Source of the DNA: Chloroflexi bacterium GWB2_49_20
GTDB lineage: Bacteria > Chloroflexota > Anaerolineae > Anaerolineales > Villigracilaceae
Length of the DNA stretch: 64,000 nt
Direction: 5' to 3'
Assembly: GCA_001796335.1 (NCBI GenBank)
Contig: MGMF01000021.1
Span: forward strand, 248,001-312,000
The first letter of the stretch is position 1. Every line of letters starts with the position of its first letter. The translations under genes and the position numbers were made by a program. Below, one piece after another: positions 1-64,000 of this stretch. The notes beneath the pieces are model-generated. The model did no database searches, was not told the DNA's origin, and saw only the letters and a list, made by a program, of their open reading frames with translations.

Positions 1-73
1 CTCTGCTCATCTTTTACGGATGAATGCTCGAGAAATCACCTAAATTCTATCCCATGAGTGGGAGGGAGTTCCA

Positions 74-1057
74 ATGCCTTTCCTGGTTTCGCTCTTCTTC
101 GGTTTTGCTCCCATGCTCTTACTTGCATATATTCTGTATTGGATTGACCGTTATGAAAAAGAACCCGGGTTGCTGCTGGGTGCGGTTTTTTTATGGGGTG
201 CAATTGTCGCGGCTGGCGGGGCTTTTATCATCAATACATTTTTAGGAGTTGGACTATATATTTTTACCAGTTCAGAAGCAGCCACCGCCTTTGCCACCGG
301 GTCTCTCATCGCTCCCTTTGTGGAGGAAATCCTCAAGGGGTTTTCCGTTCTCATTGTATTCTTAATTTTTCGCAAGGAATTTGACTCGATTCTGGATGGC
401 ATTATCTATGCCGGAGTGGCTGCCCTGGGTTTTGCTGCCACCGAAAACATATACTACATTTTCAATTACGGTTTCGTTCAATCCGGCTGGCAAGGGCTCT
501 GGACCCTGGTTTTTATCCGTGTCATCCTGGTTGGCTGGCAGCACCCATTCTACACGGCGTTCACTGGAATCGGGTTTGCTTTAGCCCGTTTGAACCGCTC
601 CATCTGGGTAAAAATCATAGCCCCACTGATCGGTCTCGGCCTGGCAATGTTCACTCATTCTGTTCATAATACGCTTGCATCCATATTGAGCGGTCTGTCC
701 GGATTAGCCTTTGGCATCCTGATCGATTGGATCGGCTGGTTCTTTATGTTCTGTTTCATCCTGTGGGCTATCAACAAAGAAGGACAAATTCTAAAAAAAT
801 ATCTTGCAGAAGAAGTTAAGCTAGGGATCATTTCATCATCCCACTACCAAACCGCTTCGTCTTCCTGGTCACAAGTATTCAAATGCCTCACGAGTCTATT
901 CCATGGACGCTATATGAACACACGATGCTTTTATCAGCTATGCGGAGAACTCGCTCATAAGAAATTGCAGCTTGCTCAACTCGGCAATGAAGATGGAAAC
1001 CTGGCAACCATCAAAATCATCCAAACCGAACTTACCCGCCTTGCCCCGTTGGTGTGA
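74..1057 (+). CDS. PrsW-family intramembrane metalloprotease
   Basis: Polytopic membrane protein of 327 aa. The family motifs are in order: an EExxK motif (FVEEILKGF, about residues 82-90), an ATEN motif near residue 117, a conserved His in WQHPFYTAF and a second in FTHSVHNT. In Bacillus PrsW these residues form the active site that clips an anti-sigma factor within the membrane. About eight hydrophobic segments are visible, followed by a soluble tail of about 75 aa. The start is supported by GGGAGGGAG a few bases upstream. No anti-sigma/sigma pair lies nearby, so the substrate is unknown. Family assignment is firm; the role is inferred. Confidence 0.85.
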   Translation: MPFLVSLFFGFAPMLLLAYILYWIDRYEKEPGLLLGAVFLWGAIVAAGGAFIINTFLGVGLYIFTSSEAATAFATGSLIAPFVEEILKGFSVLIVFLIFRKEFDSILDGIIYAGVAALGFAATENIYYIFNYGFVQSGWQGLWTLVFIRVILVGWQHPFYTAFTGIGFALARLNRSIWVKIIAPLIGLGLAMFTHSVHNTLASILSGLSGLAFGILIDWIGWFFMFCFILWAINKEGQILKKYLAEEVKLGIISSSHYQTASSSWSQVFKCLTSLFHGRYMNTRCFYQLCGELAHKKLQLAQLGNEDGNLATIKIIQTELTRLAPLV

Positions 1058-1109
1058 CACCAATTCACCCAACTCTAAACCAGGCACCTATGGTAAAATC
1101 TTACTCCTC

Positions 1110-1184
1110 GCCCCCGTAGCTCAGTGGATAGAGCGTCGGCCTCCGAAGCCGGAAGCGGCAGTTCAAGTCTGCCCGAGGGCACCA
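1110..1184 (+). tRNA. tRNA-Arg (anticodon CCG), CCA encoded
   Basis: A cloverleaf can be drawn by eye: D stem GCTC/GAGC, anticodon stem TCGGC/GCCGG around loop CTCCGAA (anticodon CCG, reads CGG), T stem GGCAG/CTGCC with loop TTCAAGT, discriminator A and an encoded CCA. The acceptor stem GCCCCCG/CGAGGGC has one C-A mismatch at pair 5-68. A strong terminator follows directly. Confidence 0.92.
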
Positions 1185-1189
1185 ACCAA

Positions 1190-1222
1190 CCCTCCCTGTG
1201 GAAAGTTTTCAGGGAGGGTTTT
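1190..1222 (+). terminator. Rho-independent terminator after tRNA-Arg
   Basis: Perfect 9-bp stem CCCTCCCTG/CAGGGAGGG (1190-1198 and 1210-1218) followed by TTTTCC, starting six bases after the tRNA CCA. Confidence 0.85.
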
Positions 1223-1281
1223 CCGTTTCTTGAAACCTTAAATACAAAACAGCGTAGATATTTGCAAAAGGAGAAATTAAA

Positions 1282-1485
1282 ATGTCACCATACAAACAAC
1301 TAACCCGCTCCAATCACAGCCGTATGCTGGCAGGTGTCTGCGGTGGGCTGGGTGAATATCTCGATGTCGACCCCACCATCCTGCGCCTGGCTTTTGCGTT
1401 TGGATTCTTCGCCACAGGTGGATCCGTATTTCTGGTATACATTGTGATGGCGATTGTAGTTCCAGCCGAACCGCTCAATGCCTGA
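1282..1485 (+). CDS. PspC domain protein
   Basis: Small 67-aa protein consisting of a single PspC domain: basic N-terminus with the typical MLAGVCGGLGEYLDVDPTILR segment type (GVCGGLGEYL, DPTILRLAF visible), then one hydrophobic segment. PspC-domain proteins take part in envelope-stress signalling by membrane attachment of a partner. The start has AAAGGAG about 10 bases upstream. It stands alone between the tRNA terminator and a convergent gene, so no partner PspA or sensor is seen here. Confidence 0.88.
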   Translation: MSPYKQLTRSNHSRMLAGVCGGLGEYLDVDPTILRLAFAFGFFATGGSVFLVYIVMAIVVPAEPLNA

Positions 1486-1563
1486 AACAATTTCCGCCAC
1501 CCCTCCAGCCAAAAACCAAACATCCTGGTCTGATCCTGTCCCGCCGGAATCCATCCTGAAGAT

Positions 1564-2409
1564 CTAATCACCAAATTCCTGCCCCACAGGTGGGGTGGGT
1601 TTCCAAACATGCCAGGCTTTCTGCCACAGTATTTGCAGAACCAAACCTGAGCGCCAGAATGCCACTGCGGCCATGCCATGCGCCAGGATTGCAAACAAGG
1701 GTGGTTTTTGCAAGGTATAGTATGTCCAACACTCGCGGGTTGTGCCCCAATACTCCAGGAAATAACCCAATCCGGCACCGGCCAGGAAGGTCAGAATGGC
1801 TATACGCTTGTCACTGGGAGTAAAGACCAGGAATATCACCAGCAGAAGCGCCATCAGGGTCATTGATTTCCCGATGGTCGGCCAGACGAAGTAAATCATC
1901 ATCCCCGTGAAGGTCAGGAACACCAACCAGTAAGCAGCCTGGTAGACCTTCTTCCAGGTACCTTCCTGCGCGGGTAAACGCTTGTTCAAGAAGCGCAGCA
2001 TGCGGTCGATGGTCAGGGAGGCGATCGGCCAGGCCGGGATGATCCACAAGGGCGGGCGTTGGGCGGTGAAGTACCACCACAGGTAGGTCTGTGTACCCCA
2101 GCCCTCGATCACCAACCCGCCGATGGCTCCCACCAGGATGATGAGCACATCCTTGCGCAGGTCGGCTCCGGCCATGATGACCAGTGACATGAACAGGAAA
2201 ATACCCACCAGCAGCCAGTCAAAATATCGCCACCACTCGCCCTGCCAGTTGATATAAGACATCACCATCTGGGCCAGCGGCCACCAGACATACACGATGA
2301 CGAAGACGGTCAGCATGAAAAGACCCAGGATGACGTAGCTGGACCTTGTCCAACCCATCAAGAGAGCGATGCGGCGTAGTAAATTAGGCTTGGGCGGAAG
2401 CATGCTCAA
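1564..2409 (-). CDS. Multi-pass membrane protein with internal duplication
   Basis: 281-aa hydrophobic protein of about eight membrane segments. I do not recognise the family with certainty. Two halves resemble each other: LVIEGWGTQTYLWWYFTAQRPPLW near residue 100-125 and YFLEYWGTTRECWTYYTLQKPPLF near residue 215-240 share a [LY]xxEYWGT - W - YYT - QKPPL pattern, suggesting an ancestral duplication. This pattern resembles carotenoid-biosynthesis-type (DUF422-like) membrane proteins only loosely. Convergent with the PspC gene. Function unknown. Confidence 0.6.
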   Translation of the reverse strand: MSMLPPKPNLLRRIALLMGWTRSSYVILGLFMLTVFVIVYVWWPLAQMVMSYINWQGEWWRYFDWLLVGIFLFMSLVIMAGADLRKDVLIILVGAIGGLVIEGWGTQTYLWWYFTAQRPPLWIIPAWPIASLTIDRMLRFLNKRLPAQEGTWKKVYQAAYWLVFLTFTGMMIYFVWPTIGKSMTLMALLLVIFLVFTPSDKRIAILTFLAGAGLGYFLEYWGTTRECWTYYTLQKPPLFAILAHGMAAVAFWRSGLVLQILWQKAWHVWKPTPPVGQEFGD

Positions 2410-2498
2410 TATTTTACTATACCTGTCCCTTTGAAAAGGGCCTTTCCATTACCAAGTGGTACTAACTTTGGGATGTTGACAGCAGAACTGAGTAAACG

Positions 2499-2557
2499 GT
2501 AGGGGCGGGTCTTCTTTTGAAGAGACGACTCTTTCAACACGGAAGACCCGCCCCTAC
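2499..2557. repeat. Palindromic REP-like element (GTAGGGGCGGGTCTTC arms)
   Basis: A perfect 16-bp inverted repeat, 2499-2514 against 2542-2557, with a 27-base loop. It abuts the 3' end of the broken RAYT gene. Related GTAGGGGCG / CGCCCCTAC pieces occur inside that gene's linker at about 2771-2793 and 2858-2882. Association of such palindromes with RAYT transposases is established for the family. Confidence 0.75.
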
Positions 2558-2560
2558 ACC

Positions 2561-3143
2561 TTATCGATTTTCATCATCCTTTTCCCAATTTAATGGGTTG
2601 CTTAAAATATATTCTCGAATGATGCGGTGATCCTGATCGTTGCGGATGATGTGTTCATAATAATTGCGCTGCCAGAAAGGGATGCCGGGAGAATCCAATA
2701 CAATATTTACCATTTTTGTTGATCGATATTTGAAGAACGCCACCACCTGTCCCAGTTTTGGTCGCATATGTAGGGGCGACGTCTCGTCGCCCATTATATT
2801 TTCATTGCCTGTTACGTTGTATTTATTAGGCGCAGGGTCTAGGCGTGGAGACCACCGGGGGCGTGGAGACCACGCCCCTACATAAGATGATAGCGTGGAT
2901 GTGATTCGGCATGATCACAAATGCTCCCAATTCAACACTCGGGAAATGGTCTGGAATGGTGTTCCATTGTTCTTCCACAATTTGACCAGCAACCGATAAT
3001 TTCATTTTATAATTATTGATCTCTCCTAATAGGCATGCGCGGCCGCGTGTGACAATGGTGACAAAATATCCACCCGCCTGGGCGTAATCGTAATCTTTCG
3101 GGCGGATGGAATGGCGGTGATGAATTTTGGGGTCGAATTTCAT
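2561..3143 (-). pseudogene. REP-associated tyrosine transposase (RAYT), frameshifted
   Basis: Two reading frames together make one Y1-type transposase. The N-terminal part (2826-3143) has the usual start (HHRHSIRPKDYDYAQAGGYF) and the metal-binding His pair in MPNHIHAII. The C-terminal part (2561-2794) carries the family's end, with FWQRNYYEHIIRN and IREYILSNPLNW. They lie in different frames, and the break falls in a linker made of palindromic GGGGCG-type repeats (GVVSTPPVVSTP in protein). The gene is probably dead. RAYTs normally mobilise REP sequences, and REP-like palindromes are both inside and next to this copy. Confidence 0.8.
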
Positions 3144-3161
3144 CTTTTATACAAACCACCA

Positions 3162-4073
3162 TCATTCCCGCGCAAGCGCCAGGAACACATCCTCCAGGGT
3201 GGCTTCGCCCGGCTCCAGGCGAATTCCACCCAACCCCACTGCGCGGAGGCCTGACTCGAAACGAGCTTTTTCCAAGCCCGGCCCGGTGATGACCCGCAGG
3301 TGATCACCCGCCAATCCCACCCGCAACACACCAGGCACTTCAGGCAGTTTTTTCAAGCCATCCAGCAGTCTTTCTGTAAAGACTTCCCATACTTTTCCCG
3401 ACACCACATTGATTTTCAAATTTTGAGGTGTATCCAGCGCCAGGAGCTTGCCATTCCGCATCATACCCACACGTCCGCAATATTCAGCTTCATCCATGTA
3501 GTGGGTGGTGACCAGAATGGTAACCCCGCCCTCGGCCAGGTTATAGATCAGGTCCCAGAAGGAGCGGCGCGCGGAGGGATCCACCCCGCTGGTGGGCTCA
3601 TCCAGGAAAAGCAGTTGCGGATGATGCACCAGGGCAATGCCCAGCGCCAGGCGCTGTCTCCACCCGGCTGATAACGAGCGCGCCAACTCGTCAGCATGCC
3701 CGCTTAGCCCCACCAACCCAAGCGTGCCGCGAATATCTTTTTGATCGCGAATACCATACACCCCCCCATAAAACACCAGGTTCTGCCACACAGTCAGATC
3801 ATCGTACAGGGCAAATTTCTGGGACATATACCCACTGCGCTGGCGGACTTCTTCGGTCTGGCGGAAGACATCAAAACCAAGCACGGTGGCTTCACCCCCG
3901 CTCGGCTGCAATAACCCAAGCAGCAAACGGATGGTGGTGGTCTTGCCTGACCCATTGGGTCCCAGGTAACCCACCACTTCTCCGGCATAGACATTGAAGG
4001 AGACGTGGTCAACGGCCAGAAAATCGCCAAAATAACGCGTCAAGCCCTGCACCCGGACGACTGGTTCAGTCAC
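3162..4073 (-). CDS. ABC transporter ATP-binding protein (DrrA/YbhF type)
   Basis: Nucleotide-binding subunit of an ABC-2 exporter, 303 aa. Walker A GPNGSGKTTT, Q-loop SQKF, signature LSAGWRQR, Walker B LLFLDEP and H-switch TTHYMDEA are all present, followed by the usual C-terminal extension ending in LEDVFLALA. I chose the GTG at 4073: a near-perfect AAGGAGGG lies just upstream and it overlaps the previous stop by 8 bp; a longer in-frame N-terminus up to 4220 looks like the upstream gene in another frame. It is the last gene of the exporter operon and is probably the catalytically competent partner of the upstream ATPase. Confidence 0.9.
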   Translation of the reverse strand: MTEPVVRVQGLTRYFGDFLAVDHVSFNVYAGEVVGYLGPNGSGKTTTIRLLLGLLQPSGGEATVLGFDVFRQTEEVRQRSGYMSQKFALYDDLTVWQNLVFYGGVYGIRDQKDIRGTLGLVGLSGHADELARSLSAGWRQRLALGIALVHHPQLLFLDEPTSGVDPSARRSFWDLIYNLAEGGVTILVTTHYMDEAEYCGRVGMMRNGKLLALDTPQNLKINVVSGKVWEVFTERLLDGLKKLPEVPGVLRVGLAGDHLRVITGPGLEKARFESGLRAVGLGGIRLEPGEATLEDVFLALARE

Positions 4074-5526
4074 GCCTGCCCTCCTTAAATCTCCGGATGG
4101 TGGCCTGGATGAGATCGGCTTTTTCGTCGCGACCCGTTTTCTTATAAAAAGCAGCTTCTTCCTCCAATGGTAATACCGGCACCTGCAAGTTTTGCCATTC
4201 CAACCAGATTTTGTGCTCAAAATCTTTGATCACCTTGTAACTGCCGTCAGGATCCTGAAATTCGAGTTCCGCGATCAGTTCGATTTCCACCCCACCGATG
4301 TCGGCTTTTCCATCCAGTGAACGTACCCGCTCTGTTTCCCACTCATGCACTGGAGTTTTGATGTACCCAGATAACGCCTGCTCAATTTTAAGGATATCCT
4401 GCGGGCTGCATTCGATGTCCAGATCATGGACTGTTACATCCACACCCTGCAGGTGCAAACTCGCGGAACCAGTCAGCAGCCAGCCGTATTTTTCCGGTGG
4501 AATGCGTTCCAGTAAAATTTTCAATGCGTGCTCATGTGCGGTTGGCAAGTCAAGCGCTGCCTTAGAGGCGCTCGCGCCCTGTTCTGATAAGACAATGAAT
4601 ACATCTTCCAGGTTGGCAGGTACCTGGCGGATCGAGTCCAGTTTGCATCCGGCTTCAGGTAAATTTTCTCCCAGACGGTTGATCACTTCTGCGGACTTCC
4701 CGGCCAGGGTGCGCAGGTGCAGCCTGTCTCCAAACAAACGCACATCCTCCACGCCCGGGTCCCTGGCTGCCACTGTGCTCATTTCCCGCAGTGGACTGCC
4801 GCACAATTCGAGGATGCGCCCGTTCAAACGCGCCCTTAGCTGCGAAGGTGTTCCCTCGGCGATCAACTCTCCCTGGCGCATAAATCCGATCCGGTTGCAG
4901 CGGGCGGCCTCATCCATATAGGGTGTGGTAATGATGACGGAAACCTGCCCGGATGGGAGCGAGGGTTGCGATACCAGTCTTACCAGCAGCTGCCAAAAAT
5001 CCTGGCGTGTGACCGGGTCCACGCCGGTGGTGGGTTCATCCAAAAGCAATACGCGCGGTTGAGACACCAGTGCGGAAGCCAATCCCAATTTTTGCTTCAT
5101 GCCTCCGGATAGCAAACCCGCTTTACGACCCTTGAAGGCTGCCAAACCGACAAACTCCAATATCTCCATGCTGCGCGGCAGCCAATCCTGCGCTGAAAGC
5201 CCGCGCACCTCTGCGAAGAACCGAATATTCTCCAGGACTGTCAGGTCTTCATACAAGGAGAAGCGCTGGGAGAGGTAACCGATCTGGGCGCGGGCCTGTT
5301 CCACCTGACGGTCAATAGCATACCCGCAGATGGATACCTGGCCGGAATCCGGACGCATGGCACCCACCAGCAGGCGAAGGGTGGTGGTTTTTCCAGCTCC
5401 ATCCGAACCAACCAGCCCGTAGATCTCACCAGCTGGGACGTTCAAGTTCAACTGGCGAACTGCTTGAACGGAGCCAAAGGATTTATTCAAATCTTTTGTT
5501 TCAATCATATTTTCACATGTTTCCAC
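4066..5526 (-). CDS. ABC ATPase fused to a nucleotidyltransferase-like domain
   Basis: 486 aa from a GTG at 5526; an ATG at 5508 (MIETKDLNKSFG) is equally plausible. Residues 1-320 are a DrrA-type ABC ATPase with Walker A GSDGAGKTTT (40-49), signature LLSGGMKQK (138-146) and Walker B LLLDEP (160-165). The H-switch His is replaced by Pro (TTPYMDEA), so hydrolysis in this half may be impaired, as in asymmetric ABC pairs. Residues about 325-486 are not part of the ABC family: WLLTGSASLHLQG followed by HDLDIE fits the GS-x(n)-DxD signature of MNT/AbiEii-like nucleotidyltransferase folds. A single uninterrupted frame encodes both. It corresponds to the first ATPase half of YbhF-type exporters. The role of the added domain is unknown. 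Confidence 0.8.
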   Translation of the reverse strand: METCENMIETKDLNKSFGSVQAVRQLNLNVPAGEIYGLVGSDGAGKTTTLRLLVGAMRPDSGQVSICGYAIDRQVEQARAQIGYLSQRFSLYEDLTVLENIRFFAEVRGLSAQDWLPRSMEILEFVGLAAFKGRKAGLLSGGMKQKLGLASALVSQPRVLLLDEPTTGVDPVTRQDFWQLLVRLVSQPSLPSGQVSVIITTPYMDEAARCNRIGFMRQGELIAEGTPSQLRARLNGRILELCGSPLREMSTVAARDPGVEDVRLFGDRLHLRTLAGKSAEVINRLGENLPEAGCKLDSIRQVPANLEDVFIVLSEQGASASKAALDLPTAHEHALKILLERIPPEKYGWLLTGSASLHLQGVDVTVHDLDIECSPQDILKIEQALSGYIKTPVHEWETERVRSLDGKADIGGVEIELIAELEFQDPDGSYKVIKDFEHKIWLEWQNLQVPVLPLEEEAAFYKKTGRDEKADLIQATIRRFKEGRRD

Positions 5527-5572
5527 GTTTCAAGTTACACGTTGCACGTTGAACGTTGAACGCTGCAAGTTG
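5524..5572. repeat. ACGTTGAACGTTGAACG-type repeat, left flank of IVP gene
   Basis: Short tandem, partly palindromic CACGTTG/GAACGTTG units. A related sequence in inverse orientation lies at 6062-6103 on the other side of the IVP gene, suggesting the gene and flanks arrived as one unit. Confidence 0.55.
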
Positions 5573-5631
5573 TCCCCTGCCTCCTTCGGAGACCTACGGC
5601 GGGGATTTTCGCTACGCTTCGACACGATTCG

Positions 5632-6045
5632 CTATTCAAGGCTGTATCCGACTTTGTCGTCAGAGATACGACGGGATTCGGGATGTGTTTTGAGGTAGGC
5701 CATGAACCGGTAAATCTGGCGGATGGCTTTATCAGCCAGTTCATATGCCTGTTGGAATTGTTCCTTCGACAAGTATCCAATATCGAGGGCAATGTACAAC
5801 TGTGAACGCGCTTCACCAGCCGAGGCTTTGGCAAATCCAAGGTAACGAACAAATTGGGCCTGAGTTTGGCTTTCAAACCCTTCGGCAATATTGCTCATAA
5901 CCGAAACAGCCGCGCGACACAACTGGTCTTTCAGGCCAAAGTCTTTTGAAAAAGCTTCCTGCCCGGTAAGTTTGTAAACCAGGACGGTGAGTTGGCAGGA
6001 GGTCTTCCAGACTTCGAGTTCTTCAAATTGTTTGACAGTACTCAC
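5632..6045 (-). CDS. Four-helix-bundle protein (23S rRNA IVP family)
   Basis: 137-aa all-helical protein with the family pattern: FEELEVWKTSCQL at the N-terminus, LKDQLCRAAVSVMSNIAEGFE in the middle, and FVRYLGFAKASAGEARSQL. Members were first found inside 23S rRNA intervening sequences but most are free-standing; their function is unknown, probably nucleic-acid or protein binding. An SD-like GAGGAGG precedes the start. The gene sits inside the exporter operon in the same direction, flanked by inverted short repeats, and looks like an insertion between the F420-type gene and the ATPases. Confidence 0.85.
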   Translation of the reverse strand: MSTVKQFEELEVWKTSCQLTVLVYKLTGQEAFSKDFGLKDQLCRAAVSVMSNIAEGFESQTQAQFVRYLGFAKASAGEARSQLYIALDIGYLSKEQFQQAYELADKAIRQIYRFMAYLKTHPESRRISDDKVGYSLE

Positions 6046-6061
6046 AAATCCTCCTCAGACA

Positions 6062-6103
6062 GCCAACGCGCAACATGCCAACATTCAACGTGCCAACTTC
6101 TCA
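6062..6103. repeat. CAACGCGCAACATGCCAAC-type repeat, right flank of IVP gene
   Basis: Reiterated (CAACnnnCAAC/CAACGTGCCAAC) units, inverse complement in style to the left repeat at 5524-5572. It overlaps the last codons of the neighbouring oxidoreductase gene (stop at 6085). Confidence 0.5.
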
Positions 6104-6561
6104 CCAGGGTGCAGGATGACAATCGCTAATGTTTTGGCGAGCCCTTCCAGCTGTGAATCATCTGGGCGCATGGGAAGTTTATGAATTTTCATCATCAATC
6201 CCATCATCACTGGATGCCTTTTGAAACGAACTTTCAAGAAAGCCAGCACTTGCTGCAGGTCGGTGATCGGCTCAGCCCAACCATCGAATGCAACCCGACC
6301 CACCTGCACGTGCACTTCCGGATTGACCAAAATATTGCGGTACCAGTCCGCTTTCGTACCGCGCCCGGCACCGACATAATATAAACCGTCAATTTTTTCA
6401 TACTGAAGGGGTGTGGCATAGCGTTGTCCGCTTTTGCGACCGGTATGCTCCAACAGCAGGATGATCCACCCGACCACCCAACCCTTCCCAGCCGCATACA
6501 GGTGCCGGTGGATGCGTTGAACCTTCTTTATCCGGGTCCAGAAATCATCTGAAACAATCAT
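6085..6561 (-). CDS. Deazaflavin (F420)-dependent nitroreductase-family protein
   Basis: 158-aa split-barrel protein of the Ddn/DUF385 family. The family marks are visible: LLLEHTGRKSGQRYATPLQY, then GLYYVGAGRGTKADWYRNILVNPEVHVQVG. Members bind F420 (some FMN or heme) and reduce nitro compounds or quinones; the exact substrate cannot be read from sequence. Its start overlaps the stop of the HlyD gene by 4 bp, so the two are translationally coupled, linking it to the exporter. Its 3' end runs into the repeat flanking the IVP gene. Confidence 0.85.
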   Translation of the reverse strand: MIVSDDFWTRIKKVQRIHRHLYAAGKGWVVGWIILLLEHTGRKSGQRYATPLQYEKIDGLYYVGAGRGTKADWYRNILVNPEVHVQVGRVAFDGWAEPITDLQQVLAFLKVRFKRHPVMMGLMMKIHKLPMRPDDSQLEGLAKTLAIVILHPGEKLAR

Positions 6562-7901
6562 TTGTCAAAAGTAATATCCGCGGGCATGCCTGGTTTTAAC
6601 TTGCCGCCCGTGTCTTCCACTTTAAGGCGCACCGCAAAAACCGTGGCTTTGCGTCCTTCCACGGTTTGAACATTGCGCGGGGTGAACTCGGCCTGGTCGG
6701 CGATGTGCACAATTTGGGCTGAGAATGTTTCAGCGGGGAAAGAATCAACCGTCAGTGTGGCGGATTGTCCGAGCGACAGGGTTCCATAAATGTCTTCCGG
6801 GACATAAACCGTGATGCTCAGGTCGTCCAAGTGACCTATTTTGAGGGCTGCGGCTGCTCCGGTCACCATTTCGCCCGGCTCTATCGAACGGGTCAGGACG
6901 GTCCCGGCGCTGGGTGCCAGCACAGTCAATTTGCTGATCTGCAGGTCAAGGAGTGCCAGTTGTGCTTCAGCCTGACTGATCGCCTTTTCAGCCTGGGTGG
7001 CTGCCAATCCCGCCTGGTTCCAGGTTGCATAAACTGCCTGGAGCTTGGGAAAGGCTGTCCCAATCTGCAATTTCAGCAGGCGATCCTGGGCGGCTTCATA
7101 ACGTTCCTGGGTAACCGCCAGGTCCGTCCGGGCAGCAATTATCTGCTGCGCTAAATCGCTGTCTTTCAAGTCGTCATAGGCAGACTGGGCTGAATCCATT
7201 TCAATTTTAGCTACATCAAACCAATACTGAGCTGCATTTCGCAAGTCCAAGTTGGAAGATAAGTTGGCGCGTGTCAGAACATCCAGTGCAGCCTGTTCAG
7301 CCATACGGGCTGCCAGCAAACGTTGCTCGGCAGAAACGAATTTTGCGATCCCAGTGTCTCCCAGAAGCTGATTTAAGGCATTCTTGGCTCCATCGGCCAG
7401 GCTGTACGCTGAGGCAACCTCTTTCTCCGCCGCGGTGATCAAATCCTGCTGCAAGAAGTAACCGGCAGGCAGGGTGTAACCAGGCAGGGAAGCTGCTGTC
7501 CAATCCAATGTGCGGCTAGCGGCTGCTTCAAGCCAGGCTGCATTTGAAGCCAGTGTGTAGTTTAACCCCGCGGTTTCACGGGCTGCAGCCGCGGTAGCTA
7601 CGGCAGCTTTGGCGATATCCAACCCGGCAGCAGCTACCGCACGCTGAGCCTTCAGCAGGCTGTCATCCAAACGGAAGAGCGGGTCACCTGCTTTCACGGT
7701 TGCCCCTTCTTCCACAAATACATCAATCACTTTTCCAGCCATTTCCGGCGAGATTGTGATCTCGGTCGCCTCAATGGTTCCGGAGACTAATAAAGGTTGG
7801 TCCCCATTTGAAGTCAAAGCCTTAACGCCATAATACCCGCCGACCACTAACGCAGCAACCAGCAGGACAATAACGGGAACGGGTGGTTTTTTATGCTTCA
7901 T
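6558..7901 (-). CDS. HlyD-family efflux periplasmic adaptor
   Basis: 447-aa membrane-fusion protein. An N-terminal anchor (VIVLLVAALVVGGYYGVKAL) is followed by a biotinyl-lipoyl-like half (GTIEATEITISPEMAGKVIDVFVEEGATVKAG type), a long Ala-rich coiled coil (about residues 85-320), the second lipoyl half (SAGTVLTRSIEPGEMV) and a beta-barrel end with GMPADITF. It would bridge the ABC-2 permease to an outer partner or shed substrate beyond the membrane. An AAGGAGAA sequence lies upstream of the start. In E. coli the YbhG-YbhFSR set is the analogue. Confidence 0.9.
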   Translation of the reverse strand: MKHKKPPVPVIVLLVAALVVGGYYGVKALTSNGDQPLLVSGTIEATEITISPEMAGKVIDVFVEEGATVKAGDPLFRLDDSLLKAQRAVAAAGLDIAKAAVATAAAARETAGLNYTLASNAAWLEAAASRTLDWTAASLPGYTLPAGYFLQQDLITAAEKEVASAYSLADGAKNALNQLLGDTGIAKFVSAEQRLLAARMAEQAALDVLTRANLSSNLDLRNAAQYWFDVAKIEMDSAQSAYDDLKDSDLAQQIIAARTDLAVTQERYEAAQDRLLKLQIGTAFPKLQAVYATWNQAGLAATQAEKAISQAEAQLALLDLQISKLTVLAPSAGTVLTRSIEPGEMVTGAAAALKIGHLDDLSITVYVPEDIYGTLSLGQSATLTVDSFPAETFSAQIVHIADQAEFTPRNVQTVEGRKATVFAVRLKVEDTGGKLKPGMPADITFDK

Positions 7902-7952
7902 ATTTTCTCCTTGTTATCAATCATAATAGCGAGAGCGTACTCACCCCTGTCC

Positions 7953-9083
7953 TCAATCCAAACGCTTGCGGAAACGGGCAGCAGCAGCTCCCATGATCAC
8001 TACACCAAACACAGCCAGGGCAATTATTTCGTTTAAAATAGCACCTGCCCCCACTCCTTTCATCAACAAAGCCCTGAGGATAACCAGGTAATAACGCAAT
8101 GGCACGAAAAGGGAAACAGCCTGCAAAATTTTAGGCATGGCTTCCAACGGGAAGAAAAACCCGGAAAGGAAGATGGATGGCAGCATCGTCATCCAGACGG
8201 TCAGCATGGCCTCCTGCTGGGTGTTGGCTATCGTGGAGGCAAACAGGCCAATCCCCAACCCTGAAAGCAGCAGCAACCCCGAGCACCCCAGGATCAATCC
8301 GAAATCGCCCCGCACGGGTACCTTGAACCACCAGTGTCCGATCGCCAGGGCCTCGAGAGTGTCAATGAAAGCCAGGATCACATATGGAAATATCTTACCC
8401 AGCACCAGTTCCCACGGCCGGATCGGAGTCACGATCAACTGCTCGATCGTACCCCGCTCCCGCTCGCGCACAATGGCTGTGGCTGTTAAAATGGAAGTGA
8501 TGGCGAACAGGATCATCCCGATCACCCCGGGTATCATGAAGAATGAGCTGACCAGGTCCGGGTTGTACCAGACGCGTGTCTGGACGGTGAGAGGTGGCTT
8601 GAAGGCGTCTGGATTCAGGCCTGACTTTTCCAACCGTTGCACCATCAAGCGGGTCGAATAAGACTGGCCGATCAGAGTTGCAGCTGAAAATGCGGTGGAC
8701 CCGGCAGTCGCATCTGAACCGTCCAGTATGAACGCCACCTCGGCATTCCCCTCCACCAGTTGTTGATTGAAATCAGGCGGGATGATGATCCCAGCCCGGG
8801 CTTTGCCCTGCTCTATCAACGAACGGATATCATCCTGCGAGCCAACCTCATATGCCAGACGGAAGTAATCTGCACCGCGATAGGCATCCAGCAGCTTGCG
8901 GGATTCGACACAGCGGCATTGGTCAAACACTGCCAAAGGCACATTGCGAATATCGCTGGTAGCTGAATATCCCAGTAGAAAAAGCTGGACTACGGGGATC
9001 ACCAATACGATCCCCAGAGTGCGTTTGTCGCGCAGGATCTGGATAAACTCTTTACGTATGATGGAAGCAAGTCTTGAAAACAT
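7953..9083 (-). CDS. ABC-2 type transporter permease
   Basis: 376 aa with the ABC-2 exporter layout: first membrane helix (LGIVLVIPVVQLFLLGYS), a large extracytoplasmic domain (residues about 45-170), then five more helices with the family segment RERERGTIEQLIVTPIRPWE. This matches YhhJ/YbhS/YbhR-type permeases. It is the first gene of the operon that continues with HlyD, F420-type protein, IVP, and two ATPases. Only one permease is present, whereas the YbhFSR system has two, so it may work as a homodimer. SD AAGGAG is just upstream. Confidence 0.9.
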   Translation of the reverse strand: MFSRLASIIRKEFIQILRDKRTLGIVLVIPVVQLFLLGYSATSDIRNVPLAVFDQCRCVESRKLLDAYRGADYFRLAYEVGSQDDIRSLIEQGKARAGIIIPPDFNQQLVEGNAEVAFILDGSDATAGSTAFSAATLIGQSYSTRLMVQRLEKSGLNPDAFKPPLTVQTRVWYNPDLVSSFFMIPGVIGMILFAITSILTATAIVRERERGTIEQLIVTPIRPWELVLGKIFPYVILAFIDTLEALAIGHWWFKVPVRGDFGLILGCSGLLLLSGLGIGLFASTIANTQQEAMLTVWMTMLPSIFLSGFFFPLEAMPKILQAVSLFVPLRYYLVILRALLMKGVGAGAILNEIIALAVFGVVIMGAAAARFRKRLD

Positions 9084-9290
9084 GCTTACTCCTTGTTGAG
9101 GGTGCCGTGCAAAGCATTTTTCTTATCAAGCGATTCGATTGAACATGTGATTTTTTAAATCATATAGCCATAACTTTATCACGTAATTTAAATTGTACAA
9201 CCCGTTTATTTCACAATTCCCATAACTCCTAGTGGTACAAGGCTGGGATGATATTTAACCATACCTTTAATAAAGCCTCATCACCCTCCA

Positions 9291-9320
9291 TTCCATTCCT
9301 GCCATTGTCCATAGTACAAT
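9291..9320 (+). promoter_or_regulatory. Putative leaderless promoter of MFS gene
   Basis: A TACAAT -10 box (9315-9320) ends six bases before the ATG at 9327, so transcription would begin at or next to the start codon. The -35 is poor (TTCCAT at 9291-9296, spacing 18). No Shine-Dalgarno sequence is present. Confidence 0.5.
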
Positions 9321-9326
9321 CCAGCC

Positions 9327-10610
9327 ATGCGATCCTCCCTCAACATTGAGATCCACAAAAACCTGCGTCATAACATAATTGTCAACCTGCTGGATGGAGC
9401 CTTTTTTGGCCTTGCCATTGGCTTTAGTTCCTTCTCGGCTTTCATCCCCATTTTCGTCAATCGCATGACAGACTCGGCGGTACTGATCGGACTCGTACCC
9501 GCCCTGCACAGCGTCGGCTGGCAATTTCCACAACTCTTCACAGCAGGTTGGATATCTCGTCTCAGGCGATTTAAACCCGCAGTTGTCATCCTGACCATAC
9601 AAGAGCGCATCCCCTTCTTCGGACTGGCACTGGTGGCCTGGTTCCTGCCTGCCCTGGGCAAGCAAAATGCCCTCATCCTCACCTTTCTTATACTCACGTG
9701 GCAGGGTCTGGGTGGAGGCTTTACAGCGAATGCCTGGACATCGATGGTCAGCAAGATCATCCCACCTGAAACCCGCGGCACCTTTTTCGGCGCCCAATCC
9801 GCAGCTGCCAATGCCTTGCTCAGCCTGGGATCCATCCTGGCCGGGTTGCTGTTAAGCAGGATATCAGACCGCTACGATTTCAGCCTGCTTTTCCTGATTT
9901 CCGTCCTGTTTATGGGTGTTTCCTGGGTGTTCATTTCGCTCACGCGTGAACCGGTGGATCATGAGAAAATCATCCCTGAGCGAAAGCAGCCTTTCTGGAA
10001 AGGCACACGCACCATCCTGAAGCGCGACTCCAACTTCCGCTGGTTTCTGGTTGCCCGCCTGCTTTCACAATTCGCCAGCATGGGTTTTGCATTCTATATA
10101 ATTTATGCCATCAACCGCTTTGGTATGAATGAATTCACGGCTGGAATCATCTCGGCCACCTTGACAGGAGCAGCCATAATAGCAAACCCCCTGATGGGCT
10201 GGGCCGGTGACCGCTGGGGTCACCGGCGTCTCATGCTGCTGGGAATCCTGGCAGCCACACTCAGCAGCCTGCTGGCCTGGCAGGCGCCCGCCCTTAATTG
10301 GTTTTACCTGATCATGGTATTGACAGGCCTGGCCAATGTGGCTATCTGGACTCTCTCGCTGACCCTCACTGTTGAATTCGGCACTGAATCTGAGCGACCT
10401 GTCTACATCGGTCTCTCCAATACCCTCATCGCCCCGGCCACCATCCTGGCTCCCCTGCTGGGAGGCTGGCTCGCCGACGCACAAGGTTATCCCTTCATGT
10501 TCTTTTGCACCGCAATAGGCGGGATTCTCACCCTGGCCGTACTCTATTTTTTCTTCAAGGATCCCCTAAAATTGGAAACCACTCGCGGAAACACAAACGG
10601 GGAGACATAA
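9327..10610 (+). CDS. MFS transporter
   Basis: 427-aa protein with about 12 membrane segments and the central loop (HEKIIPERKQPFWKGTRT) between the sixth and seventh. Typical MFS pieces are present, including GWAGDRWGHRRLMLLG, the second-half version of the GxxxDxxGRR motif. Substrate cannot be told. No SD precedes the ATG; instead a -10 box lies six bases upstream, suggesting leaderless translation. It is monocistronic and divergent from the ABC exporter operon. Confidence 0.85.
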   Translation: MRSSLNIEIHKNLRHNIIVNLLDGAFFGLAIGFSSFSAFIPIFVNRMTDSAVLIGLVPALHSVGWQFPQLFTAGWISRLRRFKPAVVILTIQERIPFFGLALVAWFLPALGKQNALILTFLILTWQGLGGGFTANAWTSMVSKIIPPETRGTFFGAQSAAANALLSLGSILAGLLLSRISDRYDFSLLFLISVLFMGVSWVFISLTREPVDHEKIIPERKQPFWKGTRTILKRDSNFRWFLVARLLSQFASMGFAFYIIYAINRFGMNEFTAGIISATLTGAAIIANPLMGWAGDRWGHRRLMLLGILAATLSSLLAWQAPALNWFYLIMVLTGLANVAIWTLSLTLTVEFGTESERPVYIGLSNTLIAPATILAPLLGGWLADAQGYPFMFFCTAIGGILTLAVLYFFFKDPLKLETTRGNTNGET

Positions 10611-10692
10611 ATCTACACGCCAAAAAGCACCTCAGACCCCTGATAAGTATAACTATATGCTTTCACAGCCCCCTGCTATACTAACAAAGGAA

Positions 10693-11235
10693 CTACCTGG
10701 GTTCTTTTCGGGATATCCACCAGACAATTTCCCGGTGGATGGGGTAAAGCGGTAGTAAATCAATGCGATACCCTGGAGAGTATGCTTTCATTAAACCAGC
10801 CGCTTCTCTTAAAACAACCCGTGACCAACCGAGGGGCAGGTTTAATATGTCTTGTAGGATCGGTTTCAACGGCGAACCTGTCATGCCTTGATAAAAGCGG
10901 AAACCCACCTGCCAGGCATCCAGTTCGCCATATACTGACAGCGCTGTGATAAATCCTTGTTGCAAATGGCATACTTCATGCACGATCAGGCTTAACATGC
11001 CCGGATTATTGGGATCCGAATTTAAAGAATAATCATCAGCACTAAGATGAATATTTCCATTCAGGGACCAGGCTGCCCCGCTGTGTGCCTGCCGGCGAAA
11101 TTTCAACCCAGTTTTCTGCTGACGCATAAAAGCCCCGGTTTCCACACCCAAAGCACCGTGTTTAGCCAGTTCTTTAAATACACCATCCCGAAAGAATCTC
11201 TCCTTGTCCGGTACAGGTTTGAATATATTTTTCAT
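10693..11235 (-). CDS. Putative HExxH zinc-metallopeptidase-like protein
   Basis: 180 aa, no signal peptide or membrane helix. The centre holds LIVHEVCHLQQGF, a HExxH zinc motif with HxxQ spacing reminiscent of DUF4157-type proteins. Preceding text (NGNIHLSADDYSL) is compatible with an active-site strand. Beyond this I do not recognise the family. The start is supported by an excellent promoter (TTGCAA-17-TATGAT) placed 7 bases before the ATG, so the message seems leaderless. Isolated gene, convergent with the MFS gene. Confidence 0.6.
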   Translation of the reverse strand: MKNIFKPVPDKERFFRDGVFKELAKHGALGVETGAFMRQQKTGLKFRRQAHSGAAWSLNGNIHLSADDYSLNSDPNNPGMLSLIVHEVCHLQQGFITALSVYGELDAWQVGFRFYQGMTGSPLKPILQDILNLPLGWSRVVLREAAGLMKAYSPGYRIDLLPLYPIHREIVWWISRKEPR

Positions 11236-11242
11236 AGATCAA

Positions 11243-11271
11243 ATCATAATCCCCTTCACACGCCATTGCAA
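11243..11271 (-). promoter_or_regulatory. Leaderless promoter of HExxH gene
   Basis: On the minus strand: TTGCAA (11266-11271), 17-bp spacer, TATGAT (11243-11248), then seven bases to the ATG at 11235. Confidence 0.7.
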
Positions 11272-11305
11272 TCTCTTATTCTTACCGACCAATTAGTGTG
11301 TCGCC

Positions 11306-11335
11306 TTGCAATGGTAACCCTTACTCGGGTAAAAT
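11306..11335 (+). promoter_or_regulatory. Promoter of thiolase gene
   Basis: TTGCAA (11306-11311), 18-bp spacer, TAAAAT (11330-11335). Predicted start about 11342, giving a leader of about 27 bases that contains GAGGTG (11359-11364) before the ATG at 11369. Confidence 0.6.
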
Positions 11336-11368
11336 CACGTCATCACTTATTATTTTTCGAGGTGCTTT

Positions 11369-12523
11369 ATGCGTCAGGTAGCCATTTTGGGGATCGGGCA
11401 AACAAAGATCGACGAACATTGGGAACGTTCCTTGCGTGACCTGGCAAGTGATGCCATTCTGGCTGCCTTACAGGATGCCGGGCGCCTGACCTGTGATGGT
11501 TTATTTATCGGCAACATGCTATCCGGCATGATCGACCAACAAAACAACCTGGGAGCCTTGCTCGCTGACTGGAGTGGTTTACGCCAGGTGGAAGCAGTGA
11601 AAGTGGAGGCAGCCTGCGCTTCCGGTGCAGCCGCCTTCCGCAGCGGCTTAATGGCGGTAGCCAGTGGAGAAATGGAATCCGCCCTGGTGTTGGGCGTGGA
11701 AAAAATGACTGACAGCCATCCCCACGAGGTTACCTCCGCTCTCGCCACCGCTGCCGATGCCGATTATGAAGGTGATCAAGGTGTTTCTTTCGTTGGTATA
11801 AACGCACTCATCATGCAAAGATATATGTTCGAATACGGATGGAAGCATGCCGACTTCGCACCTTTTTCAATCAATGCCCATGCCAACGCAATGCATAACC
11901 CCTTTGCACGTCTGCATACCCGGATCACCCTTGAAGGGTTTGAAAAAGCCGATATGATCGCCTCGCCAATCAATCTACTGGACGCTTCTCCGATCGGGGA
12001 TGGCGCTGCAGCCATCCTGCTTGTTCCGGCTGACAATTTGAAAAACGATTCCAGGGTAGTGGTTGCCGCGTCTGCCTCGGCCACCGATACCCTCGCCATT
12101 CACGACAGGGCAGACGCCCTTTTTCTCAAGGCTGCCCACAAGTCTGCAAAAACCGCCTACAGGCAGGCCGGGCTTCAACCGGAGGATATCAATTTTTTCG
12201 AGCTGCATGATGCTTTCTCAATCATGGCAGCCCTTTCACTGGAAGCATGCGGATTTGCTGAACGCGGTCAGGGTCCCCGACTGGCATTGGATGGAGCGAT
12301 CAAACCAGATGGAAGCCTGCCCATTTGTACCCGGGGAGGTTTAAAAGCGCGCGGCCACCCGGTTGGTGCAACCGGTGTCTACCAACTGGTTGAAGTCGTT
12401 CAACAATTACGAGGTGAATGTGCTGAAACCCAGGTGGACAATCCTAAAATCGGGATGGCACAGAACATCGGAGGAAGTGGAGCGACGATACTTACCCATA
12501 TTTTAAAATTGACCAATTCCTGA
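11369..12523 (+). CDS. Thiolase family protein (SCP-x/archaeal acetyl-CoA acetyltransferase type)
   Basis: 384 aa. Catalytic residues are visible: nucleophile Cys in EAACASGAAAF (about residue 82), His in FELHDAFSIM (about 290) and the C-terminal GGLKARGHPVGATG (His about 333). Members condense or cleave acyl-CoA thioesters; in archaea and some Chloroflexota this type supplies acetoacetyl-CoA for mevalonate synthesis. The usual partners (HMG-CoA synthase, DUF35 zinc-ribbon protein) are not adjacent here, so the pathway is not fixed. Has its own promoter and a close SD. Confidence 0.85.
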   Translation: MRQVAILGIGQTKIDEHWERSLRDLASDAILAALQDAGRLTCDGLFIGNMLSGMIDQQNNLGALLADWSGLRQVEAVKVEAACASGAAAFRSGLMAVASGEMESALVLGVEKMTDSHPHEVTSALATAADADYEGDQGVSFVGINALIMQRYMFEYGWKHADFAPFSINAHANAMHNPFARLHTRITLEGFEKADMIASPINLLDASPIGDGAAAILLVPADNLKNDSRVVVAASASATDTLAIHDRADALFLKAAHKSAKTAYRQAGLQPEDINFFELHDAFSIMAALSLEACGFAERGQGPRLALDGAIKPDGSLPICTRGGLKARGHPVGATGVYQLVEVVQQLRGECAETQVDNPKIGMAQNIGGSGATILTHILKLTNS

Positions 12524-12538
12524 AACAGCAAACTTATA

Positions 12539-12567
12539 TTGCAGGATAGATAAACTAAGCATACAAT
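12539..12567 (+). promoter_or_regulatory. Leaderless promoter of plsC pair
   Basis: TTGCAG (12539-12544), 17-bp spacer, TACAAT (12562-12567), seven bases to the ATG at 12575. No SD. Confidence 0.75.
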
Positions 12568-12574
12568 ATACTCA

Positions 12575-13234
12575 ATGAAACAAAAAACATTCCGCTCCTT
12601 GCTGCGTTTCATCCTTCCCAAAATTGCCCGCATCGATCTTATTGGCCTGGAGAAATTACCACAGGGGCAATTCATAATTGCTTCCAACCACCTCGGGCGG
12701 CTCGACTCGGCCTTGCTGTATTATGTCTTCGAGCGGGAAGATATCATCCTGCCCACGGCTGAGAAGTACAAAGATCACCCGCTGTATGGAAGGCTCGGAA
12801 AAGCCATGGGTGCCATCTGGCTCAACCGCTTTGAGGCAGATATCCAAGCCATGAAGGAGGTCCTGCGCCGACTGAAGGCAGGTGGTTTATTGGCCATCGC
12901 ACCCGAAGGCACCCGCTCCAAGACCGAAGCACTGCAGGAGGGTAAACCCGGGGTGGCTTTCCTGGCCAGCAAAGTTGATATTCCGATCATTCCCATCGCG
13001 CTCACCGGAACTGAAGATCGTCTCATCAAGTACAACCTGAAACACCTGCGCCGCTCCCATATCATCGTTCGGGCGGGTGAACCTTTCAAACTGCCACCTA
13101 TAAATGGCAAAGACCGCGAAGCCTCCCTACGTCTGGCCACGGACGAGATCATGTGCCAGATCGCAGCCATGCTGCCCGAAAAATATCGCGGCTTTTATGC
13201 CGAACACCCACGCCTTAAGGAATTGCTAAATTAA
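12575..13234 (+). CDS. 1-acyl-glycerol-3-phosphate acyltransferase (PlsC-like), copy 1
   Basis: 219 aa with the acyltransferase blocks: HxxxxD in SNHLGRLDSALLYY (about residue 38), glycerol-phosphate binding EGTRS (PEGTRSKTEALQEGKPG) and VPIIPIALTGTE. It would acylate lysophosphatidic acid at the membrane. No strong membrane helix, as in soluble/peripheral PlsC-like proteins. Transcript looks leaderless. The next gene, a paralogue, begins directly after the stop codon, so the two are coupled. Confidence 0.88.
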   Translation: MKQKTFRSLLRFILPKIARIDLIGLEKLPQGQFIIASNHLGRLDSALLYYVFEREDIILPTAEKYKDHPLYGRLGKAMGAIWLNRFEADIQAMKEVLRRLKAGGLLAIAPEGTRSKTEALQEGKPGVAFLASKVDIPIIPIALTGTEDRLIKYNLKHLRRSHIIVRAGEPFKLPPINGKDREASLRLATDEIMCQIAAMLPEKYRGFYAEHPRLKELLN

Positions 13235-13906
13235 ATGCGCTCCCTGCTGCGTCTCCTAATCCGCGGCCTCATCCGGATGGTCGCCCATGTGGAAGTGTTC
13301 GGAAGAGAAAACATTCCCACTTCGGGTGCCTTTGTGATCGCCACCAATCATATTGGCATCCTCGACATTATCATGGCCTATTACGCTCTCAACCGTTGGG
13401 ATCTTTTCATCCTGGTGGCAGAGAAATGGGGTAAGATCGGGTGGATCCACTGGCTGGGCAAGCAACTGAACTTCATCTTTATTGACCGTTTCAACCCGGA
13501 CCTGCCCGCCCTGCGTGAGATCATCGGACGCATGAAACAAGGCCAGGTGCTGGTGATCGCACCTGAGGGAACTCGCAGCCGAACTGGTGCTTTGATAGAG
13601 GGGAAACCCGGTGTCAGCTATCTGGCCGCCAAAGCAGGTTATCCCATCCTGCCAGTTGCCATCACAGGAACTGAAGACAAGGTGATCCTGGGAAATATTA
13701 AAAGGCTCAAGCGCTCCCCCATCACTGTCACAGGCGGCCCCACTTTTTCCCTGCCCTCGCTGCCATCCAAAGATCGTGACCTGGTGCTGGATCAGTACAC
13801 CGATGAAATTATGTGTCGCATCGCGACCCTTTTACCGAAGAGATATTGGGGGGTTTATGCCAACCATCCACGTTTGAAAGAACTTCTCAAAATTCCACCA
13901 TCTTAA
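13235..13906 (+). CDS. 1-acyl-glycerol-3-phosphate acyltransferase (PlsC-like), copy 2
   Basis: 223-aa paralogue of the preceding gene, with the same blocks: HxxxxD in TNHIGILDIIMAYY, PEGTRSRTGALIEGKPG and YPILPVAITGTEDKV, and the same C-terminal YWGVYANHPRLKELL ending. ATG follows the stop of copy 1 with no gap, so translation is probably coupled. Tandem duplicates may differ in acyl-chain or lysolipid preference; sequence alone does not tell which. Confidence 0.88.
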   Translation: MRSLLRLLIRGLIRMVAHVEVFGRENIPTSGAFVIATNHIGILDIIMAYYALNRWDLFILVAEKWGKIGWIHWLGKQLNFIFIDRFNPDLPALREIIGRMKQGQVLVIAPEGTRSRTGALIEGKPGVSYLAAKAGYPILPVAITGTEDKVILGNIKRLKRSPITVTGGPTFSLPSLPSKDRDLVLDQYTDEIMCRIATLLPKRYWGVYANHPRLKELLKIPPS

Positions 13907-13964
13907 TTTGAACTTTCATCTTCGTAAATGCCTTTTCGATTTTCCAATAACCTATGGGTGCATA

Positions 13965-15413
13965 TTACAGGATCTCTGCACCGCTTTTACGCTTTATGAA
14001 CTGTCCCATCCCTGGTCTGCCCAACCAGCGACTGTTATCCACTATCATCTTTCCACGCAGGAATACTTTTTCCGGGTAACCAGTTAAATCCCAGCCTTCA
14101 AATAAATTGTAATCAGTGCGGTGTTGTGCAAGCGCCACCCCATATTTAACCTTTTTATATGGATCCCAAATAACCAGATCAGCATCCGCACCTGGCTGGA
14201 TTGCGCCTTTTTGGGGATACAAACCAAAGATCCTGGCAGGGTTGGTGCTGTTCAGCGCGACAAATTGATTGGCGGTGATTTTTCCTGCGCTCACGCCATA
14301 GGTCCACAGGATTGGCAGGCGATCGCCAACAGCCGGCAGTCCGTTTGGAATGAGCGTGAAATCATTAACACCCAATTCCTTTCCCGGAATGGCGATTTCT
14401 TTCCCCTCGTACAGGATTGGCTTGTTGCCATCATAGAAGAATGGACAATGGTCCGTGGCAATGGTTTGCAAGGTGCCATCGGCTAATCCTACCCACAGGC
14501 GGGCATTATCCTGGACTGACCGCACGGGAGGTGAGCACACCCATTTGGCGCCATCCGGCTGGCTCAAATCAGCTTTTGTAAAGAATAAATATTGCGGACA
14601 GGTTTCACCCATGGCTCTCACGCCTCGTTCGCGCGCATACTTCAACATATCCACTTCTCCCCCTACATTCATATGGACAATATAAATAGAGGCATCCGCT
14701 TGCGCTGCCAGGGATGCCATCCTGAGGGTAGCACCCACAGCCCCCCAGGCGGGCCGAGTGCGTGCATGCCATTCGGGTGTCAAATGCTTTGCAAGCAAGG
14801 CTTCATTGACAAGAGTCTCAATGACATCTCCATTTTCACAATGAGCCATCACCAGCATGCCATTTTCTTTGGCTACCCTCAAAGCTCGAAAGATATTGCC
14901 ATCATCCAGCCGAAGACGGTTATTATAGGCAGTAAAAACTTTCAGAGTTGTGATGCCCATTTCAAGCAAACCCGGTATCCTGGCTTCTATTTCATCATCA
15001 TATCGGGTTAAATTCATGTGAAATGAATAATCAACAGCCGCTTTGGCAGCTTTTTCCAGCCAGATTTCAACAGATTTCTTCAGTACGCTCTTACTGCCTC
15101 CATTGTCTGATCCAGGCAGCATCGGAACAAAATCTATTACTGTTGTAGTACCCCCAAACGCGGCTGCCTTAAGACCGGTATAGTGATCATCCGACGAGAC
15201 CGTACCAAACATGGGAAGATCAAAATGGGTGTGAGCATCCACACCACCCGGCAGGATCAATTTTCTTGAGGCATCAATAACCTCATCCGCCTGGGAAGAA
15301 AATGAAGCATCCAATGCCTTCTCCAGGGAAAGGATCTTTCCATTTTCCACTAGAATATCTGCTGCAAATGTGTCTGCTGCTGTAATTATTGTTCCGTTCT
15401 TTATCAATAACAT
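13965..15413 (-). CDS. hydA: Dihydropyrimidinase / D-hydantoinase
   Basis: 482-aa cyclic amidohydrolase. Metal ligands and their context are visible: DAHTHFDLP, the lysine to be carboxylated in TTLKVFTAYNN, HCENGD, IYIVHMN and ATDHCPF. Opens dihydropyrimidine, hydantoin or related rings. SD GGGAG lies upstream of the ATG. In gut-type anaerobic purine clusters (E. coli ygeZ/hyuA next to ygeW-ssnA) a hydantoinase opens the imidazole-derived intermediate; the XDH and SsnA genes downstream in this window make that role plausible, but pyrimidine breakdown is the alternative. Confidence 0.88.
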   Translation of the reverse strand: MLLIKNGTIITAADTFAADILVENGKILSLEKALDASFSSQADEVIDASRKLILPGGVDAHTHFDLPMFGTVSSDDHYTGLKAAAFGGTTTVIDFVPMLPGSDNGGSKSVLKKSVEIWLEKAAKAAVDYSFHMNLTRYDDEIEARIPGLLEMGITTLKVFTAYNNRLRLDDGNIFRALRVAKENGMLVMAHCENGDVIETLVNEALLAKHLTPEWHARTRPAWGAVGATLRMASLAAQADASIYIVHMNVGGEVDMLKYARERGVRAMGETCPQYLFFTKADLSQPDGAKWVCSPPVRSVQDNARLWVGLADGTLQTIATDHCPFFYDGNKPILYEGKEIAIPGKELGVNDFTLIPNGLPAVGDRLPILWTYGVSAGKITANQFVALNSTNPARIFGLYPQKGAIQPGADADLVIWDPYKKVKYGVALAQHRTDYNLFEGWDLTGYPEKVFLRGKMIVDNSRWLGRPGMGQFIKRKSGAEIL

Positions 15414-15539
15414 TGAAAAACTCCCAAAACAGAGTGAAATTAACGGATCTTATTAACTCTATGTTGAATTTCAGCGGTTAAACATAAAATCAATCCCATA
15501 ACTATAGTTTACATCAATTTGTTGTCTACAATGACAGGT

Positions 15540-15545
15540 TATAAT
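15540..15545 (+). promoter_or_regulatory. -10 box giving a leaderless SLC13 transcript
   Basis: Perfect TATAAT ending six bases before the ATG at 15552. A convincing -35 is not seen. The region also has TTGTCTACAA at 15522-15531, one base short of the operator TTGTCTGACAA found at the ssnA promoter. Confidence 0.5.
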
Positions 15546-15551
15546 ATTTTC

Positions 15552-17351
15552 ATGTCCACTCAAGCCCTGATCACCCTGGTAATCACAATTGTCTCAACCA
15601 TCCTTTTGGCAGGGGGTTGGCTTCGTCCTGACCTGGTGGCCTTGCTTACCCTGGGTATTCTGGGTGTCAGTCGCCTGGTATCGCCAGACCAGGCGCTGGC
15701 AGGCTTCAGCGGTTCTGCTGTCATCACTATTTTGGCTATTTCAGTTATTGCCGCAGGTTTGCATCAAACGGGGATATCTTACAGCCTCGGGCAGCTCATG
15801 AAAAAGCTGGCAGGTTCTAATGAAAATCGCTTGATCCTCGTGGTCATGCTGTCAGGTGCAATTCTCTCAATGGTCATGAACAATATCGCTGCGATGTCGG
15901 TACTGCTGCCAGCCGCCATGAGCCTTTCCCGGCTAACCCGCATTCCGCCTTCGCGTATGCTAATGCCCCTCGCATTTGGAGTGATCGCCGGGGGAATGGC
16001 TACCTTGTTCACCACTTCCAATATCATCACCAGTAGTGCTTTAAAAGATGCCGGTTTTTCTCCATTCGGATTATTGGATTTTCTTCCCATTGGAGTACCT
16101 GTAATTCTTATAGCAGTACTCTTTATGCGCTTTATAGGTAAAAGGCTCTTACCTGAGCGATTTCCTGCCGGGAAAGTTGAACATTTTCACCAAAAGCGCG
16201 AAGAACTCATGAATGTTTATCATATAAATTCCTCCCTATGGGAGGTAGCTGTACCACATGGTTCCGGGATGGCGGGTTTGAGCATACGAGATGGCGCCTG
16301 GCGCACAAGAATCCGCGTGAATGTGATCGGGATTACCCGCAATGGCAGCTTTATTTCTTCACCAACCCCCGATGTGATCATACGGGAAGGGGATATTCTG
16401 CTCACCCAGGGGGAACCTGCGTTACCCGTATTGGAATATTATGGGTTAAAACTGCTGGAGGAAAAACCTATCACGGGGGAATTAATTAACGGCGAGTCGA
16501 CAATTGCTGAAATCGCATTGGCTCCCCATTCCAACATTGTCGGTAAAACACTGCGCGAGATCCATTTTAGAGAAAAATACAACCTTACTGTGCTGGCTTT
16601 GTGGCGTGCAGGAAAACCTATTCATATAGGCTTTGCTGGTAAGCCTCTCAGGGTTGGCGATGGGCTTCTCGTTCGTGGATCAACAAAGAATTTACGCATA
16701 CTCAACCAGGAACATGATTTTATTTTTCTCGAAGAAGATCCGGATGCAATTGTCCACCCAAAGAAGGCACGCCTGGCAGGCCTGATCGGCTTGGCAACTC
16801 TTTTCGTTGGAATTGCAGGATGGTATCCCATTGCTTTGGTTGCTTTATGTGGAGCTGCTGCCATGATCTTAACTGGCTGCTTGAATATGGATGAAGCTTA
16901 CGCATCAATCGATTGGAAAGCCATTTTTCTCATAGCAGGATTATGGCCTTTGAGCACTGCCATTAACTCCAGTGGTTTGAGCAGTCAGCTCATCCAATCC
17001 TTGTTATTGTTCTCAAGCAAAGTTGAACCAATCATCCTTGTGTCTGCCTTGTTGTTTGTAACCATGCTTCTGACAAATATCATGGCTGGACAGGCAGCTG
17101 CCCCGATCATCCTGGCTCCCATTGGACTGGCAATTGCCAAATCAACCGGGTTGGATGCGCGCATGGTCCTGATGACCATCGCCCTGGGTTGTTCGCTGGC
17201 TTTTCCGACACCCATCGGGCACCCGGTCAATATTATCGTCATGGGCTCGGGTGGTTATTCATACAAGGATTATATGAAGGTAGGATTACCTTTAACAGTC
17301 TGCCTGTTTTTTGTGATCCTGTTTGGCTTGCATCTATTCTGGGGTTTATAA
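15552..17351 (+). CDS. SLC13-family permease with two RCK_C (TrkA-C) domains
   Basis: About 599 aa from the ATG at 15552; in-frame TTG (15519) and ATG (15531) starts upstream lack SDs and lie before the -10 box, so I prefer 15552. N- and C-terminal membrane halves carry the family pattern NNIAAMSVLLPAA and, in the second half, TNIMAGQAAAPIILAPIG. Two soluble TrkA_C-type domains (about residues 205-380) lie between. Such proteins move sulfate, dicarboxylates or other anions with Na+. Divergent from the hydantoinase gene, so the substrate could be a related organic anion, but that is inference. Confidence 0.85.
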   Translation: MSTQALITLVITIVSTILLAGGWLRPDLVALLTLGILGVSRLVSPDQALAGFSGSAVITILAISVIAAGLHQTGISYSLGQLMKKLAGSNENRLILVVMLSGAILSMVMNNIAAMSVLLPAAMSLSRLTRIPPSRMLMPLAFGVIAGGMATLFTTSNIITSSALKDAGFSPFGLLDFLPIGVPVILIAVLFMRFIGKRLLPERFPAGKVEHFHQKREELMNVYHINSSLWEVAVPHGSGMAGLSIRDGAWRTRIRVNVIGITRNGSFISSPTPDVIIREGDILLTQGEPALPVLEYYGLKLLEEKPITGELINGESTIAEIALAPHSNIVGKTLREIHFREKYNLTVLALWRAGKPIHIGFAGKPLRVGDGLLVRGSTKNLRILNQEHDFIFLEEDPDAIVHPKKARLAGLIGLATLFVGIAGWYPIALVALCGAAAMILTGCLNMDEAYASIDWKAIFLIAGLWPLSTAINSSGLSSQLIQSLLLFSSKVEPIILVSALLFVTMLLTNIMAGQAAAPIILAPIGLAIAKSTGLDARMVLMTIALGCSLAFPTPIGHPVNIIVMGSGGYSYKDYMKVGLPLTVCLFFVILFGLHLFWGL

Positions 17352-17354
17352 TAT

Positions 17355-17888
17355 TTACTTGAAACCTAAAAACAATGCCAGGATGGATGCGTTCATCTCG
17401 ACCTCATCCTGATCAACTTGATAGCTTTGATCGGCATTTGACCTTTCACGCAAAGCCCTCCACAAGGTTTGCCTTTCATCACTCTTCACAACCAGTTCGT
17501 TGATCGTCCTGGCCTGAAGAATATATTCCCCGGTTGTATAAAGAAAAGTTAATCTCTTCCAGGATTCCGTCAAAATTGGATAGTCCAGCCTTTCAAGGCT
17601 TCCAATCTGGATCTTATAGTATTCCTCCCGTGCGTGAGGGTGATCCGGTTCATCCCGCAATAGTTCCGCTCGCGAGGTTAACTCATTCCCGCGCACCTCA
17701 GCAACAAATTCAATTCGTGCTCCGCCCTCGCCAAAAGAGGCCGGTTGATAAAATGCCAGGTAGTCAACTGCCACCAGTTTCGGCGCAGTCCGCAAGGGGA
17801 TGCGATACCAACCCAGCAACCTAGCAATTTCCAGGTCACGCGGCTTGGGCAAGAGACAGACCAGCACAAGGGAAGTTGGATTCAACAT
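17355..17888 (-). CDS. Conserved protein of unknown function
   Basis: 177 aa, soluble, convergent with the permease. I do not recognise a domain. The N-terminal text (VLVCLLPKPRDLEIARLLGWYRIPL, with APKLVAVDYLAFYQPASFG) followed by EEYYKIQIGSLERLDYPI looks like a nucleic-acid or small-molecule binding protein of a conserved but unnamed family. No signal peptide. Coding character is supported by a sensible acidic/basic composition and complete open frame. Confidence 0.55.
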   Translation of the reverse strand: MLNPTSLVLVCLLPKPRDLEIARLLGWYRIPLRTAPKLVAVDYLAFYQPASFGEGGARIEFVAEVRGNELTSRAELLRDEPDHPHAREEYYKIQIGSLERLDYPILTESWKRLTFLYTTGEYILQARTINELVVKSDERQTLWRALRERSNADQSYQVDQDEVEMNASILALFLGFK

Positions 17889-17977
17889 GGATTAACTTTA
17901 CACCAGAAATGAAATTGGCTCAACAGCCATTCCTATTTAAATTTCCACAATTGCGCATTTGCCTTAACAAATCAAAC

Positions 17978-18005
17978 CGGGACTGAATTTAGAATCCAGT
18001 CCCGG
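17978..18005 (-). terminator. Terminator after the PLP-enzyme gene
   Basis: Perfect stem CCGGGACTG/CAGTCCCGG (17978-17986 and 17997-18005), 32 bases downstream of the stop at 18037 on the minus strand, followed by TTTGATTTGTT. Confidence 0.7.
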
Positions 18006-18036
18006 CTGTGGGTTTGGTTTTATGGGTTACAGGTAA

Positions 18037-19503
18037 TTATTGAATTCCGACTTCTTTGTTGAACTCTTCAATCAAATTGTCTATTTCGCCAACCTGATCC
18101 TGAACGCCGGTCCAATAATCGGGTTGGTACCACATCTCCTGGATCTCGGCATAAGTCTTGCCTTGCTGTTCAACCCAGGTGAAGTATTTCAGGTTATGGA
18201 TTCTGCGACGATCTGTATACCTTAATTCAAGCAGATTATCGGTTGATTGACCGTGTAGATAACGGGAAAAATCTGCAGCAGCATCCTTTTCGGAATATTC
18301 ACCAAACTCTGCATGCATTTCCTTCAAGCGGGATCGATATAATTCCATCGAATCCGTCAGGACCGTGATCATAATGTCGTTTTCATCCATCTCATAGTAT
18401 TTTGCAGCCTTGATAGCAGAAAGAACATTCGAAATTCCGGAAAATCCCAACAGATCAAGATTCGAAATGGTTTCGTCATCAACACCCTTCGATGCAAGGA
18501 ATTTTCTACCGGCAGGTTCATTGAAAAGGCGTGACAAGTTAACCACAGCGTTATCATCAATTGCCACAACCATGTCGGTATTTTTGGAATTATGGATCCA
18601 GGGTACATGCTTGTCGCCAATCCCCTCAATTCGGTGAGCGCCAAAGCCATTCTCAAGCAAAGTCGGACACTGGAGCGCTTCACTGGCAACGATCTTGCTG
18701 TCCGGGAAAAGCTGCTTCATATAGTCCCCACTGGCAATTGTACCGGCTGATCCGGTCGCAGATGCCACGCCTCGATAGCGACCTTTTGAACCTGCCACCT
18801 TCTCGAATACTTCCTGCATGGCATGACCAGTGATCTCATAATGCCATAAATAATTTCCAAATTCGTCAAATTGGTTAAAGATCATCAGGTCTTGACCGGA
18901 TTTTCTCAACTCCCAACACTTATCAAATATCTCTTTAACATTGGATTCACTTCCGGGAGTTTTAATGGTTTCACCAGCAATACTCGCCAACCACTCAAAT
19001 CGCTCCGTGGACATACCCTCCGGAAGGATTGCAATAGATTCACATCCCAAGAGAGCTGAATCATAAGCGCCACCCCGGCAGTAATTACCGGTGCTCGGCC
19101 AGACGGCTTTTTGTGAAGTTGGGTCAAATTGACCGGTAACCAACCTTGGCACCAGGCAGGAGAAGGCTGCCCCTACTTTATGGGCTCCGGTTGGAAACCA
19201 CTTTCCAACCAATACGATGATGCGGGCTGAAACGCCGGTCAAAGCTGATGGAAGCTCAAGGAAATTGACACCCCCAAAGCCTCCCCCTTTTACCTTTGGT
19301 TCATTATGCCAGGTTATTCGAAACAGGTTGCGCGGGTCAACATCCCACAAGCCGACATCTTTCAACGATTCCTTTACTCTGGCAGGAATTTTGGCAGGGT
19401 CTTTCATCTGGGCGTAGGTTGGGATGATAATTTTTTTCTCGCGGGCGCGCTTAATGGCACGCGCTCTTCTGCTTTGGTCAACCGTAAGTTCTATGCTTGT
19501 CAT
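18037..19503 (-). CDS. PLP-dependent enzyme, tryptophan-synthase-beta fold
   Basis: 488 aa from the ATG at 19503, preceded by AAGGAG; the longer frame to 19608 has no SD. Fold type II features: PLP lysine in GAHKVGAAF (the full context is WFPTGAHKVG), a Ser/Asn phosphate loop ATGSAGTIASG, and GFSGISNVLSA. The protein is longer than cysteine or threonine synthases, with a C-terminal extension. Substrate is unknown. In E. coli the purine cluster includes YgeX, a diaminopropionate ammonia-lyase of the same fold, so this gene could play an analogous part; I have no motif that proves it. Confidence 0.75.
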   Translation of the reverse strand: MTSIELTVDQSRRARAIKRAREKKIIIPTYAQMKDPAKIPARVKESLKDVGLWDVDPRNLFRITWHNEPKVKGGGFGGVNFLELPSALTGVSARIIVLVGKWFPTGAHKVGAAFSCLVPRLVTGQFDPTSQKAVWPSTGNYCRGGAYDSALLGCESIAILPEGMSTERFEWLASIAGETIKTPGSESNVKEIFDKCWELRKSGQDLMIFNQFDEFGNYLWHYEITGHAMQEVFEKVAGSKGRYRGVASATGSAGTIASGDYMKQLFPDSKIVASEALQCPTLLENGFGAHRIEGIGDKHVPWIHNSKNTDMVVAIDDNAVVNLSRLFNEPAGRKFLASKGVDDETISNLDLLGFSGISNVLSAIKAAKYYEMDENDIMITVLTDSMELYRSRLKEMHAEFGEYSEKDAAADFSRYLHGQSTDNLLELRYTDRRRIHNLKYFTWVEQQGKTYAEIQEMWYQPDYWTGVQDQVGEIDNLIEEFNKEVGIQ

Positions 19504-19675
19504 TCCGGATTTCTCCTTGGTTTTAATATGGGAAGTTGTCAGACAATCAATATTATACCATTTTCGTAAGGTTTTTATTCTCATCAACCTGATTACAAAC
19601 CAAAACAAACATTATGCATTCATTGGGTGATTGTAGGGTCTTTTTAATGTATATCCATACAGAATCATGTATTAT

Positions 19676-19890
19676 AAGAGTGATGGAACGCTTCTAGTGT
19701 TAAAGGAGGTGCAAATCGAAAATCTAGTGGAAGTACCGAAAGGAGAGAAGACCGGGTAAGCACTCCTGGCAGCCAGCCTTACACAAGCGCCAGACGTTTA
19801 CCAAAACGAATTTGGTCTTTCCCTCTCTTCTCTCTAAAATCTAAAGTAGTTTTTCCTGGCGGATGGGCAACCCCCATCCGCCCCATTTTA
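19676..19890 (+). ncRNA. Candidate structured non-coding RNA of unknown class
   Basis: A 500-base gap without a gene holds a promoter-like TATTATAAG (19670-19678), a multibranch foldable region and a terminator. Pairings seen by eye: AAGACC (19748-19753) with GGTCTT (19814-19819), extended by GAGA/TCTC; inside it GTAAG/CTTAC with a CTGG/CCAG tip, and CGTTT/AAACG. A 10-bp terminator stem GGCGGATGGG/CCCATCCGCC (19858-19867, 19873-19882) follows. The next gene downstream is on the opposite strand, so a cis-riboswitch is unlikely. It does not match 6S, SRP, tmRNA or a riboswitch that I can recognise. Confidence 0.45.
19858..19890 (+). terminator. Terminator of the candidate ncRNA
   Basis: Perfect 10-bp GC-rich stem with a five-base loop, followed by CCATTTTAATT. 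Confidence 0.65.
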
Positions 19891-19910
19891 ATTATTTCCT
19901 CCTAAGAAAC

Positions 19911-19990
19911 TGTTGTCACTGCGAGGAACGAAGCAGTCGCATGGCTATGCGGGGATTGCCACGCTCGAAGAACACTCGCTCGCAATGACA
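19911..19990. repeat. REP-like palindrome (TGTCACTGCGAGG ... GCTCGCAATGACA)
   Basis: Imperfect inverted repeat with ends TTGTCACTGCGAGG and GCTCGCAATGACAG and an inner GATTGCCACGCTCGAAG segment. This CATTGCGAGC/GATTGCCACG pattern is a widespread bacterial REP/MITE type associated with RAYT transposases. It lies after the stop of the methyltransferase gene and may also stop transcription. Confidence 0.75.
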
Positions 19991-20005
19991 GAAATTTTGT
20001 TTCTA

Positions 20006-20878
20006 TCAGATTGAACAGCGGCGTTCTTCCGCTGTGGATTTACTCGCAATAATGACAAACATACCATCGAGTTGTTGGTTCTGACTACCCGTCAGGGATG
20101 GGTAAAAATCAATGTCTCTGAATCCTGCAGACTTCATTAAGCTAATGAACTGGCTCTCTTCATATGCCTGTGTGCAGTTGATATACAAATTTATGTCCTT
20201 ATTGGTTTCCTCGATAACATAATAGCGCTCAATCGCAATTGCGTCTTCTTCGTTCCAAAAGCTTTCAGTCAGGCATAAATACGGTTCATCCGAGAATAAT
20301 CCATTTTTTTCTGAATACCAGACGGATGGTTGGTTGCCCAATTGCTCTACAGCATCGAAACTGGGAACCTCAAGTAATATTTTCCCACCTGGCTTAAGAG
20401 CCTGGAAGGATTTGGCCAGGATCAAACAGGCATCCTCGGGCTCAAATGTATTGAATTCGCTAAAAACGAACATTACAAGGTCAAAATCTACACCATAATT
20501 GGCTGTCCGGATATCCTCGTGACGATAAACGCAGGCGAGTTTTTTTTGAATCGCCTTTGTGCTTGCATACTCAATGGATGCTGGTGAAAAATCGATACCC
20601 TCGCATTCATGGCCAAATTCAGCCAATCGACTTGAATATAATCCCGGGCCGCAGCCCAGGTCCAGGATCTTAGAAGGTTGATCTGCCAATACAAAATGAT
20701 GGATCCAATCCACGTGCTTTTTAATCAATTTTGTGCGCCGACTGGCAGCATCATATCTTTGGGACAAGTGTTCCCGTAACATTCGTCGACTTATTTGTGG
20801 ATCATCCCAGGGGATTTTTCCATGTTCCTTCATAAGGGAAGGATCCATATTTCTATTAATAATTTGCTGGATATTCAA
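20006..20878 (-). CDS. Class I SAM-dependent methyltransferase
   Basis: 290 aa. Motif I ILDLGCGPGLYSSRL (about residues 68-82), followed by the acidic residue in CEGIDFSPASIEYA and motif IV-like FDLVMFVFSEFNTF. This is the methyltransferase domain 25 type; the substrate is not evident. It is the last gene of a run of same-strand genes that begins at the transporter and XDH genes; 19 bases separate it from the glycosyltransferase gene, so the two are likely cotranscribed. A REP palindrome follows its stop. Confidence 0.85.
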   Translation of the reverse strand: MNIQQIINRNMDPSLMKEHGKIPWDDPQISRRMLREHLSQRYDAASRRTKLIKKHVDWIHHFVLADQPSKILDLGCGPGLYSSRLAEFGHECEGIDFSPASIEYASTKAIQKKLACVYRHEDIRTANYGVDFDLVMFVFSEFNTFEPEDACLILAKSFQALKPGGKILLEVPSFDAVEQLGNQPSVWYSEKNGLFSDEPYLCLTESFWNEEDAIAIERYYVIEETNKDINLYINCTQAYEESQFISLMKSAGFRDIDFYPSLTGSQNQQLDGMFVIIASKSTAEERRCSI

Positions 20879-20897
20879 AGTTCATCTCCAGGGTAGA

Positions 20898-21836
20898 TCA
20901 ATCTTCTGGAGCATTACGAATAATATATAGTGGCCTGCCTTTGGCTTCATCATACAGGCGGCCAATGTATTCTCCCAAAATACCCAGGGAGATTAATTGA
21001 ACACCGCCCAGAAATAGTACAGCGATTAATGTGCTGGCCTGTCCGGAAAAAGCCTGTGAGCCTGTCAGCCTAAGAATGATCATGACAGGGATGGCGATGA
21101 TGCTGACGCCAGCTGAAATAAACCCAAAATAGGATGCAAGCTGCAGGGGAAAATACGAAAAACCTGTGATCGCATTCAAAGCTAATTTAAGCATTTTCTT
21201 GAATGGGTATTTTGTCTGACCTGCAAACCTGACAGCTCGTTTGTACGCCACACCTACTTGCTTAAAACCAACCCAGGCAGCCATACCGCGTGGAAAACGG
21301 TGGCGTTCCCGCATGGTTTTGAGTACATTCACCACCTTGCGATCCAATAAACGGAAATCACCTGTATCCATTGGTATCTTCACATCGGTGATCCGGTAAA
21401 TTAACCTGTAGAAAATGGAGGCTGTGATTTTCTTAAACCAGGTCTCTCCTTCCCTTTCAGAGCGCACAGCATAAACCACTTCGTAGCCCTCTTTCCATTT
21501 CGCTATCAACTCCGGGATGACCTCCGGAGGGTCTTGCAAGTCTGCATCAATAATGATGACAGCATCACCACGCGCATAATCCCACCCGGCTGTAACGGCG
21601 ATCTGATGACCAAAATTTCGAGCAAAAATCAATGGGCGTACGCGTTGATCTTTTTCAGCCAACTCAAGGATTTTCCCGGTTGACCCATCTGTGCAACCAT
21701 CATCCACGAGGATCAGCTCCCAGGGATCTCCAACTTTATCCATCGTGGCACAAATCCGACGGTAGAGCTCTGGAATACTCTCAATTTCATTGAAGATGGG
21801 AGCAATGATCGAAGATATTATTCGTTGATCCGCCAT
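20898..21836 (-). CDS. Family 2 glycosyltransferase, GtrB/DPM1-like
   Basis: 312 aa. GT-A motifs: [44 protein letters not shown], and the metal-binding DxD region [13 protein letters not shown]. Two C-terminal membrane helices (about residues 230-285) and the ending [19 protein letters not shown] are typical of bactoprenol-glucosyl or polyprenyl-phosphate mannosyl transferases. It would load a sugar on a lipid carrier at the inner face of the membrane. The start directly follows the stop of the AI-2E-family gene. Confidence 0.9.
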
Positions 21837-22988
21837 TTAAGCTCCTCCATCCTGTTTTTTTTTCTTCGGGAAGCGCTGTTTAATAACTTCTTCAGATTTG
21901 TCGAAAAAATTCCTGCCATGATCTGAAAAAGGGGATTTCCCCAGGATTCTTCTACGCAGATACCTGGCTATGACAACAGCGGATGCCAACACAGGGATAA
22001 CAATTAATGCACCCAATATTCCCTGGAAAATAATTGCCGTCATGATGGCAACAAACACAAGCCCTTCATGCAGGTGTACGCTGCGCCCCATGATGCGCGG
22101 CCGCAGCCAGATGCTTTTCAGGTTAATCAAAACCACATAAATTGTGACCACCAGCACAGCAAACCAGAAATTCGATATCGGAAGAAAATACGACCCTTCA
22201 ACCAGGGCAACAGCTGTTGCAATTGCTGCTGAAACAAGTGGACCCAACTCGGGTACCAGGCTGAATAAGCCAGCCAGTATGCCAATTATCAATGCGCCTG
22301 GTAAACCGATGGCCAGATACACGACGGTAAAGACCAACCCTACAATGAACATTAGTGCCAATGTACCGCGTAGATATGCCGCCCAGACTTTCTTTATCTG
22401 CATGTAAACATGGACACCGTCCCAATAATATTTACGGGGAGGTAAAAGGCTCAACCACCGGCGGACTTTATTCCAATCCAATAACAAATAGTATATTGTG
22501 ACCATGATGACCAGAAACCAGCCCGCGTTTTTGGATGTGGATTCCAATACTTTAAGTAAATTCTTTGGAATAGCATTGATAAAGGTGGTAAAGGTTTCCC
22601 CAAAATTTGGCAAGAATGGATGGAGGTTGATTGAAAAACCTGCGATGACCAGCGGTTTATTAAAAAAAGAATCCACCAGGCTTGGTATATTTAACAGGTC
22701 AGAGACAAGATTCTCAATTTCCCCCAATAAGATTGGTATCAATGTAGCTGGAATTGCCAGGGCAAAAGCAAGTCCGATAAAATACACCAGGTTTACAACC
22801 AGGCCGTGAGACATGCGTTTGAATTTATTCTCAATCGCATTCACGGCTGGATATAAGATATAAGCAATCAACCCACCAACGATTAATGGTTTAAATAACT
22901 CGCGAACATACCAGGCACCCAATAATAACAAAAAAACGCTAAGCGCTAGAGCAATGTATCGCGCTTCCCGACTCCATTGTTTATTCAT
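21837..22988 (-). CDS. AI-2E family transporter (PerM/YdiK type)
   Basis: 383 aa with about eight membrane segments and the central soluble part. Family signature near the C-terminal half: GLPGALIIGILAGLFSLVPELGPLVSA. Members export small molecules or act as Na+/H+ antiporters; the name AI-2E comes from E. coli TqsA and does not prove signalling here. A basic cytoplasmic tail (RFPKKKKQDGG) ends the protein. The start overlaps the upstream threonine synthase stop by 4 bp. Confidence 0.88.
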   Translation of the reverse strand: MNKQWSREARYIALALSVFLLLLGAWYVRELFKPLIVGGLIAYILYPAVNAIENKFKRMSHGLVVNLVYFIGLAFALAIPATLIPILLGEIENLVSDLLNIPSLVDSFFNKPLVIAGFSINLHPFLPNFGETFTTFINAIPKNLLKVLESTSKNAGWFLVIMVTIYYLLLDWNKVRRWLSLLPPRKYYWDGVHVYMQIKKVWAAYLRGTLALMFIVGLVFTVVYLAIGLPGALIIGILAGLFSLVPELGPLVSAAIATAVALVEGSYFLPISNFWFAVLVVTIYVVLINLKSIWLRPRIMGRSVHLHEGLVFVAIMTAIIFQGILGALIVIPVLASAVVIARYLRRRILGKSPFSDHGRNFFDKSEEVIKQRFPKKKKQDGGA

Positions 22989-24256
22989 AAGATTTTTCTG
23001 ACCGCCTCCAGGGTCGGCTCAATGATCGGCGCATTTGCTACAGACTGCATGACAGCCTTAACATCTTTCAACCCGCTGCCAGTATTCATAACCAGGATTG
23101 GATCGTCAGGTTTAACAAGATTTTTTCTGACGGCTGCAACAAGGCCAGCATATGCGGTTGCGCCTGCCGGTTCAGCAAATATACCTACTCTCCCCAGCTC
23201 TGGGATGGCATTCAATATTTCCGAATCACTCACAGTAATATAGGTTCCACCCGTCTCACGGGCTGCCCGTACTGCCCGAACACCATCGCGCGGCATATCC
23301 ACAGAAATACTGTCTGCCAGGGTTGCCGCAGAAACCGGTTTGATCTCTTCAATCCCCGCATGGAATGCATTGGAAATCGCAGCTGAACCTTCGGCCTGAA
23401 CACCTATGATGCGTGGCATCTGTTCCAACCACCCAATTGCTTGCAAATCTTTAAAACCTTTATGGATTCCCGAGATGATGTTTCCATCCCCGACAGACAC
23501 AAAGATCGTCAAATCAGTCCTCATATTCGATTCTTTTTGTGTTTTTAAAACTTTTTCAAACCACTCCCATATCTCAAATGCGGCTGTCTTTTTACCTTCC
23601 AATGTAAAGGGATTATAGCCCGTATTTCGACAATACCAGCCAAACGCATTTGAGGCCTTGATGCTTAGATCGAATGCGTCATCGTATGTACCATCCACCA
23701 GTAAAACACGCGCTCCAAAAACCAATAATTGCGCCACCTTTGCTGCAGGTGCGGTCTTGGGGGAAAATATAACCGCTTTTTGTCCAACTGCTGCAGCCAT
23801 GCCTGCCAGCGCAGCCCCGGCATTTCCAGTGGATGCGGTCACAAGAATGGGTGGCTGCCCATCCATTCCTGTCATTTTGCGAGTCCGGGCAACTACCACA
23901 GCACTGGCTCGATCTTTAAAAGAAGCAGTAGGATTTCTGCTTTCATCCTTCAACCATAAATGGCTCAAACCAAGTTTTAAAGCTGATTGCTGCAGGTTAA
24001 ATACCGGCGTCCATCCAACGGCTCGCAAAGGGGTCTCATCCCCACCTGGATCAGAAACCGGTAAGAGTGGCAGATAGCGCCATAAAGACCCGTCTGTGCG
24101 GGTTGTTATATCTGCTGGCTGATATTTTTTGCTCAATGCACTGTAATCCAGGATCACATCCAGGTTGCCCCCATCGCGCGGGCAGGTATAAGTGACCTGG
24201 CCTGGCAAGTATTCAGTATTACACAAAGAACATCGATATCCTAAAAATTTATCCAT
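22985..24256 (-). CDS. thrC: Threonine synthase
   Basis: 423 aa from the ATG at 24256 (MDKFLGYRCSLC), chosen because the N-terminal zinc-ribbon-like Cys residues (CSLC ... CPRDGG) begin there; the frame extends to 24319 without need. PLP lysine in NPTASFKDRAS, phosphate loop TASTGNAGAALAG, and SVGDGNIISGIHKG are visible. Converts O-phosphohomoserine to threonine. It overlaps the XDH fusion gene by 8 bp and the transporter gene by 4 bp, an odd placement; a related PLP lyase role in the catabolic operon is possible. Confidence 0.82.
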   Translation of the reverse strand: MDKFLGYRCSLCNTEYLPGQVTYTCPRDGGNLDVILDYSALSKKYQPADITTRTDGSLWRYLPLLPVSDPGGDETPLRAVGWTPVFNLQQSALKLGLSHLWLKDESRNPTASFKDRASAVVVARTRKMTGMDGQPPILVTASTGNAGAALAGMAAAVGQKAVIFSPKTAPAAKVAQLLVFGARVLLVDGTYDDAFDLSIKASNAFGWYCRNTGYNPFTLEGKKTAAFEIWEWFEKVLKTQKESNMRTDLTIFVSVGDGNIISGIHKGFKDLQAIGWLEQMPRIIGVQAEGSAAISNAFHAGIEEIKPVSAATLADSISVDMPRDGVRAVRAARETGGTYITVSDSEILNAIPELGRVGIFAEPAGATAYAGLVAAVRKNLVKPDDPILVMNTGSGLKDVKAVMQSVANAPIIEPTLEAVRKIL

Positions 24257-27053
24257 TTTTGTTTTTAATCTCCCAGAGAAGGACTTCCTGATCCACGGGC
24301 AGACGATCGACACGAACACCTACTGCATTATAAATGGCATTTGTTATAGACGGTACAGTCGGGATACTGACAATTTCTCCAACACCTTTAGCACCATACG
24401 GTCCTTCCTGGGTGGGATGCTCTACAATGAAAGAAGTTATTTGGGGTGTATGGGTAATGGAGGGAATCCGATAACGCGCCAGGCGATCAGTAACCACAAT
24501 TCCCTCTTCTACAATAAAATTCTCAGTTAATGCATGCCCCAAACCCATCATCAGGCCTCCCTCCACCTGCCCCTGCAAACCCAACGGATTGATGGCGCGG
24601 CCGACATCATTGGCAGAGATCACTTGAAGCACGCGCACTTCCCCAGTTTGAGTATTCACCTCCACCTCGGCAGCCTGGGCAGCAAATGAAAAGGCAAAAT
24701 GCATATCCCCAGCCTGCCCAAGCGGCTTTGTTTCAGGCGCCCAATACTCCACCAACGCCCGGGCAGCCTGACCGGAGGCTTGCATATCTGCCACTACGGA
24801 GCCCAGAGGAATTGTTTTCTCCCCGACTTGAGCCAATCCTTCAATAAACTTAACATGCCCGGGGGCAAGGTCGTATTTCTCTGCCAGGGTTGACGTAATT
24901 GCCTGCTTTAAAGATCTGGCTGCCAGGCGGGCGGCATTCCCGGTAACATAAGTCTGGCGCGATGCAGTCGTAGGTCCCCCATCCGGTGTCAGGTCGGTAT
25001 CCATGATCAGGACACGCACATTCTGCGCGTTCACATTCATTTCCTCGGCAACAACCATCTGCAAAACGGTCACCAGACCCTGTCCGAGCTCTGCTGCCGA
25101 TGTGCGCACCTCCAAAGAACCATCCGGATACAATTCCACTTCCGCTCCAGATTTATCCGGAGCACCCCCACCCAGACCGGTGTTTTTGTATGCTGCCGCA
25201 AAACCCCATGCTCTGACCAACTTCCCATTTCGCAAACCATCTTCCACGGTCAAGTTGGGTAAAAATGGATTCGGGCCAGCGCGCCGGATCATTTCATCTC
25301 TTACCTTGTCCATACACTCTGTCAAACCAACGCTTTCACGCAATACCTGCCCTGTATTAGTAATACTGCCCACCTGTAATGCATTTAATCGCCTTAATTC
25401 CACCGGATCCATTTTCAATTTTTCCGCCAACATATCCATCATGCTTTCAACCGCAAATGCAGATTGCAGAACTCCAAAACCTCGAAATGCCCCGGCGGGT
25501 GGATTGTTGGTGTACATGGCATAACAATCTGCCCACACATTTGGAACCTCATAGGGGCCTGCAGAATGGGTGGTGGCACGCGTCATTACCTTTTCCCCAA
25601 GAGATGCGTAAGCGCCGGTATCTCCATACAATTCGGTCTCCACCGCAGTTAAATGACCGTCCCGCCTGGCGCCCAGCTTTACGCGGATGCGGGTGGCATG
25701 CCGTTTGGGATGGACCAACAGACTCTCATGGCGATCAAATAATAACTTAACCGGTCGACCCGTGGCATTCGCCAGCAGGGCGCAGTGGATCTGTCCCATG
25801 ATATCTTCCTTGCCTCCAAAACCTCCGCCCATCAATTGCCCGATCACACGCACACGTTCATCCGGCCAACCAAGAGCACGGGCTACCTGCTCCCGATCCG
25901 CGTATGGGATCTGGGAGCCTACATAGATCTCCATACGCCCATCCAGCCTGGGAACTGCGATGCTGCATTCAGGTTCAATGAAAGCATGATCGGTCATGGA
26001 TGTATAAAAAGTATGCTCCAGGATCACATCTGCTATGTTAAAACCCTCTTCCACATCCCCTTTTCTAACCTTGATGTGCTTGAGTAAATTGCCATTTTTA
26101 TGCAAAACCGGCGCATTGGGTTTGTGCGCCTGGACAGGATCACTTACCACTGGAAGTTCGTCGTATTCAGCTTCGATCAAATACAAGGCTTCCCGGGCGA
26201 TCTCCTGTGTTTCTGCCGCGACAATAGCCACAGTATCCCCCACATAACGGATTCGCTCGCCTACACCCACCATCGACGGCCAATCCGGGATCACCAATCC
26301 ATGGTATACATCCCCGGGAATATCCTGGGCTGTCAATATACTAATCACACCTGGTAAATCTTTGGCCCTGCCAATATCCAGATGCCTTAGGATGGCATGA
26401 GGCACTCCGGCTCGCTTGGCTGCTGCAAAAAGCATGTCCTTAAATTTAAGATCATCCGTAAAGATTGCTTTCCCGGTAACTTTTTCAACAGCATCCGGGC
26501 GAACCTGGATTTGACCAATGACCCTGTTTTTATTTTCCGCAATTGACAGCTCCACCGGAGCCACCGGTTGACCAGTCCTCAACGAATCAGCAGCCGCCTG
26601 GATGGCACTTTCAATGGAAGGATAGCCAGCACACCGGCACAGGGTATCTTTAAGTGCATATCGGATTTCCTGGGAGGTCGGAGTCTGGTTTTGCTCCAGC
26701 AAAGCGTATGAAGTCATAATTTGTCCGGGGATGCAGAAACCACACTGGACTGCTCCGTGTGTTACGAATGCCTCCTGAAGCGGATGTAAATGGATTCCTT
26801 TATTATCCTGCTTCGCCAGTCCTTCTATCGTTACTATGTTTTTCCCCTGGGCGCGTTCTGCTGGATAGATACACGAAAGTACCGGTTCAGAGTCGATCAC
26901 GACTGTGCACGCTCCACATTCCGCTTCGTTGCAACCAATTTTGGTACCGGTTAAATTCAACCGATATCGCAACAGGTCTGCCAGGGTTTCCCCCGGAATT
27001 ATTGGCAATTCATAATTAGTTCCATTCACATTAAGGTTCAAAATATTTTCCAT
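24249..27053 (-). CDS. Xanthine dehydrogenase, FeS and molybdenum subunits fused
   Basis: 934 aa. Residues about 1-80: plant-type 2Fe-2S domain (CNEAECGACTVV). About 80-160: second 2Fe-2S domain (VQCGFCIPGQIMTSY, CRCAGYPS). About 175 onward: aldehyde oxidase/xanthine dehydrogenase hammerhead and molybdopterin-binding domains with GGGFGGKED and the C-terminal catalytic Glu in GVGEIVSIP. Hydroxylates purines such as hypoxanthine or xanthine with the Mo-pterin cofactor. The FAD subunit is encoded just upstream, so the enzyme is a two-gene form. A related aldehyde or nicotinate hydroxylase cannot be fully excluded, but the purine genes around it favour XDH. Confidence 0.88.
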   Translation of the reverse strand: MENILNLNVNGTNYELPIIPGETLADLLRYRLNLTGTKIGCNEAECGACTVVIDSEPVLSCIYPAERAQGKNIVTIEGLAKQDNKGIHLHPLQEAFVTHGAVQCGFCIPGQIMTSYALLEQNQTPTSQEIRYALKDTLCRCAGYPSIESAIQAAADSLRTGQPVAPVELSIAENKNRVIGQIQVRPDAVEKVTGKAIFTDDLKFKDMLFAAAKRAGVPHAILRHLDIGRAKDLPGVISILTAQDIPGDVYHGLVIPDWPSMVGVGERIRYVGDTVAIVAAETQEIAREALYLIEAEYDELPVVSDPVQAHKPNAPVLHKNGNLLKHIKVRKGDVEEGFNIADVILEHTFYTSMTDHAFIEPECSIAVPRLDGRMEIYVGSQIPYADREQVARALGWPDERVRVIGQLMGGGFGGKEDIMGQIHCALLANATGRPVKLLFDRHESLLVHPKRHATRIRVKLGARRDGHLTAVETELYGDTGAYASLGEKVMTRATTHSAGPYEVPNVWADCYAMYTNNPPAGAFRGFGVLQSAFAVESMMDMLAEKLKMDPVELRRLNALQVGSITNTGQVLRESVGLTECMDKVRDEMIRRAGPNPFLPNLTVEDGLRNGKLVRAWGFAAAYKNTGLGGGAPDKSGAEVELYPDGSLEVRTSAAELGQGLVTVLQMVVAEEMNVNAQNVRVLIMDTDLTPDGGPTTASRQTYVTGNAARLAARSLKQAITSTLAEKYDLAPGHVKFIEGLAQVGEKTIPLGSVVADMQASGQAARALVEYWAPETKPLGQAGDMHFAFSFAAQAAEVEVNTQTGEVRVLQVISANDVGRAINPLGLQGQVEGGLMMGLGHALTENFIVEEGIVVTDRLARYRIPSITHTPQITSFIVEHPTQEGPYGAKGVGEIVSIPTVPSITNAIYNAVGVRVDRLPVDQEVLLWEIKNKNG

Positions 27054-27068
27054 GATATTTATCCAGGA

Positions 27069-27941
27069 TTAACCTGCTCGATCCCAGGCTTCTAATAGTG
27101 TATCTACCAGTAATAGTTTCACAAGATGGTGGCGGTATTCAGCCGTAGCTCGCTGCGGGCTTGTTCGAAACTGGATCTGATCAAGCAGCTCACATACTGC
27201 ATCAGAGATCAGACCATCCTTTATTGTATTTCCCCGCAACAAATCTTCAACCGACGCGATCCTGCGCGGCGTCGCACCTGCCGGACCAGCGGCAATACGT
27301 AAATCCACAATCCGATCCCCTTCCCGTTGCAACCAGGCGGAGAGATTAATAATGGGCAAAGCTATCCCTTGTGAACGCATAATACGTTTAAATGCCGAGG
27401 CCTGGTTTTTCTTTCTCAAAGGAATGCAAAAACCTGCAATCAATTCCTTCCCAGTAGAGAGAGCTGTCTTTCCTGCCCCCAGGAACATTTTCTGCAAAGG
27501 CACTTCCCGGATATTTTCCTGGCTGGCGACCAATACTTGCGTATCCAGGGACATCATGGCAATTGTGCCATCTGCGGCAGGTAAAGCATGCGCCACATTA
27601 CCACCCAACGTGGCTACGTTTCGCACTTGCGGACCCCCGATCAGGCGGCTAGCCTCTGCAAGCGCCTGGGCATGCTCAATTGCCAGAGGGGAACTTGCAA
27701 TACGGTTTAATGACACTGTTGCACCAATATAGAGCAAATCACGCCTGACCTCTAATTGGTTTAACTCAGGGATAGAGGTGATATCCACCAAAGTGTGGAC
27801 GTTGGAATGCCGGCCTTGTTGAATATCCAACAGCAAGTCCGTACCACCTGCAATCACACAGGCTTGTCCAGGAGAAGATGTGAGTGCCTGAACGGCCTCG
27901 GATATACTATTTGGGCGTAAATATTCTTGCCAGAGTTTCAT
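27069..27941 (-). CDS. Xanthine dehydrogenase FAD-binding subunit
   Basis: 290 aa, the CO-dehydrogenase-flavoprotein/XDH medium-subunit fold. FAD-binding pieces VIAGGTDLLLDIQQG (about residues 31-45) and ATLGGNVAHALPAADG (about 110-125) are clear, followed by the C-terminal CODH flavoprotein domain with RRIASVEDLLRGN. It passes electrons from the Mo and FeS subunit to NAD+ or another acceptor. It sits 15 bases upstream of the fused large subunit gene on the same strand. Confidence 0.9.
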   Translation of the reverse strand: MKLWQEYLRPNSISEAVQALTSSPGQACVIAGGTDLLLDIQQGRHSNVHTLVDITSIPELNQLEVRRDLLYIGATVSLNRIASSPLAIEHAQALAEASRLIGGPQVRNVATLGGNVAHALPAADGTIAMMSLDTQVLVASQENIREVPLQKMFLGAGKTALSTGKELIAGFCIPLRKKNQASAFKRIMRSQGIALPIINLSAWLQREGDRIVDLRIAAGPAGATPRRIASVEDLLRGNTIKDGLISDAVCELLDQIQFRTSPQRATAEYRHHLVKLLLVDTLLEAWDRAG

Positions 27942-28066
27942 GGTTTCGGGTTAGGTGATTCGACTAGAAAATTTGCAAGCTGGCGGCACTTATCGACAGA
28001 TTTTAACCTGACGCCACTGCACATGGATAGTTTATGCAGCGACCACCGACCCGGAAAGTAAATTTG

Positions 28067-29032
28067 TTAGAGACCTCGTTCACCACGTATATAAGGTATA
28101 CCCAATGCCGCTGGAGAACCCAGGCGTTTTCGCATGGCAGCCTGGGATCCCCATACCAGGGCAACAATGGTGAGCAGGAAAGGTGTCATTTGCAGGAAAA
28201 AGCTCAAATTATGATTCATAAAAATTGGGTTTTGGAATCCAAACAGCAGAGCCGGACCCTGCAAATCCAGAATGAATCGCCGCAGCATCCCAAACAGGTA
28301 ACCGCCAACCGCAGCCCGCACAGGGTTCCATTGTGCAAAGATGACTATGGCTACTGCGATCCAGCCCTGTCCCGAAGTTGTCTGGCTGCTATACCAGCCA
28401 GGTGATACCGACAGGCTGATGGTTGCGCCGGCCAACCCCGCCAAGCATCCGCCCACAAATACATAGAAGTAACGTACTCTATAAACATTAATACCCAGAG
28501 TATCAGCAGCAGATGGCTTTTCGCCTACTGCACGCAGGTGCATCCCTGGACGGGTTTTGTAAATATAATACCAGGTTAAAGGGATAAAGAGGTAACCAAC
28601 ATAAACCAGGATACTATGGTTCGTGAAGAAAACTGATCCCAAAAACGGAATAGAAGCTAAAATTGGAAGGCTGACATTCGGGATCAAAGGTGGATTTTGA
28701 CCTGTCAATCCTTCACCAAGCACCAGCGCCAGCCCGGTACCTAGAAAAGTAAGCGACAAGCCACTAACCACCTGGTCTGCTTGAAAATGGATCGTTACCA
28801 GGCCATGTGCCAGGCTCAGGATCCCGCCGGCAAAGATGGCCATGATCAATCCCAACCAGGCATTCTGCGTTGCCAGTGAGGTACTAAAACCTGCCATGGC
28901 ACCCAGCAGCATCATCCCTTCGACCCCCAGGTTCATAACGCCTGCCCGTTCGGCAAAGATTTCACCTATGGCAGCAAATAGCAGAATAGTTCCTGTTGCC
29001 AGGCCTGCATGAAGTATGATCTCCAGATTCAT
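28067..29032 (-). CDS. BMP-type ABC transporter permease (NupQ/YufQ-like)
   Basis: 321-aa membrane protein with eight to ten helices and the branched-chain/ribose-type permease features AERAGVMNLGVEGMMLLGA near the N-terminus and TLGINVYRVRYFYVFVGGCLAGLAGA in the second half. The pair with the next permease, a double ATPase and a BMP lipoprotein makes a nucleoside/purine importer of the RnsABCD/NupNOPQ class. Start overlaps the upstream permease stop by 4 bp. A 125-base gap separates it from the XDH FAD gene. Confidence 0.9.
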   Translation of the reverse strand: MNLEIILHAGLATGTILLFAAIGEIFAERAGVMNLGVEGMMLLGAMAGFSTSLATQNAWLGLIMAIFAGGILSLAHGLVTIHFQADQVVSGLSLTFLGTGLALVLGEGLTGQNPPLIPNVSLPILASIPFLGSVFFTNHSILVYVGYLFIPLTWYYIYKTRPGMHLRAVGEKPSAADTLGINVYRVRYFYVFVGGCLAGLAGATISLSVSPGWYSSQTTSGQGWIAVAIVIFAQWNPVRAAVGGYLFGMLRRFILDLQGPALLFGFQNPIFMNHNLSFFLQMTPFLLTIVALVWGSQAAMRKRLGSPAALGIPYIRGERGL

Positions 29033-30132
29033 GCTTTCTCCTCGTTATAGCGCACCAATCGTATTTTATATCGCAGCAAAACATCACTACTGATCACCAT
29101 GAATAGTATGGTACCCTGAAGCAGGAAAGCTATACCTGATGGCTGTATCTCGCGACCAGCAACGATCAATGCTCCAAATAAAATTGAAACAATGATCACC
29201 GCAAAGGGGTTTAATTTTGACAACCAGGCAACGATGATCCCGGAAAACCCATAACCTGGAGAAATGCGCTCTTGCAAGCGGTGTACAACTCCGCTAACTT
29301 CTGCCATACCTGCCAAACCAGCCAGAGCTCCAGATATCATCATAACCAGGATAATGTTGCGGCTGATATTAAGTCCTGCATACCTTGCAGCTTTGGGATT
29401 GTCACCAATTAATTTAATTTCATATCCCCAACGACTTCTCTCAATAATCCACCAGATAACAAAAGCAGCGATCAGACCGAAGACCACACCCAGGTGCAAT
29501 GTGATTCCGGACAGAGCATTGAATTGCTTTGCATAATCTGAAAGGCGCGGCAGCCAGGCAGTTTTTTCAAACATTGGAGTCATTTGGAAACCTGCATCAC
29601 TCCATTTGCCAAAGATCCAATAATTGTTCCAATAAATGGCAACATAGTTAAGCATTAAAGTAGTGATGATCTCATTCACGTTATATTTTGCTTTTAAGAT
29701 ACCCGGTATAAATCCCCATAAAGCTCCACCGATCATCCCCATTAAGACCATTGCCGTAAGCACAACAACTTTCGGGCTGTCTGGAGGCACCAATGGAACG
29801 AGAACAACCATGCTGGCGAAAAATGCTCCGAGATAAAACTGCCCTTCGGCACCAATATTCCACAATTTCATTTTAAAAGCCAGGCTGCAAGCCAGGCCTA
29901 CCATAATCAGAGGGGTTGCTTTTACAAGTGTGTCCGAGAATACACCCCAACTACCAAAGGTGGCAGTAAAAAAGAAACCCAGAACCCGCAAAGGTTGTCC
30001 CCCTATCATTTTTAATACCAAGCCACTGAAAATAAATGCCACCAAAACAGCTCCAAGAGAAGTCACTAATGGCAACCATTTTGGGATATCCTCTGAACGT
30101 TTCTCGATTTGAAGCGTGAATGGGTTTTTCAT
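29029..30132 (-). CDS. BMP-type ABC transporter permease (NupP/YufP-like)
   Basis: 367 aa. Typical segments KMKLWNIGAEGQFYLGA, NEIITTLMLNYVA and GDNPKAARYAGLNISRNI match the larger permease of nucleoside importers. About ten membrane helices. Start overlaps the ATPase gene by 4 bp, so ATPase and both permeases are translationally coupled. Confidence 0.9.
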   Translation of the reverse strand: MKNPFTLQIEKRSEDIPKWLPLVTSLGAVLVAFIFSGLVLKMIGGQPLRVLGFFFTATFGSWGVFSDTLVKATPLIMVGLACSLAFKMKLWNIGAEGQFYLGAFFASMVVLVPLVPPDSPKVVVLTAMVLMGMIGGALWGFIPGILKAKYNVNEIITTLMLNYVAIYWNNYWIFGKWSDAGFQMTPMFEKTAWLPRLSDYAKQFNALSGITLHLGVVFGLIAAFVIWWIIERSRWGYEIKLIGDNPKAARYAGLNISRNIILVMMISGALAGLAGMAEVSGVVHRLQERISPGYGFSGIIVAWLSKLNPFAVIIVSILFGALIVAGREIQPSGIAFLLQGTILFMVISSDVLLRYKIRLVRYNEEKA

Positions 30133-31670
30133 GCTTGACTCCTCATAGAACCAGTCATCATCAAACCGATATTCGTTAAGTTGGCATCAGCAGCTTCAAC
30201 CACTCCCATCAATTCACCTTCATAAATAACAGCGATCCGATCGCAAAGAGAGAGAAGTTCTTCAAGTTCTTCAGAAATCAACAGAATGGCGGTTCCGTTT
30301 TCCCTTTGCTCCAGCAGTAAATTTTGAATCGCTTCAATAGCTCCCACATCCAATCCACGGGTTGGCTGTACTGCCACCATCAGACTGGGGCAACAGGAAA
30401 TTTCGCGTGCCAGGATCAACTTTTGCAAGTTTCCCCCGGATAACTTGCGCGCCTGTGTGGAAATACTTGGAGCCAGGATTTCATATTTATCCTTAAGCCG
30501 GGTTGCATACTCACGGGCGGATGTGAAGTTGATCTTCCACCGATTTCCTATTGGCTCCTGATCGTAATTCTTCATTATGGTATTTTCAGTAATGCTCATG
30601 TTGGGAGCCGTTCCCACACCCGTGCGATCTTCAGGGATGTGGGATACGCCGATGTCAATGGATTTTCCCGGTGGCTGATTGGCTACTTGCTTGCCATTGA
30701 TCTTGATACTTCCTGAACATGAACGCAACCCGGTGATAACCTCAGCCAGCTCACTCTGACCATTACCTGCAATTCCAGCAAACCCTAAAATTTCTCCCTG
30801 GTGTAAATTAATTGAGACATTCTTCAGGGCAGGGAATCCTTTATTATTCAAAGCAGATACATTCTTGACTTCCAGTACAACTTCGCCGGGCTTCTGGCTC
30901 TTCTTGTCCACTTGAAAAATAATTTTACGACCTACCATTAATTCTGCCAGCTTTTCCCGGGTAACTCCTTCAATACCAATCCCTTCTGCTGTTACTTTTC
31001 CTTTTCGTAGAACTGTCAATCGATCCGCGACGGCAGTCACTTCATTTAGTTTATGAGTAATGAATAAGATTGACTTGTCTTGTTCCACCAGGCGACGCAT
31101 TGTTTTCATCAAATCGTCGATCTCTTGTGGAGCCAGAACGGCAGTAGGTTCATCCAGGATCAGAATGTTGGCGCCTCTATATAATGTTTTCAATATCTCA
31201 ACACGCTGCTGCTCCCCCACCGATAGCTGCCAGATCTGGGCAGAAGGATCAACTCGCAACCCAAACTGCTCTTGTAATGCCTGAATTTTCTTGTTATAGA
31301 TGGATAAATTTACGAAAAACCTTGGTTCTTTCAATCCTAAAAGAATATTTTCAGTAACAGTTTGGGTTGGTACCAGCATAAAATGCTGATAAACCATGCC
31401 AATACCCTTTGAAATCGCATCCCGGGGAGAGTTAAAATTAACCACCTCCCCATTAACCTTGATTACCCCGGAAACAGGTTTATATAAACCAGCCAGGGAA
31501 TTCATCAACGTGCTTTTTCCGGCTCCATTTTCCCCCAACAGGGCATGGATCTCACCGCGTTTTAACGTCAAATTGACATGGTCGTTGGCCAGGACGCCTG
31601 GAAAACGAATGACAATATCATGCATTTCAACTGCTAATGGGGGTGAGGGTTGGTTTGAAATGGAAGACAA
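30129..31670 (-). CDS. BMP-type ABC transporter, duplicated ATPase (NupO/YufO-like)
   Basis: 513 aa with two ABC domains. First: Walker A GENGAGKSTLMNSL, signature LSVGEQQRVEIL, Walker B ILILDEPTAVL. Second: degenerate Walker A GIAGNGQSELAEVI and signature LSGGNLQKLILARE with a late Walker B (LMVAVQPTRGLD), as is normal for sugar/nucleoside importers of this class. The start is a TTG with GGAG seven bases upstream; an internal ATG at 31625 is the alternative. It drives import of purine nucleosides or bases bound by the BMP lipoprotein. Confidence 0.9.
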   Translation of the reverse strand: MSSISNQPSPPLAVEMHDIVIRFPGVLANDHVNLTLKRGEIHALLGENGAGKSTLMNSLAGLYKPVSGVIKVNGEVVNFNSPRDAISKGIGMVYQHFMLVPTQTVTENILLGLKEPRFFVNLSIYNKKIQALQEQFGLRVDPSAQIWQLSVGEQQRVEILKTLYRGANILILDEPTAVLAPQEIDDLMKTMRRLVEQDKSILFITHKLNEVTAVADRLTVLRKGKVTAEGIGIEGVTREKLAELMVGRKIIFQVDKKSQKPGEVVLEVKNVSALNNKGFPALKNVSINLHQGEILGFAGIAGNGQSELAEVITGLRSCSGSIKINGKQVANQPPGKSIDIGVSHIPEDRTGVGTAPNMSITENTIMKNYDQEPIGNRWKINFTSAREYATRLKDKYEILAPSISTQARKLSGGNLQKLILAREISCCPSLMVAVQPTRGLDVGAIEAIQNLLLEQRENGTAILLISEELEELLSLCDRIAVIYEGELMGVVEAADANLTNIGLMMTGSMRSQA

Positions 31671-31852
31671 GAGAATACTCCAGGATTGAATGCACGCTTA
31701 GAGTCTGCCCTAAGATAGGTCAGTATTGGGCAACCTTTTATCAAATGTCCACAAACAGATATCTTTTATGCAAACGATCCGCCAAACAGGCGAGAAAATG
31801 AATGATTTTATATAATGCCAAGAAAAAATAACATGCCAAATATTTTTGATCT

Positions 31853-31887
31853 CTGGAGACGACCCAAGTGGTCGTCTCCAGAGATTC
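31853..31887 (-). terminator. Hairpin after the BMP lipoprotein gene
   Basis: Perfect 15-bp stem TCTCTGGAGACGACC/GGTCGTCTCCAGAGA with a five-base loop, 20 bases downstream of the stop at 31907. It has no long T run, so it could be an attenuator that lowers expression of the ATPase and permeases relative to the binding protein. Confidence 0.6.
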
Positions 31888-31906
31888 TATTTTAGTACAC
31901 TGCTAA

Positions 31907-33133
31907 TTAAAGACCGGGTAGTTCAGCAGTGATATTCTGGTTCCACCAGTACATGCAAACGGTGCATGTGCTTCCAAATTGAGAGAAACCATCCAGATCA
32001 ATTTGTTCCAGGCTGACGCCATCAGCAAGTACCACGTTGCCCTGGTTGTCGGTGATGGGACCCTTGAATACATCGAAGCGGGTGAATTCACCTTTGAGCA
32101 TCTTGTCCAGGGTAGATCGAATCAAAGCCAGATCGGCTTCGGGCAGATCAACCGCACCTGGCTGCAATGTCTCGCCTTCCATAAACCCAAGCAATCCAAT
32201 CGCACCAGAATCGGCATCAAAGTAATCCCAGCCACCCACCCAGGTACCGGAAATGGATTCTTCAACGATCTTGGAATACACAATGCCCCAGTTCCAATAC
32301 ATGGAGGTCAAACAGGCGTCCACTGTGCAGTTGCCTTTGTAGTCGTAGGTGATTCCCCATTTTCCAGTGGGAGCAACTTCTGCCGGGGCAGGAGTGTCGG
32401 CTCCGGTCATAACCACCTGGGCACCAGCATCAAAAAGTGAAGATGCAGCTTCTTTTTCCAGGATGGGGTCATGCCAGGTGGAGATGAAGCGTACGTCAAT
32501 CTTGCACTCAGGGCAGGTCTTCATCACACCCAGGGAAAATGCATTCCCAAGGCGTAATTCTTCCGGAATTGGGAAGGTGGCGATATATCCCAATTTCGGA
32601 TTGCCATCCATTTTGGCGCGTGAACCAGCCAGCATCCCGGCCAGGTATTTAATATCTTCCATTGCGCCCATCAGGTTACCGAAGTTGGCTTCGTTGGATT
32701 TGTAACCACTGACATGGATAATGTTTACTGTTGGGAACTCGCCTGCCACAACTTCAGAGGCATCCATAAAGCCAAAGGATGTAGTGAAAATGACATTAAA
32801 ACCTTTGCGAGCCAGTGAGCGAATTACCTGCTCGGCATCCGCACCTTCGGCCACATTCTCTACATAGGCAGTGTGTACATTTGCTACATTTTCCTGAACA
32901 TACATACGACCTACATCGTGAGACTGGGACCAACCACCGTCATCATGGGGGCCAACATAAACGAAAGCTACATTAAAACAGCCTTCAACCGGGGCTGGCA
33001 CTTGATAGGAACCAACGGCTTCTGAAGATGTTTCAGCATTACAATCTTGCGAAGTGGTCTTAGGGCCACAGGCCGTTAAGGCAAATGCCAGGATGAGCAG
33101 AACACTGACGAGCCATAGAACTTTGTTTTTCAT
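31907..33133 (-). CDS. BMP-family substrate-binding lipoprotein (nucleoside/purine)
   Basis: 408 aa. Lipoprotein signal with lipobox LTAC (Cys about residue 22). BMP fold pieces: FNVAFVYVGPHDDGGWSQSHD, the IITTSFGF-type segment VIFTTSFGFMDA, and AGMLAGSRAKMDG. The family binds purine or other nucleosides for the ABC importer encoded downstream. An excellent AAGGAG lies upstream of the ATG. The hairpin between this gene and the ATPase fits the higher need for binding protein. Confidence 0.9.
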   Translation of the reverse strand: MKNKVLWLVSVLLILAFALTACGPKTTSQDCNAETSSEAVGSYQVPAPVEGCFNVAFVYVGPHDDGGWSQSHDVGRMYVQENVANVHTAYVENVAEGADAEQVIRSLARKGFNVIFTTSFGFMDASEVVAGEFPTVNIIHVSGYKSNEANFGNLMGAMEDIKYLAGMLAGSRAKMDGNPKLGYIATFPIPEELRLGNAFSLGVMKTCPECKIDVRFISTWHDPILEKEAASSLFDAGAQVVMTGADTPAPAEVAPTGKWGITYDYKGNCTVDACLTSMYWNWGIVYSKIVEESISGTWVGGWDYFDADSGAIGLLGFMEGETLQPGAVDLPEADLALIRSTLDKMLKGEFTRFDVFKGPITDNQGNVVLADGVSLEQIDLDGFSQFGSTCTVCMYWWNQNITAELPGL

Positions 33134-33317
33134 CTCAACTCCTTCAAATTATGAATATATGTGAAATGGAACACTAAAGAACCTGATTTCGCTGCATTGC
33201 CTCCTTTCCTGGTTAATAATATTCGATTTATTCCTTGGCGATTATCTTTATTGTACCTTAGAGCACTAATTACGCGTGCGGTCAATTAATGAAAACTGCA
33301 TTTTTTAAGGTTCGGTC

Positions 33318-33359
33318 CAAAAAAAGATCAAAGCGGAGAGGCAATGATCTTTTTTTTTA
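33318..33359 (-). terminator. Terminator after carbamate kinase (bidirectional shape)
   Basis: AAAAAGATCA (33321-33330) pairs with TGATCTTTTT (33345-33354), with an A run on one side and a nine-T run on the other. It ends the ssnA-to-arcC operon two bases past the stop at 33361. Confidence 0.8.
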
Positions 33360-33360
33360 T

Positions 33361-34311
33361 TTAGGGCTCAATCCAGGTACCGGTTTCCCGTTTCAAAGCT
33401 CGACCAATATTTTCCGGATTGGTAATAAGAGCCTGTTTACCACCATTTTCCAGGAACCAGATAATGGCCTGGATCTTGGGAGCCATGGATCCTTTGGCAA
33501 AGTGAGCGCCCTCTGCCAGGTATTTTTTGGCTTCAGACAGGGTCATATGATCCAACCATTTTTCATCAGGCTTGCCAAAATTCAATGCCACTTTCTCGAC
33601 TGCAGTAGAGATTAGCAGCAGGTCTGCGTGGATCAACTGCGCCAGCAGGCTGGATGCAAAATCCTTATCGATCACAGCGGCTGTACCAATGTAGGCGCCA
33701 TCCTTTTCAATGACAGGAATGCCTCCACCACCCACACTGATTACCACTACTCCGGCATCGATCAAACTTTTGACAGGCTCCAGCTCTACGACTTTCATCG
33801 GCATGGGAGATGCTACCACTCTTCTCCAGCCACGACCGGCATCCTCCACCACAGTCCACCCCATTTCTTTCTCGCGGCGCTGCGCTTCACTGACATCCAT
33901 AAACCCGCCAATGGGTTTGGATGGGTTTTTGAAAGCCGGGTCATCCCTATCCACCAGCACCTGGGTAACAACAGTGGCTACACTTTTATCAATGCCGCGC
34001 TTGTGAAATTCGTTTTGCAAATTTTGTTGCAAGGCATAACCAATGGCTCCCTGGCTGTCTGCACCGCACACATCCAGCGGGATCTCATGCATACCCTCCA
34101 CTTTGGCGGCAATCTCAGATCGGCGCAAGATAAAGCCCACCTGGGGGCCATTCCCATGACCAATGACCACATCCCAGCCTTCTTCAATCATGTCGGCAAT
34201 ATGCTGGGCGGTTTCTTTTGCAGCCAGGTACTGGTCTTCCACCGACTGGTGGGTTTTATCCTTGATCAACGAGTTACCGCCAATGGCGACAACTGCTACT
34301 TTTTTCGACAT
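33361..34311 (-). CDS. arcC: Carbamate kinase
   Basis: 316 aa of the amino-acid-kinase fold. AIGGNSLIKD at the N-terminus, GHGNGPQVGFIL, and VVISVGGGGIPVIEKDG are family blocks; VIDKDFASSLLA is the ATP-site region. It makes ATP from carbamoyl phosphate and ADP. It is the last gene of an operon with two carbamoyltransferases, eight bases after the YgeW-like gene, and probably provides the energy-yielding step of the pathway. GGAGAAG precedes the ATG. The E. coli equivalent is YqeA in the ygeW-ssnA region. Confidence 0.92.
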   Translation of the reverse strand: MSKKVAVVAIGGNSLIKDKTHQSVEDQYLAAKETAQHIADMIEEGWDVVIGHGNGPQVGFILRRSEIAAKVEGMHEIPLDVCGADSQGAIGYALQQNLQNEFHKRGIDKSVATVVTQVLVDRDDPAFKNPSKPIGGFMDVSEAQRREKEMGWTVVEDAGRGWRRVVASPMPMKVVELEPVKSLIDAGVVVISVGGGGIPVIEKDGAYIGTAAVIDKDFASSLLAQLIHADLLLISTAVEKVALNFGKPDEKWLDHMTLSEAKKYLAEGAHFAKGSMAPKIQAIIWFLENGGKQALITNPENIGRALKRETGTWIEP

Positions 34312-34319
34312 ACTTCTCC

Positions 34320-35300
34320 TTATCTCATGGTCAATGCCATCACAGCTTTTTGGGCATGCAGGCGATTTTCAGCTTGATCAAAGACGACCGAATTTGGACC
34401 ATCCATTACTTCACTGGTTACTTCAACATCCCGGTCAGCAGGCAAAGGGTGCATATAAATCGTGTCCGGTTTTGCCAGGGCGACCTTGCGGGCATCGGTG
34501 ATCCAGTGCTTATATTTATCCTGGATAGCCTTCCCTTCTGTCGGATCATTGGTGGTCAGCAATGGACCCCATGATTTGGCATAAACCACATCAGCATCCT
34601 TAAATGCTGCTTCCATATCATCCACTACTTCAAATCCCGCGTTGTATTTTCGAGCCTGTTCCTGCGCCTGTTCCATGATCTCCGGCATAAGCTTAAATTC
34701 CGGTGGGTGCGCCAAGACTACATCCATGCCAAAACGCGGCAATTGCAGGATCAAGGATTGGGGTACTGATATGGGTTTCAGGTAAGAAGAAGCATAAGCC
34801 CAGGAGACCACCACCTTGCGCCTGCGGAGATCGCGACCCTTCTTTTCCATGATGGTCATCAGGTCTGCCAGGCATTGAAAAGGATGATAGATCTCGCATT
34901 GCATGTTCAAGACAGGTTCGCGCGAGGACTTGGCTACCAGGTTCAAATAGCGGTTTCCCGTACCCCAATCCACATGCCGGATGGCAATTCCATCAAAGTA
35001 ACGTCCGAATATTTCGCCCATTTCGGTTTCCGTATCCCCATGCGCAATTTGGGTGGTCCGGCTCTCAATGAAAGCTGCATGCCCGCCGAGTTGAGCCATA
35101 CCCGCTTCAAATGATCCGCGCGTACGCGTGCTGCTGAAAAAGAACAACATGGCCAACACTTTATCGCGCAAATAAGCATGCGATTCGCCCAGGGCGCGTT
35201 TACGTTTTAAGTCCCAGGCAACATCCAACACGGTTTCAACTTCTTCTTTAGAAAAATCAAGGTCGCCGATCAAATCCCGGCCACGAAGATCTGTTTGCAT
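34320..35300 (-). CDS. ygeW: YgeW-like knotted carbamoyltransferase
   Basis: 326 aa of the aspartate/ornithine carbamoyltransferase fold. Carbamoyl-phosphate loop FFSSTRTRGSFE, HPFQCLADLMT, and the late YMHPLPADRDVEV are visible. The second-substrate region (HAAFIESRTTQIAHGDTETE) does not match that of ArgF or PyrB and resembles YgeW, whose substrate lies in purine breakdown. The protein is shorter than E. coli YgeW (about 396 aa) but complete. AAAGGAG precedes the ATG. Products would feed carbamoyl phosphate to the kinase directly downstream. Confidence 0.82.
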   Translation of the reverse strand: MQTDLRGRDLIGDLDFSKEEVETVLDVAWDLKRKRALGESHAYLRDKVLAMLFFFSSTRTRGSFEAGMAQLGGHAAFIESRTTQIAHGDTETEMGEIFGRYFDGIAIRHVDWGTGNRYLNLVAKSSREPVLNMQCEIYHPFQCLADLMTIMEKKGRDLRRRKVVVSWAYASSYLKPISVPQSLILQLPRFGMDVVLAHPPEFKLMPEIMEQAQEQARKYNAGFEVVDDMEAAFKDADVVYAKSWGPLLTTNDPTEGKAIQDKYKHWITDARKVALAKPDTIYMHPLPADRDVEVTSEVMDGPNSVVFDQAENRLHAQKAVMALTMR

Positions 35301-35321
35301 ATTTAATCTCCTTTGCAGTTA

Positions 35322-36275
35322 TTATTCCATGGCACCCAGAACAAGTGCCAGCAGAGCCATGCGCATGACAACGCCGTTAAAGGCTTCCTGCCAGTAACGT
35401 GACCAGCGGGTAATATCCACATCTGCTGGAACTTCATCCATACGGGGTAAGGAATGCAGCAGAATGGCATCCGATTTGGCTTTCGTGCTCAGCAATTCCC
35501 GGGTGATCTTATAGTTTGCTGGAGTCAGGTTCACATCGCCGGAGCGCTCGTCCCGGCTCTTGGTGTAATCTGGTTGAACAACCGGCTCAACCAGGATGAC
35601 ATCTGCGCTGGCAATGGCCTGCTCAACATGCTCCATCTCTTTGAAGTTGACGCTGTACTGCTTAAGTTCAGCTTTAAATTCATCGGTCAGTCCCATATCG
35701 GGGGGGGAGACGAAAGTGATCGGGCAATCAAACTGGCTGAGCGCATATCCCAGGGAATGCATGGTGCGCATGCGCATATCTCCGACTGCCAGCCAGTTCA
35801 AACCATCTATGGTGCCTTTTTCCTTCATAACTGTGTACAGGTCAGTAAGGATCTGGGTCGGATGCTCGCCCCAGCCATCCCCACCATTGATGATCGGGAT
35901 GGAAGCCCACTTGGCTGCCTCATGGGGTGCACCTTGTTGGAAATGACGCATCACGATCACGTCTCCGTAATATTCCAACATTTTAACGGTATCTTTAATG
36001 GATTCTTGATAAAAATCGCCTGCGCGTGTCATCTTTGCATCTGCAAAGCCGGTCACATGACCACCCAAGCGGTGCATGGCGGCTTCATGTGCCAGGCGGG
36101 TGCGAGTGGACGGTTGATAAAATGCAGTCACCAACGTCTTTTCTGCCAGCAAATCGCTATTTCGGCGGTTGACCGCAATCGGTTCCAGCTCGGCAGCCAC
36201 GTCAAAGACGTGGAAAAACTCATTTCGTTCAAATTCCTTCAGGGACAGGATATCCCGACCAGCAAAACTACGCAT
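35322..36275 (-). CDS. Aspartate-carbamoyltransferase-like protein (PyrB family)
   Basis: 317 aa. ATCase blocks: QPSTRTRLAHEAAM, a second-half HPTQILTDLYTV, LLHSLPRMDEVP and the end QEAFNGVVMRMALLALV. By these it is closer to PyrB than to ArgF or YgeW. It could be the biosynthetic ATCase, but it has no pyrI or pyrC neighbour and sits in a catabolic operon between the GntR regulator and the YgeW-like gene, so a catabolic carbamoyltransferase acting in reverse is more likely. GGAGGA precedes the ATG. Confidence 0.8.
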   Translation of the reverse strand: MRSFAGRDILSLKEFERNEFFHVFDVAAELEPIAVNRRNSDLLAEKTLVTAFYQPSTRTRLAHEAAMHRLGGHVTGFADAKMTRAGDFYQESIKDTVKMLEYYGDVIVMRHFQQGAPHEAAKWASIPIINGGDGWGEHPTQILTDLYTVMKEKGTIDGLNWLAVGDMRMRTMHSLGYALSQFDCPITFVSPPDMGLTDEFKAELKQYSVNFKEMEHVEQAIASADVILVEPVVQPDYTKSRDERSGDVNLTPANYKITRELLSTKAKSDAILLHSLPRMDEVPADVDITRWSRYWQEAFNGVVMRMALLALVLGAME

Positions 36276-36329
36276 TTTTTCCTCCAGTGAGAATATTTAA
36301 TATTTTCGTGTAAATGACACGAGACATGT

Positions 36330-37043
36330 TTAACCTACCCGACGGTTGACATGAAAACTAAAATAACCCGGCAGGAAATAACTAAAAGAATGATCGATCA
36401 CTCGTCCAGCAGTCGAATACAGGCTGGCAGTGAAATTTAAAAGGACATCCCCACGTTGGATCTCAAGCATATGCGCCACTTCCGCAGTGGCATTGACAGC
36501 CTTGATTTCAGTTCGGGAACTGACTAAACGCGGAGAGCCTCTTCGCAATAACAAATCCAAAACCGAACCTGTAAAACCTGTAATAAGATCTTCCTGGGAG
36601 AGAATGGATTCAGGCAAAGTATCCACCAGGTAAGCAACCGGGCGTTCGTCCGTTAAAATAACGCGTGAAACGCGGGTTAATGCGTTTCCAATGGGAACAT
36701 CCAGCACTCCAGCCCATTCCGCATCTGCAGACAACCGCTCAACTTTTAGGGAATCCGTGGACACGCTCAGGCCAATCCGGCCAGCCGATGTTTCTATGCT
36801 TTCCAGAACCTCCATACCACTATCAATGACCGGAACTTCCCCGATCACAAATGTTCCCACGCCCTGCTTTCTGCGGATCAATCCTTGGGTTTCAAAAGAA
36901 CGCATGGCCTCCCGCAGAGTTGACCGGGACACACCTAATTCACGAGCCAATACAGGTTCAGATGGCAAGCGGCTTTCAGTTGGAAGCGAAGCGATCAAGT
37001 TTGTAAGTTCAACTTGTAAACGTTGAAAAGGAAGATGTCCCAT
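36330..37043 (-). CDS. GntR/HutC-family regulator (HTH + UTRA)
   Basis: 237 aa. N-terminal winged helix (RLPSEPVLARELGVSRSTLREAM then GLIRRKQGVGTFV, about residues 20-70) and a C-terminal UTRA ligand domain (TRVSRVILTDERPVAYLVDTLP and VINHSFSYF-like FSYFLPGYF end). Probably binds a pathway metabolite and controls the operon it lies in. The two TTGTCTGACAA palindromes at the ssnA promoter are the obvious operators, implying autoregulation. The SD is weak. Confidence 0.9.
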   Translation of the reverse strand: MGHLPFQRLQVELTNLIASLPTESRLPSEPVLARELGVSRSTLREAMRSFETQGLIRRKQGVGTFVIGEVPVIDSGMEVLESIETSAGRIGLSVSTDSLKVERLSADAEWAGVLDVPIGNALTRVSRVILTDERPVAYLVDTLPESILSQEDLITGFTGSVLDLLLRRGSPRLVSSRTEIKAVNATAEVAHMLEIQRGDVLLNFTASLYSTAGRVIDHSFSYFLPGYFSFHVNRRVG

Positions 37044-37056
37044 ATTATTTGCCTTT

Positions 37057-38853
37057 TTAACCTTCTAAAACAGGTAAGACCTTCATATTATTCACTTCTA
37101 CAAGACCACGGTCACTAAGCCGCAACTCCGGGATCACCACCAAAGCCAGCAAGCTAAGCTGCATATTGGGGTTATTTAGACGGCAGCCACAATCTTTAAA
37201 ACCGTTCAAAATACTGGCAACTTTCGCTGCCACTACAGGTGCACTCTCCGAAGACATCAAACCCGCTATGGGCAATTCCACCAATCCGATCACCTGCTGC
37301 TCCCTGACCACAACCTGGCCGCCACCGACTTCATGCAGTTTATTGGCAGCCATTGCCATACAAGCATCGTCCGTGCCAATCACAATCAGCTGGTGGCTGT
37401 CATGTGAAACCGTCGTGGCAACTGCGCAGGATTTATCAAAACCAAAACCATGCACCAAGCCCATCTGGATTTCTTTAGTGGCACGGTGTCTATCCACCAG
37501 GGCTACTTTGGCGATATCGTTTTTTAGATCCGAATGCACTTCATCGCTATTCAGGTTTACATCCATTTTCATATGTCGGGTGACAGCCTGGTTCTCAACA
37601 ATCCCAATTACATTGGCGGTCAGTACATTCTTACTCTTCAGCGTTCCATCCACTTTCAACTTGAAAGAATCCACAGTCAACAGGTGGGACAGATGCACAG
37701 AATTTGTCACCCAATCCGGCATAGAAATATCAGGCTGTTTCAGCAACAGCTTTCCAACCTCAGCGGCTACCACGCCTCTGGCGATCACCAGCGCAGCGCG
37801 GAAATTGTTCAAATCTTCCACAAAGACCACATCAGCCCAACGACCGGGTGCCAGCATCCCAATCTCCCGTCCCAGGCCAAAATGCTCGGCAGTATTTATG
37901 GTAGCCATTTGGATGGCAGTCATAGGCTTTAGCCCCTGTTGAATGGCATGCCGTAAAACTCGATCCATATGCCCATCCAGATGCAGGGTGCCGGCATGTG
38001 AGTCATCCGTACAAAGGATGAAATGGCGGGAGTCGAGCCCCTTGACGGTGATCGCTTTGACCTGCTCGATCACATCCTGCCAGGCAGATCCATATCTCAG
38101 CATTACCTTCATCCCCTGTCGCGCCCGTTCAACCGCACCTTCCAGCGTGGTTCCCTCGTGGTCATCTTCTGCGCCCCCAGCCAGGTATCCGTGAAATGGA
38201 TATCCCAGATCGGTCGAAGCGTAATGACCACCAATTACCTTCCCCGCCTGTCGGGCTGCTGCCAATTCGGTCAGCATCTTCTCGTCCCCATTGGCTACAC
38301 CCAGATAATCCATTACTTCGCCCAGACCAATGACACCTTCCCAGGTGAGAGCTTGCCCTACTTCCTGTGAGCTGAGGGATGCACCCGATGTTTCAAAATC
38401 CGGGGAAGAAGGGACACAGGAAGGTATCTGTACCCAAACATGAATGGGTTGTAGTTTGGCCTCGTCCACCATCAGGCGAACTCCGTCCAAACCAAATACA
38501 TTGGCAATTTCATGGGGGTCAATGAACATCCCGGTTGTTCCATGCGGGATCACTGCCCGCACAAATTCAGTGACTGAAAGCATGCCCGATTCGACGTGCA
38601 TATGCGCATCCAGCAAGCCCGGTACAAGATAGCGACCATGCGCCTTGATCACCTTTGTTTCTTTTCCAATACAGTGCAAAGCATCCGCACCGATAAATGC
38701 GATTTGACCATCCTTGATGGCAATATCTGTGTTTTTAATAAATTCACCGGTCTGCACGCAAACCCAGATACCATCACGGATTACCAGGTCCGCCGGCAGG
38801 CGTCCCATGGCTACATCGATGAGATTTCGGGTTTGAGTTTGGGAAGACTTCAT
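37057..38853 (-). CDS. ade: Adenine deaminase
   Basis: 598 aa from the ATG at 38853, which overlaps the upstream stop in an ATGA and is preceded by GGGGA; a frame extension to 38880 is less likely. Amidohydrolase with metal ligands DAHMHVESGML, FIDPHEIANVFG and HFILCTDDSHAG, and the long C-terminal adenine-deaminase domain ending in LSDRGLVEV. Converts adenine to hypoxanthine, feeding XDH. Length fits the family (about 580-600 aa). Confidence 0.93.
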   Translation of the reverse strand: MKSSQTQTRNLIDVAMGRLPADLVIRDGIWVCVQTGEFIKNTDIAIKDGQIAFIGADALHCIGKETKVIKAHGRYLVPGLLDAHMHVESGMLSVTEFVRAVIPHGTTGMFIDPHEIANVFGLDGVRLMVDEAKLQPIHVWVQIPSCVPSSPDFETSGASLSSQEVGQALTWEGVIGLGEVMDYLGVANGDEKMLTELAAARQAGKVIGGHYASTDLGYPFHGYLAGGAEDDHEGTTLEGAVERARQGMKVMLRYGSAWQDVIEQVKAITVKGLDSRHFILCTDDSHAGTLHLDGHMDRVLRHAIQQGLKPMTAIQMATINTAEHFGLGREIGMLAPGRWADVVFVEDLNNFRAALVIARGVVAAEVGKLLLKQPDISMPDWVTNSVHLSHLLTVDSFKLKVDGTLKSKNVLTANVIGIVENQAVTRHMKMDVNLNSDEVHSDLKNDIAKVALVDRHRATKEIQMGLVHGFGFDKSCAVATTVSHDSHQLIVIGTDDACMAMAANKLHEVGGGQVVVREQQVIGLVELPIAGLMSSESAPVVAAKVASILNGFKDCGCRLNNPNMQLSLLALVVIPELRLSDRGLVEVNNMKVLPVLEG

Positions 38854-40238
38854 AAAGTCCCCAATAATCGTTTTGCACATTGGTTATGTCGTTCAACAAG
38901 CGCTGACTCATCCAAATTAACCAAATGCGAATTTTTTACCACGAACCTGCCACCCACAACTGTATAATCCGCCTTGACGGGCTGGGCAAAGATCACAGCC
39001 GCGACTGGATCGTGCAATGCCCCGGCATACTCCAATCGGTTCAAGTTAATGGCAAAGAAGTCAGCGCATTTTCCAGGTTCAAGTGACCCAATATCATTTC
39101 TCCCCAATACCGCTGCACCTCCGCGTGTGGCAAGGCGAAGAGCATCTCGCGCTGTCATCAATTTTCGGGCGGGATCGTTGGAAAGGGAAAAGCCTGTAAT
39201 TCCCTCCCTCACGCGGGCTAATAGCATGGCTTGTCTGGCTTCCCCAAGCATGTGGGAGCCATCGTTGGAAGCCGATCCATCCACCCCCAGACCTACTTTG
39301 ACACCTGCAGCCAGGTATTCCCGGATGGGAGCGATCCCGGATGCCAGGCGCATATTGGAGGAAGGACAGTGCGCCACTCCACAACCATGCCTGGCAAAGG
39401 TCTTTATCTCGTCAGCATTAACATATACCGAATGTGCAAACCAGACATCTTCTCCCACCCAATCCACTGCTTGCATATATCCGACCGGGCGGTGACCAAA
39501 TTTTTGCAAGCAAAACGATTCTTCATCTTCTGTTTCTGCAAGGTGCGTGTGTAAGTGAACCCCATACTCCCGAGCCAACGCAGCCGATTGTTTCATTAAT
39601 TCACCGGTTACAGAAAAGGGTGAACAGGGAGCCAGAACGATCTGCACAAAGGCACCGGGTTTTGGGTCATGATATCTTTGGATAAGACGCAGACTGTCTT
39701 TCAGGATGGCATCTTCGTTATCCACAACGCTATCGGGAGGCAGTCCACCCTGGCTTTCGCCCAGGCTCATGGAGCCGCGTGAAGCCTGCAAGCGCAACCC
39801 GACCTCGACCGCCGCGGCGATCTCATCATCCAGCCTGGACCCGTTTGGAAACAGGTACAGGTGGTCTGAAGCAGTTGTACACCCGGAAAGAGCCAGTTCC
39901 GCCAGGGCTGTTTGGGTTGAGATGAAAATATCTTCCGGTGTAAGGCGCGCCCAGATCGGATAGAGTGTCTTAAGCCAGTTGAACAGGTTGGCATCCTGGG
40001 CTGCCGGAACTGCACGTGTCAAGGTTTGGTAAAAATGGTGGTGGGTATTAACCAGACCCGGCAATATGATATGCCCATCCAGGTCAAGTACTTCATCAGC
40101 GCTGGCAGGCAGGTTCCCACTCACGTCCACTTGCTCAATAAACCCATCCCGGATAAAAAGACCACCCCCGGGAATTTCCCGCTGATGGTCATTCATGGTG
40201 ACAAGCATATTGGCATTCTTAATTAAAAGTGTAGTCAT
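38850..40238 (-). CDS. ssnA: 8-oxoguanine deaminase / SsnA-type amidohydrolase
   Basis: 462 aa of the TrzN/guanine-deaminase-like amidohydrolases. Metal-site pieces: NTHHHFYQT, HLHTHLAETEDEE, WFAHSVYV and LGVDGSASNDG. TTASDHLYLFPNG is typical of 8-oxoguanine deaminases and of SsnA in the E. coli purine cluster. It would deaminate an oxidised purine, for example 8-oxoguanine to urate, or a ring-opened intermediate. It is the first gene of the operon that runs through ade, gntR, pyrB-like, ygeW-like and arcC. Which of the two activities it has cannot be read by eye. Confidence 0.85.
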   Translation of the reverse strand: MTTLLIKNANMLVTMNDHQREIPGGGLFIRDGFIEQVDVSGNLPASADEVLDLDGHIILPGLVNTHHHFYQTLTRAVPAAQDANLFNWLKTLYPIWARLTPEDIFISTQTALAELALSGCTTASDHLYLFPNGSRLDDEIAAAVEVGLRLQASRGSMSLGESQGGLPPDSVVDNEDAILKDSLRLIQRYHDPKPGAFVQIVLAPCSPFSVTGELMKQSAALAREYGVHLHTHLAETEDEESFCLQKFGHRPVGYMQAVDWVGEDVWFAHSVYVNADEIKTFARHGCGVAHCPSSNMRLASGIAPIREYLAAGVKVGLGVDGSASNDGSHMLGEARQAMLLARVREGITGFSLSNDPARKLMTARDALRLATRGGAAVLGRNDIGSLEPGKCADFFAINLNRLEYAGALHDPVAAVIFAQPVKADYTVVGGRFVVKNSHLVNLDESALVERHNQCAKRLLGTL

Positions 40239-40266
40239 TTATCACTCTTGACCGAAAGGAAGCTAT

Positions 40267-40277
40267 TTGTCTGACAA
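40267..40277. promoter_or_regulatory. Operator 1, TTGTCTGACAA
   Basis: Perfect palindrome TTGTC-T-GACAA lying eight bases downstream of the -10 box, across the predicted transcription start of ssnA. Identical to operator 2; centres are 48 bp apart. Likely site of the GntR/UTRA protein of this operon. Confidence 0.75.
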
Positions 40278-40285
40278 CTGCTTAT

Positions 40286-40314
40286 AGTTTAGCAAATTTT
40301 CACGGCTCTGTCAA
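40286..40314 (-). promoter_or_regulatory. Promoter of the ssnA-ade-gntR-pyrB-ygeW-arcC operon
   Basis: On the minus strand TTGACA (40309-40314), a 17-bp spacer and TAAACT (40286-40291). The same box pair (TTGACT-17-TAAACT) precedes the recombinase gene at 50086. Operators sit directly on both sides. Confidence 0.8.
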
Positions 40315-40325
40315 TTGTCTGACAA
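40315..40325. promoter_or_regulatory. Operator 2, TTGTCTGACAA
   Basis: Second exact copy of the palindrome, abutting the upstream edge of the -35 box. Together with operator 1 it brackets the promoter, a layout suited to repression, possibly by a looped or paired dimer. Confidence 0.75.
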
Positions 40326-40337
40326 GTGATTTGTGGA

Positions 40338-40373
40338 TAAAAAAATCCCCTCCCGGGATGAACGGGAAGGGAT
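40338..40373 (-). terminator. Rho-independent terminator of folD
   Basis: Stem ATCCCCTCCCG/CGGGAAGGGAT (40345-40355, 40363-40373; one mismatch) followed on the minus strand by seven T. It separates folD from the regulated ssnA promoter. Confidence 0.85.
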
Positions 40374-40393
40374 GTGTCTCAGGCTTATGTAAA

Positions 40394-41305
40394 TTATGGG
40401 AATTGGATCTGTGCCGCGCGCAAAGTGTTCGCCATCAACATGGCAATGGTCATCGGGCCGACCCCACCGGGTACCGGTGTGATAAAGCCAGCCACTTCCT
40501 TGGCTTCTTCAAAGTTAACATCGCCCACCAGTTTTTGTTTGGGCTTGCCTGTCTTTTCACTGATGGCAGGGGTTCCATCCGGGTTCAAAACCGGGACACC
40601 ATTGATGCCCACATCGATCACGGCTGCTCCGGGTTTGATCCAGTCGCCGCGTACCATCTCAGTACGTCCGATGGCGGCGATCAAAATATCTGCCCGCCGG
40701 ACAACATCGGCAATATTCTGGGTGCGTGAGTGCACGATCGTCACAGTGGCATTTTCCTGGACAAGCAAAAGCGCGGCAGGCATACCCACGATATTGGAAC
40801 GCCCCAATACGACTGCATTGGCTCCGGAAATCTTGACGCCAACTTCCTTGAGCAGGTAGATACATCCGTATGGAGTGCAGGGAACAAACAGCGGTTCACG
40901 ACCTTTTTGAGCCAGGCGACCGATATTCAATGGTGAAAAACCATCCACATCTTTCTCAATGTTGATCAACTGAAGAACGCGCTCTTCGTCCAGGTGGGAG
41001 GGCAGTGGTAATTGCACCAGGATACCATTTACCGTCGGGTCAGCATTCAGTTTTTTTACCAGATCTTCCACTTGTTCCTGGGTGGCATTCGCTGGAAGAG
41101 TATTATGGAATGAATTCATCCCCAGTTCTGCGCAGGCTTTCTGTTTCATGCCCACGTATGCAGCCGAATCTACTCTGTCACCCACCAGGACCGTCGCCAG
41201 GCCAGGTTTTGGCTTGCCGGCGGCATTCCGTTTGGCAACTTCCTCTTTTACATTGTCACGAACTTTCCTGGCAATTGCAGTTCCATCAATAAGTTGAGCA
41301 GTCAT
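40394..41305 (-). CDS. folD: Methylene-THF dehydrogenase / methenyl-THF cyclohydrolase
   Basis: 303 aa from the ATG at 41305, preceded by GGAGAGG; the frame extends four codons further. FolD blocks: YVGMKQKACAELGM (catalytic Lys), QLPLPSHLDEE, KDVDGFSPLNIGRL, VVLGRSNIVGMP and the C-terminal TPVPGGVGPMTIAML. Interconverts methylene-, methenyl- and formyl-tetrahydrofolate. Its place next to the purine operon fits use of one-carbon units released from purine rings, but it has its own terminator and is also a housekeeping gene. Confidence 0.95.
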   Translation of the reverse strand: MTAQLIDGTAIARKVRDNVKEEVAKRNAAGKPKPGLATVLVGDRVDSAAYVGMKQKACAELGMNSFHNTLPANATQEQVEDLVKKLNADPTVNGILVQLPLPSHLDEERVLQLINIEKDVDGFSPLNIGRLAQKGREPLFVPCTPYGCIYLLKEVGVKISGANAVVLGRSNIVGMPAALLLVQENATVTIVHSRTQNIADVVRRADILIAAIGRTEMVRGDWIKPGAAVIDVGINGVPVLNPDGTPAISEKTGKPKQKLVGDVNFEEAKEVAGFITPVPGGVGPMTIAMLMANTLRAAQIQFP

Positions 41306-41330
41306 AGTCCTCTCCATGTGCAGTTTTTAA

Positions 41331-41427
41331 GTATCTTCTCAAGAAGCAGGGGAAGATGGGGTTGTGTGGGTGTTCGCGAAGCATACCCGAAGGGCGCGAT
41401 GCCTCCCCAAATAATTGAGATGATAAG
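41331..41427. repeat. Hairpin repeat copy A (GTATCTTCTCAA ... TTGAGATGATA)
   Basis: About 97 bases between folD and mtaB. Ends GTATCTTCTCAA and TTGAGATGATA match the ends of copies at 50145, 57885 and 63869. Inside are GGGGAAGATGGGG and CCTCCCC, and a GGGTGTTCGCGAA-centred hairpin. Confidence 0.6.
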
Positions 41428-41512
41428 TTGTGAAGTTTGAAACTATTATACCGGAACAAACCTGACAGGAAAAGTGATAAGTGGCACATATATATCCCGA
41501 TTTTTCCCCGAA

Positions 41513-42793
41513 TTATAGGTTGATCTCTCCCATCAACCCGGTAGAATCCGTTGAAAACAGGTTAATGCTATCAATCTGATTCCAACGTGGCTGAGGTGAC
41601 TTCGCACACACATGCAAGTAATTATCCGTCAGACCTTCCAACAACCAAGCTCCATCACTTTGCTTTCCAGAATTCTCCCAGAGTACTTTCAACTTTTTCC
41701 CCAAGAATCGTTCTGCATAGGTTTGCCTGGATTCGGATAACAGCTCTCTCAGAGCCGCACTCCTGCTCTTGCGGATGTTGTGCGGCACTTGCCCCAGCAT
41801 GCCCGCTGCAACAGTTCCCGCACGCGCAGAGTAAGTAAACACATGCCCGCCTGAAAAATTCATTCGCTTCACAAATTCCAGGGTTTCTGCGAATTCATCG
41901 TCTGTTTCTCCTGGAAATCCCGCGATGAGATCAGTGGTGATGGCAACATCCGGTATGGCAGCCCTGGCAGCCGTCAATAAAGCTGCATAAGACTGGGGTG
42001 TGACCTTCCTCGCCATACGCCGTAAAACCCCCGCGCTGCCAGATTGCAGCGGCAAGTGCAAGTGCCTGCATAATCTCTGATCCTGCCAGAGTTCAAAGAA
42101 ATTATCATCCAGATCCCAAGGTTCAAGAGAAGATAGGCGCAATCTGGACACATCCGTCTCTGACAGGATACTTTGGATCAAATCGCCAAGTTGACCGCAA
42201 CTTCCCGCGCGATCTTTTCCCCAGGAACCCAGGTGAACCCCGGTTAGAACCACTTCCTGTGTGCCTCCCTGCAGAGCAGCCTGAATATCACTCAAAACCT
42301 GCGGAATGCTGCGTGAAATTCCATCTCCGCGCGCCAATGTGGTTATGCAGAACGTACAACGATTATCACATCCATCCTGCACCTTGATAAAGGCACGCGT
42401 GCGCATGTGTTTCCCGGGCAGTGGTTGCCTTTCCAACGGTTCAAGATCAAATTCAGGTTCAGTCAAACCCAACAGATCGCGAACAAGTTCGTCTTTACGG
42501 CCATTTGGGATCAGCGTGCGGACATTGGGAAGTGCTTTTGCTTGCTCCGGCTCTAGTGTAGACCAGCAGCCTGTCAACACAATCTCGCCTGCTCCCAGGC
42601 GAACCGCCTGTCGAACTTTCTGTCTGGAATCCGATGCTGCTTGTGAAGTGACTGTACAGGTATTAATCACCACCAGGTCTGCTTCCCCTGCACCAGATAC
42701 AATTTCATGTCCTGCAGAACGAAACTGGCGCGCGAAGGTTTCGATCTCAGATTGATTCAAACGGCAGCCCACCGTATCCAGATAAATTTTCAT
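41513..42793 (-). CDS. mtaB: tRNA t6A37 methylthiotransferase (MtaB)
   Basis: 426 aa radical SAM methylthiotransferase. N-terminal UPF0004 domain with Cys in TVGCRLNQSE, INTCTVTSQA and LTGCWSTLEP; radical SAM CxxxCxxC in DGCDNRCTFCIT; C-terminal TRAM-like region. Sequence style is MtaB (ms2t6A of tRNA Lys-type) rather than MiaB or RimO (TVGCRLNQSE). It adds a methylthio group to modified A37. It lies after a small lipoprotein gene on the same strand, six bases apart. Confidence 0.9.
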   Translation of the reverse strand: MKIYLDTVGCRLNQSEIETFARQFRSAGHEIVSGAGEADLVVINTCTVTSQAASDSRQKVRQAVRLGAGEIVLTGCWSTLEPEQAKALPNVRTLIPNGRKDELVRDLLGLTEPEFDLEPLERQPLPGKHMRTRAFIKVQDGCDNRCTFCITTLARGDGISRSIPQVLSDIQAALQGGTQEVVLTGVHLGSWGKDRAGSCGQLGDLIQSILSETDVSRLRLSSLEPWDLDDNFFELWQDQRLCRHLHLPLQSGSAGVLRRMARKVTPQSYAALLTAARAAIPDVAITTDLIAGFPGETDDEFAETLEFVKRMNFSGGHVFTYSARAGTVAAGMLGQVPHNIRKSRSAALRELLSESRQTYAERFLGKKLKVLWENSGKQSDGAWLLEGLTDNYLHVCAKSPQPRWNQIDSINLFSTDSTGLMGEINL

Positions 42794-42799
42794 TTAGTC

Positions 42800-43447
42800 T
42801 TATGGCTTGACAACTACAAAATTATCAAATAGGACATCCACACCTACTGCATCGAAAGCCCCCGCCAGCAATCCGACATCTCCGCTGGAAAAATCAGGAT
42901 CAACCGCGATTCCGGCAGGTTGTCCATTGACGAAGAAAGTCAGGGTATCGCCAAGACATTGTACCTGCAAATGATTGGGTGAAATCCCCGGTAGAATACT
43001 CGGGTTGTAGATCATCATATCCTGACCCAGCAGGCTGGTTACACCGTTTACAACTTTACCTATTCCGAAATATCCATCACTGCTGATGATAAAGAAATAA
43101 TAATTATCCAAATCCTTATACCTGCACATCACTCCAATGCGATTCTCATCCGGACCGCCAATTCGAGCCACATCCACATCTATGCGTACATCATTAAACT
43201 GTAAGCCCGGGGTACTCCAATAATTGTAACCGGGGGTATTGACCCAGATGCGAAAACCGGAAGAATAATAATCCATGAATCCTTTCGGATCTAGAAGTCT
43301 TGTCCAACCGCTGGCTGGGTCAGCGAAATCATCTTTATAAAGGACATCACCAGAGCGTGTGATCAAATTTGAGAGCCCTGGCGACGAACATGCCAGTACA
43401 GAAACGGATAAAAATAAAAAGATGGATAACATTTTTCTATTTTTCAT
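42800..43447 (-). CDS. Lipoprotein with a concanavalin-like (LamG/DUF1080-type) domain
   Basis: 215 aa. Lipoprotein signal with lipobox VLAC (Cys about residue 20). The rest is a beta-rich domain: LYKDDFADPASGWTRLLD at the start, NRIGVMCRYKDLDNYYFFIISSDGYFGI in the middle and DVLFDNFVVVKP at the end, the style of single LamG-like sandwich proteins common on Chloroflexota surfaces. A ligand, probably glycan, is inferred only from the fold. AGGA precedes the ATG. Confidence 0.7.
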   Translation of the reverse strand: MKNRKMLSIFLFLSVSVLACSSPGLSNLITRSGDVLYKDDFADPASGWTRLLDPKGFMDYYSSGFRIWVNTPGYNYWSTPGLQFNDVRIDVDVARIGGPDENRIGVMCRYKDLDNYYFFIISSDGYFGIGKVVNGVTSLLGQDMMIYNPSILPGISPNHLQVQCLGDTLTFFVNGQPAGIAVDPDFSSGDVGLLAGAFDAVGVDVLFDNFVVVKP

Positions 43448-43546
43448 AGTTTATTCCTAATTTTGATCATATCGATAATTCGGGGCAGGCAGCCCCGCTA
43501 TTTTAAGAAGTTCCATCTAATTTTATCAGAAAGGTCCAACCACACT

Positions 43547-44968
43547 TTAAGGAAAATATTGATCCAGCAGCCGCTTTGCCTGCCAGCCAACGCTGCCATC
43601 CGGATCCAGGTGGTATGCGGTAACCAGCTTGTCGTAAGCCTCATCTCTTTGTTCCTTAAGAAGAAGCAAGTATCCCGCATGCAAGTTTGGCTCAGCCTGG
43701 TCTGGTGCGATTTTAATGGCTTTGTCAAAATAAAGCTCGGCCGAAGCCAAATCACCAATGGCCATAAGTACCTGCCCCATGATATCCTGTGATTGCCAAT
43801 TTTCGGGGTCCAGCTTCAAACCTTGCAAGGCTGCTTCCATCCCCAGGTTGGCAATATTTACATCATATTGAACGCAGAATAAAGCCAGGGCTCTCCATGA
43901 TATTGGGTCCTGGGGAGAAAAATTGACCGCATTCTGGTAATAATCCAGGGCATTTACCAAATCTCCCTTTTGAGCCGAAAGATCTCCCAATGCCTGGAGC
44001 CAGGCAGGATTGTATGGATCCAAAGATGCAGCTCTGAAATAAGCTGACCAGGCCAGTTCGATTTGATTCTGTCTGCGATAGTATAGTCCGGTTAGCGCAA
44101 GACTCATAACCGAATTTTGATCCAAAGTCAGGGCTGTTTGTAAAGCTGGATAACCATCCTTTCCCGTGTGCTGGTAGGCCTCACCCAGCCAGGCCCAGGC
44201 TTCAGGAAAATTATTCTCCAGCCTGATTGCCTTCAAAAAAGCTTCCTGAGACAGATCCCATTCCCCGATCGATGCCAGAGATTGACCAGACACCGCCAAA
44301 TGGTAAGCAGGGTTGTCCTGTAGATATGCCAGGTTTAAGCCTTCCCGCAATACCTGTACGCGCCCGTCCAATTCCTGGTCTAAACTACTCGCAAGCATCA
44401 ACTCCGGAAGAGCATCCATTGGTTGCCAGGTCATAAGCAATAAACCCAAATTGTAATGAGCCTCAGCATTTTGCGGTTCAATCCTCACAACCTCCCCCCA
44501 TTCTTCCATTGCTTTCTGAAAATTTCCCTTCTGGCGATTCGCTTTAGCCAATCTCGAAAACGCACTGGCAGAATCCGGAGTGTCTGCACCAACCGATTCC
44601 CAGGCAGCAATGGCTGATTCAATATCTCCTGCCTGGGAATAAAGGTCACCGAATGTAATCCAACCACTGGAAGATAAATCACCTTTACCAGTTGCTTTCC
44701 TGAATAAACCAAGTGCTGCTGATCCATCTCCTGCCAAAAAGGCAGATTGAGCAGCTTTTTCAAATAATCCATTCATCCACCACAGGCGGTTGGCAGAGTC
44801 TTCATAAGATACGGCTGCGTAAGAAAAAGAACCTTGTGATTCATACAGCGTCGCCTGCCTTAGATACCATTGTCCGACCAAAATACGGGGCAGAAATATA
44901 ACCAACAATAAAGAAATGATAATAATACCTTGTCCACCAAACCGGCGGAGGGAAAGGGTGCGATCCAT
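43547..44968 (-). CDS. Membrane-anchored TPR protein
   Basis: 473 aa. One N-terminal membrane helix (GIIIISLLLVIFLPRILVG), then an almost unbroken array of about ten TPR-like repeats (for example AWLGEAYQHTGKDGYPALQ and EAHYNLGLLL, with the helix A/B pattern W-LG-Y-A-P). A scaffold facing the outside of the membrane is likely; partners are unknown. No SD; a perfect TATAAT ends six bases upstream of the ATG, so the mRNA looks leaderless. Divergent from the kinase gene. Confidence 0.8.
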   Translation of the reverse strand: MDRTLSLRRFGGQGIIIISLLLVIFLPRILVGQWYLRQATLYESQGSFSYAAVSYEDSANRLWWMNGLFEKAAQSAFLAGDGSAALGLFRKATGKGDLSSSGWITFGDLYSQAGDIESAIAAWESVGADTPDSASAFSRLAKANRQKGNFQKAMEEWGEVVRIEPQNAEAHYNLGLLLMTWQPMDALPELMLASSLDQELDGRVQVLREGLNLAYLQDNPAYHLAVSGQSLASIGEWDLSQEAFLKAIRLENNFPEAWAWLGEAYQHTGKDGYPALQTALTLDQNSVMSLALTGLYYRRQNQIELAWSAYFRAASLDPYNPAWLQALGDLSAQKGDLVNALDYYQNAVNFSPQDPISWRALALFCVQYDVNIANLGMEAALQGLKLDPENWQSQDIMGQVLMAIGDLASAELYFDKAIKIAPDQAEPNLHAGYLLLLKEQRDEAYDKLVTAYHLDPDGSVGWQAKRLLDQYFP

Positions 44969-44974
44969 ATACTA

Positions 44975-44980
44975 ATTATA
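44975..44980 (-). promoter_or_regulatory. -10 box giving a leaderless TPR transcript
   Basis: TATAAT on the minus strand, six bases before the ATG at 44968. No clear -35. Confidence 0.55.
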
Positions 44981-45092
44981 ACCAAGTTCAATTGACATAT
45001 TTATAGGGTACTCGTACTTTTCAAATACATTGATAATATTTCAAAAGGATGTTGTTCGCTAAACAGCCAAATGCTATGATCGCGATGCATTT

Positions 45093-47468
45093 ATGAATCA
45101 ATTCTTTGACCAGGTTATCACGTTCCTTACCACCCCACCAGGGAGCCTGATCTATTACTTATTGTTGGCAATTTCCATTACCGGCTCTCTGCAAGGGACA
45201 ATCGCAATATTGCGGTCAGGTGCATTCCCCGATGCAAGACGGGCAGTCATCGGCCTGTCAATTTTGCTTGTCTTGCAGATAATTCCCTTTATGTTAGACC
45301 TTTTTACCCGGTTGGGGTTTATTGATCCACTAATTGTCATTCCACCGCTTGATCGGGCTTTCACTTTATTAGGCATGATTTGGATTGCCTGGCTCTGGAT
45401 TTTTCCAAAGCCCGCATCCAAGCCAGACGCTACTGCCGTAATTCTTAGCCTGCTGATTATTTTACTGCTTGGGATCTCAATCAGCTTCTGGAGCCAGAAT
45501 CCATCTTCAGCCGGGTTTAACCATTCCTTCCTGGATATTCTCTGGCAAAATTTCTCCCTGGTTTTCATTACTCTTGCCTTGCTCATTTTATCCATTCTGA
45601 GGCCATCCGGATATGGATATGGACTGTGGGCTCTCATGCTGGCTTGGGTTGGTCACCTGGTTTACTTGCTGATGCCAACCTCAACCGGTTATTTTTCTGG
45701 AGTTATCCGATTATCCCAAATCACCCTGTACCCGGTCCTATTGGCATTACCCCAACGATTTTCGAACTCATTAACTACATCACCTCCAACAATTGATAGT
45801 AATTTAGAAGGGAAACCCTTCCAAGAAAGACGATTATTCAGTACCGATCCGAAAACATTCAATTCATTATTTAACCTGGCGGCTGAATCTGAAACTAACC
45901 GGGTCGGGCCCAATATTACGCGCGGGATTGCTCATTCCTTGCTGGCAGACCTTTGTTTTCTAATTCTCATTGATGCAGATAAAAACTTGAATATTGCCTG
46001 CGGATACGATCTAATCCGGGATGAAGTCCTGAACGGCAAAACGATTGCCAAAGATTCAATCCCATTGCTGTCCAATGCCATTCTGGAAGGACGACCGCTT
46101 CGTCTGCTTACCAGCAACGAATCAGCTGATATCGAAGGGTTAGGGCAAATCACCGGTTTGAGCAACCCTGGCAATGCCATGAGTATCCCAATAGAAAGCT
46201 CCTCGCATGGAGGTGTGATTGGTGCAATTCTATTGCTTTCACCTTATTCCAACCGGGTTTGGAGCTCAGATGATCAGTCTTATCTCTCTAATATTTCCAA
46301 TTCTATTGTCTCCATCATGGAGAACAGCCAACCCCTCGCAACTATAAGCCAGGAGCGTGACGCTACTTTGCAACAGGTTTCCGATCTTCAGGATAATATT
46401 ATGGGGCTGAAAACCAGTATTCAAACAGAACAGGAGCTGGCTGGCAAGAATCAACTTATTCCAGAGAATATGGCGGCTCTTGCGGCTGCACTGGACGAGG
46501 CAAAAAAGGAGATCACTAAACTCCAAACTGAAAATGAAGCCTTGCATAATGCTTCTGTTGAAAAAGGGTACTCCGAAAAATCAGATCAGATCGAGCAGCA
46601 ATTCCGCATGACCCTGGAAGAATTAGCGCACCTTCAAAACGAATTGTCTGATGCCAATTTCAGGATATTCGAATTACAACAACTGCCTGGTTCAATTTCC
46701 TTTGCAAACAATCAAGTTGAAATGATTGCCTCCATTTCTCAGGAATTAAGGCAACCCATGTCTTCGATCGTTGGCTACACAGGCCTCCTGCTTGACGAAT
46801 CAGTGGGTATTTTGGGTGCTTTGCAACACAAATTCCTTGAACGCGTCATAGTCGCCACAGAACGGATCGGCAAGCTGGTTGATGATTTGATTCGGATCAC
46901 ATCCATCGAAACCGGGAGAATGTTAATCGACCCCGAAATCGTGGACTTGTATATCATCATTGATAATGCCGTGGCTTACACCAGCATGCAACTTCGTGAA
47001 AAAAATATCACTTTACGCCTGGATATCCCTGAATCCTCCCCAAAGATCCAAATTGACCGCGAGGCTCTTCAGCAAATCTTAATTCATTTGCTACAGAATG
47101 CTGGTGCAGCCACCCGGATGGAAGGGACAGTCATGCTGCGCGTGAAAATCCAGGAGGATCTTAATAAGGAATACCTCCTGATCCAGGTTATGGATAGTGG
47201 GGGAGGAATATCATCTGAAGATATACCAAAGGTTTTCACACGTCTTTACCGCGCCAATAATGTGCTCATTAAGGGTCTGGGAGACACAGGTGTGGGTTTA
47301 TCAATTTCCAAGACCCTGACAGAAGCTCAATCCGGCCGTATTTGGGTTGAGACCTCCCTGGGAGTAGGTTCAACCATCAGCGTATTATTGCCCATCGAGA
47401 GCGTCAAACCCGGCGAAGAGGATGAAATTGTATTCTCTGCGCCCAATTCATTTGGGACGTTGCAATGA
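45093..47468 (+). CDS. Membrane GAF sensor histidine kinase lacking its H-box histidine
   Basis: 791 aa. Residues 1-225 hold about seven membrane helices, then a GAF-like domain (about 265-415), a coiled coil (about 420-530), a HisKA-like dimerisation region and a HATPase (about 645-780). ATPase motifs look intact: LLQNAGAAT (N box), DSGGGI (G1), FTRLYRA (F) and GDTGVGLSISK (G2). In the H box the expected SHELRTPL reads SQELRQPM: codon CAG at 46740-46742 gives Gln550 where the phospho-accepting His should be. It may act as a non-autophosphorylating partner or binding sensor. Two LCP genes follow. Confidence 0.85.
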   Translation: MNQFFDQVITFLTTPPGSLIYYLLLAISITGSLQGTIAILRSGAFPDARRAVIGLSILLVLQIIPFMLDLFTRLGFIDPLIVIPPLDRAFTLLGMIWIAWLWIFPKPASKPDATAVILSLLIILLLGISISFWSQNPSSAGFNHSFLDILWQNFSLVFITLALLILSILRPSGYGYGLWALMLAWVGHLVYLLMPTSTGYFSGVIRLSQITLYPVLLALPQRFSNSLTTSPPTIDSNLEGKPFQERRLFSTDPKTFNSLFNLAAESETNRVGPNITRGIAHSLLADLCFLILIDADKNLNIACGYDLIRDEVLNGKTIAKDSIPLLSNAILEGRPLRLLTSNESADIEGLGQITGLSNPGNAMSIPIESSSHGGVIGAILLLSPYSNRVWSSDDQSYLSNISNSIVSIMENSQPLATISQERDATLQQVSDLQDNIMGLKTSIQTEQELAGKNQLIPENMAALAAALDEAKKEITKLQTENEALHNASVEKGYSEKSDQIEQQFRMTLEELAHLQNELSDANFRIFELQQLPGSISFANNQVEMIASISQELRQPMSSIVGYTGLLLDESVGILGALQHKFLERVIVATERIGKLVDDLIRITSIETGRMLIDPEIVDLYIIIDNAVAYTSMQLREKNITLRLDIPESSPKIQIDREALQQILIHLLQNAGAATRMEGTVMLRVKIQEDLNKEYLLIQVMDSGGGISSEDIPKVFTRLYRANNVLIKGLGDTGVGLSISKTLTEAQSGRIWVETSLGVGSTISVLLPIESVKPGEEDEIVFSAPNSFGTLQ

Positions 47469-47537
47469 CATCCTCACCAGTGGTATCATTACTGGTAGTT
47501 TCTCTTCGCTCCCGATTTTAGGGTAATAAGGTTTACA

Positions 47538-48626
47538 ATGCTCCAAATACACTTCACAAAGGGGAAACAACTCACCCCGCTTATTTATCTGATTTTGTGG
47601 GTATGCCTGGGTTTAATATTAAGCGCATGCAGTCCGGCCGCCGCTTCACCCCTGGCAACAAAGCCAGTTGTGATCACTGCCTCACCCAACTCCACACCCA
47701 CTGCCACACCCTTCCAGCCAGATTTAGATATAGATGAAATGGCTACTCCAGAAATTCCAGATCCGGAAACAGTACAGCCAGAATTCGCCTCCTGGGGGGA
47801 TTATCCAGCTCCCCAAGTGTACCCGTATTATATCCAAATTCCATCCCCGGCCAGTATGATTCCCCAACCAAACGGGCAGATCAATATCCTTTTATTGGGA
47901 TCAGACCAACGCCCCAATGATGGAGGTTTCCGGACTGACACCATGATACTGATTACTCTCACCCCGGAAGGAAAAGTCAGTCTTACATCCTTTCCACGCG
48001 ACTTATATGTATACATACCGGGTTGGATGATGCAGCGACTGAATACTGCCCATGGTTATGGTGGTTTTAATACCACTGTAATGACTTTCGAATACAATTT
48101 TGGCATCCGCCCTGATTACTTTGTGCTCATCAATTTCGATGGATTCCGGAGCATTATCAACAGCCTGGGTGGCATCACTGTAAATGCCGGTAAGGATTTC
48201 TCCGATTCTCGCACAGGTTTTCCAAATGGTTATACTGTTGATGCGGGATCAGTTCAGATGGATAGCGAAACCGCTTTATGGTATATCCGTTCCCGATACT
48301 CATCCAGTGACATAGACCGGTTGCGCAGAGCCCAGGAGGTTTTGCAAGCCATTGGGTTAAAACTGTTCAGCTTGGATGGCCTCAACCGTGCATCAGAGTT
48401 ATATAACACGTACCTTTCCAATGTGGATACAAACCTGAGTTTGGACGCTTGCCTGAAACTTCTTCCGGCAATAAACCTGATCAATGACACCAGCGGGGTG
48501 AAAAGATACGTGATCGGTTACGATCAAGTTTATGACTGGGTCGATCCAGGAACTGGCGCCCAGGTTCTCGTCCCCATCCCGGAAGAGGTTCGAAACGTGC
48601 TCCAACAGGCTGTAAATATGCCATGA
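47538..48626 (+). CDS. LCP-family (LytR-CpsA-Psr) lipoprotein, copy 1
   Basis: 362 aa. Lipoprotein-like signal (LGLILSACSP, Cys about residue 33) followed by a Thr/Pro-rich linker and the LCP catalytic domain: LLLGSDQRP, FRTDTMILITL, TSFPRDLYVYIPG and the arginine-rich YIRSRYSSSDIDRLRRAQE. LCP enzymes move polyprenyl-linked glycopolymers to cell-wall or protein acceptors outside the membrane. It overlaps the next LCP gene by 4 bp (ATGA). Confidence 0.9.
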   Translation: MLQIHFTKGKQLTPLIYLILWVCLGLILSACSPAAASPLATKPVVITASPNSTPTATPFQPDLDIDEMATPEIPDPETVQPEFASWGDYPAPQVYPYYIQIPSPASMIPQPNGQINILLLGSDQRPNDGGFRTDTMILITLTPEGKVSLTSFPRDLYVYIPGWMMQRLNTAHGYGGFNTTVMTFEYNFGIRPDYFVLINFDGFRSIINSLGGITVNAGKDFSDSRTGFPNGYTVDAGSVQMDSETALWYIRSRYSSSDIDRLRRAQEVLQAIGLKLFSLDGLNRASELYNTYLSNVDTNLSLDACLKLLPAINLINDTSGVKRYVIGYDQVYDWVDPGTGAQVLVPIPEEVRNVLQQAVNMP

Positions 48627-50074
48627 ATTCCAAGGGTATTGCAATCCTTGCATTAATTATGCTGGTTGCATGCAATCACTCTTCCCAGCCAGTACAACCC
48701 TATCCGACACCTTACCCGTACTTGACTCTTCCGGCGGACGCTACATCCACGCCAACTCCTTTCTTTCCTGTCGAAGACCTTAACCAGATTTATACATTTA
48801 TTATTGTTCAACCATCACCCATATTTTTTCCTCCAACCCCATCGCCCACTCCAGATTATCTTTCCATTCTGCCTGATTCCATACCCCCCCTTCCTAATTT
48901 CAATCCATCCAGTTTATACACACCCTTTCCATATATCACAGACCAGGAGACTGTAACTTATCTATTGCTGGGATCGGATATTCGCTCCGGGAAATCATTT
49001 CGAACCGATGCCATGATCATTGCAGCCTTACGGCCGCGTCTCGGACAGATCAGTCTGATTTCAATTCCACGAGATTTATGGGTGTACATACCAGCCTGGG
49101 GTATGCAGCGCATCAATACTGCATATCTTCACGGGGAACTAACTCAATACACCGGAGGTGGACCGGGTTTGCTCAAGGATACCATCCTGTACAATCTTGG
49201 GATTCGGATAGACCACACGGCCCTGGTGGATTTTAACGGTTTCAAACGCATCCTGGATACGCTGGGGGGCATCGAAGTTCCGGTTGCCTGTCAGTATACC
49301 GATTGGCGCTTAATAGACCCAAATGCGGATCCGCAGATCGTAAACAATTGGAGTTTAAACAGTGTTGGACCGGGTATCATCTTCATGGACGGCGAGATGG
49401 CGCTCTGGTATGCACGCTCTCGAAAGAAATCCAGTGACTTTGACCGGGGTCGACGACAACAGGAAGTTTTGCGCGCAATTTTTTCCAAATTTCTCAAAGC
49501 CAATAGCATCACGAAAATTCCTCAGCTATATAACGAATTGAGTTCATCCTTAAATACAGACCTGTCCCTTTCCAGCATTATGGAATTGGCTCCTTTTGCG
49601 TTCTCACTCAACAATGCAGATATTCGCAGCTATTATATCCGTCCACCTCTTGTGTTTTCATGGAAAACTGCGCAGGGAGCCTATGTTCTTTCTCCCAGCG
49701 AATTGGCATTGCAAGCCATGCTCCGTGAAGCCATGTCTCCATCACAGAAAAAGGTTGAAATTGAACCGGTCACCATTGAAATACGAAATGGAACCCCCAA
49801 TCCCGGCTGGGATGTGCTTGCCGGAGAACGGTTAAATTATGCTGGTTACAAGATCAATCTGGCTGCCTCTGATCAGAATAACTATCCCACATCTCTTCTT
49901 TATGACTTTACACAGGCACAGGATCCCAATAAACTGGCATCCCTTCTCGCCATCCTGGCATTGCCTCAATCTGCCGCGGTATCACTGCCACAACCAGGGG
50001 CTCCAGCGGATTATATACTCATTGTTGGATCTGATTACAAACCTTGTTTCAACCCAGTGAACTTGGCGCCTTGA
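48623..50074 (+). CDS. LCP-family lipoprotein with LytR_C domain, copy 2
   Basis: 483 aa. Lipobox LMLVAC (Cys about residue 16), then a Pro/Thr-rich linker (to residue about 95), the LCP domain (LLLGSDIRSGKSFRTD, ISIPRDLWVYIPAWG, YARSRKKSSDFDRGRRQQE) and a C-terminal LytR_C domain (VTIEIRNGTPNPGWDVLAGE). Coupled to copy 1. Two LCP enzymes next to a sensor-type kinase suggest envelope glycopolymer attachment; whether they share a substrate is not known. Confidence 0.9.
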   Translation: MNSKGIAILALIMLVACNHSSQPVQPYPTPYPYLTLPADATSTPTPFFPVEDLNQIYTFIIVQPSPIFFPPTPSPTPDYLSILPDSIPPLPNFNPSSLYTPFPYITDQETVTYLLLGSDIRSGKSFRTDAMIIAALRPRLGQISLISIPRDLWVYIPAWGMQRINTAYLHGELTQYTGGGPGLLKDTILYNLGIRIDHTALVDFNGFKRILDTLGGIEVPVACQYTDWRLIDPNADPQIVNNWSLNSVGPGIIFMDGEMALWYARSRKKSSDFDRGRRQQEVLRAIFSKFLKANSITKIPQLYNELSSSLNTDLSLSSIMELAPFAFSLNNADIRSYYIRPPLVFSWKTAQGAYVLSPSELALQAMLREAMSPSQKKVEIEPVTIEIRNGTPNPGWDVLAGERLNYAGYKINLAASDQNNYPTSLLYDFTQAQDPNKLASLLAILALPQSAAVSLPQPGAPADYILIVGSDYKPCFNPVNLAP

Positions 50075-50085
50075 TATTCTTTTAT

Positions 50086-50114
50086 TTGACTTTCGTATAG
50101 ATTTGCGCTAAACT
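50086..50114 (+). promoter_or_regulatory. Promoter of the recombinase-like gene
   Basis: TTGACT (50086-50091), 17-bp spacer, TAAACT (50109-50114). Leader of about 130 bases contains repeat copy B. Confidence 0.7.
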
Positions 50115-50144
50115 ATACGAAGAAAGAGATTTTTAGTGGCATGC

Positions 50145-50211
50145 TCTCAATAAACCGGGACGCAAGGGATGCGATAGTTTGCACACCCTCTTCCTCCCAA
50201 ACTTATTGAGA
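50145..50211. repeat. Hairpin repeat copy B (TCTCAATAA/TTATTGAGA)
   Basis: Perfect 9-bp terminal inverted repeat TCTCAATAA (50145-50153) and TTATTGAGA (50203-50211), in the 5' leader of the recombinase-like gene. In reverse complement its inner part (GGGAGGAAGAGGG) matches the GGGGGAAGATGGGG of copy C. Confidence 0.65.
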
Positions 50212-50254
50212 AGATATATTTATCAGATCAATTTAATTACTGGAGGCAAACCAG

Positions 50255-51193
50255 ATGGCTGAAACCTCAAATACGATCATTCCGCATCTAACCGGACAGA
50301 CTCCCCTTGTTCCTACCCTGAATGCCTGGGAAATGTATATGCACGATCAAGGCCGTTCTCCTCACACTGTGAAGGCTTTTATTTCGGATGTACATCTTCT
50401 GGCCGATTATTTGCCTCCAGACCGCAGCCTGGGCGCAATTACCACCGATGATTTGAACAATTTTTTGCTCTGGTTGGAGAAAGAACGTGGGATTCCCTGC
50501 AGTCCAAAATCTCTCGCCCGGCGAATTACATCCCTCAAATCCTTCTTTCGCTGGCTACAAAGAGGCGGAGTTTTGGTTATTGATCCGGCTGCGAAAGTAC
50601 TGCAACGCTCAGTAATAAGCCCCCTGGCTGATGTATTAACAGAAGAAGAGGTAAATGCAGTTCTTCTGGCTGCTGACCGCCACCGCCGTTTTGCCAAAGC
50701 GGATTCCCGCCCATATGCTCTTGTTGCCCTCCTGTTGAGCACAGGTATTAAGAAGAGTGAATGCCTGGGTATTCACATCAACCATATCGACCGGGAAGCT
50801 CCTGAAGGGCCGCTTGTTTTCATTCGGTATGCCAGCCCTGCCAATCGCTACAAGGAACGCAAAATCAGCCTGACGAGTGAGTGGTTAGAGGTCTATGAGG
50901 AATATCTTCAACAATATGATCCGGTGGATCAACTTTTCCCCTGGTCTCCCCGCCGCCTCGAATATCTGCTGGAAGATATCGGCAAGGAAGCCGGTCTGAC
51001 GAAGCACCTTTCATTTGACATGTGCCGCTGGACATGTTCACTAACTGATATATTAAATAATATCGAACCCGACAAAATCCGTCAAAAGCTTGGAATCTCA
51101 AAAATTCAATGGCGGGAAATTCATAATAAATTACGCCAGATGTCTTCATCGGTGGATTCAAATCAACCAGAGGGGAGACTGTACATTTCGTAA
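50255..51193 (+). CDS. Tyrosine-recombinase-like protein lacking catalytic residues
   Basis: 312 aa with a SAM-like N-terminal core-binding domain (HTVKAFISDVHLLADYL, residues about 25-105) and a recombinase C-terminal half. In the XerC/D frame, the first Arg (TGLRxSE) is Lys (TGIKKSE), HxLRH becomes DMCRW with only the Arg kept, the H/W of the LGHxx motif is Ile (LGISK) and the nucleophilic Tyr aligns with His in REIHNKL. Recombination seems impossible; DNA binding may remain. CTGGAGG precedes the ATG. Standalone gene with its own promoter. Confidence 0.75.
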   Translation: MAETSNTIIPHLTGQTPLVPTLNAWEMYMHDQGRSPHTVKAFISDVHLLADYLPPDRSLGAITTDDLNNFLLWLEKERGIPCSPKSLARRITSLKSFFRWLQRGGVLVIDPAAKVLQRSVISPLADVLTEEEVNAVLLAADRHRRFAKADSRPYALVALLLSTGIKKSECLGIHINHIDREAPEGPLVFIRYASPANRYKERKISLTSEWLEVYEEYLQQYDPVDQLFPWSPRRLEYLLEDIGKEAGLTKHLSFDMCRWTCSLTDILNNIEPDKIRQKLGISKIQWREIHNKLRQMSSSVDSNQPEGRLYIS

Positions 51194-51233
51194 CTCGCCT
51201 GGTAATTTTCCATGAGACTAAAGTATTCTAGAA

Positions 51234-52691
51234 TTATTGAAAAGATATCTTGCTTAATTCAAAATGGAGGATCCTTCGGGTTGAACCAGTAATCCGATAA
51301 GGGTGAGCTGAACGGTATCCCGGGATCCATAAGATTTCATCTCCCATGCAAACCAATGGCCAGAACGCGCGCCTCCGGCTGGGCATTTTTTCATTAATGA
51401 AAAAATCTGATAATTTGAGGCTGCCTTCTGGCATTCCCAGGGGTTGAAATCGATCTCCTTCTTTCCTGCCACGAACATGCAAGTTTCCAAGAATCAGTTC
51501 CACATCCATCCAGGCCTGGAAAGGGTCGTTGTTCGAGGCAATACCCACAAGATCCTTAATCCCTTCATTTTCATCCACCAAAAGGCTCCAATCTCCACCT
51601 AACAAAACAGGCACTCCCACCTCCAGGTTTGCAGGCTGCTTCACTTGCGGCCAATCCAAGACAGGAATATTTGCATAACGATTGGCAATGAATAACCGAT
51701 TGCCTTCACCAAACACAAATAAATCATCTATAAAATCAACCTTTGTTGAAACCGCATATCCTGCTTTGACAAAACGGACGACACGCTCGACCGCCTCAAA
51801 ATTTACATCACGCACTGCGGGATTCAGGTGAGTAGCTGCCCGCCGAAATAGATTTCTCAACATGGCAGGATTGGATGTCTGAAGAGCTTCCAGGGTAAAG
51901 GTCAGATAGCCTTCTCCGATTTCCCCAAGCGAACTCTCCCAGAAACGATCAACAGCATCATTAACAAGTTGAAAATCCCCTGTCAGGCTTTCAGCACTCC
52001 GTGAAAGAGCTTGTTTAAAGCCCGGATTATAGGTTTCCATCTCCGGGATGAGACTGTGGCGCAAACGATTGCGAAAGTAGGTTTGATCCAGGTTGGTTTT
52101 ATCCTGGACTGTCTCCAGGTGGTTTTCCCGGCAATATTCATCAATATCCTTGCGCCAGGTTTGCAGCAAGGGGCGGATCAGGCGAATATCAGGATCAAAT
52201 TCAGGCAGCCGGGTAATCGGTGCCATCCCTTTGAGGCCGCTCAACCCGGCACCTCTTAAAAAGTGCATCAGTACGGTTTCCACCTGGTCATCGGCATTAT
52301 GGGCAACAGCAATGACCTGGGCTCCATAATTCCGAGCTTGAGAAAACAAAAACCGGTAACGCAATTTACGAGCGGCTTCTTCAATTGAAAATTTGTTTTC
52401 CATGGCAAACGCCCGGACATCCTGGCTCTCACTGACAAACGGCAATCCATAGCGTGCTGCCAGTTTAGATACATGCCTGGCTTCCTGTTCAGCTTCGGGT
52501 CGCAACTGGTGGTTGAAATGAGCTACGATCACTTTCTTTTGGGCGCGTACCAAACCATCCAGCAGGCACAGGCTGTCCGGTCCTCCCGAAACCCCCACCA
52601 GGATTGGCTCAACGCAGATCCCTGCACATTCGTTGTCAAAGAAAGAAACAAGCTTGGCTAACACCCTCCAATTAAACCACAACCCCCGCAA
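51234..52691 (-). CDS. tilS: tRNA(Ile)-lysidine synthase
   Basis: About 476-485 aa. N-type ATP-pyrophosphatase loop GVSGGPDSLCLLDG (starting about residue 33), HNADDQVETVLMHFLRG, and C-terminal TilS domains. Makes lysidine at C34 of tRNA-Ile(CAU), essential for AUA decoding. The open frame starts with a TTG at 52691; a GTG at 52664 fits the family length better, but GGAGG touches it without spacing, so the start is uncertain. Confidence 0.9.
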   Translation of the reverse strand: MRGLWFNWRVLAKLVSFFDNECAGICVEPILVGVSGGPDSLCLLDGLVRAQKKVIVAHFNHQLRPEAEQEARHVSKLAARYGLPFVSESQDVRAFAMENKFSIEEAARKLRYRFLFSQARNYGAQVIAVAHNADDQVETVLMHFLRGAGLSGLKGMAPITRLPEFDPDIRLIRPLLQTWRKDIDEYCRENHLETVQDKTNLDQTYFRNRLRHSLIPEMETYNPGFKQALSRSAESLTGDFQLVNDAVDRFWESSLGEIGEGYLTFTLEALQTSNPAMLRNLFRRAATHLNPAVRDVNFEAVERVVRFVKAGYAVSTKVDFIDDLFVFGEGNRLFIANRYANIPVLDWPQVKQPANLEVGVPVLLGGDWSLLVDENEGIKDLVGIASNNDPFQAWMDVELILGNLHVRGRKEGDRFQPLGMPEGSLKLSDFFINEKMPSRRRAFWPLVCMGDEILWIPGYRSAHPYRITGSTRRILHFELSKISFQ

Positions 52692-52735
52692 AACGGAGGG
52701 TGTGAGTTAGATTATGGGAGGATTTACTATATTTA

Positions 52736-53149
52736 TTAATTTTCTGGTAATTCATAAAGTTCCACAAGCACACCTCCCGTTGATTCGGGGTGAACAAATG
52801 CATATAATTTTCCATCCCCACCCGGCATCGCATTTTCATTGATCAATCGCACCCCCAATTTTTTAAGTTGCTCCAGCATGGGTTCAATTGCATCCACCTG
52901 AACACAAATATGGTGCATGCCAGGACCTTTTTTTTCAAGGTATCGTGCCAGACCCGAATCAATTCCCACTGGCTGGACTAATTCGACTTCAGACTCACCT
53001 GCCGGAAGAAAGGCGATCCGGGCGTTTTGCGCGGGTACATTTTTGACCTGGCTTAGAGTCATTCCCAAAGCATCCCGCCAGAATAACAATGATTTTTCAA
53101 TATCCTGCACAACTACTGCAACGTGATGGATCTTTTTTATAATTGGCAT
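52736..53149 (-). CDS. mce: Methylmalonyl-CoA epimerase
   Basis: 137 aa from the ATG at 53149, preceded by AAGGAAG; the frame to 53188 lacks an SD. Glyoxalase/VOC fold: IHHVAVVVQDIEKSL, FLPAGESEVELVQP, GPGMHHICVQVDAI and the end GVLVELYEL give the metal ligands. Interconverts R- and S-methylmalonyl-CoA and pairs with the mutase at 56006-57658. Confidence 0.9.
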   Translation of the reverse strand: MPIIKKIHHVAVVVQDIEKSLLFWRDALGMTLSQVKNVPAQNARIAFLPAGESEVELVQPVGIDSGLARYLEKKGPGMHHICVQVDAIEPMLEQLKKLGVRLINENAMPGGDGKLYAFVHPESTGGVLVELYELPEN

Positions 53150-53228
53150 GTTGCTTCCTTTCATCCAGCGTTTGGTTATTTTCACCAACCAGTTGAGTCG
53201 CTATATATTGGAGCCATTTGTGGTGGTC

Positions 53229-53741
53229 TCATTTTATTGCAATGATATTTGCATCCACGAGCTGGTTGAATTTCTGCCAATCGGTTTCTGTTTTGAAGAA
53301 CTGCCTGGGAAAGATCACCAGCAATCCATCGCGAGCCACCAATGTCGTTAGTCCGTCAGCCTTTCTCACCCGGCGGAAGCGGCTCCAGGGCATCTCATTC
53401 TGGCCTTGTTTCAAAGAATAAACGATCCCCTGTTTAGCAATGCTCCCTGCCAGGTCGCCCTGGACGGCCGGATTCGCCCATAGTTTTCGGGCTGCCAGAT
53501 ATGGCAGCAGATATGACCGAGCCACAAAACTTCCTGCGATCATTACCACAGCGATGTAACTGGCATTCCCTAATATGTCACCTGAGTCTGCCAGGCGGAT
53601 CACAAGTACCCATAAGGCCACAGCAACAAACACCAGCATCAATGGCTGGACCCATCTCTGGCTCCGGGCAGGTTGATTTGCCAACCGGACAGATTTGAAG
53701 AATAACTTTCTGTCATACTTGCCACGAAATTTTATCTCCAT
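53229..53741 (-). CDS. YcxB-like domain membrane protein
   Basis: 170 aa from the ATG at 53741; the longer frame to 53984 lies inside the CoA-binding gene in another frame. Two membrane helices (about residues 35-80) and a C-terminal part with MPWSRFRRVRKADGL and LLVIFPRQFFKTETDWQKF, the YcxB-like pattern. Function unknown. It is 11 bases after the CoA-binding gene, probably cotranscribed. Confidence 0.75.
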   Translation of the reverse strand: MEIKFRGKYDRKLFFKSVRLANQPARSQRWVQPLMLVFVAVALWVLVIRLADSGDILGNASYIAVVMIAGSFVARSYLLPYLAARKLWANPAVQGDLAGSIAKQGIVYSLKQGQNEMPWSRFRRVRKADGLTTLVARDGLLVIFPRQFFKTETDWQKFNQLVDANIIAIK

Positions 53742-53752
53742 ATCGCTTGAGC

Positions 53753-54247
53753 CTACTCTTGAACCGACATGAAACCAAGTAAACGCCACAGGCCGCGCAT
53801 CATCCCGTGGCCGATGTCGGGTTTTAGAAACTGGTTCGGACAGGATCCCGGTATGACTTGGATGCCATTTTCTTTGCATAATCGGACAGCCTCCTGCGAT
53901 ACGCTGGTCATGCTTTCCGCCAACCCGGGCCGGGTGCCCATCATGCAGTGCATCCAAACATATTTCACCCCCAGGTCGACACACTCCTGCACAATTTGAT
54001 CGGTGACCTTTGGGTTGGCCAGGATGAAAACGCCGTCCGGTTTTTCCGGCAGAGATTTCAAATCCGGATAACAGGCATCTCCGTCAAATGTACCCAAGTG
54101 CGGGTTGACAGCAAATACCTGGTAGCCGCAGCTCTTGAACTTTCGGTAATTCAAATTACAGCCGGTGTCCCGCTTGTCAGACACGCCCACCACTGCAATT
54201 TTCTTGAGTGCCAGAAATTGTTCTACAAGGCCATCAATTTTTGCCAT
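53753..54247 (-). CDS. CoA-binding protein (YccU-like)
   Basis: 164 aa. Rossmann-type CoA-binding domain: KKIAVVGVSDKRDTG, GYQVFAVNPHLGTFDGDACY, and GVKYVWMHCM with a following GIQVIPGSCPN. The family is homologous to the succinyl-CoA-synthetase/acyl-CoA-ligase N-domain but free-standing; its role is undefined. GAGAGG precedes the ATG. Confidence 0.85.
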   Translation of the reverse strand: MAKIDGLVEQFLALKKIAVVGVSDKRDTGCNLNYRKFKSCGYQVFAVNPHLGTFDGDACYPDLKSLPEKPDGVFILANPKVTDQIVQECVDLGVKYVWMHCMMGTRPGLAESMTSVSQEAVRLCKENGIQVIPGSCPNQFLKPDIGHGMMRGLWRLLGFMSVQE

Positions 54248-54325
54248 TTTTTCAACCTCTCTTTTTGATCAAATTAGAACTTTAGCACTTCAGGGTGGTT
54301 GCATCCCGAATTTTAGGATAGGTTC

Positions 54326-55987
54326 TTACCACCCGCTGGCTTCAAAGATGTCAGAAAGAAAAAGCAGCTTTTCTTGTTCCGTCATCGGGCGCGGGCGGGA
54401 ATAATCCTCCAGCATGGCAGTTAATAATTCAGTATTAATATATTTGCCATTATAAAACACATGCCGGTCAATAAACTCCCGGCGGGTTCCGGTTCCAACC
54501 CCGGGATAATCCATTTGATCGAAAAACAGGTTTCCCAACCCATAATGGATAAAACTTCCATTATGGAATTCCATGGTCATTGGAAGATGCGCCTGGCTCC
54601 CGCTTACGATCACAGCCCCGGCATCGGCCATCTTCTGAAAATCTGCCTTTTGCGCCGGACCTGGCCAGACACTATAGCCTTCATAATATTGAAAAGTTGC
54701 TATCGGTAAATATCCTTCTGCCCGAAGTCGCGCCAACTCTGTTTTCATCCAGTCCCAGTCACAAGGCGCCGCACCAGGTTCCGTCTCGGTTGCCCATGCA
54801 AAATCTGGTCCGGCTGGATTACAGCCAATGAAAGCCAATTTGGTGCCATTGTGTTCCAGGGTGATGGGTTTGCGCGCATCCTCCAGGTTGGCTCCTCCTC
54901 CAAAATAAGGCCAGCGACGCTGATTATACATATCCAGCGTGAAGAGGGTTGCTGCGGAGCCCCAATCCTGGAAGTGATTGCCTGTCAATTCGATAATATC
55001 TGTGCCAATATACTCCAATAATTCAATATTTAATGGATTGCTGCAAAAGAACAAGGTGTAATTAACCAGCTCGGGATACGGGCATTCAGGCGCAAAAGGA
55101 ATTTCATTGCTGATATGTGTGATATCCGCATTTACCAACCAATCGCGCATCGCTTCCCCCGGATAGGTGCGACCTTTGATCTCCATTTTATACGCCGTTG
55201 CTCTTACCAGGGCAGTCACCCCGGTCATAACTAGCGTGGTCATCTTTTCCGGGTCGCGATTGGACCCAGGAAGAGCAACACCAAGCTGTTGAGCCGCTTC
55301 TCCCACCAAACTGAAATTGATCTTCAAGGGATAAGTTTCCGGGTTAAAATCCTTACGGATGGGTGATTGCCCATCTACGCTGAGAACCTTCCAACGTGGC
55401 TCGATTTGTTCAAAGGGAATAATGGCAAAAGAGGGTTGTACATTCCAGGCTGAATCCAAAATATCCTCTGGTTGAGCAATGCGCACATTGAAGGTTGGAT
55501 TGGGTTTCCCCCAAAGTGTAGTCAATGCAGCCAGGGTGGATCCATCCATCCACACCGGAGAATCCGACAGCGAACTGGTTGCATCTCCCATCCATGCCAG
55601 GGTCAGGTCTTCCATTTTGATCCCATCCTGCAGGGAAGGAAAAGGTGCAACAAAAGCATATATCCATGTTGACCTTCCCACGTTCAGCCCACCCATATTT
55701 TTGTCTGCATCAAGCCGTATGGTGGCCAGTTCGGGGCTGGCTGCAATTGAAATACCGCTTGAAATTGCAGACTGAGCCAATTCGGATGGAACTGCAGGAG
55801 ATATCCACAAAATTTGTAATTGAACCGGCAAATTTGTGGGCACTAAGGTTCGTGTCGATTCTGCTGCTTGTGTTGAAGTGCTGTCAGGATTTTCGTTTTC
55901 ATTATGGATAGATCGTTTTATCTCTCCATTAAAAGAACAGCCTGTTAAAAATAGAATTCCAAGACAGAAAAGGATGTCTTTTTTCAT
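54326..55987 (-). CDS. CapA-family lipoprotein with an N-terminal extension
   Basis: 553 aa. Lipobox LTGC (Cys about residue 17). Residues about 40-270 form an extra domain resembling a periplasmic binding fold; about 270-535 is CapA/PgsA-like metallophosphoesterase with NEIPFAPECP, ELTGNHFQDWGS, TFQYYEGYS, SGSQAHLPM and HYGLGNLFF. CapA proteins act in poly-glutamate capsule metabolism or related hydrolysis; the substrate here is unknown. The next gene on the strand (the mutase) ends 18 bases upstream. Confidence 0.85.
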   Translation of the reverse strand: MKKDILFCLGILFLTGCSFNGEIKRSIHNENENPDSTSTQAAESTRTLVPTNLPVQLQILWISPAVPSELAQSAISSGISIAASPELATIRLDADKNMGGLNVGRSTWIYAFVAPFPSLQDGIKMEDLTLAWMGDATSSLSDSPVWMDGSTLAALTTLWGKPNPTFNVRIAQPEDILDSAWNVQPSFAIIPFEQIEPRWKVLSVDGQSPIRKDFNPETYPLKINFSLVGEAAQQLGVALPGSNRDPEKMTTLVMTGVTALVRATAYKMEIKGRTYPGEAMRDWLVNADITHISNEIPFAPECPYPELVNYTLFFCSNPLNIELLEYIGTDIIELTGNHFQDWGSAATLFTLDMYNQRRWPYFGGGANLEDARKPITLEHNGTKLAFIGCNPAGPDFAWATETEPGAAPCDWDWMKTELARLRAEGYLPIATFQYYEGYSVWPGPAQKADFQKMADAGAVIVSGSQAHLPMTMEFHNGSFIHYGLGNLFFDQMDYPGVGTGTRREFIDRHVFYNGKYINTELLTAMLEDYSRPRPMTEQEKLLFLSDIFEASGW

Positions 55988-56005
55988 GGAACCAAGCCAA
56001 TCCGG

Positions 56006-57658
56006 CTAGAACCCTTCTGCCACATACTCCCCCCACACGCTCCTCAAAGCATTGCAGATCTCACCCAGGCTGAGATCATGTTCCACGCATTCGATCAATA
56101 CAGGCATCAAGTTTTCTTTACCGGTTGCGATATTTTTTAGGCTCTCAATTAACTGTCGGGTGGTTTCAGGATCCCTCTTTTCACGCAAAGATTTTAAGCC
56201 GGCTTTCTGCGCCATTTCAATGGTTGGGTCAACCTTTAAGCGCTCGAGGGACAAATCCTCCTGAACCTGGAACTGGTTGACACCCACCACAATTTGCTCT
56301 TTCTTTTCGATCGCTTTTTGAGTTGTATAAGCGGCATTCTGGATTTCATCCTGCATATAGCCGCGCTCAATGGCAGCCAGAGCCCCGCCCAGTTCATCAA
56401 TTCGATTGATGTACTCAACAGCCTGTCTCTCAATCTCATCGGTCAGACTCTCAACCAGGTAAGAGCCAGCCAGCGGGTCAATGGAATCGGATACACCGGA
56501 CTCGTAAGCGATGATCTGCTGAGTACGCAGAGCTACACGCACCGATTTCTCGGTGGGCAGCCAGAGCGCCTCATCCATGCTGTTGGTATGCAAGGATTGG
56601 GTTCCACCCAACACAGCCGCCAGAGCCTGCAGAGTGACGCGCGTCACATTATTCTCCGGCTGCTGGGCGGTCAATGTGGATCCCGCTGTCTGTGTGTGAA
56701 AACGCAGTTGCCAGCTGGCAGGCTTTTGTGCACCAAAACGTGTCCGCATGATGTGTGCCCACATGCGGCGGGCTGCCCGAAATTTGGCTACTTCCTCCAG
56801 CAGGTTATTGTGCGCATTGAAAAAGAATGACAATTGGGGGGCAAAATCATCCACCTTCAAACCAGCCGCCACGGCAGCCTTGACGTATGCAATTGCATTC
56901 GCCAATGTAAAGGCCACCTCCTGTACCGCCGTGGAACCCGCCTCGCGAATATGGTAGCCGGAAATGGATATGGTATTCCAACCTGGAATATTTTTAGCGC
57001 AAAATTCAAATACATCTGTGATCAGGCGCAGCGACGGAACTGGCGGAAAGATATAAGTGCCTCGGGCGACATATTCTTTCAGAATATCATTCTGAATGGT
57101 GCCACGAAGACTGCCCATTTCAACTCCCTGCCGTTTGGCAACCGCGATATACATCGCCAGTAGAACTGCGGCAGGTGCATTGATGGTCATAGATGTGGAA
57201 ACTTTCCCAAGAGGGATCTGGTCAAACAGCTTGGACATGTCCTCAATGGATGAGATCGAAACGCCCACCTTTCCTACTTCACCCTGTGCAATCGGATCAT
57301 CTGCGTCATAACCGATCTGGGTGGGCAGGTCAAAAGCAACGGAGAGACCTGTCTGTCCCTGTTCCAACAGGTAGCGGTATCGCAAATTGGAGGCCTCAGC
57401 GCTGGAATAACCGGCATACTGGCGCATGGTCCACAGGCGTCCCCGGTACATACTCGCCTGGACTCCACGTGTAAATGGATATTCCCCTGGAAAACCAATC
57501 TTCTCAAGGTAATTGGATATTATTTCAGGTGGCAGGCTGATCTCCGGCATTTCGATCCCCGAGGAGGTTTCAAACCTTGACTTGCGCTCGGGGAATCTAT
57601 CTATGGTCTTTTTGTAAGTATTATCTTTCCAGCGCGTATATTCTTCTTTAATGGACAT
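56006..57658 (-). CDS. mutA: Methylmalonyl-CoA mutase, large (catalytic) subunit
   Basis: 550 aa, the TIM-barrel mutase domain only. [44 protein letters not shown] and [15 protein letters not shown] are family blocks. No B12-binding DxHxxG domain is present at the C-terminus, so a separate small subunit is needed and is not in this window. AAGGAG precedes the ATG. With the epimerase 3 kb downstream it serves propionate or branched-chain metabolism. Confidence 0.92.
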
Positions 57659-57870
57659 GCTGCTCCTTAAGAATCAGTCTGTGACTGTATCTTGTGGGTT
57701 TGGGATAAGTATACAAATATTTGCAGCAGGTGTATAGTCCAAATAACCGGTATTAAGGTCACCTCCTGTAAATTACAACTTCTTGCCTTATTTTTCGTAA
57801 ATCATGGATAAGTCTCTCAATTATTTTGGGTAGTTTTCATTGACTGTGTAATGACTCTTAATTAACTAAT
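57659..57870. other. Gap upstream of mutA with no gene
   Basis: AT-rich spacer between the divergent mutase and the 58-kb locus. I see no open frame or RNA; it presumably holds the mutase promoter, which I could not place with confidence. Confidence 0.5.
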
Positions 57871-57984
57871 GAAAGGACTTACCATCTCAATAAATTGGGG
57901 GAAGATGGGGGTTGGCAGGTGTGCGCAGCACACCTGCCAACCCCTCGCCCCCTTTTTTTGAGAAGATACGAAAGGACTTATCAT
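57871..57984. repeat. Hairpin repeat copy C with flanking direct repeats
   Basis: TCTCAATAAATT (from 57885) to TTGAGA (57958-57963), with a perfect 17-bp inner stem GGGGTTGGCAGGTGTGC/GCACACCTGCCAACCCC (57908-57924, 57928-57944). It is flanked by GAAAGGACTTACCAT (57871-57885) and GAAAGGACTTATCAT (57970-57984), which look like a long duplicated flank. Confidence 0.75.
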
Positions 57985-58020
57985 TTTTTAAGCGCACAAA
58001 TATTCGTTTTATAATTGAAT

Positions 58021-58049
58021 TTGCGCCATCCAAAATATAATGCTACACT
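58021..58049 (+). promoter_or_regulatory. Promoter of the zinc-ribbon/DUF2207/radical SAM locus
   Basis: TTGCGC (58021-58026), 17-bp spacer, TACACT (58044-58049). Predicted start near 58056 and a leader of about 97 bases before the ATG at 58153. Confidence 0.55.
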
Positions 58050-58152
58050 AGAAAAGATCCGATAAATTTTCCCGGGTCAAAAGAATTTTCCAAAGTCAAA
58101 ATGTCTCTGTTCAATTGAACGGGACCAACCAAAAAATTCTTCGGAGGTTCTC

Positions 58153-58545
58153 ATGAAACCAATCACCTGGATGTATGTTGGAGCGGTTGTATTGCTGCTT
58201 ATGGCTGCTTGTGGCCTGGGCCTGGGAGGCTTTATTTATCTCGGTTCATTAGGCGGAGCCAATATTGGATCTCTCCACATTCTTTTGGCAGGTCTTGGAA
58301 TTCTTGCTGGCATTGCAGGTATAATTTTGATCTTCGCAGCTGTGCGTAAAACCAAAGCTGACACCGCTCAGAATGTCACCCTCAAAGTGGACCTGCCCGC
58401 GAATGTGAACGTTGAGAAGATGAAATGTCAATCCTGTGGCGGCGTCCTTACTTCGGATGATATCAAGGTGGTTAACGGGGCGCCCATGGTTACATGCCCA
58501 TTCTGTAATACTGTTTATCAATTAACCGAAGAACCCAAGTGGTGA
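58153..58545 (+). CDS. Two-helix membrane protein with C-terminal zinc ribbon
   Basis: 130 aa. Two hydrophobic helices (about residues 7-33 and 40-66), then a cytoplasmic zinc ribbon with MKCQSCGG and VTCPFCNTVY (about residues 96-124). I do not recognise a named family. CGGAGG precedes the ATG. First gene of the locus, 34 bases before the DUF2207-like gene, so the two are surely cotranscribed; it may help to hold or load the partner protein or its metal. Confidence 0.75.
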   Translation: MKPITWMYVGAVVLLLMAACGLGLGGFIYLGSLGGANIGSLHILLAGLGILAGIAGIILIFAAVRKTKADTAQNVTLKVDLPANVNVEKMKCQSCGGVLTSDDIKVVNGAPMVTCPFCNTVYQLTEEPKW

Positions 58546-58579
58546 TTTTACGGTCAGAAATAAGTAGAGGAGCTGGGCT

Positions 58580-60238
58580 ATGAAACGACGTATCCTGACA
58601 CTTGTATTAACCCTCCTGCTGGTCTTCAGCATAACGACCCATGCCGCAGCACAAAACTACTCCTTTGTGTTGTCCAATGAAGTCGTGCATGTGTATTGGA
58701 ACAGCGATGGAACAGTCAGCCTGGATTATTTATTGACTTTCCAAAATGACATCGGAGCACATGTCATCGATTTTATCGATCTCGGCCTGCCCAATGGAAA
58801 TTATGACTTTAACAGCATCACTGCAGATGTGGGGGGTAATTCCCTGAGTATCTCAAGCGATTTCCAGGGAGATGGTCCTGACGGCGTGGCGATCGATATG
58901 GGGTCATACGCCATCCAACCCGGTCAGAGCGGAAGTGTACACGTAGTCGTTGGGAGTATCACCAATATGTTCTTCCCGGATACCGCTGATCAAAACCTGA
59001 CCAGCGGCGAGTTTGCTCCTGCATACTGGACGACTGCGCACGGGAATACCAACCTAATGATCACCTTCCACCTGCCGGTGGGTGTAAAACCCGAGGAACC
59101 ACGCTACCATACACCCGCAGGCAGCTGGCCGGGAGATGCCGCTCCCACAGCCACGATTGACGATCAGGGTCGTATCAATTACACCTGGCAATCAACTTTA
59201 GCTAATGGCTATACGCAATATACCTTTGGCTTATCTGTCCCGCGCTCCTACATTCCTGCCGGTGCAATTTACAAACCATCCATCTGGGAAACGATCGGCA
59301 TCAGTTTTGATACTCTTTTTACCTGGGGAATATGCGGGTGTTTTATCCTGTTATTTTTTGGATTACCCATCCTGGGTGTGATCAATGAACGCAAGCGCAA
59401 GATGAAATATCTGCCCCCCAAGATCTCCATCGAAGGTCATGGCATCAAGCGCGGTCTGACCGCAGTCGAAGCTGCCATACTGATGGAGCAGTCCCTGGAC
59501 AAAGTTATGACCATGATCCTGTTCGGTGTGATCAAAAAAGGCGCAGCTACAGTCGTCACCCGGGATCCTCTCAAGCTGACACTTATACAACCCCAACCCG
59601 AGGGTTTAAATGAATACGAAAAGGATTTCCTGCTGGCTTTCAGCGATCCGAAAATATTACCTAAAAAAGGTCTTCAGGAAATGACCGTCAAAATGATCAA
59701 GGCAGTTGGGGATAAGATGAAAGGCTTCAGCGGCAAGGAAAGCATCGTTTATTACAAAAGCATCATGGAACGCGCCTGGCAACAGATCGAATCGGCCGAA
59801 ACCCCTGAAGTTAAAAGCGATATGTACGAGGAATCTCTCGAATGGACCATGCTGGACAAGAATTATGATGAGCGCACCAGGCAGACCTTCACCGGACCGA
59901 TCTTTGTACCCATGTGGTGGGGGCATTATGATCCAACTTACAGTTCCTCCTCCAGTCTTCCAAAAGCTACCGGAGGTGTGCAAATACCGTCCTTCCCATC
60001 CGGTCGTTCAACCACCAGTGTGCCGGGTTCAGCCTTTGCAGCTTCCGTCATCACCGGAGTACAAAATTTCTCCAGCAAGGTGATTGGCGATGTGAACACC
60101 TTTACTTCAGGTGTCACCAAAACCACCAATCCGGTACCAAAATCCAGCGGATCATTTAAAAGCGGTGGCGGAGGTGGTCATAGTTGCGCGTGTGCCTGTG
60201 CCGGTTGTGCCTGCGCATGTGCTGGTGGCGGCAGGTAA
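58580..60238 (+). CDS. DUF2207-like membrane protein with Cys-Ala repeat tail
   Basis: 552 aa. Signal peptide (residues 1-24), extracytoplasmic beta domain (about 25-235), one membrane helix (about 246-269) followed by the basic NERKRKMK, so the rest is cytoplasmic. Residues 280-470 form a DUF2207-type cytoplasmic domain, then a Ser/Thr/Gly-rich linker and a tail HSCACACAGCACACAGGGR. The tail has six Cys in two (CA)3 runs separated by Gly, unlike anything else in the protein. A PqqD-like/radical SAM gene follows 53 bases later. I infer the tail is its substrate. GAGGAG precedes the ATG. Confidence 0.8.
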   Translation: MKRRILTLVLTLLLVFSITTHAAAQNYSFVLSNEVVHVYWNSDGTVSLDYLLTFQNDIGAHVIDFIDLGLPNGNYDFNSITADVGGNSLSISSDFQGDGPDGVAIDMGSYAIQPGQSGSVHVVVGSITNMFFPDTADQNLTSGEFAPAYWTTAHGNTNLMITFHLPVGVKPEEPRYHTPAGSWPGDAAPTATIDDQGRINYTWQSTLANGYTQYTFGLSVPRSYIPAGAIYKPSIWETIGISFDTLFTWGICGCFILLFFGLPILGVINERKRKMKYLPPKISIEGHGIKRGLTAVEAAILMEQSLDKVMTMILFGVIKKGAATVVTRDPLKLTLIQPQPEGLNEYEKDFLLAFSDPKILPKKGLQEMTVKMIKAVGDKMKGFSGKESIVYYKSIMERAWQQIESAETPEVKSDMYEESLEWTMLDKNYDERTRQTFTGPIFVPMWWGHYDPTYSSSSSLPKATGGVQIPSFPSGRSTTSVPGSAFAASVITGVQNFSSKVIGDVNTFTSGVTKTTNPVPKSSGSFKSGGGGGHSCACACAGCACACAGGGR

Positions 60239-60291
60239 ACGGACTTGTCAGTGATCTTGAGCAAATCTCCTGTGATAACATCCGGTGTCCA

Positions 60292-61683
60292 ATGAATTTC
60301 CTGGATAATTTCCGCAAGCCCAAATTGCCACCAAAAAGGCTGCAAACTACCGGCGTGCACCATTATCTGTTTGAAAAAGATGCTGAGAAATCACGCCTGC
60401 ACCTTCGCCTGGATGAAGATGGTCACGGTACATTGATCGTCAATGCCAGCCGCATCCTCCATCTCAATCCCACCGCAGCCTGGATGGCATACCTGTTCCT
60501 GGAAAAAACTCCATCTGCGGATGCGGTGCAACTTATTAAAAAGCAGTTCCGCGTATCCACCAGGCAGGCTAGCCAGGATTACCAGACCCTGCAGGCGCAA
60601 CTTGACGAGCTGATCCGTCCGGATGGCGCCTGTCCGATCCATGAGATGGACCTGGACACGCTCGCACCCTTTAGCGCTCGCCCCAGCGCGCCTTATCGCA
60701 TGGACCTGGCGCTTACTTATCGCTGCAATAATGACTGTGCGCACTGCTACAACCTTGAACATCCCGGCGCAGCCACTTCATCGAATGGAAAAATGGAGTT
60801 GGGAACCCGGGAGTGGAAGCAGGTGCTGGACAAGCTCTGGGACTTGGGAATCCCGCACATTATCTTCACCGGCGGTGAACCCACCCTGCGTAATGACCTG
60901 CCCGAACTGATCGCCCATGCAGAATCAATTGGACAGATCACAGGCTTGAACACCAATGCCCGCCGGCTTGCAGATCCAAGTTTCGTCAACGCTTTGGTAC
61001 AGGCCGGGCTGGACCATGTTCAGATCACCCTCGAATCCAACGAGTCTGCTGTTCACGATCAGATGGTACGTTCCAAAGGCGCTTTCCAGCAAACTGTAAA
61101 AGGAATTCAAAACGTCCTGGATACCCGCCTGTATGTCATGACCAATACCACCATGCTGCAGGATAATGTAAAGACCATCCCGGGAACTTTGGACTTCCTG
61201 GCAGTTCTGGGAGTTCCAACGGTGGGGTTGAATGCCTTGATCCATTCCGGTCGGGGAGCTTCGGTTGGCAGTGGTTTGCCGGAAAAGGATCTGCATCCCC
61301 TGCTGGAAATTGCCACCCAAAAAACACAACAGCATGACCAACGCCTGATCTGGTACACCCCCACCCAGTACTGCCATTTTGACCCCATGCAAATGGACCT
61401 GGGCATCAAGGGCTGTACGGCAGCGTTGTACAACATGTGCATCGAACCGGATGGAGGCGTTTTACCCTGCCAGTCTTACTACCAGCCGTTGGGAAACATT
61501 CTCAACGATCCCTGGGATTCCATTTGGAACCATGATCTGGCTGTCCGCTTGCGCGAGCGCCAGGGATTGCCCGAAAAATGTACCGGCTGCGGTTTGCTGT
61601 CGGAGTGCGGTGGGGGTTGTCCTCTCCAATTTGAGACAACTGAGATCCCTTCCCACATCAGTGTGCCTGTGATCCAATTATGA
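60292..61683 (+). CDS. PqqD-like + radical SAM/SPASM maturase
   Basis: 463 aa from the ATG at 60292; the open frame to 60184 lies within the upstream gene's tail codons. Residues about 15-110: PqqD-like wing (LHLRLDEDGHGTLIVNAS, LHLNPTAAWMAYL), a peptide-recognition module in other maturases. Then radical SAM CxxxCxxC in YRCNNDCAHCYN (Cys145, 149, 152) and TGGEP, and a C-terminal SPASM domain with CTAALYNMCIEPDGGVLPC and CTGCGLLSECGGGC for auxiliary FeS clusters. This is the layout of sactipeptide/ranthipeptide and PqqE-type enzymes. Likely acts on the Cys-Ala tail of the preceding protein. Confidence 0.88.
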   Translation: MNFLDNFRKPKLPPKRLQTTGVHHYLFEKDAEKSRLHLRLDEDGHGTLIVNASRILHLNPTAAWMAYLFLEKTPSADAVQLIKKQFRVSTRQASQDYQTLQAQLDELIRPDGACPIHEMDLDTLAPFSARPSAPYRMDLALTYRCNNDCAHCYNLEHPGAATSSNGKMELGTREWKQVLDKLWDLGIPHIIFTGGEPTLRNDLPELIAHAESIGQITGLNTNARRLADPSFVNALVQAGLDHVQITLESNESAVHDQMVRSKGAFQQTVKGIQNVLDTRLYVMTNTTMLQDNVKTIPGTLDFLAVLGVPTVGLNALIHSGRGASVGSGLPEKDLHPLLEIATQKTQQHDQRLIWYTPTQYCHFDPMQMDLGIKGCTAALYNMCIEPDGGVLPCQSYYQPLGNILNDPWDSIWNHDLAVRLRERQGLPEKCTGCGLLSECGGGCPLQFETTEIPSHISVPVIQL

Positions 61684-61732
61684 GTTCAGTTGGGTGCTGG
61701 TTTGAAAAATAATTTTAACAACGGAGAAAATC

Positions 61733-62080
61733 ATGAAATATGAAGAAAATGCCTGGGTGAAGAGTTTCCCCGGCGCCATCACAGTCAGCGATACCCAGGG
61801 TGTCATTCTTGAGATGAACGATCAATCTGTCAAAGCTTTTGAAGAAGACGGTGGCCGGGAACTTATCGGAAAAAATATGCTCGAATGTCATCCCGGTCCC
61901 GCCCGCCTCAAGGTGGAAAAAATGATGCAAAAAAAGGAAACCAATGTTTACACCATCGAAAAGAAAGGCAAGAAAAAGATCATTTACCAGACTCCCTGGT
62001 ACAACGATGGCGTATACGCCGGATTTATTGAACTGGCACTTGAAATACCCTTCGAAATGGAACATTTTTTGCGTGATTAG
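61733..62080 (+). CDS. Single PAS domain protein
   Basis: 115 aa, only a PAS fold: FPGAITVSDTQGVILEMNDQS, then ELIGKNMLECHPGPARLKVEKMM and QTPWYNDGVYAGFIELALEI. The CHPGPAR-type segment occurs in PAS modules of DUF438 proteins. It could sense redox, oxygen or a small ligand, or dimerise with an enzyme. GGAGAA precedes the ATG. Lies between the two radical-SAM-type genes. Confidence 0.8.
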   Translation: MKYEENAWVKSFPGAITVSDTQGVILEMNDQSVKAFEEDGGRELIGKNMLECHPGPARLKVEKMMQKKETNVYTIEKKGKKKIIYQTPWYNDGVYAGFIELALEIPFEMEHFLRD

Positions 62081-62145
62081 CTGCTCCATTTCTTTAGCCA
62101 ATTGATATTATTTATTGTGTCTGCTTATGAAGGAAAGGAGTCCCC

Positions 62146-63291
62146 ATGACATCCGTGATCGACTTTATTCGTGAGCGTTTCACCCAAACAAAACCACTGC
62201 CTGCCGGCTCGCATATTTTCCAATCTGCCCCGGATGAGCCTCCTTACCGGCTGCACTTGCGCATGCAGGCGGATGGCTCCGGCATGCTCATCGTCAACGC
62301 CGCCACGGTACTTCACCTCAACCCGACTGCCACCGAGTATGCCTATCACATGATGAAAGGCGCCAACCCGGAGGATGCCGCCCGGCAGGTGGCCTCCCGC
62401 TACAACATCAACCGATCGACAGCACAGCAGGATTTTGTGGAATTCCGTGACCGCATTCAGACCCTGATCCATACTCCCGATCTCGATCCGGTCACCTATC
62501 TCGATTTTCAGCGGGTTTCTCCACACTCACAGGTGCTTTCCGCGCCTCTGCGTCTCGATTGCGCCCTAACCTACCTGCTGCCTGCAGACGCCGAACCATC
62601 TGCCGCTCCAACCAAACGGGTGGAACGCGAACTGAACGCGGACGAGTGGAAAACCATCCTGGATAAAGCCTGGCAGGCTGGCATCCCCCATATTACGCTG
62701 ACGGGGGGCGAGCCGACCTTGCGGGCAGACTTGCCCGAGATCATTGCCCATGCCGAGAAGAACGGACAGGTGTGCGGTTTGCTGAGTGATGGTCTGAAAC
62801 TGGCTGATAAGGAATACCTGGAGACTCTCCTGCAAACGGGTCTGGATCACCTGCTATTCATTCTACAGCCTGAAAATAGTGCTTCCTGGAAAGCCCTCGA
62901 AACCATTCTGCCAGAGGACCTTTTCACAACGGTTCATCTCACCATCACCACCAGAAACGCCACACAGGCTGCCGAAACCCTGGAGAAACTGGCAAAGCTG
63001 GGGGTCACCAGCCTGTCTCTGAGCGTGGCAGATCCATCCTTGAAAGAAACGCTCGATAGTCTGCGGAATCTGGCCGCCAAACTGGAACTGACACTTCGCT
63101 GGGATCTACCGGTACCCTATTCCCTGGAAAACCCGGTTGCAATTGAAACCCGAGAGGAAAATCTCCCGGCAGGTGCTGGCAAAGCTTGGTTGTATGTCGA
63201 GCCAGACGGGGATGTACTCCCCGCGCAGGGCATGGCTGATCAAATCCTGGGCAATTTCCTGAAAAATAAATTTGAAGAGATCTACCACTGA
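62146..63291 (+). CDS. PqqD-like/radical-SAM paralogue without FeS cysteines
   Basis: 381 aa, clearly paralogous to the gene at 60292: LHLRMQADGSGMLIVNAATVLHLNPTA matches its PqqD wing, and HITLTGGEPTLRADLPEIIAHAEK matches its core. Where the paralogue has YRCNNDCAHC, this protein has TYLLPADAE (residues 142-150), so CxxxCxxC is gone. The SPASM remnant is EPDGDVLPA with Ala for Cys. It keeps TGGEP and a complete frame, so it is probably used as a binding partner, not dead. GGAAAGGAG precedes the ATG. Confidence 0.85.
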   Translation: MTSVIDFIRERFTQTKPLPAGSHIFQSAPDEPPYRLHLRMQADGSGMLIVNAATVLHLNPTATEYAYHMMKGANPEDAARQVASRYNINRSTAQQDFVEFRDRIQTLIHTPDLDPVTYLDFQRVSPHSQVLSAPLRLDCALTYLLPADAEPSAAPTKRVERELNADEWKTILDKAWQAGIPHITLTGGEPTLRADLPEIIAHAEKNGQVCGLLSDGLKLADKEYLETLLQTGLDHLLFILQPENSASWKALETILPEDLFTTVHLTITTRNATQAAETLEKLAKLGVTSLSLSVADPSLKETLDSLRNLAAKLELTLRWDLPVPYSLENPVAIETREENLPAGAGKAWLYVEPDGDVLPAQGMADQILGNFLKNKFEEIYH

Positions 63292-63317
63292 CCCATATTA
63301 TTTTAATGTGAGAAAAC

Positions 63318-63366
63318 TCGCACCGACCCGTTATATTGCCTGGTATACGCAGTCGGTGCGAACTTT
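63318..63366 (+). terminator. Terminator of the radical SAM locus
   Basis: Perfect 10-bp stem TCGCACCGAC/GTCGGTGCGA (63318-63327 and 63352-63361) followed by ACTTTTTG, 27 bases after the stop at 63291. Confidence 0.75.
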
Positions 63367-63398
63367 TTGATATTGAAGCGTTTTCTAATTTGCGTTCT

Positions 63399-63854
63399 TT
63401 ATGAGTGATTTATATACAGCCAGTAGAGCTGAACAACCGCCAGCATAATGCCCAATTGTATAATTCCGGCGCACACGAAAATACCTAAATGAGCGAATAT
63501 AGGTTTTTTGTGTTTAATATCCGAGAAAATGGAGAGACCCCCAAAAATTATGAATACCGGAATATATAAAAATCCTACCGTGAAACCGGCCAGCACACTG
63601 AAAACAACGAGAACCCCGCTATACATCCAGGATATCAGGGAAGCCCGTGGAAACCAAAACAAATAAGCCAAAAAACAGATAACAGCCCCGCTCATCAGTT
63701 CCAGAAAATAAGCTCCAGGCAACAACCAGATGGGCTGGTATGAAACCAGGCTGATCCAAATCGTCACGGTGATAACCAGGCAAACAGCAGCACCAATCCC
63801 GGCAACCATCAACTCAAAGCGGCTTGCTTTATCTTCAGGGGTTGAATTTCCCAT
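63399..63854 (-). CDS. Small multi-pass membrane protein
   Basis: 151 aa from the ATG at 63854 (MGNSTPEDKA), with four or five membrane helices and a basic KHKKP loop. I do not recognise the family. The frame extends to 63938, but that part translates from repeat copy D (HLNKLAKVGVYP is repeat-derived), so I prefer the shorter form. Convergent with the radical SAM locus. Confidence 0.6.
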   Translation of the reverse strand: MGNSTPEDKASRFELMVAGIGAAVCLVITVTIWISLVSYQPIWLLPGAYFLELMSGAVICFLAYLFWFPRASLISWMYSGVLVVFSVLAGFTVGFLYIPVFIIFGGLSIFSDIKHKKPIFAHLGIFVCAGIIQLGIMLAVVQLYWLYINHS

Positions 63855-63868
63855 TTTTTTGCCTGCAC

Positions 63869-63930
63869 TTTCTAATAGTGGGCTGTTGGGGTACACCCCA
63901 ACCTTCGCCAACTTATTGAGATGATACAAT
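63869..63930. repeat. Hairpin repeat copy D (partial)
   Basis: Right end CTTATTGAGATGATAC (63911-63926) and hairpin GTTGGGGT/ACCCCAAC (about 63885-63902). The left boundary TCTCAATAA is degraded. It lies directly upstream of the small membrane protein. Confidence 0.55.
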
Positions 63931-63975
63931 AAAACCATGCCAAATTATAACCACTTTACGATCTGAGGAGTAAGC

Positions 63976-64000
63976 ATGTCCGATCCCATCCAGCTTGCGA
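63976..64000 (+). CDS. Start of a further gene (truncated by the window)
   Basis: ATG at 63976 with GAGGAG (63965-63970) at proper spacing; only MSDPIQLA can be read. Nothing more can be said. Confidence 0.4.

Follow-up and report, generated by a model that had tools for sequence, protein, structure and literature searches.

A conserved Cys-Ala tail on a membrane protein as the probable substrate of a neighbouring radical SAM/SPASM enzyme in Anaerolineae

Close to the end of a 64,000-nucleotide stretch of DNA from Chloroflexi bacterium GWB2_49_20 (the window; source genome 3.37 Mb, 28 contigs), an open reading frame at 58580-60238 on the + strand encodes a 552-residue protein, A, with the C-terminal end GGGGGHSCACACAGCACACAGGGR. 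A radical SAM/SPASM enzyme, B, is encoded just downstream. The locus raises the question of whether this Cys-Ala tail is modified by the neighbouring enzyme or acts as it stands, for instance as a metal ligand. The initial annotation had described two Cys-Ala-Cys-Ala-Cys-Ala runs split by Gly at the end of A. Both are present in the open reading frame; the last 19 codons and the stop occupy 60179-60238, and the start at 60178 given in that annotation is one base early. The anatomy of A is as follows.

58580 to 60238, + strand: protein A, a 552-residue membrane protein with signal peptide, ectodomain, one transmembrane helix, predicted cytosolic domain, C-terminal module and Cys tail.
58652 to 59251, + strand: ectodomain of A, residues 25-224, AlphaFold2 block pLDDT mostly 92-98.
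59306 to 59392, + strand: transmembrane helix of A, residues 243-271 in the model, marked by a hydropathy peak and a helix in the model.
60023 to 60139, + strand: two-helix module ending in TNPxP, A residues 482-520, mean entropy 0.96, the proposed recognition segment.
60140 to 60184, + strand: Gly/Ser-rich variable linker, A residues 521-535, mean entropy 1.44 over residues 521-533.
60185 to 60235, + strand: Cys-Ala tail CACACAGCACACAGGGR, including GGGR, A residues 536-552, the proposed modification site.

The longer C-terminal stretch of A reads HSCACACAGCACACAGGGR. The AlphaFold2 model of A (mean pLDDT 83) contains a helical cytosolic domain, helices at residues 483-502 and 505-516, and a low-confidence tail (pLDDT <50 for residues 523-552). 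In fold, the ectodomain resembles ribophorin I/OST1 of the oligosaccharyltransferase (VIA Z 17.5, 184 aligned, rmsd 2.7), a likeness that is no demonstration of function; the fold search covers the ectodomain and barely tests the cytosolic domain. Solved structures searched with the sequence of A gave nothing useful, and no Pfam family matches the A protein of the window at E<=1. Profile comparison suggests a relation to the DUF2207-type protein group. One relative (L094) is a 255-residue protein with the transmembrane part, the cytosolic part and the tail, and without the ectodomain. In 73 of 73 aligned A proteins the net charge after the transmembrane segment is higher than before it, from which the C-terminus of A is predicted to lie in the cytosol together with B.

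Conservation was followed in the best 80 of 402 confirmed relatives, obtained by a protein search on named genome contigs; these relatives are metagenome-assembled genomes, labelled mostly Anaerolineales, Anaerolineae or Chloroflexi. All 80 loci terminate in CACACAGCACACAGGGR. With the window included, 81 of 81 loci share one 17-residue peptide, encoded by 81 distinct DNA sequences. Within these 81 tails, 9.1 of 17 third codon positions differ per pair, second positions show 0 differences, and first positions 0.49, confined to the Arg codon. One peptide from 81 different DNA sequences means that selection acts on the tail peptide. Ala is fixed between the Cys residues even though its codons change freely, which indicates that Ala matters too, either as a thioether acceptor or for the fit into an active site. 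An alignment of 73 A proteins (the window and 72 of the best 80 of 402 loci, 8 loci dropped) gives the tail as the longest invariant run, 17 columns against 4 for the next longest, with a mean entropy of 0.00 compared with 1.44 in the linker just before it. T516, N517, P518 and P520 of the helix module are likewise invariant in 73 of 73 aligned proteins.

A degenerate Cys-Ala-Cys-Ala-Cys-Ala pattern matches only two adjacent sites in the 3.37 Mb source genome, a reversed-pattern control has 0 matches there, and the whole-genome pattern count found no further exact sites. Single pattern matches elsewhere (L148, L149, L150, L151 and L216; five loci examined) were rejected as tails, being chance frames.

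One of the six search words behind the 80-locus set came from the tail and could favour tailed loci; a family-level draw of 100 genomes, searched with the whole protein, was therefore added. A occurs in 86 of these genomes, and its C-terminal end was inspected in all 86. The tail is readable in 84, the A genes of G021 and G061 being cut by contig ends. All 84 readable ends are Cys-rich, and the Cys-less close orthologues that would have spoken against the initial annotation are thus absent among them. Canonical tails are found in 82 of the 84; the two variants carry Ala in place of the central Gly (G023) or an insertion with all six Cys retained (G004). The first run of the 82 canonical tails comprises three units in 17, four in 62 and five in 3 genomes, so that the family tail has a first run of (CA)3-5 and a second of (CA)3. 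The expectation that the Cys number would vary as (CA)n is borne out in the first run.

Enzyme B, the proposed maturase, has these parts, its start being taken as the ATG at 60292.

60292 to 61683, + strand: protein B, a radical SAM/SPASM enzyme with an N-terminal PqqD-like (RRE-type) domain, the proposed maturase.
60352 to 60615, + strand: PqqD-like winged-helix recognition domain of B, residues 21-108, four strands then three helices, block pLDDT 76-96.
60724 to 60747, + strand: CxxxCxxC motif of B, C145, C149 and C152.
61414 to 61620, + strand: SPASM region of B, with invariant C375, C383, C393, C430, C433, C439 and C443 (69 aligned).

Pfam scores for B are 83.6 bits for Radical_SAM (PF04055) and 37.9 for SPASM (PF13186, cut-off 21.5). 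The PqqD score of 21.7 falls under the Pfam cut-off of 23.4, and the assignment as an RRE rests on the predicted fold; an enzyme associated with the type III tails described below scores 30.7, above the same cut-off. The alignment of B (the window and 68 of the best 80 of 402 loci) was pre-filtered for length and CxxxCxxC and is thus no test of the motif; the count over full-length copies is, and it gives CxxxCxxC in 74 of 74 (best 80 of 402 relatives). The highest-scoring curated HMM families are NirJ2 (129.9 bits), PqqE and AhbD, all far under their cut-offs, and the solved structures nearest by sequence are PqqE and SkfB.

In the model of B (mean pLDDT 76) the winged-helix domain precedes the radical SAM and SPASM parts. 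The best fold match is SuiB (Z 25.8, 367 aligned, 18% identity, alignment from residue 36), followed by SkfB (Z 25.1, 343 aligned); both matches span RRE, radical SAM and SPASM. Lower matches are viperin (Z 23.9), anSME (23.5), PqqE (22.7) and CteB (22.4), the last covering the radical SAM and SPASM parts. Viperin and anSME, which are not thioether makers, rank above CteB in this search. The predicted fold of B thus appears closest to RiPP maturases with a recognition domain. SuiB, the best three-domain structural match, is the streptide maturase and forms a carbon-carbon crosslink between Lys and Trp; the tail of A contains neither Lys nor Trp.

The initial annotation had called A the only neighbour of the maturase, which is wrong: A is the nearest gene upstream, but three further genes lie on the same strand.

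58153 to 58545, + strand: protein E, a small membrane protein with a CxxC...CxxC zinc-ribbon-like end (weak zinc-ribbon matches below cut-offs).
61733 to 62080, + strand: protein D, a small PAS-like protein (PAS matches below cut-off).
62146 to 63291, + strand: protein C, with a PqqD-like domain and a degenerate radical SAM domain without CxxxCxxC, a proposed pseudo-enzyme partner.

The gaps in the order E-A-B-D-C are 34, 53, 49 and 65 bases, all on the + strand; with such short gaps on one strand, the five genes look like one operon. Among the best 80 of 402 relatives, E is found in 71 of the 74 loci with room upstream. Where more than 5.8 kb follow downstream, D occurs in 30 of 51 loci and C in 51 of 51, with CxxxCxxC in no copy of C. 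No leader protease or exporter was recognised among the five operon genes.

Downstream of A, and on its strand, B is present at every one of the 80 loci (best 80 of 402 relatives; B incomplete in 6). It is usually the next gene, the exception being L063, where B starts 5.5 kb past the start of A. In the family-level draw A is absent from 14 of 100 genomes and B from 14 of 100, and the two lists differ only by G026, with a C-type copy only, and G031, where a contig end intervenes; the same 7,205-base contig, analysed as L054, carries a B fragment. The 14 family genomes without A span 9 genera, and some are incomplete.

In a class-level draw of 298 genomes, A was detected in 70 (E<=1e-5) and B in 77 (E<=1e-40). 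All 70 lie within the 77, and B is lacking in 221 of the 228 genomes without A. The Fisher value of 1e-60 overstates the association, since co-occurrence within one phylum is partly shared ancestry. Seven of the 77 genomes have B without A. Besides G026, they are G479, with about 100 bases of contig left upstream of B; G606 and G668, whose B matches begin at contig bases 1 and 100; G581, where a 3.5 kb contig carries E and B; G492, in which the B match starts at base 405; and G478. The last belongs to family f94, in which A and B are unlinked and lie on separate contigs (G555, G621), which counts against strict linkage. Among the 70 class-draw genomes with A, the tail was read in 51, and every one belongs to one of three types.

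Type I, (CA)3-5-G-(CA)3-GGGR, occurs in the family of the window, its order and several other families of the class. It is also present in one genome of another class (G109), with A 39% and B 48% identical and the same tail; this is the only genome outside the class with paired pattern matches in a 400-genome phylum draw. Type II, mostly (CA)2-3-G-(CA)4-GGGR, was found at 12 loci in families f129, f104 and f9. Two adjacent tailed copies occur in 4 of these loci, one copy being readable in part. A pseudo-enzyme adjoins the tailed proteins at 10 of the 12 loci; 7 genomes have the active B farther upstream on the contig, and 5 have it on a separate one. Type III (13 loci) consists of about 55 residues of His-Ser-Ala-Cys repeats. 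Its scaffold aligns with A over residues 3-429, outside the tail (hhalign probability 99.7, E 1e-26). Common to all three tail types is mainly the Ala-Cys pair, with no common acceptor residue.

Enzyme clades go with two of the tail types. A tree of B and its relatives (68 rows), with a midpoint root only, places the type II rows (13) and the type III rows (13) each in one clade with 100/100 support; the type I rows form a grade. Types were assigned by genome, no tail having been read for rows L222 and L232; long branches belong to the pseudo-enzymes and to L176. Genome G714 harbors a type I pair and a type III pair, and each scaffold adjoins its own enzyme. Homologous scaffolds with three tail types, and separate enzyme clades for types II and III, are new here.

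The tail module is mobile between proteins. In G509 (L189), a 1143-residue open reading frame with a protein kinase domain (E 2.2e-53) and AAA_16 (E 1.6e-25) ends in the same tail. The similarity to A sets in at A residue 422 (30% identity, E 5e-07), and the fused stretch corresponds to the last ~130 residues of an A-type protein, with the two-helix module and TNPPP. A B gene lies about 0.4 kb downstream of this Ser/Thr kinase frame. No strong hydrophobic segment was found in the kinase frame, and its tail should therefore be cytosolic. The fusion, likewise new here, is a single case, in a metagenome-assembled genome with 8% estimated contamination.

The preferred reading, held at a probability of roughly three in four, is that the tail is a substrate of B, recognised via the conserved helix module, that its Cys residues are modified and that the product stays on A. 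It draws on the observed anatomy, conservation, linkage and co-occurrence of the pair, the predicted fold class of B and the module on a second protein. The role of the tail as a substrate of the neighbouring radical SAM enzyme, as the initial annotation had it, is well supported by association (80 of 80 loci of the best 80 of 402, 70 of 70 class genomes, the type II and III clades, the RiPP-maturase-like fold); overall, that interpretation is partly supported. Several observations weigh against the preferred reading: the unlinked A and B genes of f94, the pseudo-enzymes beside the type II tails, the PqqD score of B under its cut-off, the tetrapyrrole and PQQ enzymes (NirJ2, PqqE, AhbD) at the head of the HMM families, the rank of viperin and anSME above CteB, and the two deviating tails among 84. 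Binding, modification and the order of events we infer as follows. A would sit in the membrane with its C-terminus facing the cytosol. The PqqD-like domain of B would bind the helix module of A (residues 482-520, ending in TNPxP), and the flexible Gly/Ser linker would feed the tail into the radical SAM active site. B, with its SPASM clusters, would modify the Cys residues one after another, and the modified product would remain attached to A. C, which is related to B but lacks the cluster motif, probably aids substrate binding in lineages that carry C.

For the chemistry, S-to-carbon thioethers within the tail are the most likely candidate, put forward tentatively and at somewhat less than even odds. 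They come first because SkfB and CteB, close to B in fold, make thioethers, as given in the accessible text of PMC8326336. The tail offers no acceptor residue besides Ala, Gly or Cys; no thioether on Ala is described in the accessible parts of PMC8172795 and PMC8326336.

As another form of the same main reading, B may convert Cys into thiooxazole-type heterocycles that bind copper or another metal, or serve a redox function, an oxygen-independent counterpart of the Cys tails of TIGR04222 proteins and their MNIO enzymes. This is the next most likely chemistry, at rather low odds, and it is treated as a serious rival because the three tail types share mainly Ala-Cys, with no acceptor in common, because there is a precedent in SbtM, a radical SAM/SPASM enzyme that makes a thiooxazole from Cys (accessible text of PMC11002830), and because TIGR04222 Cys tails occur beside MNIO. 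The scaffold is related to TIGR04222/DUF2207 proteins, some of which have MNIO-linked Cys tails in other bacteria (accessible text of PMC12452194). MNIO genes (PF05114) are found in only 2 of 100 family genomes and are absent from G000. SbtM resembles B in acting on Cys as a radical SAM/SPASM enzyme, but its type of substrate differs; the B of L147 reaches 62 bits against the SbtM cut-off of 350, the 25 best families in the list for the B of the window do not include it, and the best structural matches of B are SuiB and SkfB instead. TIGR04222 tails are, moreover, predicted to be periplasmic in the accessible text of PMC12452194, whereas the tail here is predicted cytosolic. By the same text, such Cys are missing from over a quarter of TIGR04222 proteins, and a third of the genomes that encode TIGR04222 proteins have no MNIO genes. 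For a thiooxazole-type heterocycle an absorbance near 305 nm is given (accessible part of PMC12668002).

That the tail is a plain metallothionein-like ligand of metal or Fe-S, with B acting elsewhere or merely loading or protecting thiols, is improbable. Six to ten Cys in CxC spacing on a flexible, predicted cytosolic tail would suit a ligand, as would the many His added by the HSAC repeats of type III and the zinc-ribbon-like end of E with its weak matches. A bare metal tail, however, would hardly need six Ala or an exact GGGR end, fixed in 81 of 81 loci (the window and the best 80 of 402), nor separate enzyme clades for tail types II and III, and it gives no reason for the near-perfect link to a RiPP-maturase-like enzyme. 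Very improbable, too, is a docking or regulatory element bound unchanged by B and C, such as a redox-sensing thiol tail read by pseudo-enzymes. Pseudo-enzymes with PqqD-like domains do occur in the loci, and D is PAS-like (below cut-offs), but B retains CxxxCxxC in 74 of 74 full-length copies (best 80 of 402) and the seven Cys of the SPASM region in 69 of 69, all needless for binding alone. A functionless low-complexity or slippage product, to which a short two-residue repeat with a first run of 3 to 5 units might point, is contradicted by the single peptide encoded in 81 DNA sequences (the window and the best 80 of 402), by the nearly fixed second run and GGGR end, and by the other Cys tails that take its place on homologous scaffolds; codon analysis and the whole-genome pattern count rule out chance or slippage as its origin.

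Modification of the tail by B, the preferred reading, can be set beside several known systems. The ACGX system likewise uses a radical SAM/SPASM enzyme, and its partner peptide carries ACG repeats, an Ala-Cys-containing repeat substrate. The B of the window scores 64 bits on TIGR04340 against a cut-off of 400, and the substrate here is a membrane-protein tail. Among DUF2207 families (PF09972, PF20990), the type III protein of L182 passes PF09972 (30.9, cut-off 24.4), whereas the A protein of the window has no match; the type III protein of L188 has no Pfam match at E<=0.1.

In the ranthipeptide and sactipeptide systems (SCIFF/CteB, SkfB, freyrasin PapB), a radical SAM enzyme with an N-terminal recognition domain and a SPASM/twitch part acts on several substrate Cys (accessible text of PMC8326336), much as proposed here. 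The substrate, by contrast, is the end of a 552-residue membrane protein or of a 1143-residue kinase frame and not a short cleaved precursor, (CA)n offers no Asp, Thr or Asn acceptors, and the thioether is here only a proposed bond. With its substrate not a short cleaved precursor and its bond a proposal, the system is not in the ranthipeptide or sactipeptide classes as defined; its enzyme, and by inference its mode of substrate recognition, resemble those of a radical SAM RiPP system.

The pairs of TIGR04222 proteins and MNIO (DUF692) enzymes are like A in comprising a full-length membrane protein with a flexible, Gly/Ser-rich Cys C-terminus and a gene beside a peptide-modifying metalloenzyme; members of the MNIO superfamily make thiooxazoles on bufferins (both from the accessible text of PMC12452194). 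A shares with TIGR04222-type proteins the Cys-rich flexible C-terminal region. The scaffolds are remotely related, as indicated by 38-40 bits on one type III protein (cut-off 43) together with the profile link between types I and III. None of the 6 genomes searched has a TIGR04222 match over 43 bits, and the source genome has none at E<=0.001. Unlike in those pairs, the partner here is a radical SAM/SPASM enzyme, the tail is predicted to be cytosolic, and the exact peptide is near-invariant. No published account of the A/B pair was found in a literature search within whose reach most subscription papers did not fall.

A wider picture is offered with reserve. The helix module and Cys repeat may form a portable C-terminal tail tag that a dedicated RRE-bearing radical SAM enzyme modifies on whole proteins facing the cytosol, both membrane sensors and a Ser/Thr kinase, and that is kept as a permanent RiPP-like appendage with metal or redox activity. 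At least three tail alphabets, (CA)n-G-(CA)3, (CA)n-G-(CA)4 and (HSAC)n, would then have arisen on a single scaffold, and the system would be an equivalent of the MNIO/TIGR04222 pairs that works without oxygen. The modified tail may serve in metal handling, in redox sensing or in a structural role.

Work on radical SAM peptide chemistry has dealt chiefly with short precursors that undergo cleavage and export. In the present case, the partner of a RiPP-maturase-type enzyme is the end of a large membrane protein, and the pairing extends over an order and into related Chloroflexota families. The module and tail, about 75 residues together, would make a compact substrate, and the three tail types would provide a handle on the specificity of the enzyme. 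Most Anaerolineae live without oxygen, a setting in which radical SAM chemistry would have the advantage over that of the oxygen-dependent MNIO enzymes. The Cys tails of TIGR04222-like proteins may be a widespread theme on which unrelated enzymes act, MNIO in some bacteria, radical SAM enzymes in this case. If the tail is modified, RiPP chemistry would operate on ordinary retained proteins, with a peptide-type product built onto a large protein.

The ectodomain of A, the 552-residue membrane protein with the Cys-Ala tail, is predicted to adopt the fold of ribophorin I (OST1, oligosaccharyltransferase complex). A fold search with the model of window positions 58652-59251 gave a Z score of 17.5 over 184 residues. 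Despite this ribophorin I-like prediction, A had no match in Pfam.

The C-terminal module of A was also identified on a kinase, in a single example:

L189 978-4406, Ser/Thr kinase-AAA ORF with the Cys-Ala tail and the C-terminal module of A, 5' of a B gene (B, the radical SAM/SPASM enzyme proposed as maturase)

Partial relatives of A occur without the tail. Second copies located 5' of A comprise only the N-terminal half, ectodomain and transmembrane helix. A short relative of the cytosolic domain in genome G051, separate from the main locus of that genome, adjoins a gene similar to E, the small membrane protein. No B match was detected within the 7 kb examined near this relative.

L063 4136-5035, N-terminal half of A
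L065 2579-3427, N-terminal half of A
L023 3242-4084, N-terminal half of A
L190 2797-3510, tailless relative of the cytosolic domain
L190 3525-3941, E-like gene

In family f94, whose A and B genes are located on different contigs, the B gene has its own neighbourhood, similar across three genomes. An ORF of about 250-300 residues lies 5' of B, and ORFs appearing by eye methyltransferase-like and thioredoxin-like lie 3'.

L220 5097-6506, B gene away from A
L223 5424-6812, B gene away from A
L224 5553-6938, B gene away from A

Two other proteins yielded weak family matches. The protein at window 54326-55987 (-) matched the lasso peptide Trp epimerase MslH with 39 bits against a cut-off of 700; presumably it is an ordinary CapA-type relative. 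A sub-threshold TIGR04222 match (28 bits) was obtained for a family-genome protein, G017:C1:20424-20915 (-), at a location other than A.

Type III loci encode an A-like scaffold with a (His-Ser-Ala-Cys) repeat tail. At three of them, ORFs of several hundred residues follow the enzyme gene:

L234 2427-3245, ORF 3' of the type III enzyme
L237 2583-3734, ORF 3' of the type III enzyme
L232 6690-8012, ORF 3' of the type III enzyme

Judged by eye, these share a coiled-coil-like appearance, the ORF of L234 being partly masked, and they may be a further component of the operon at type III loci.
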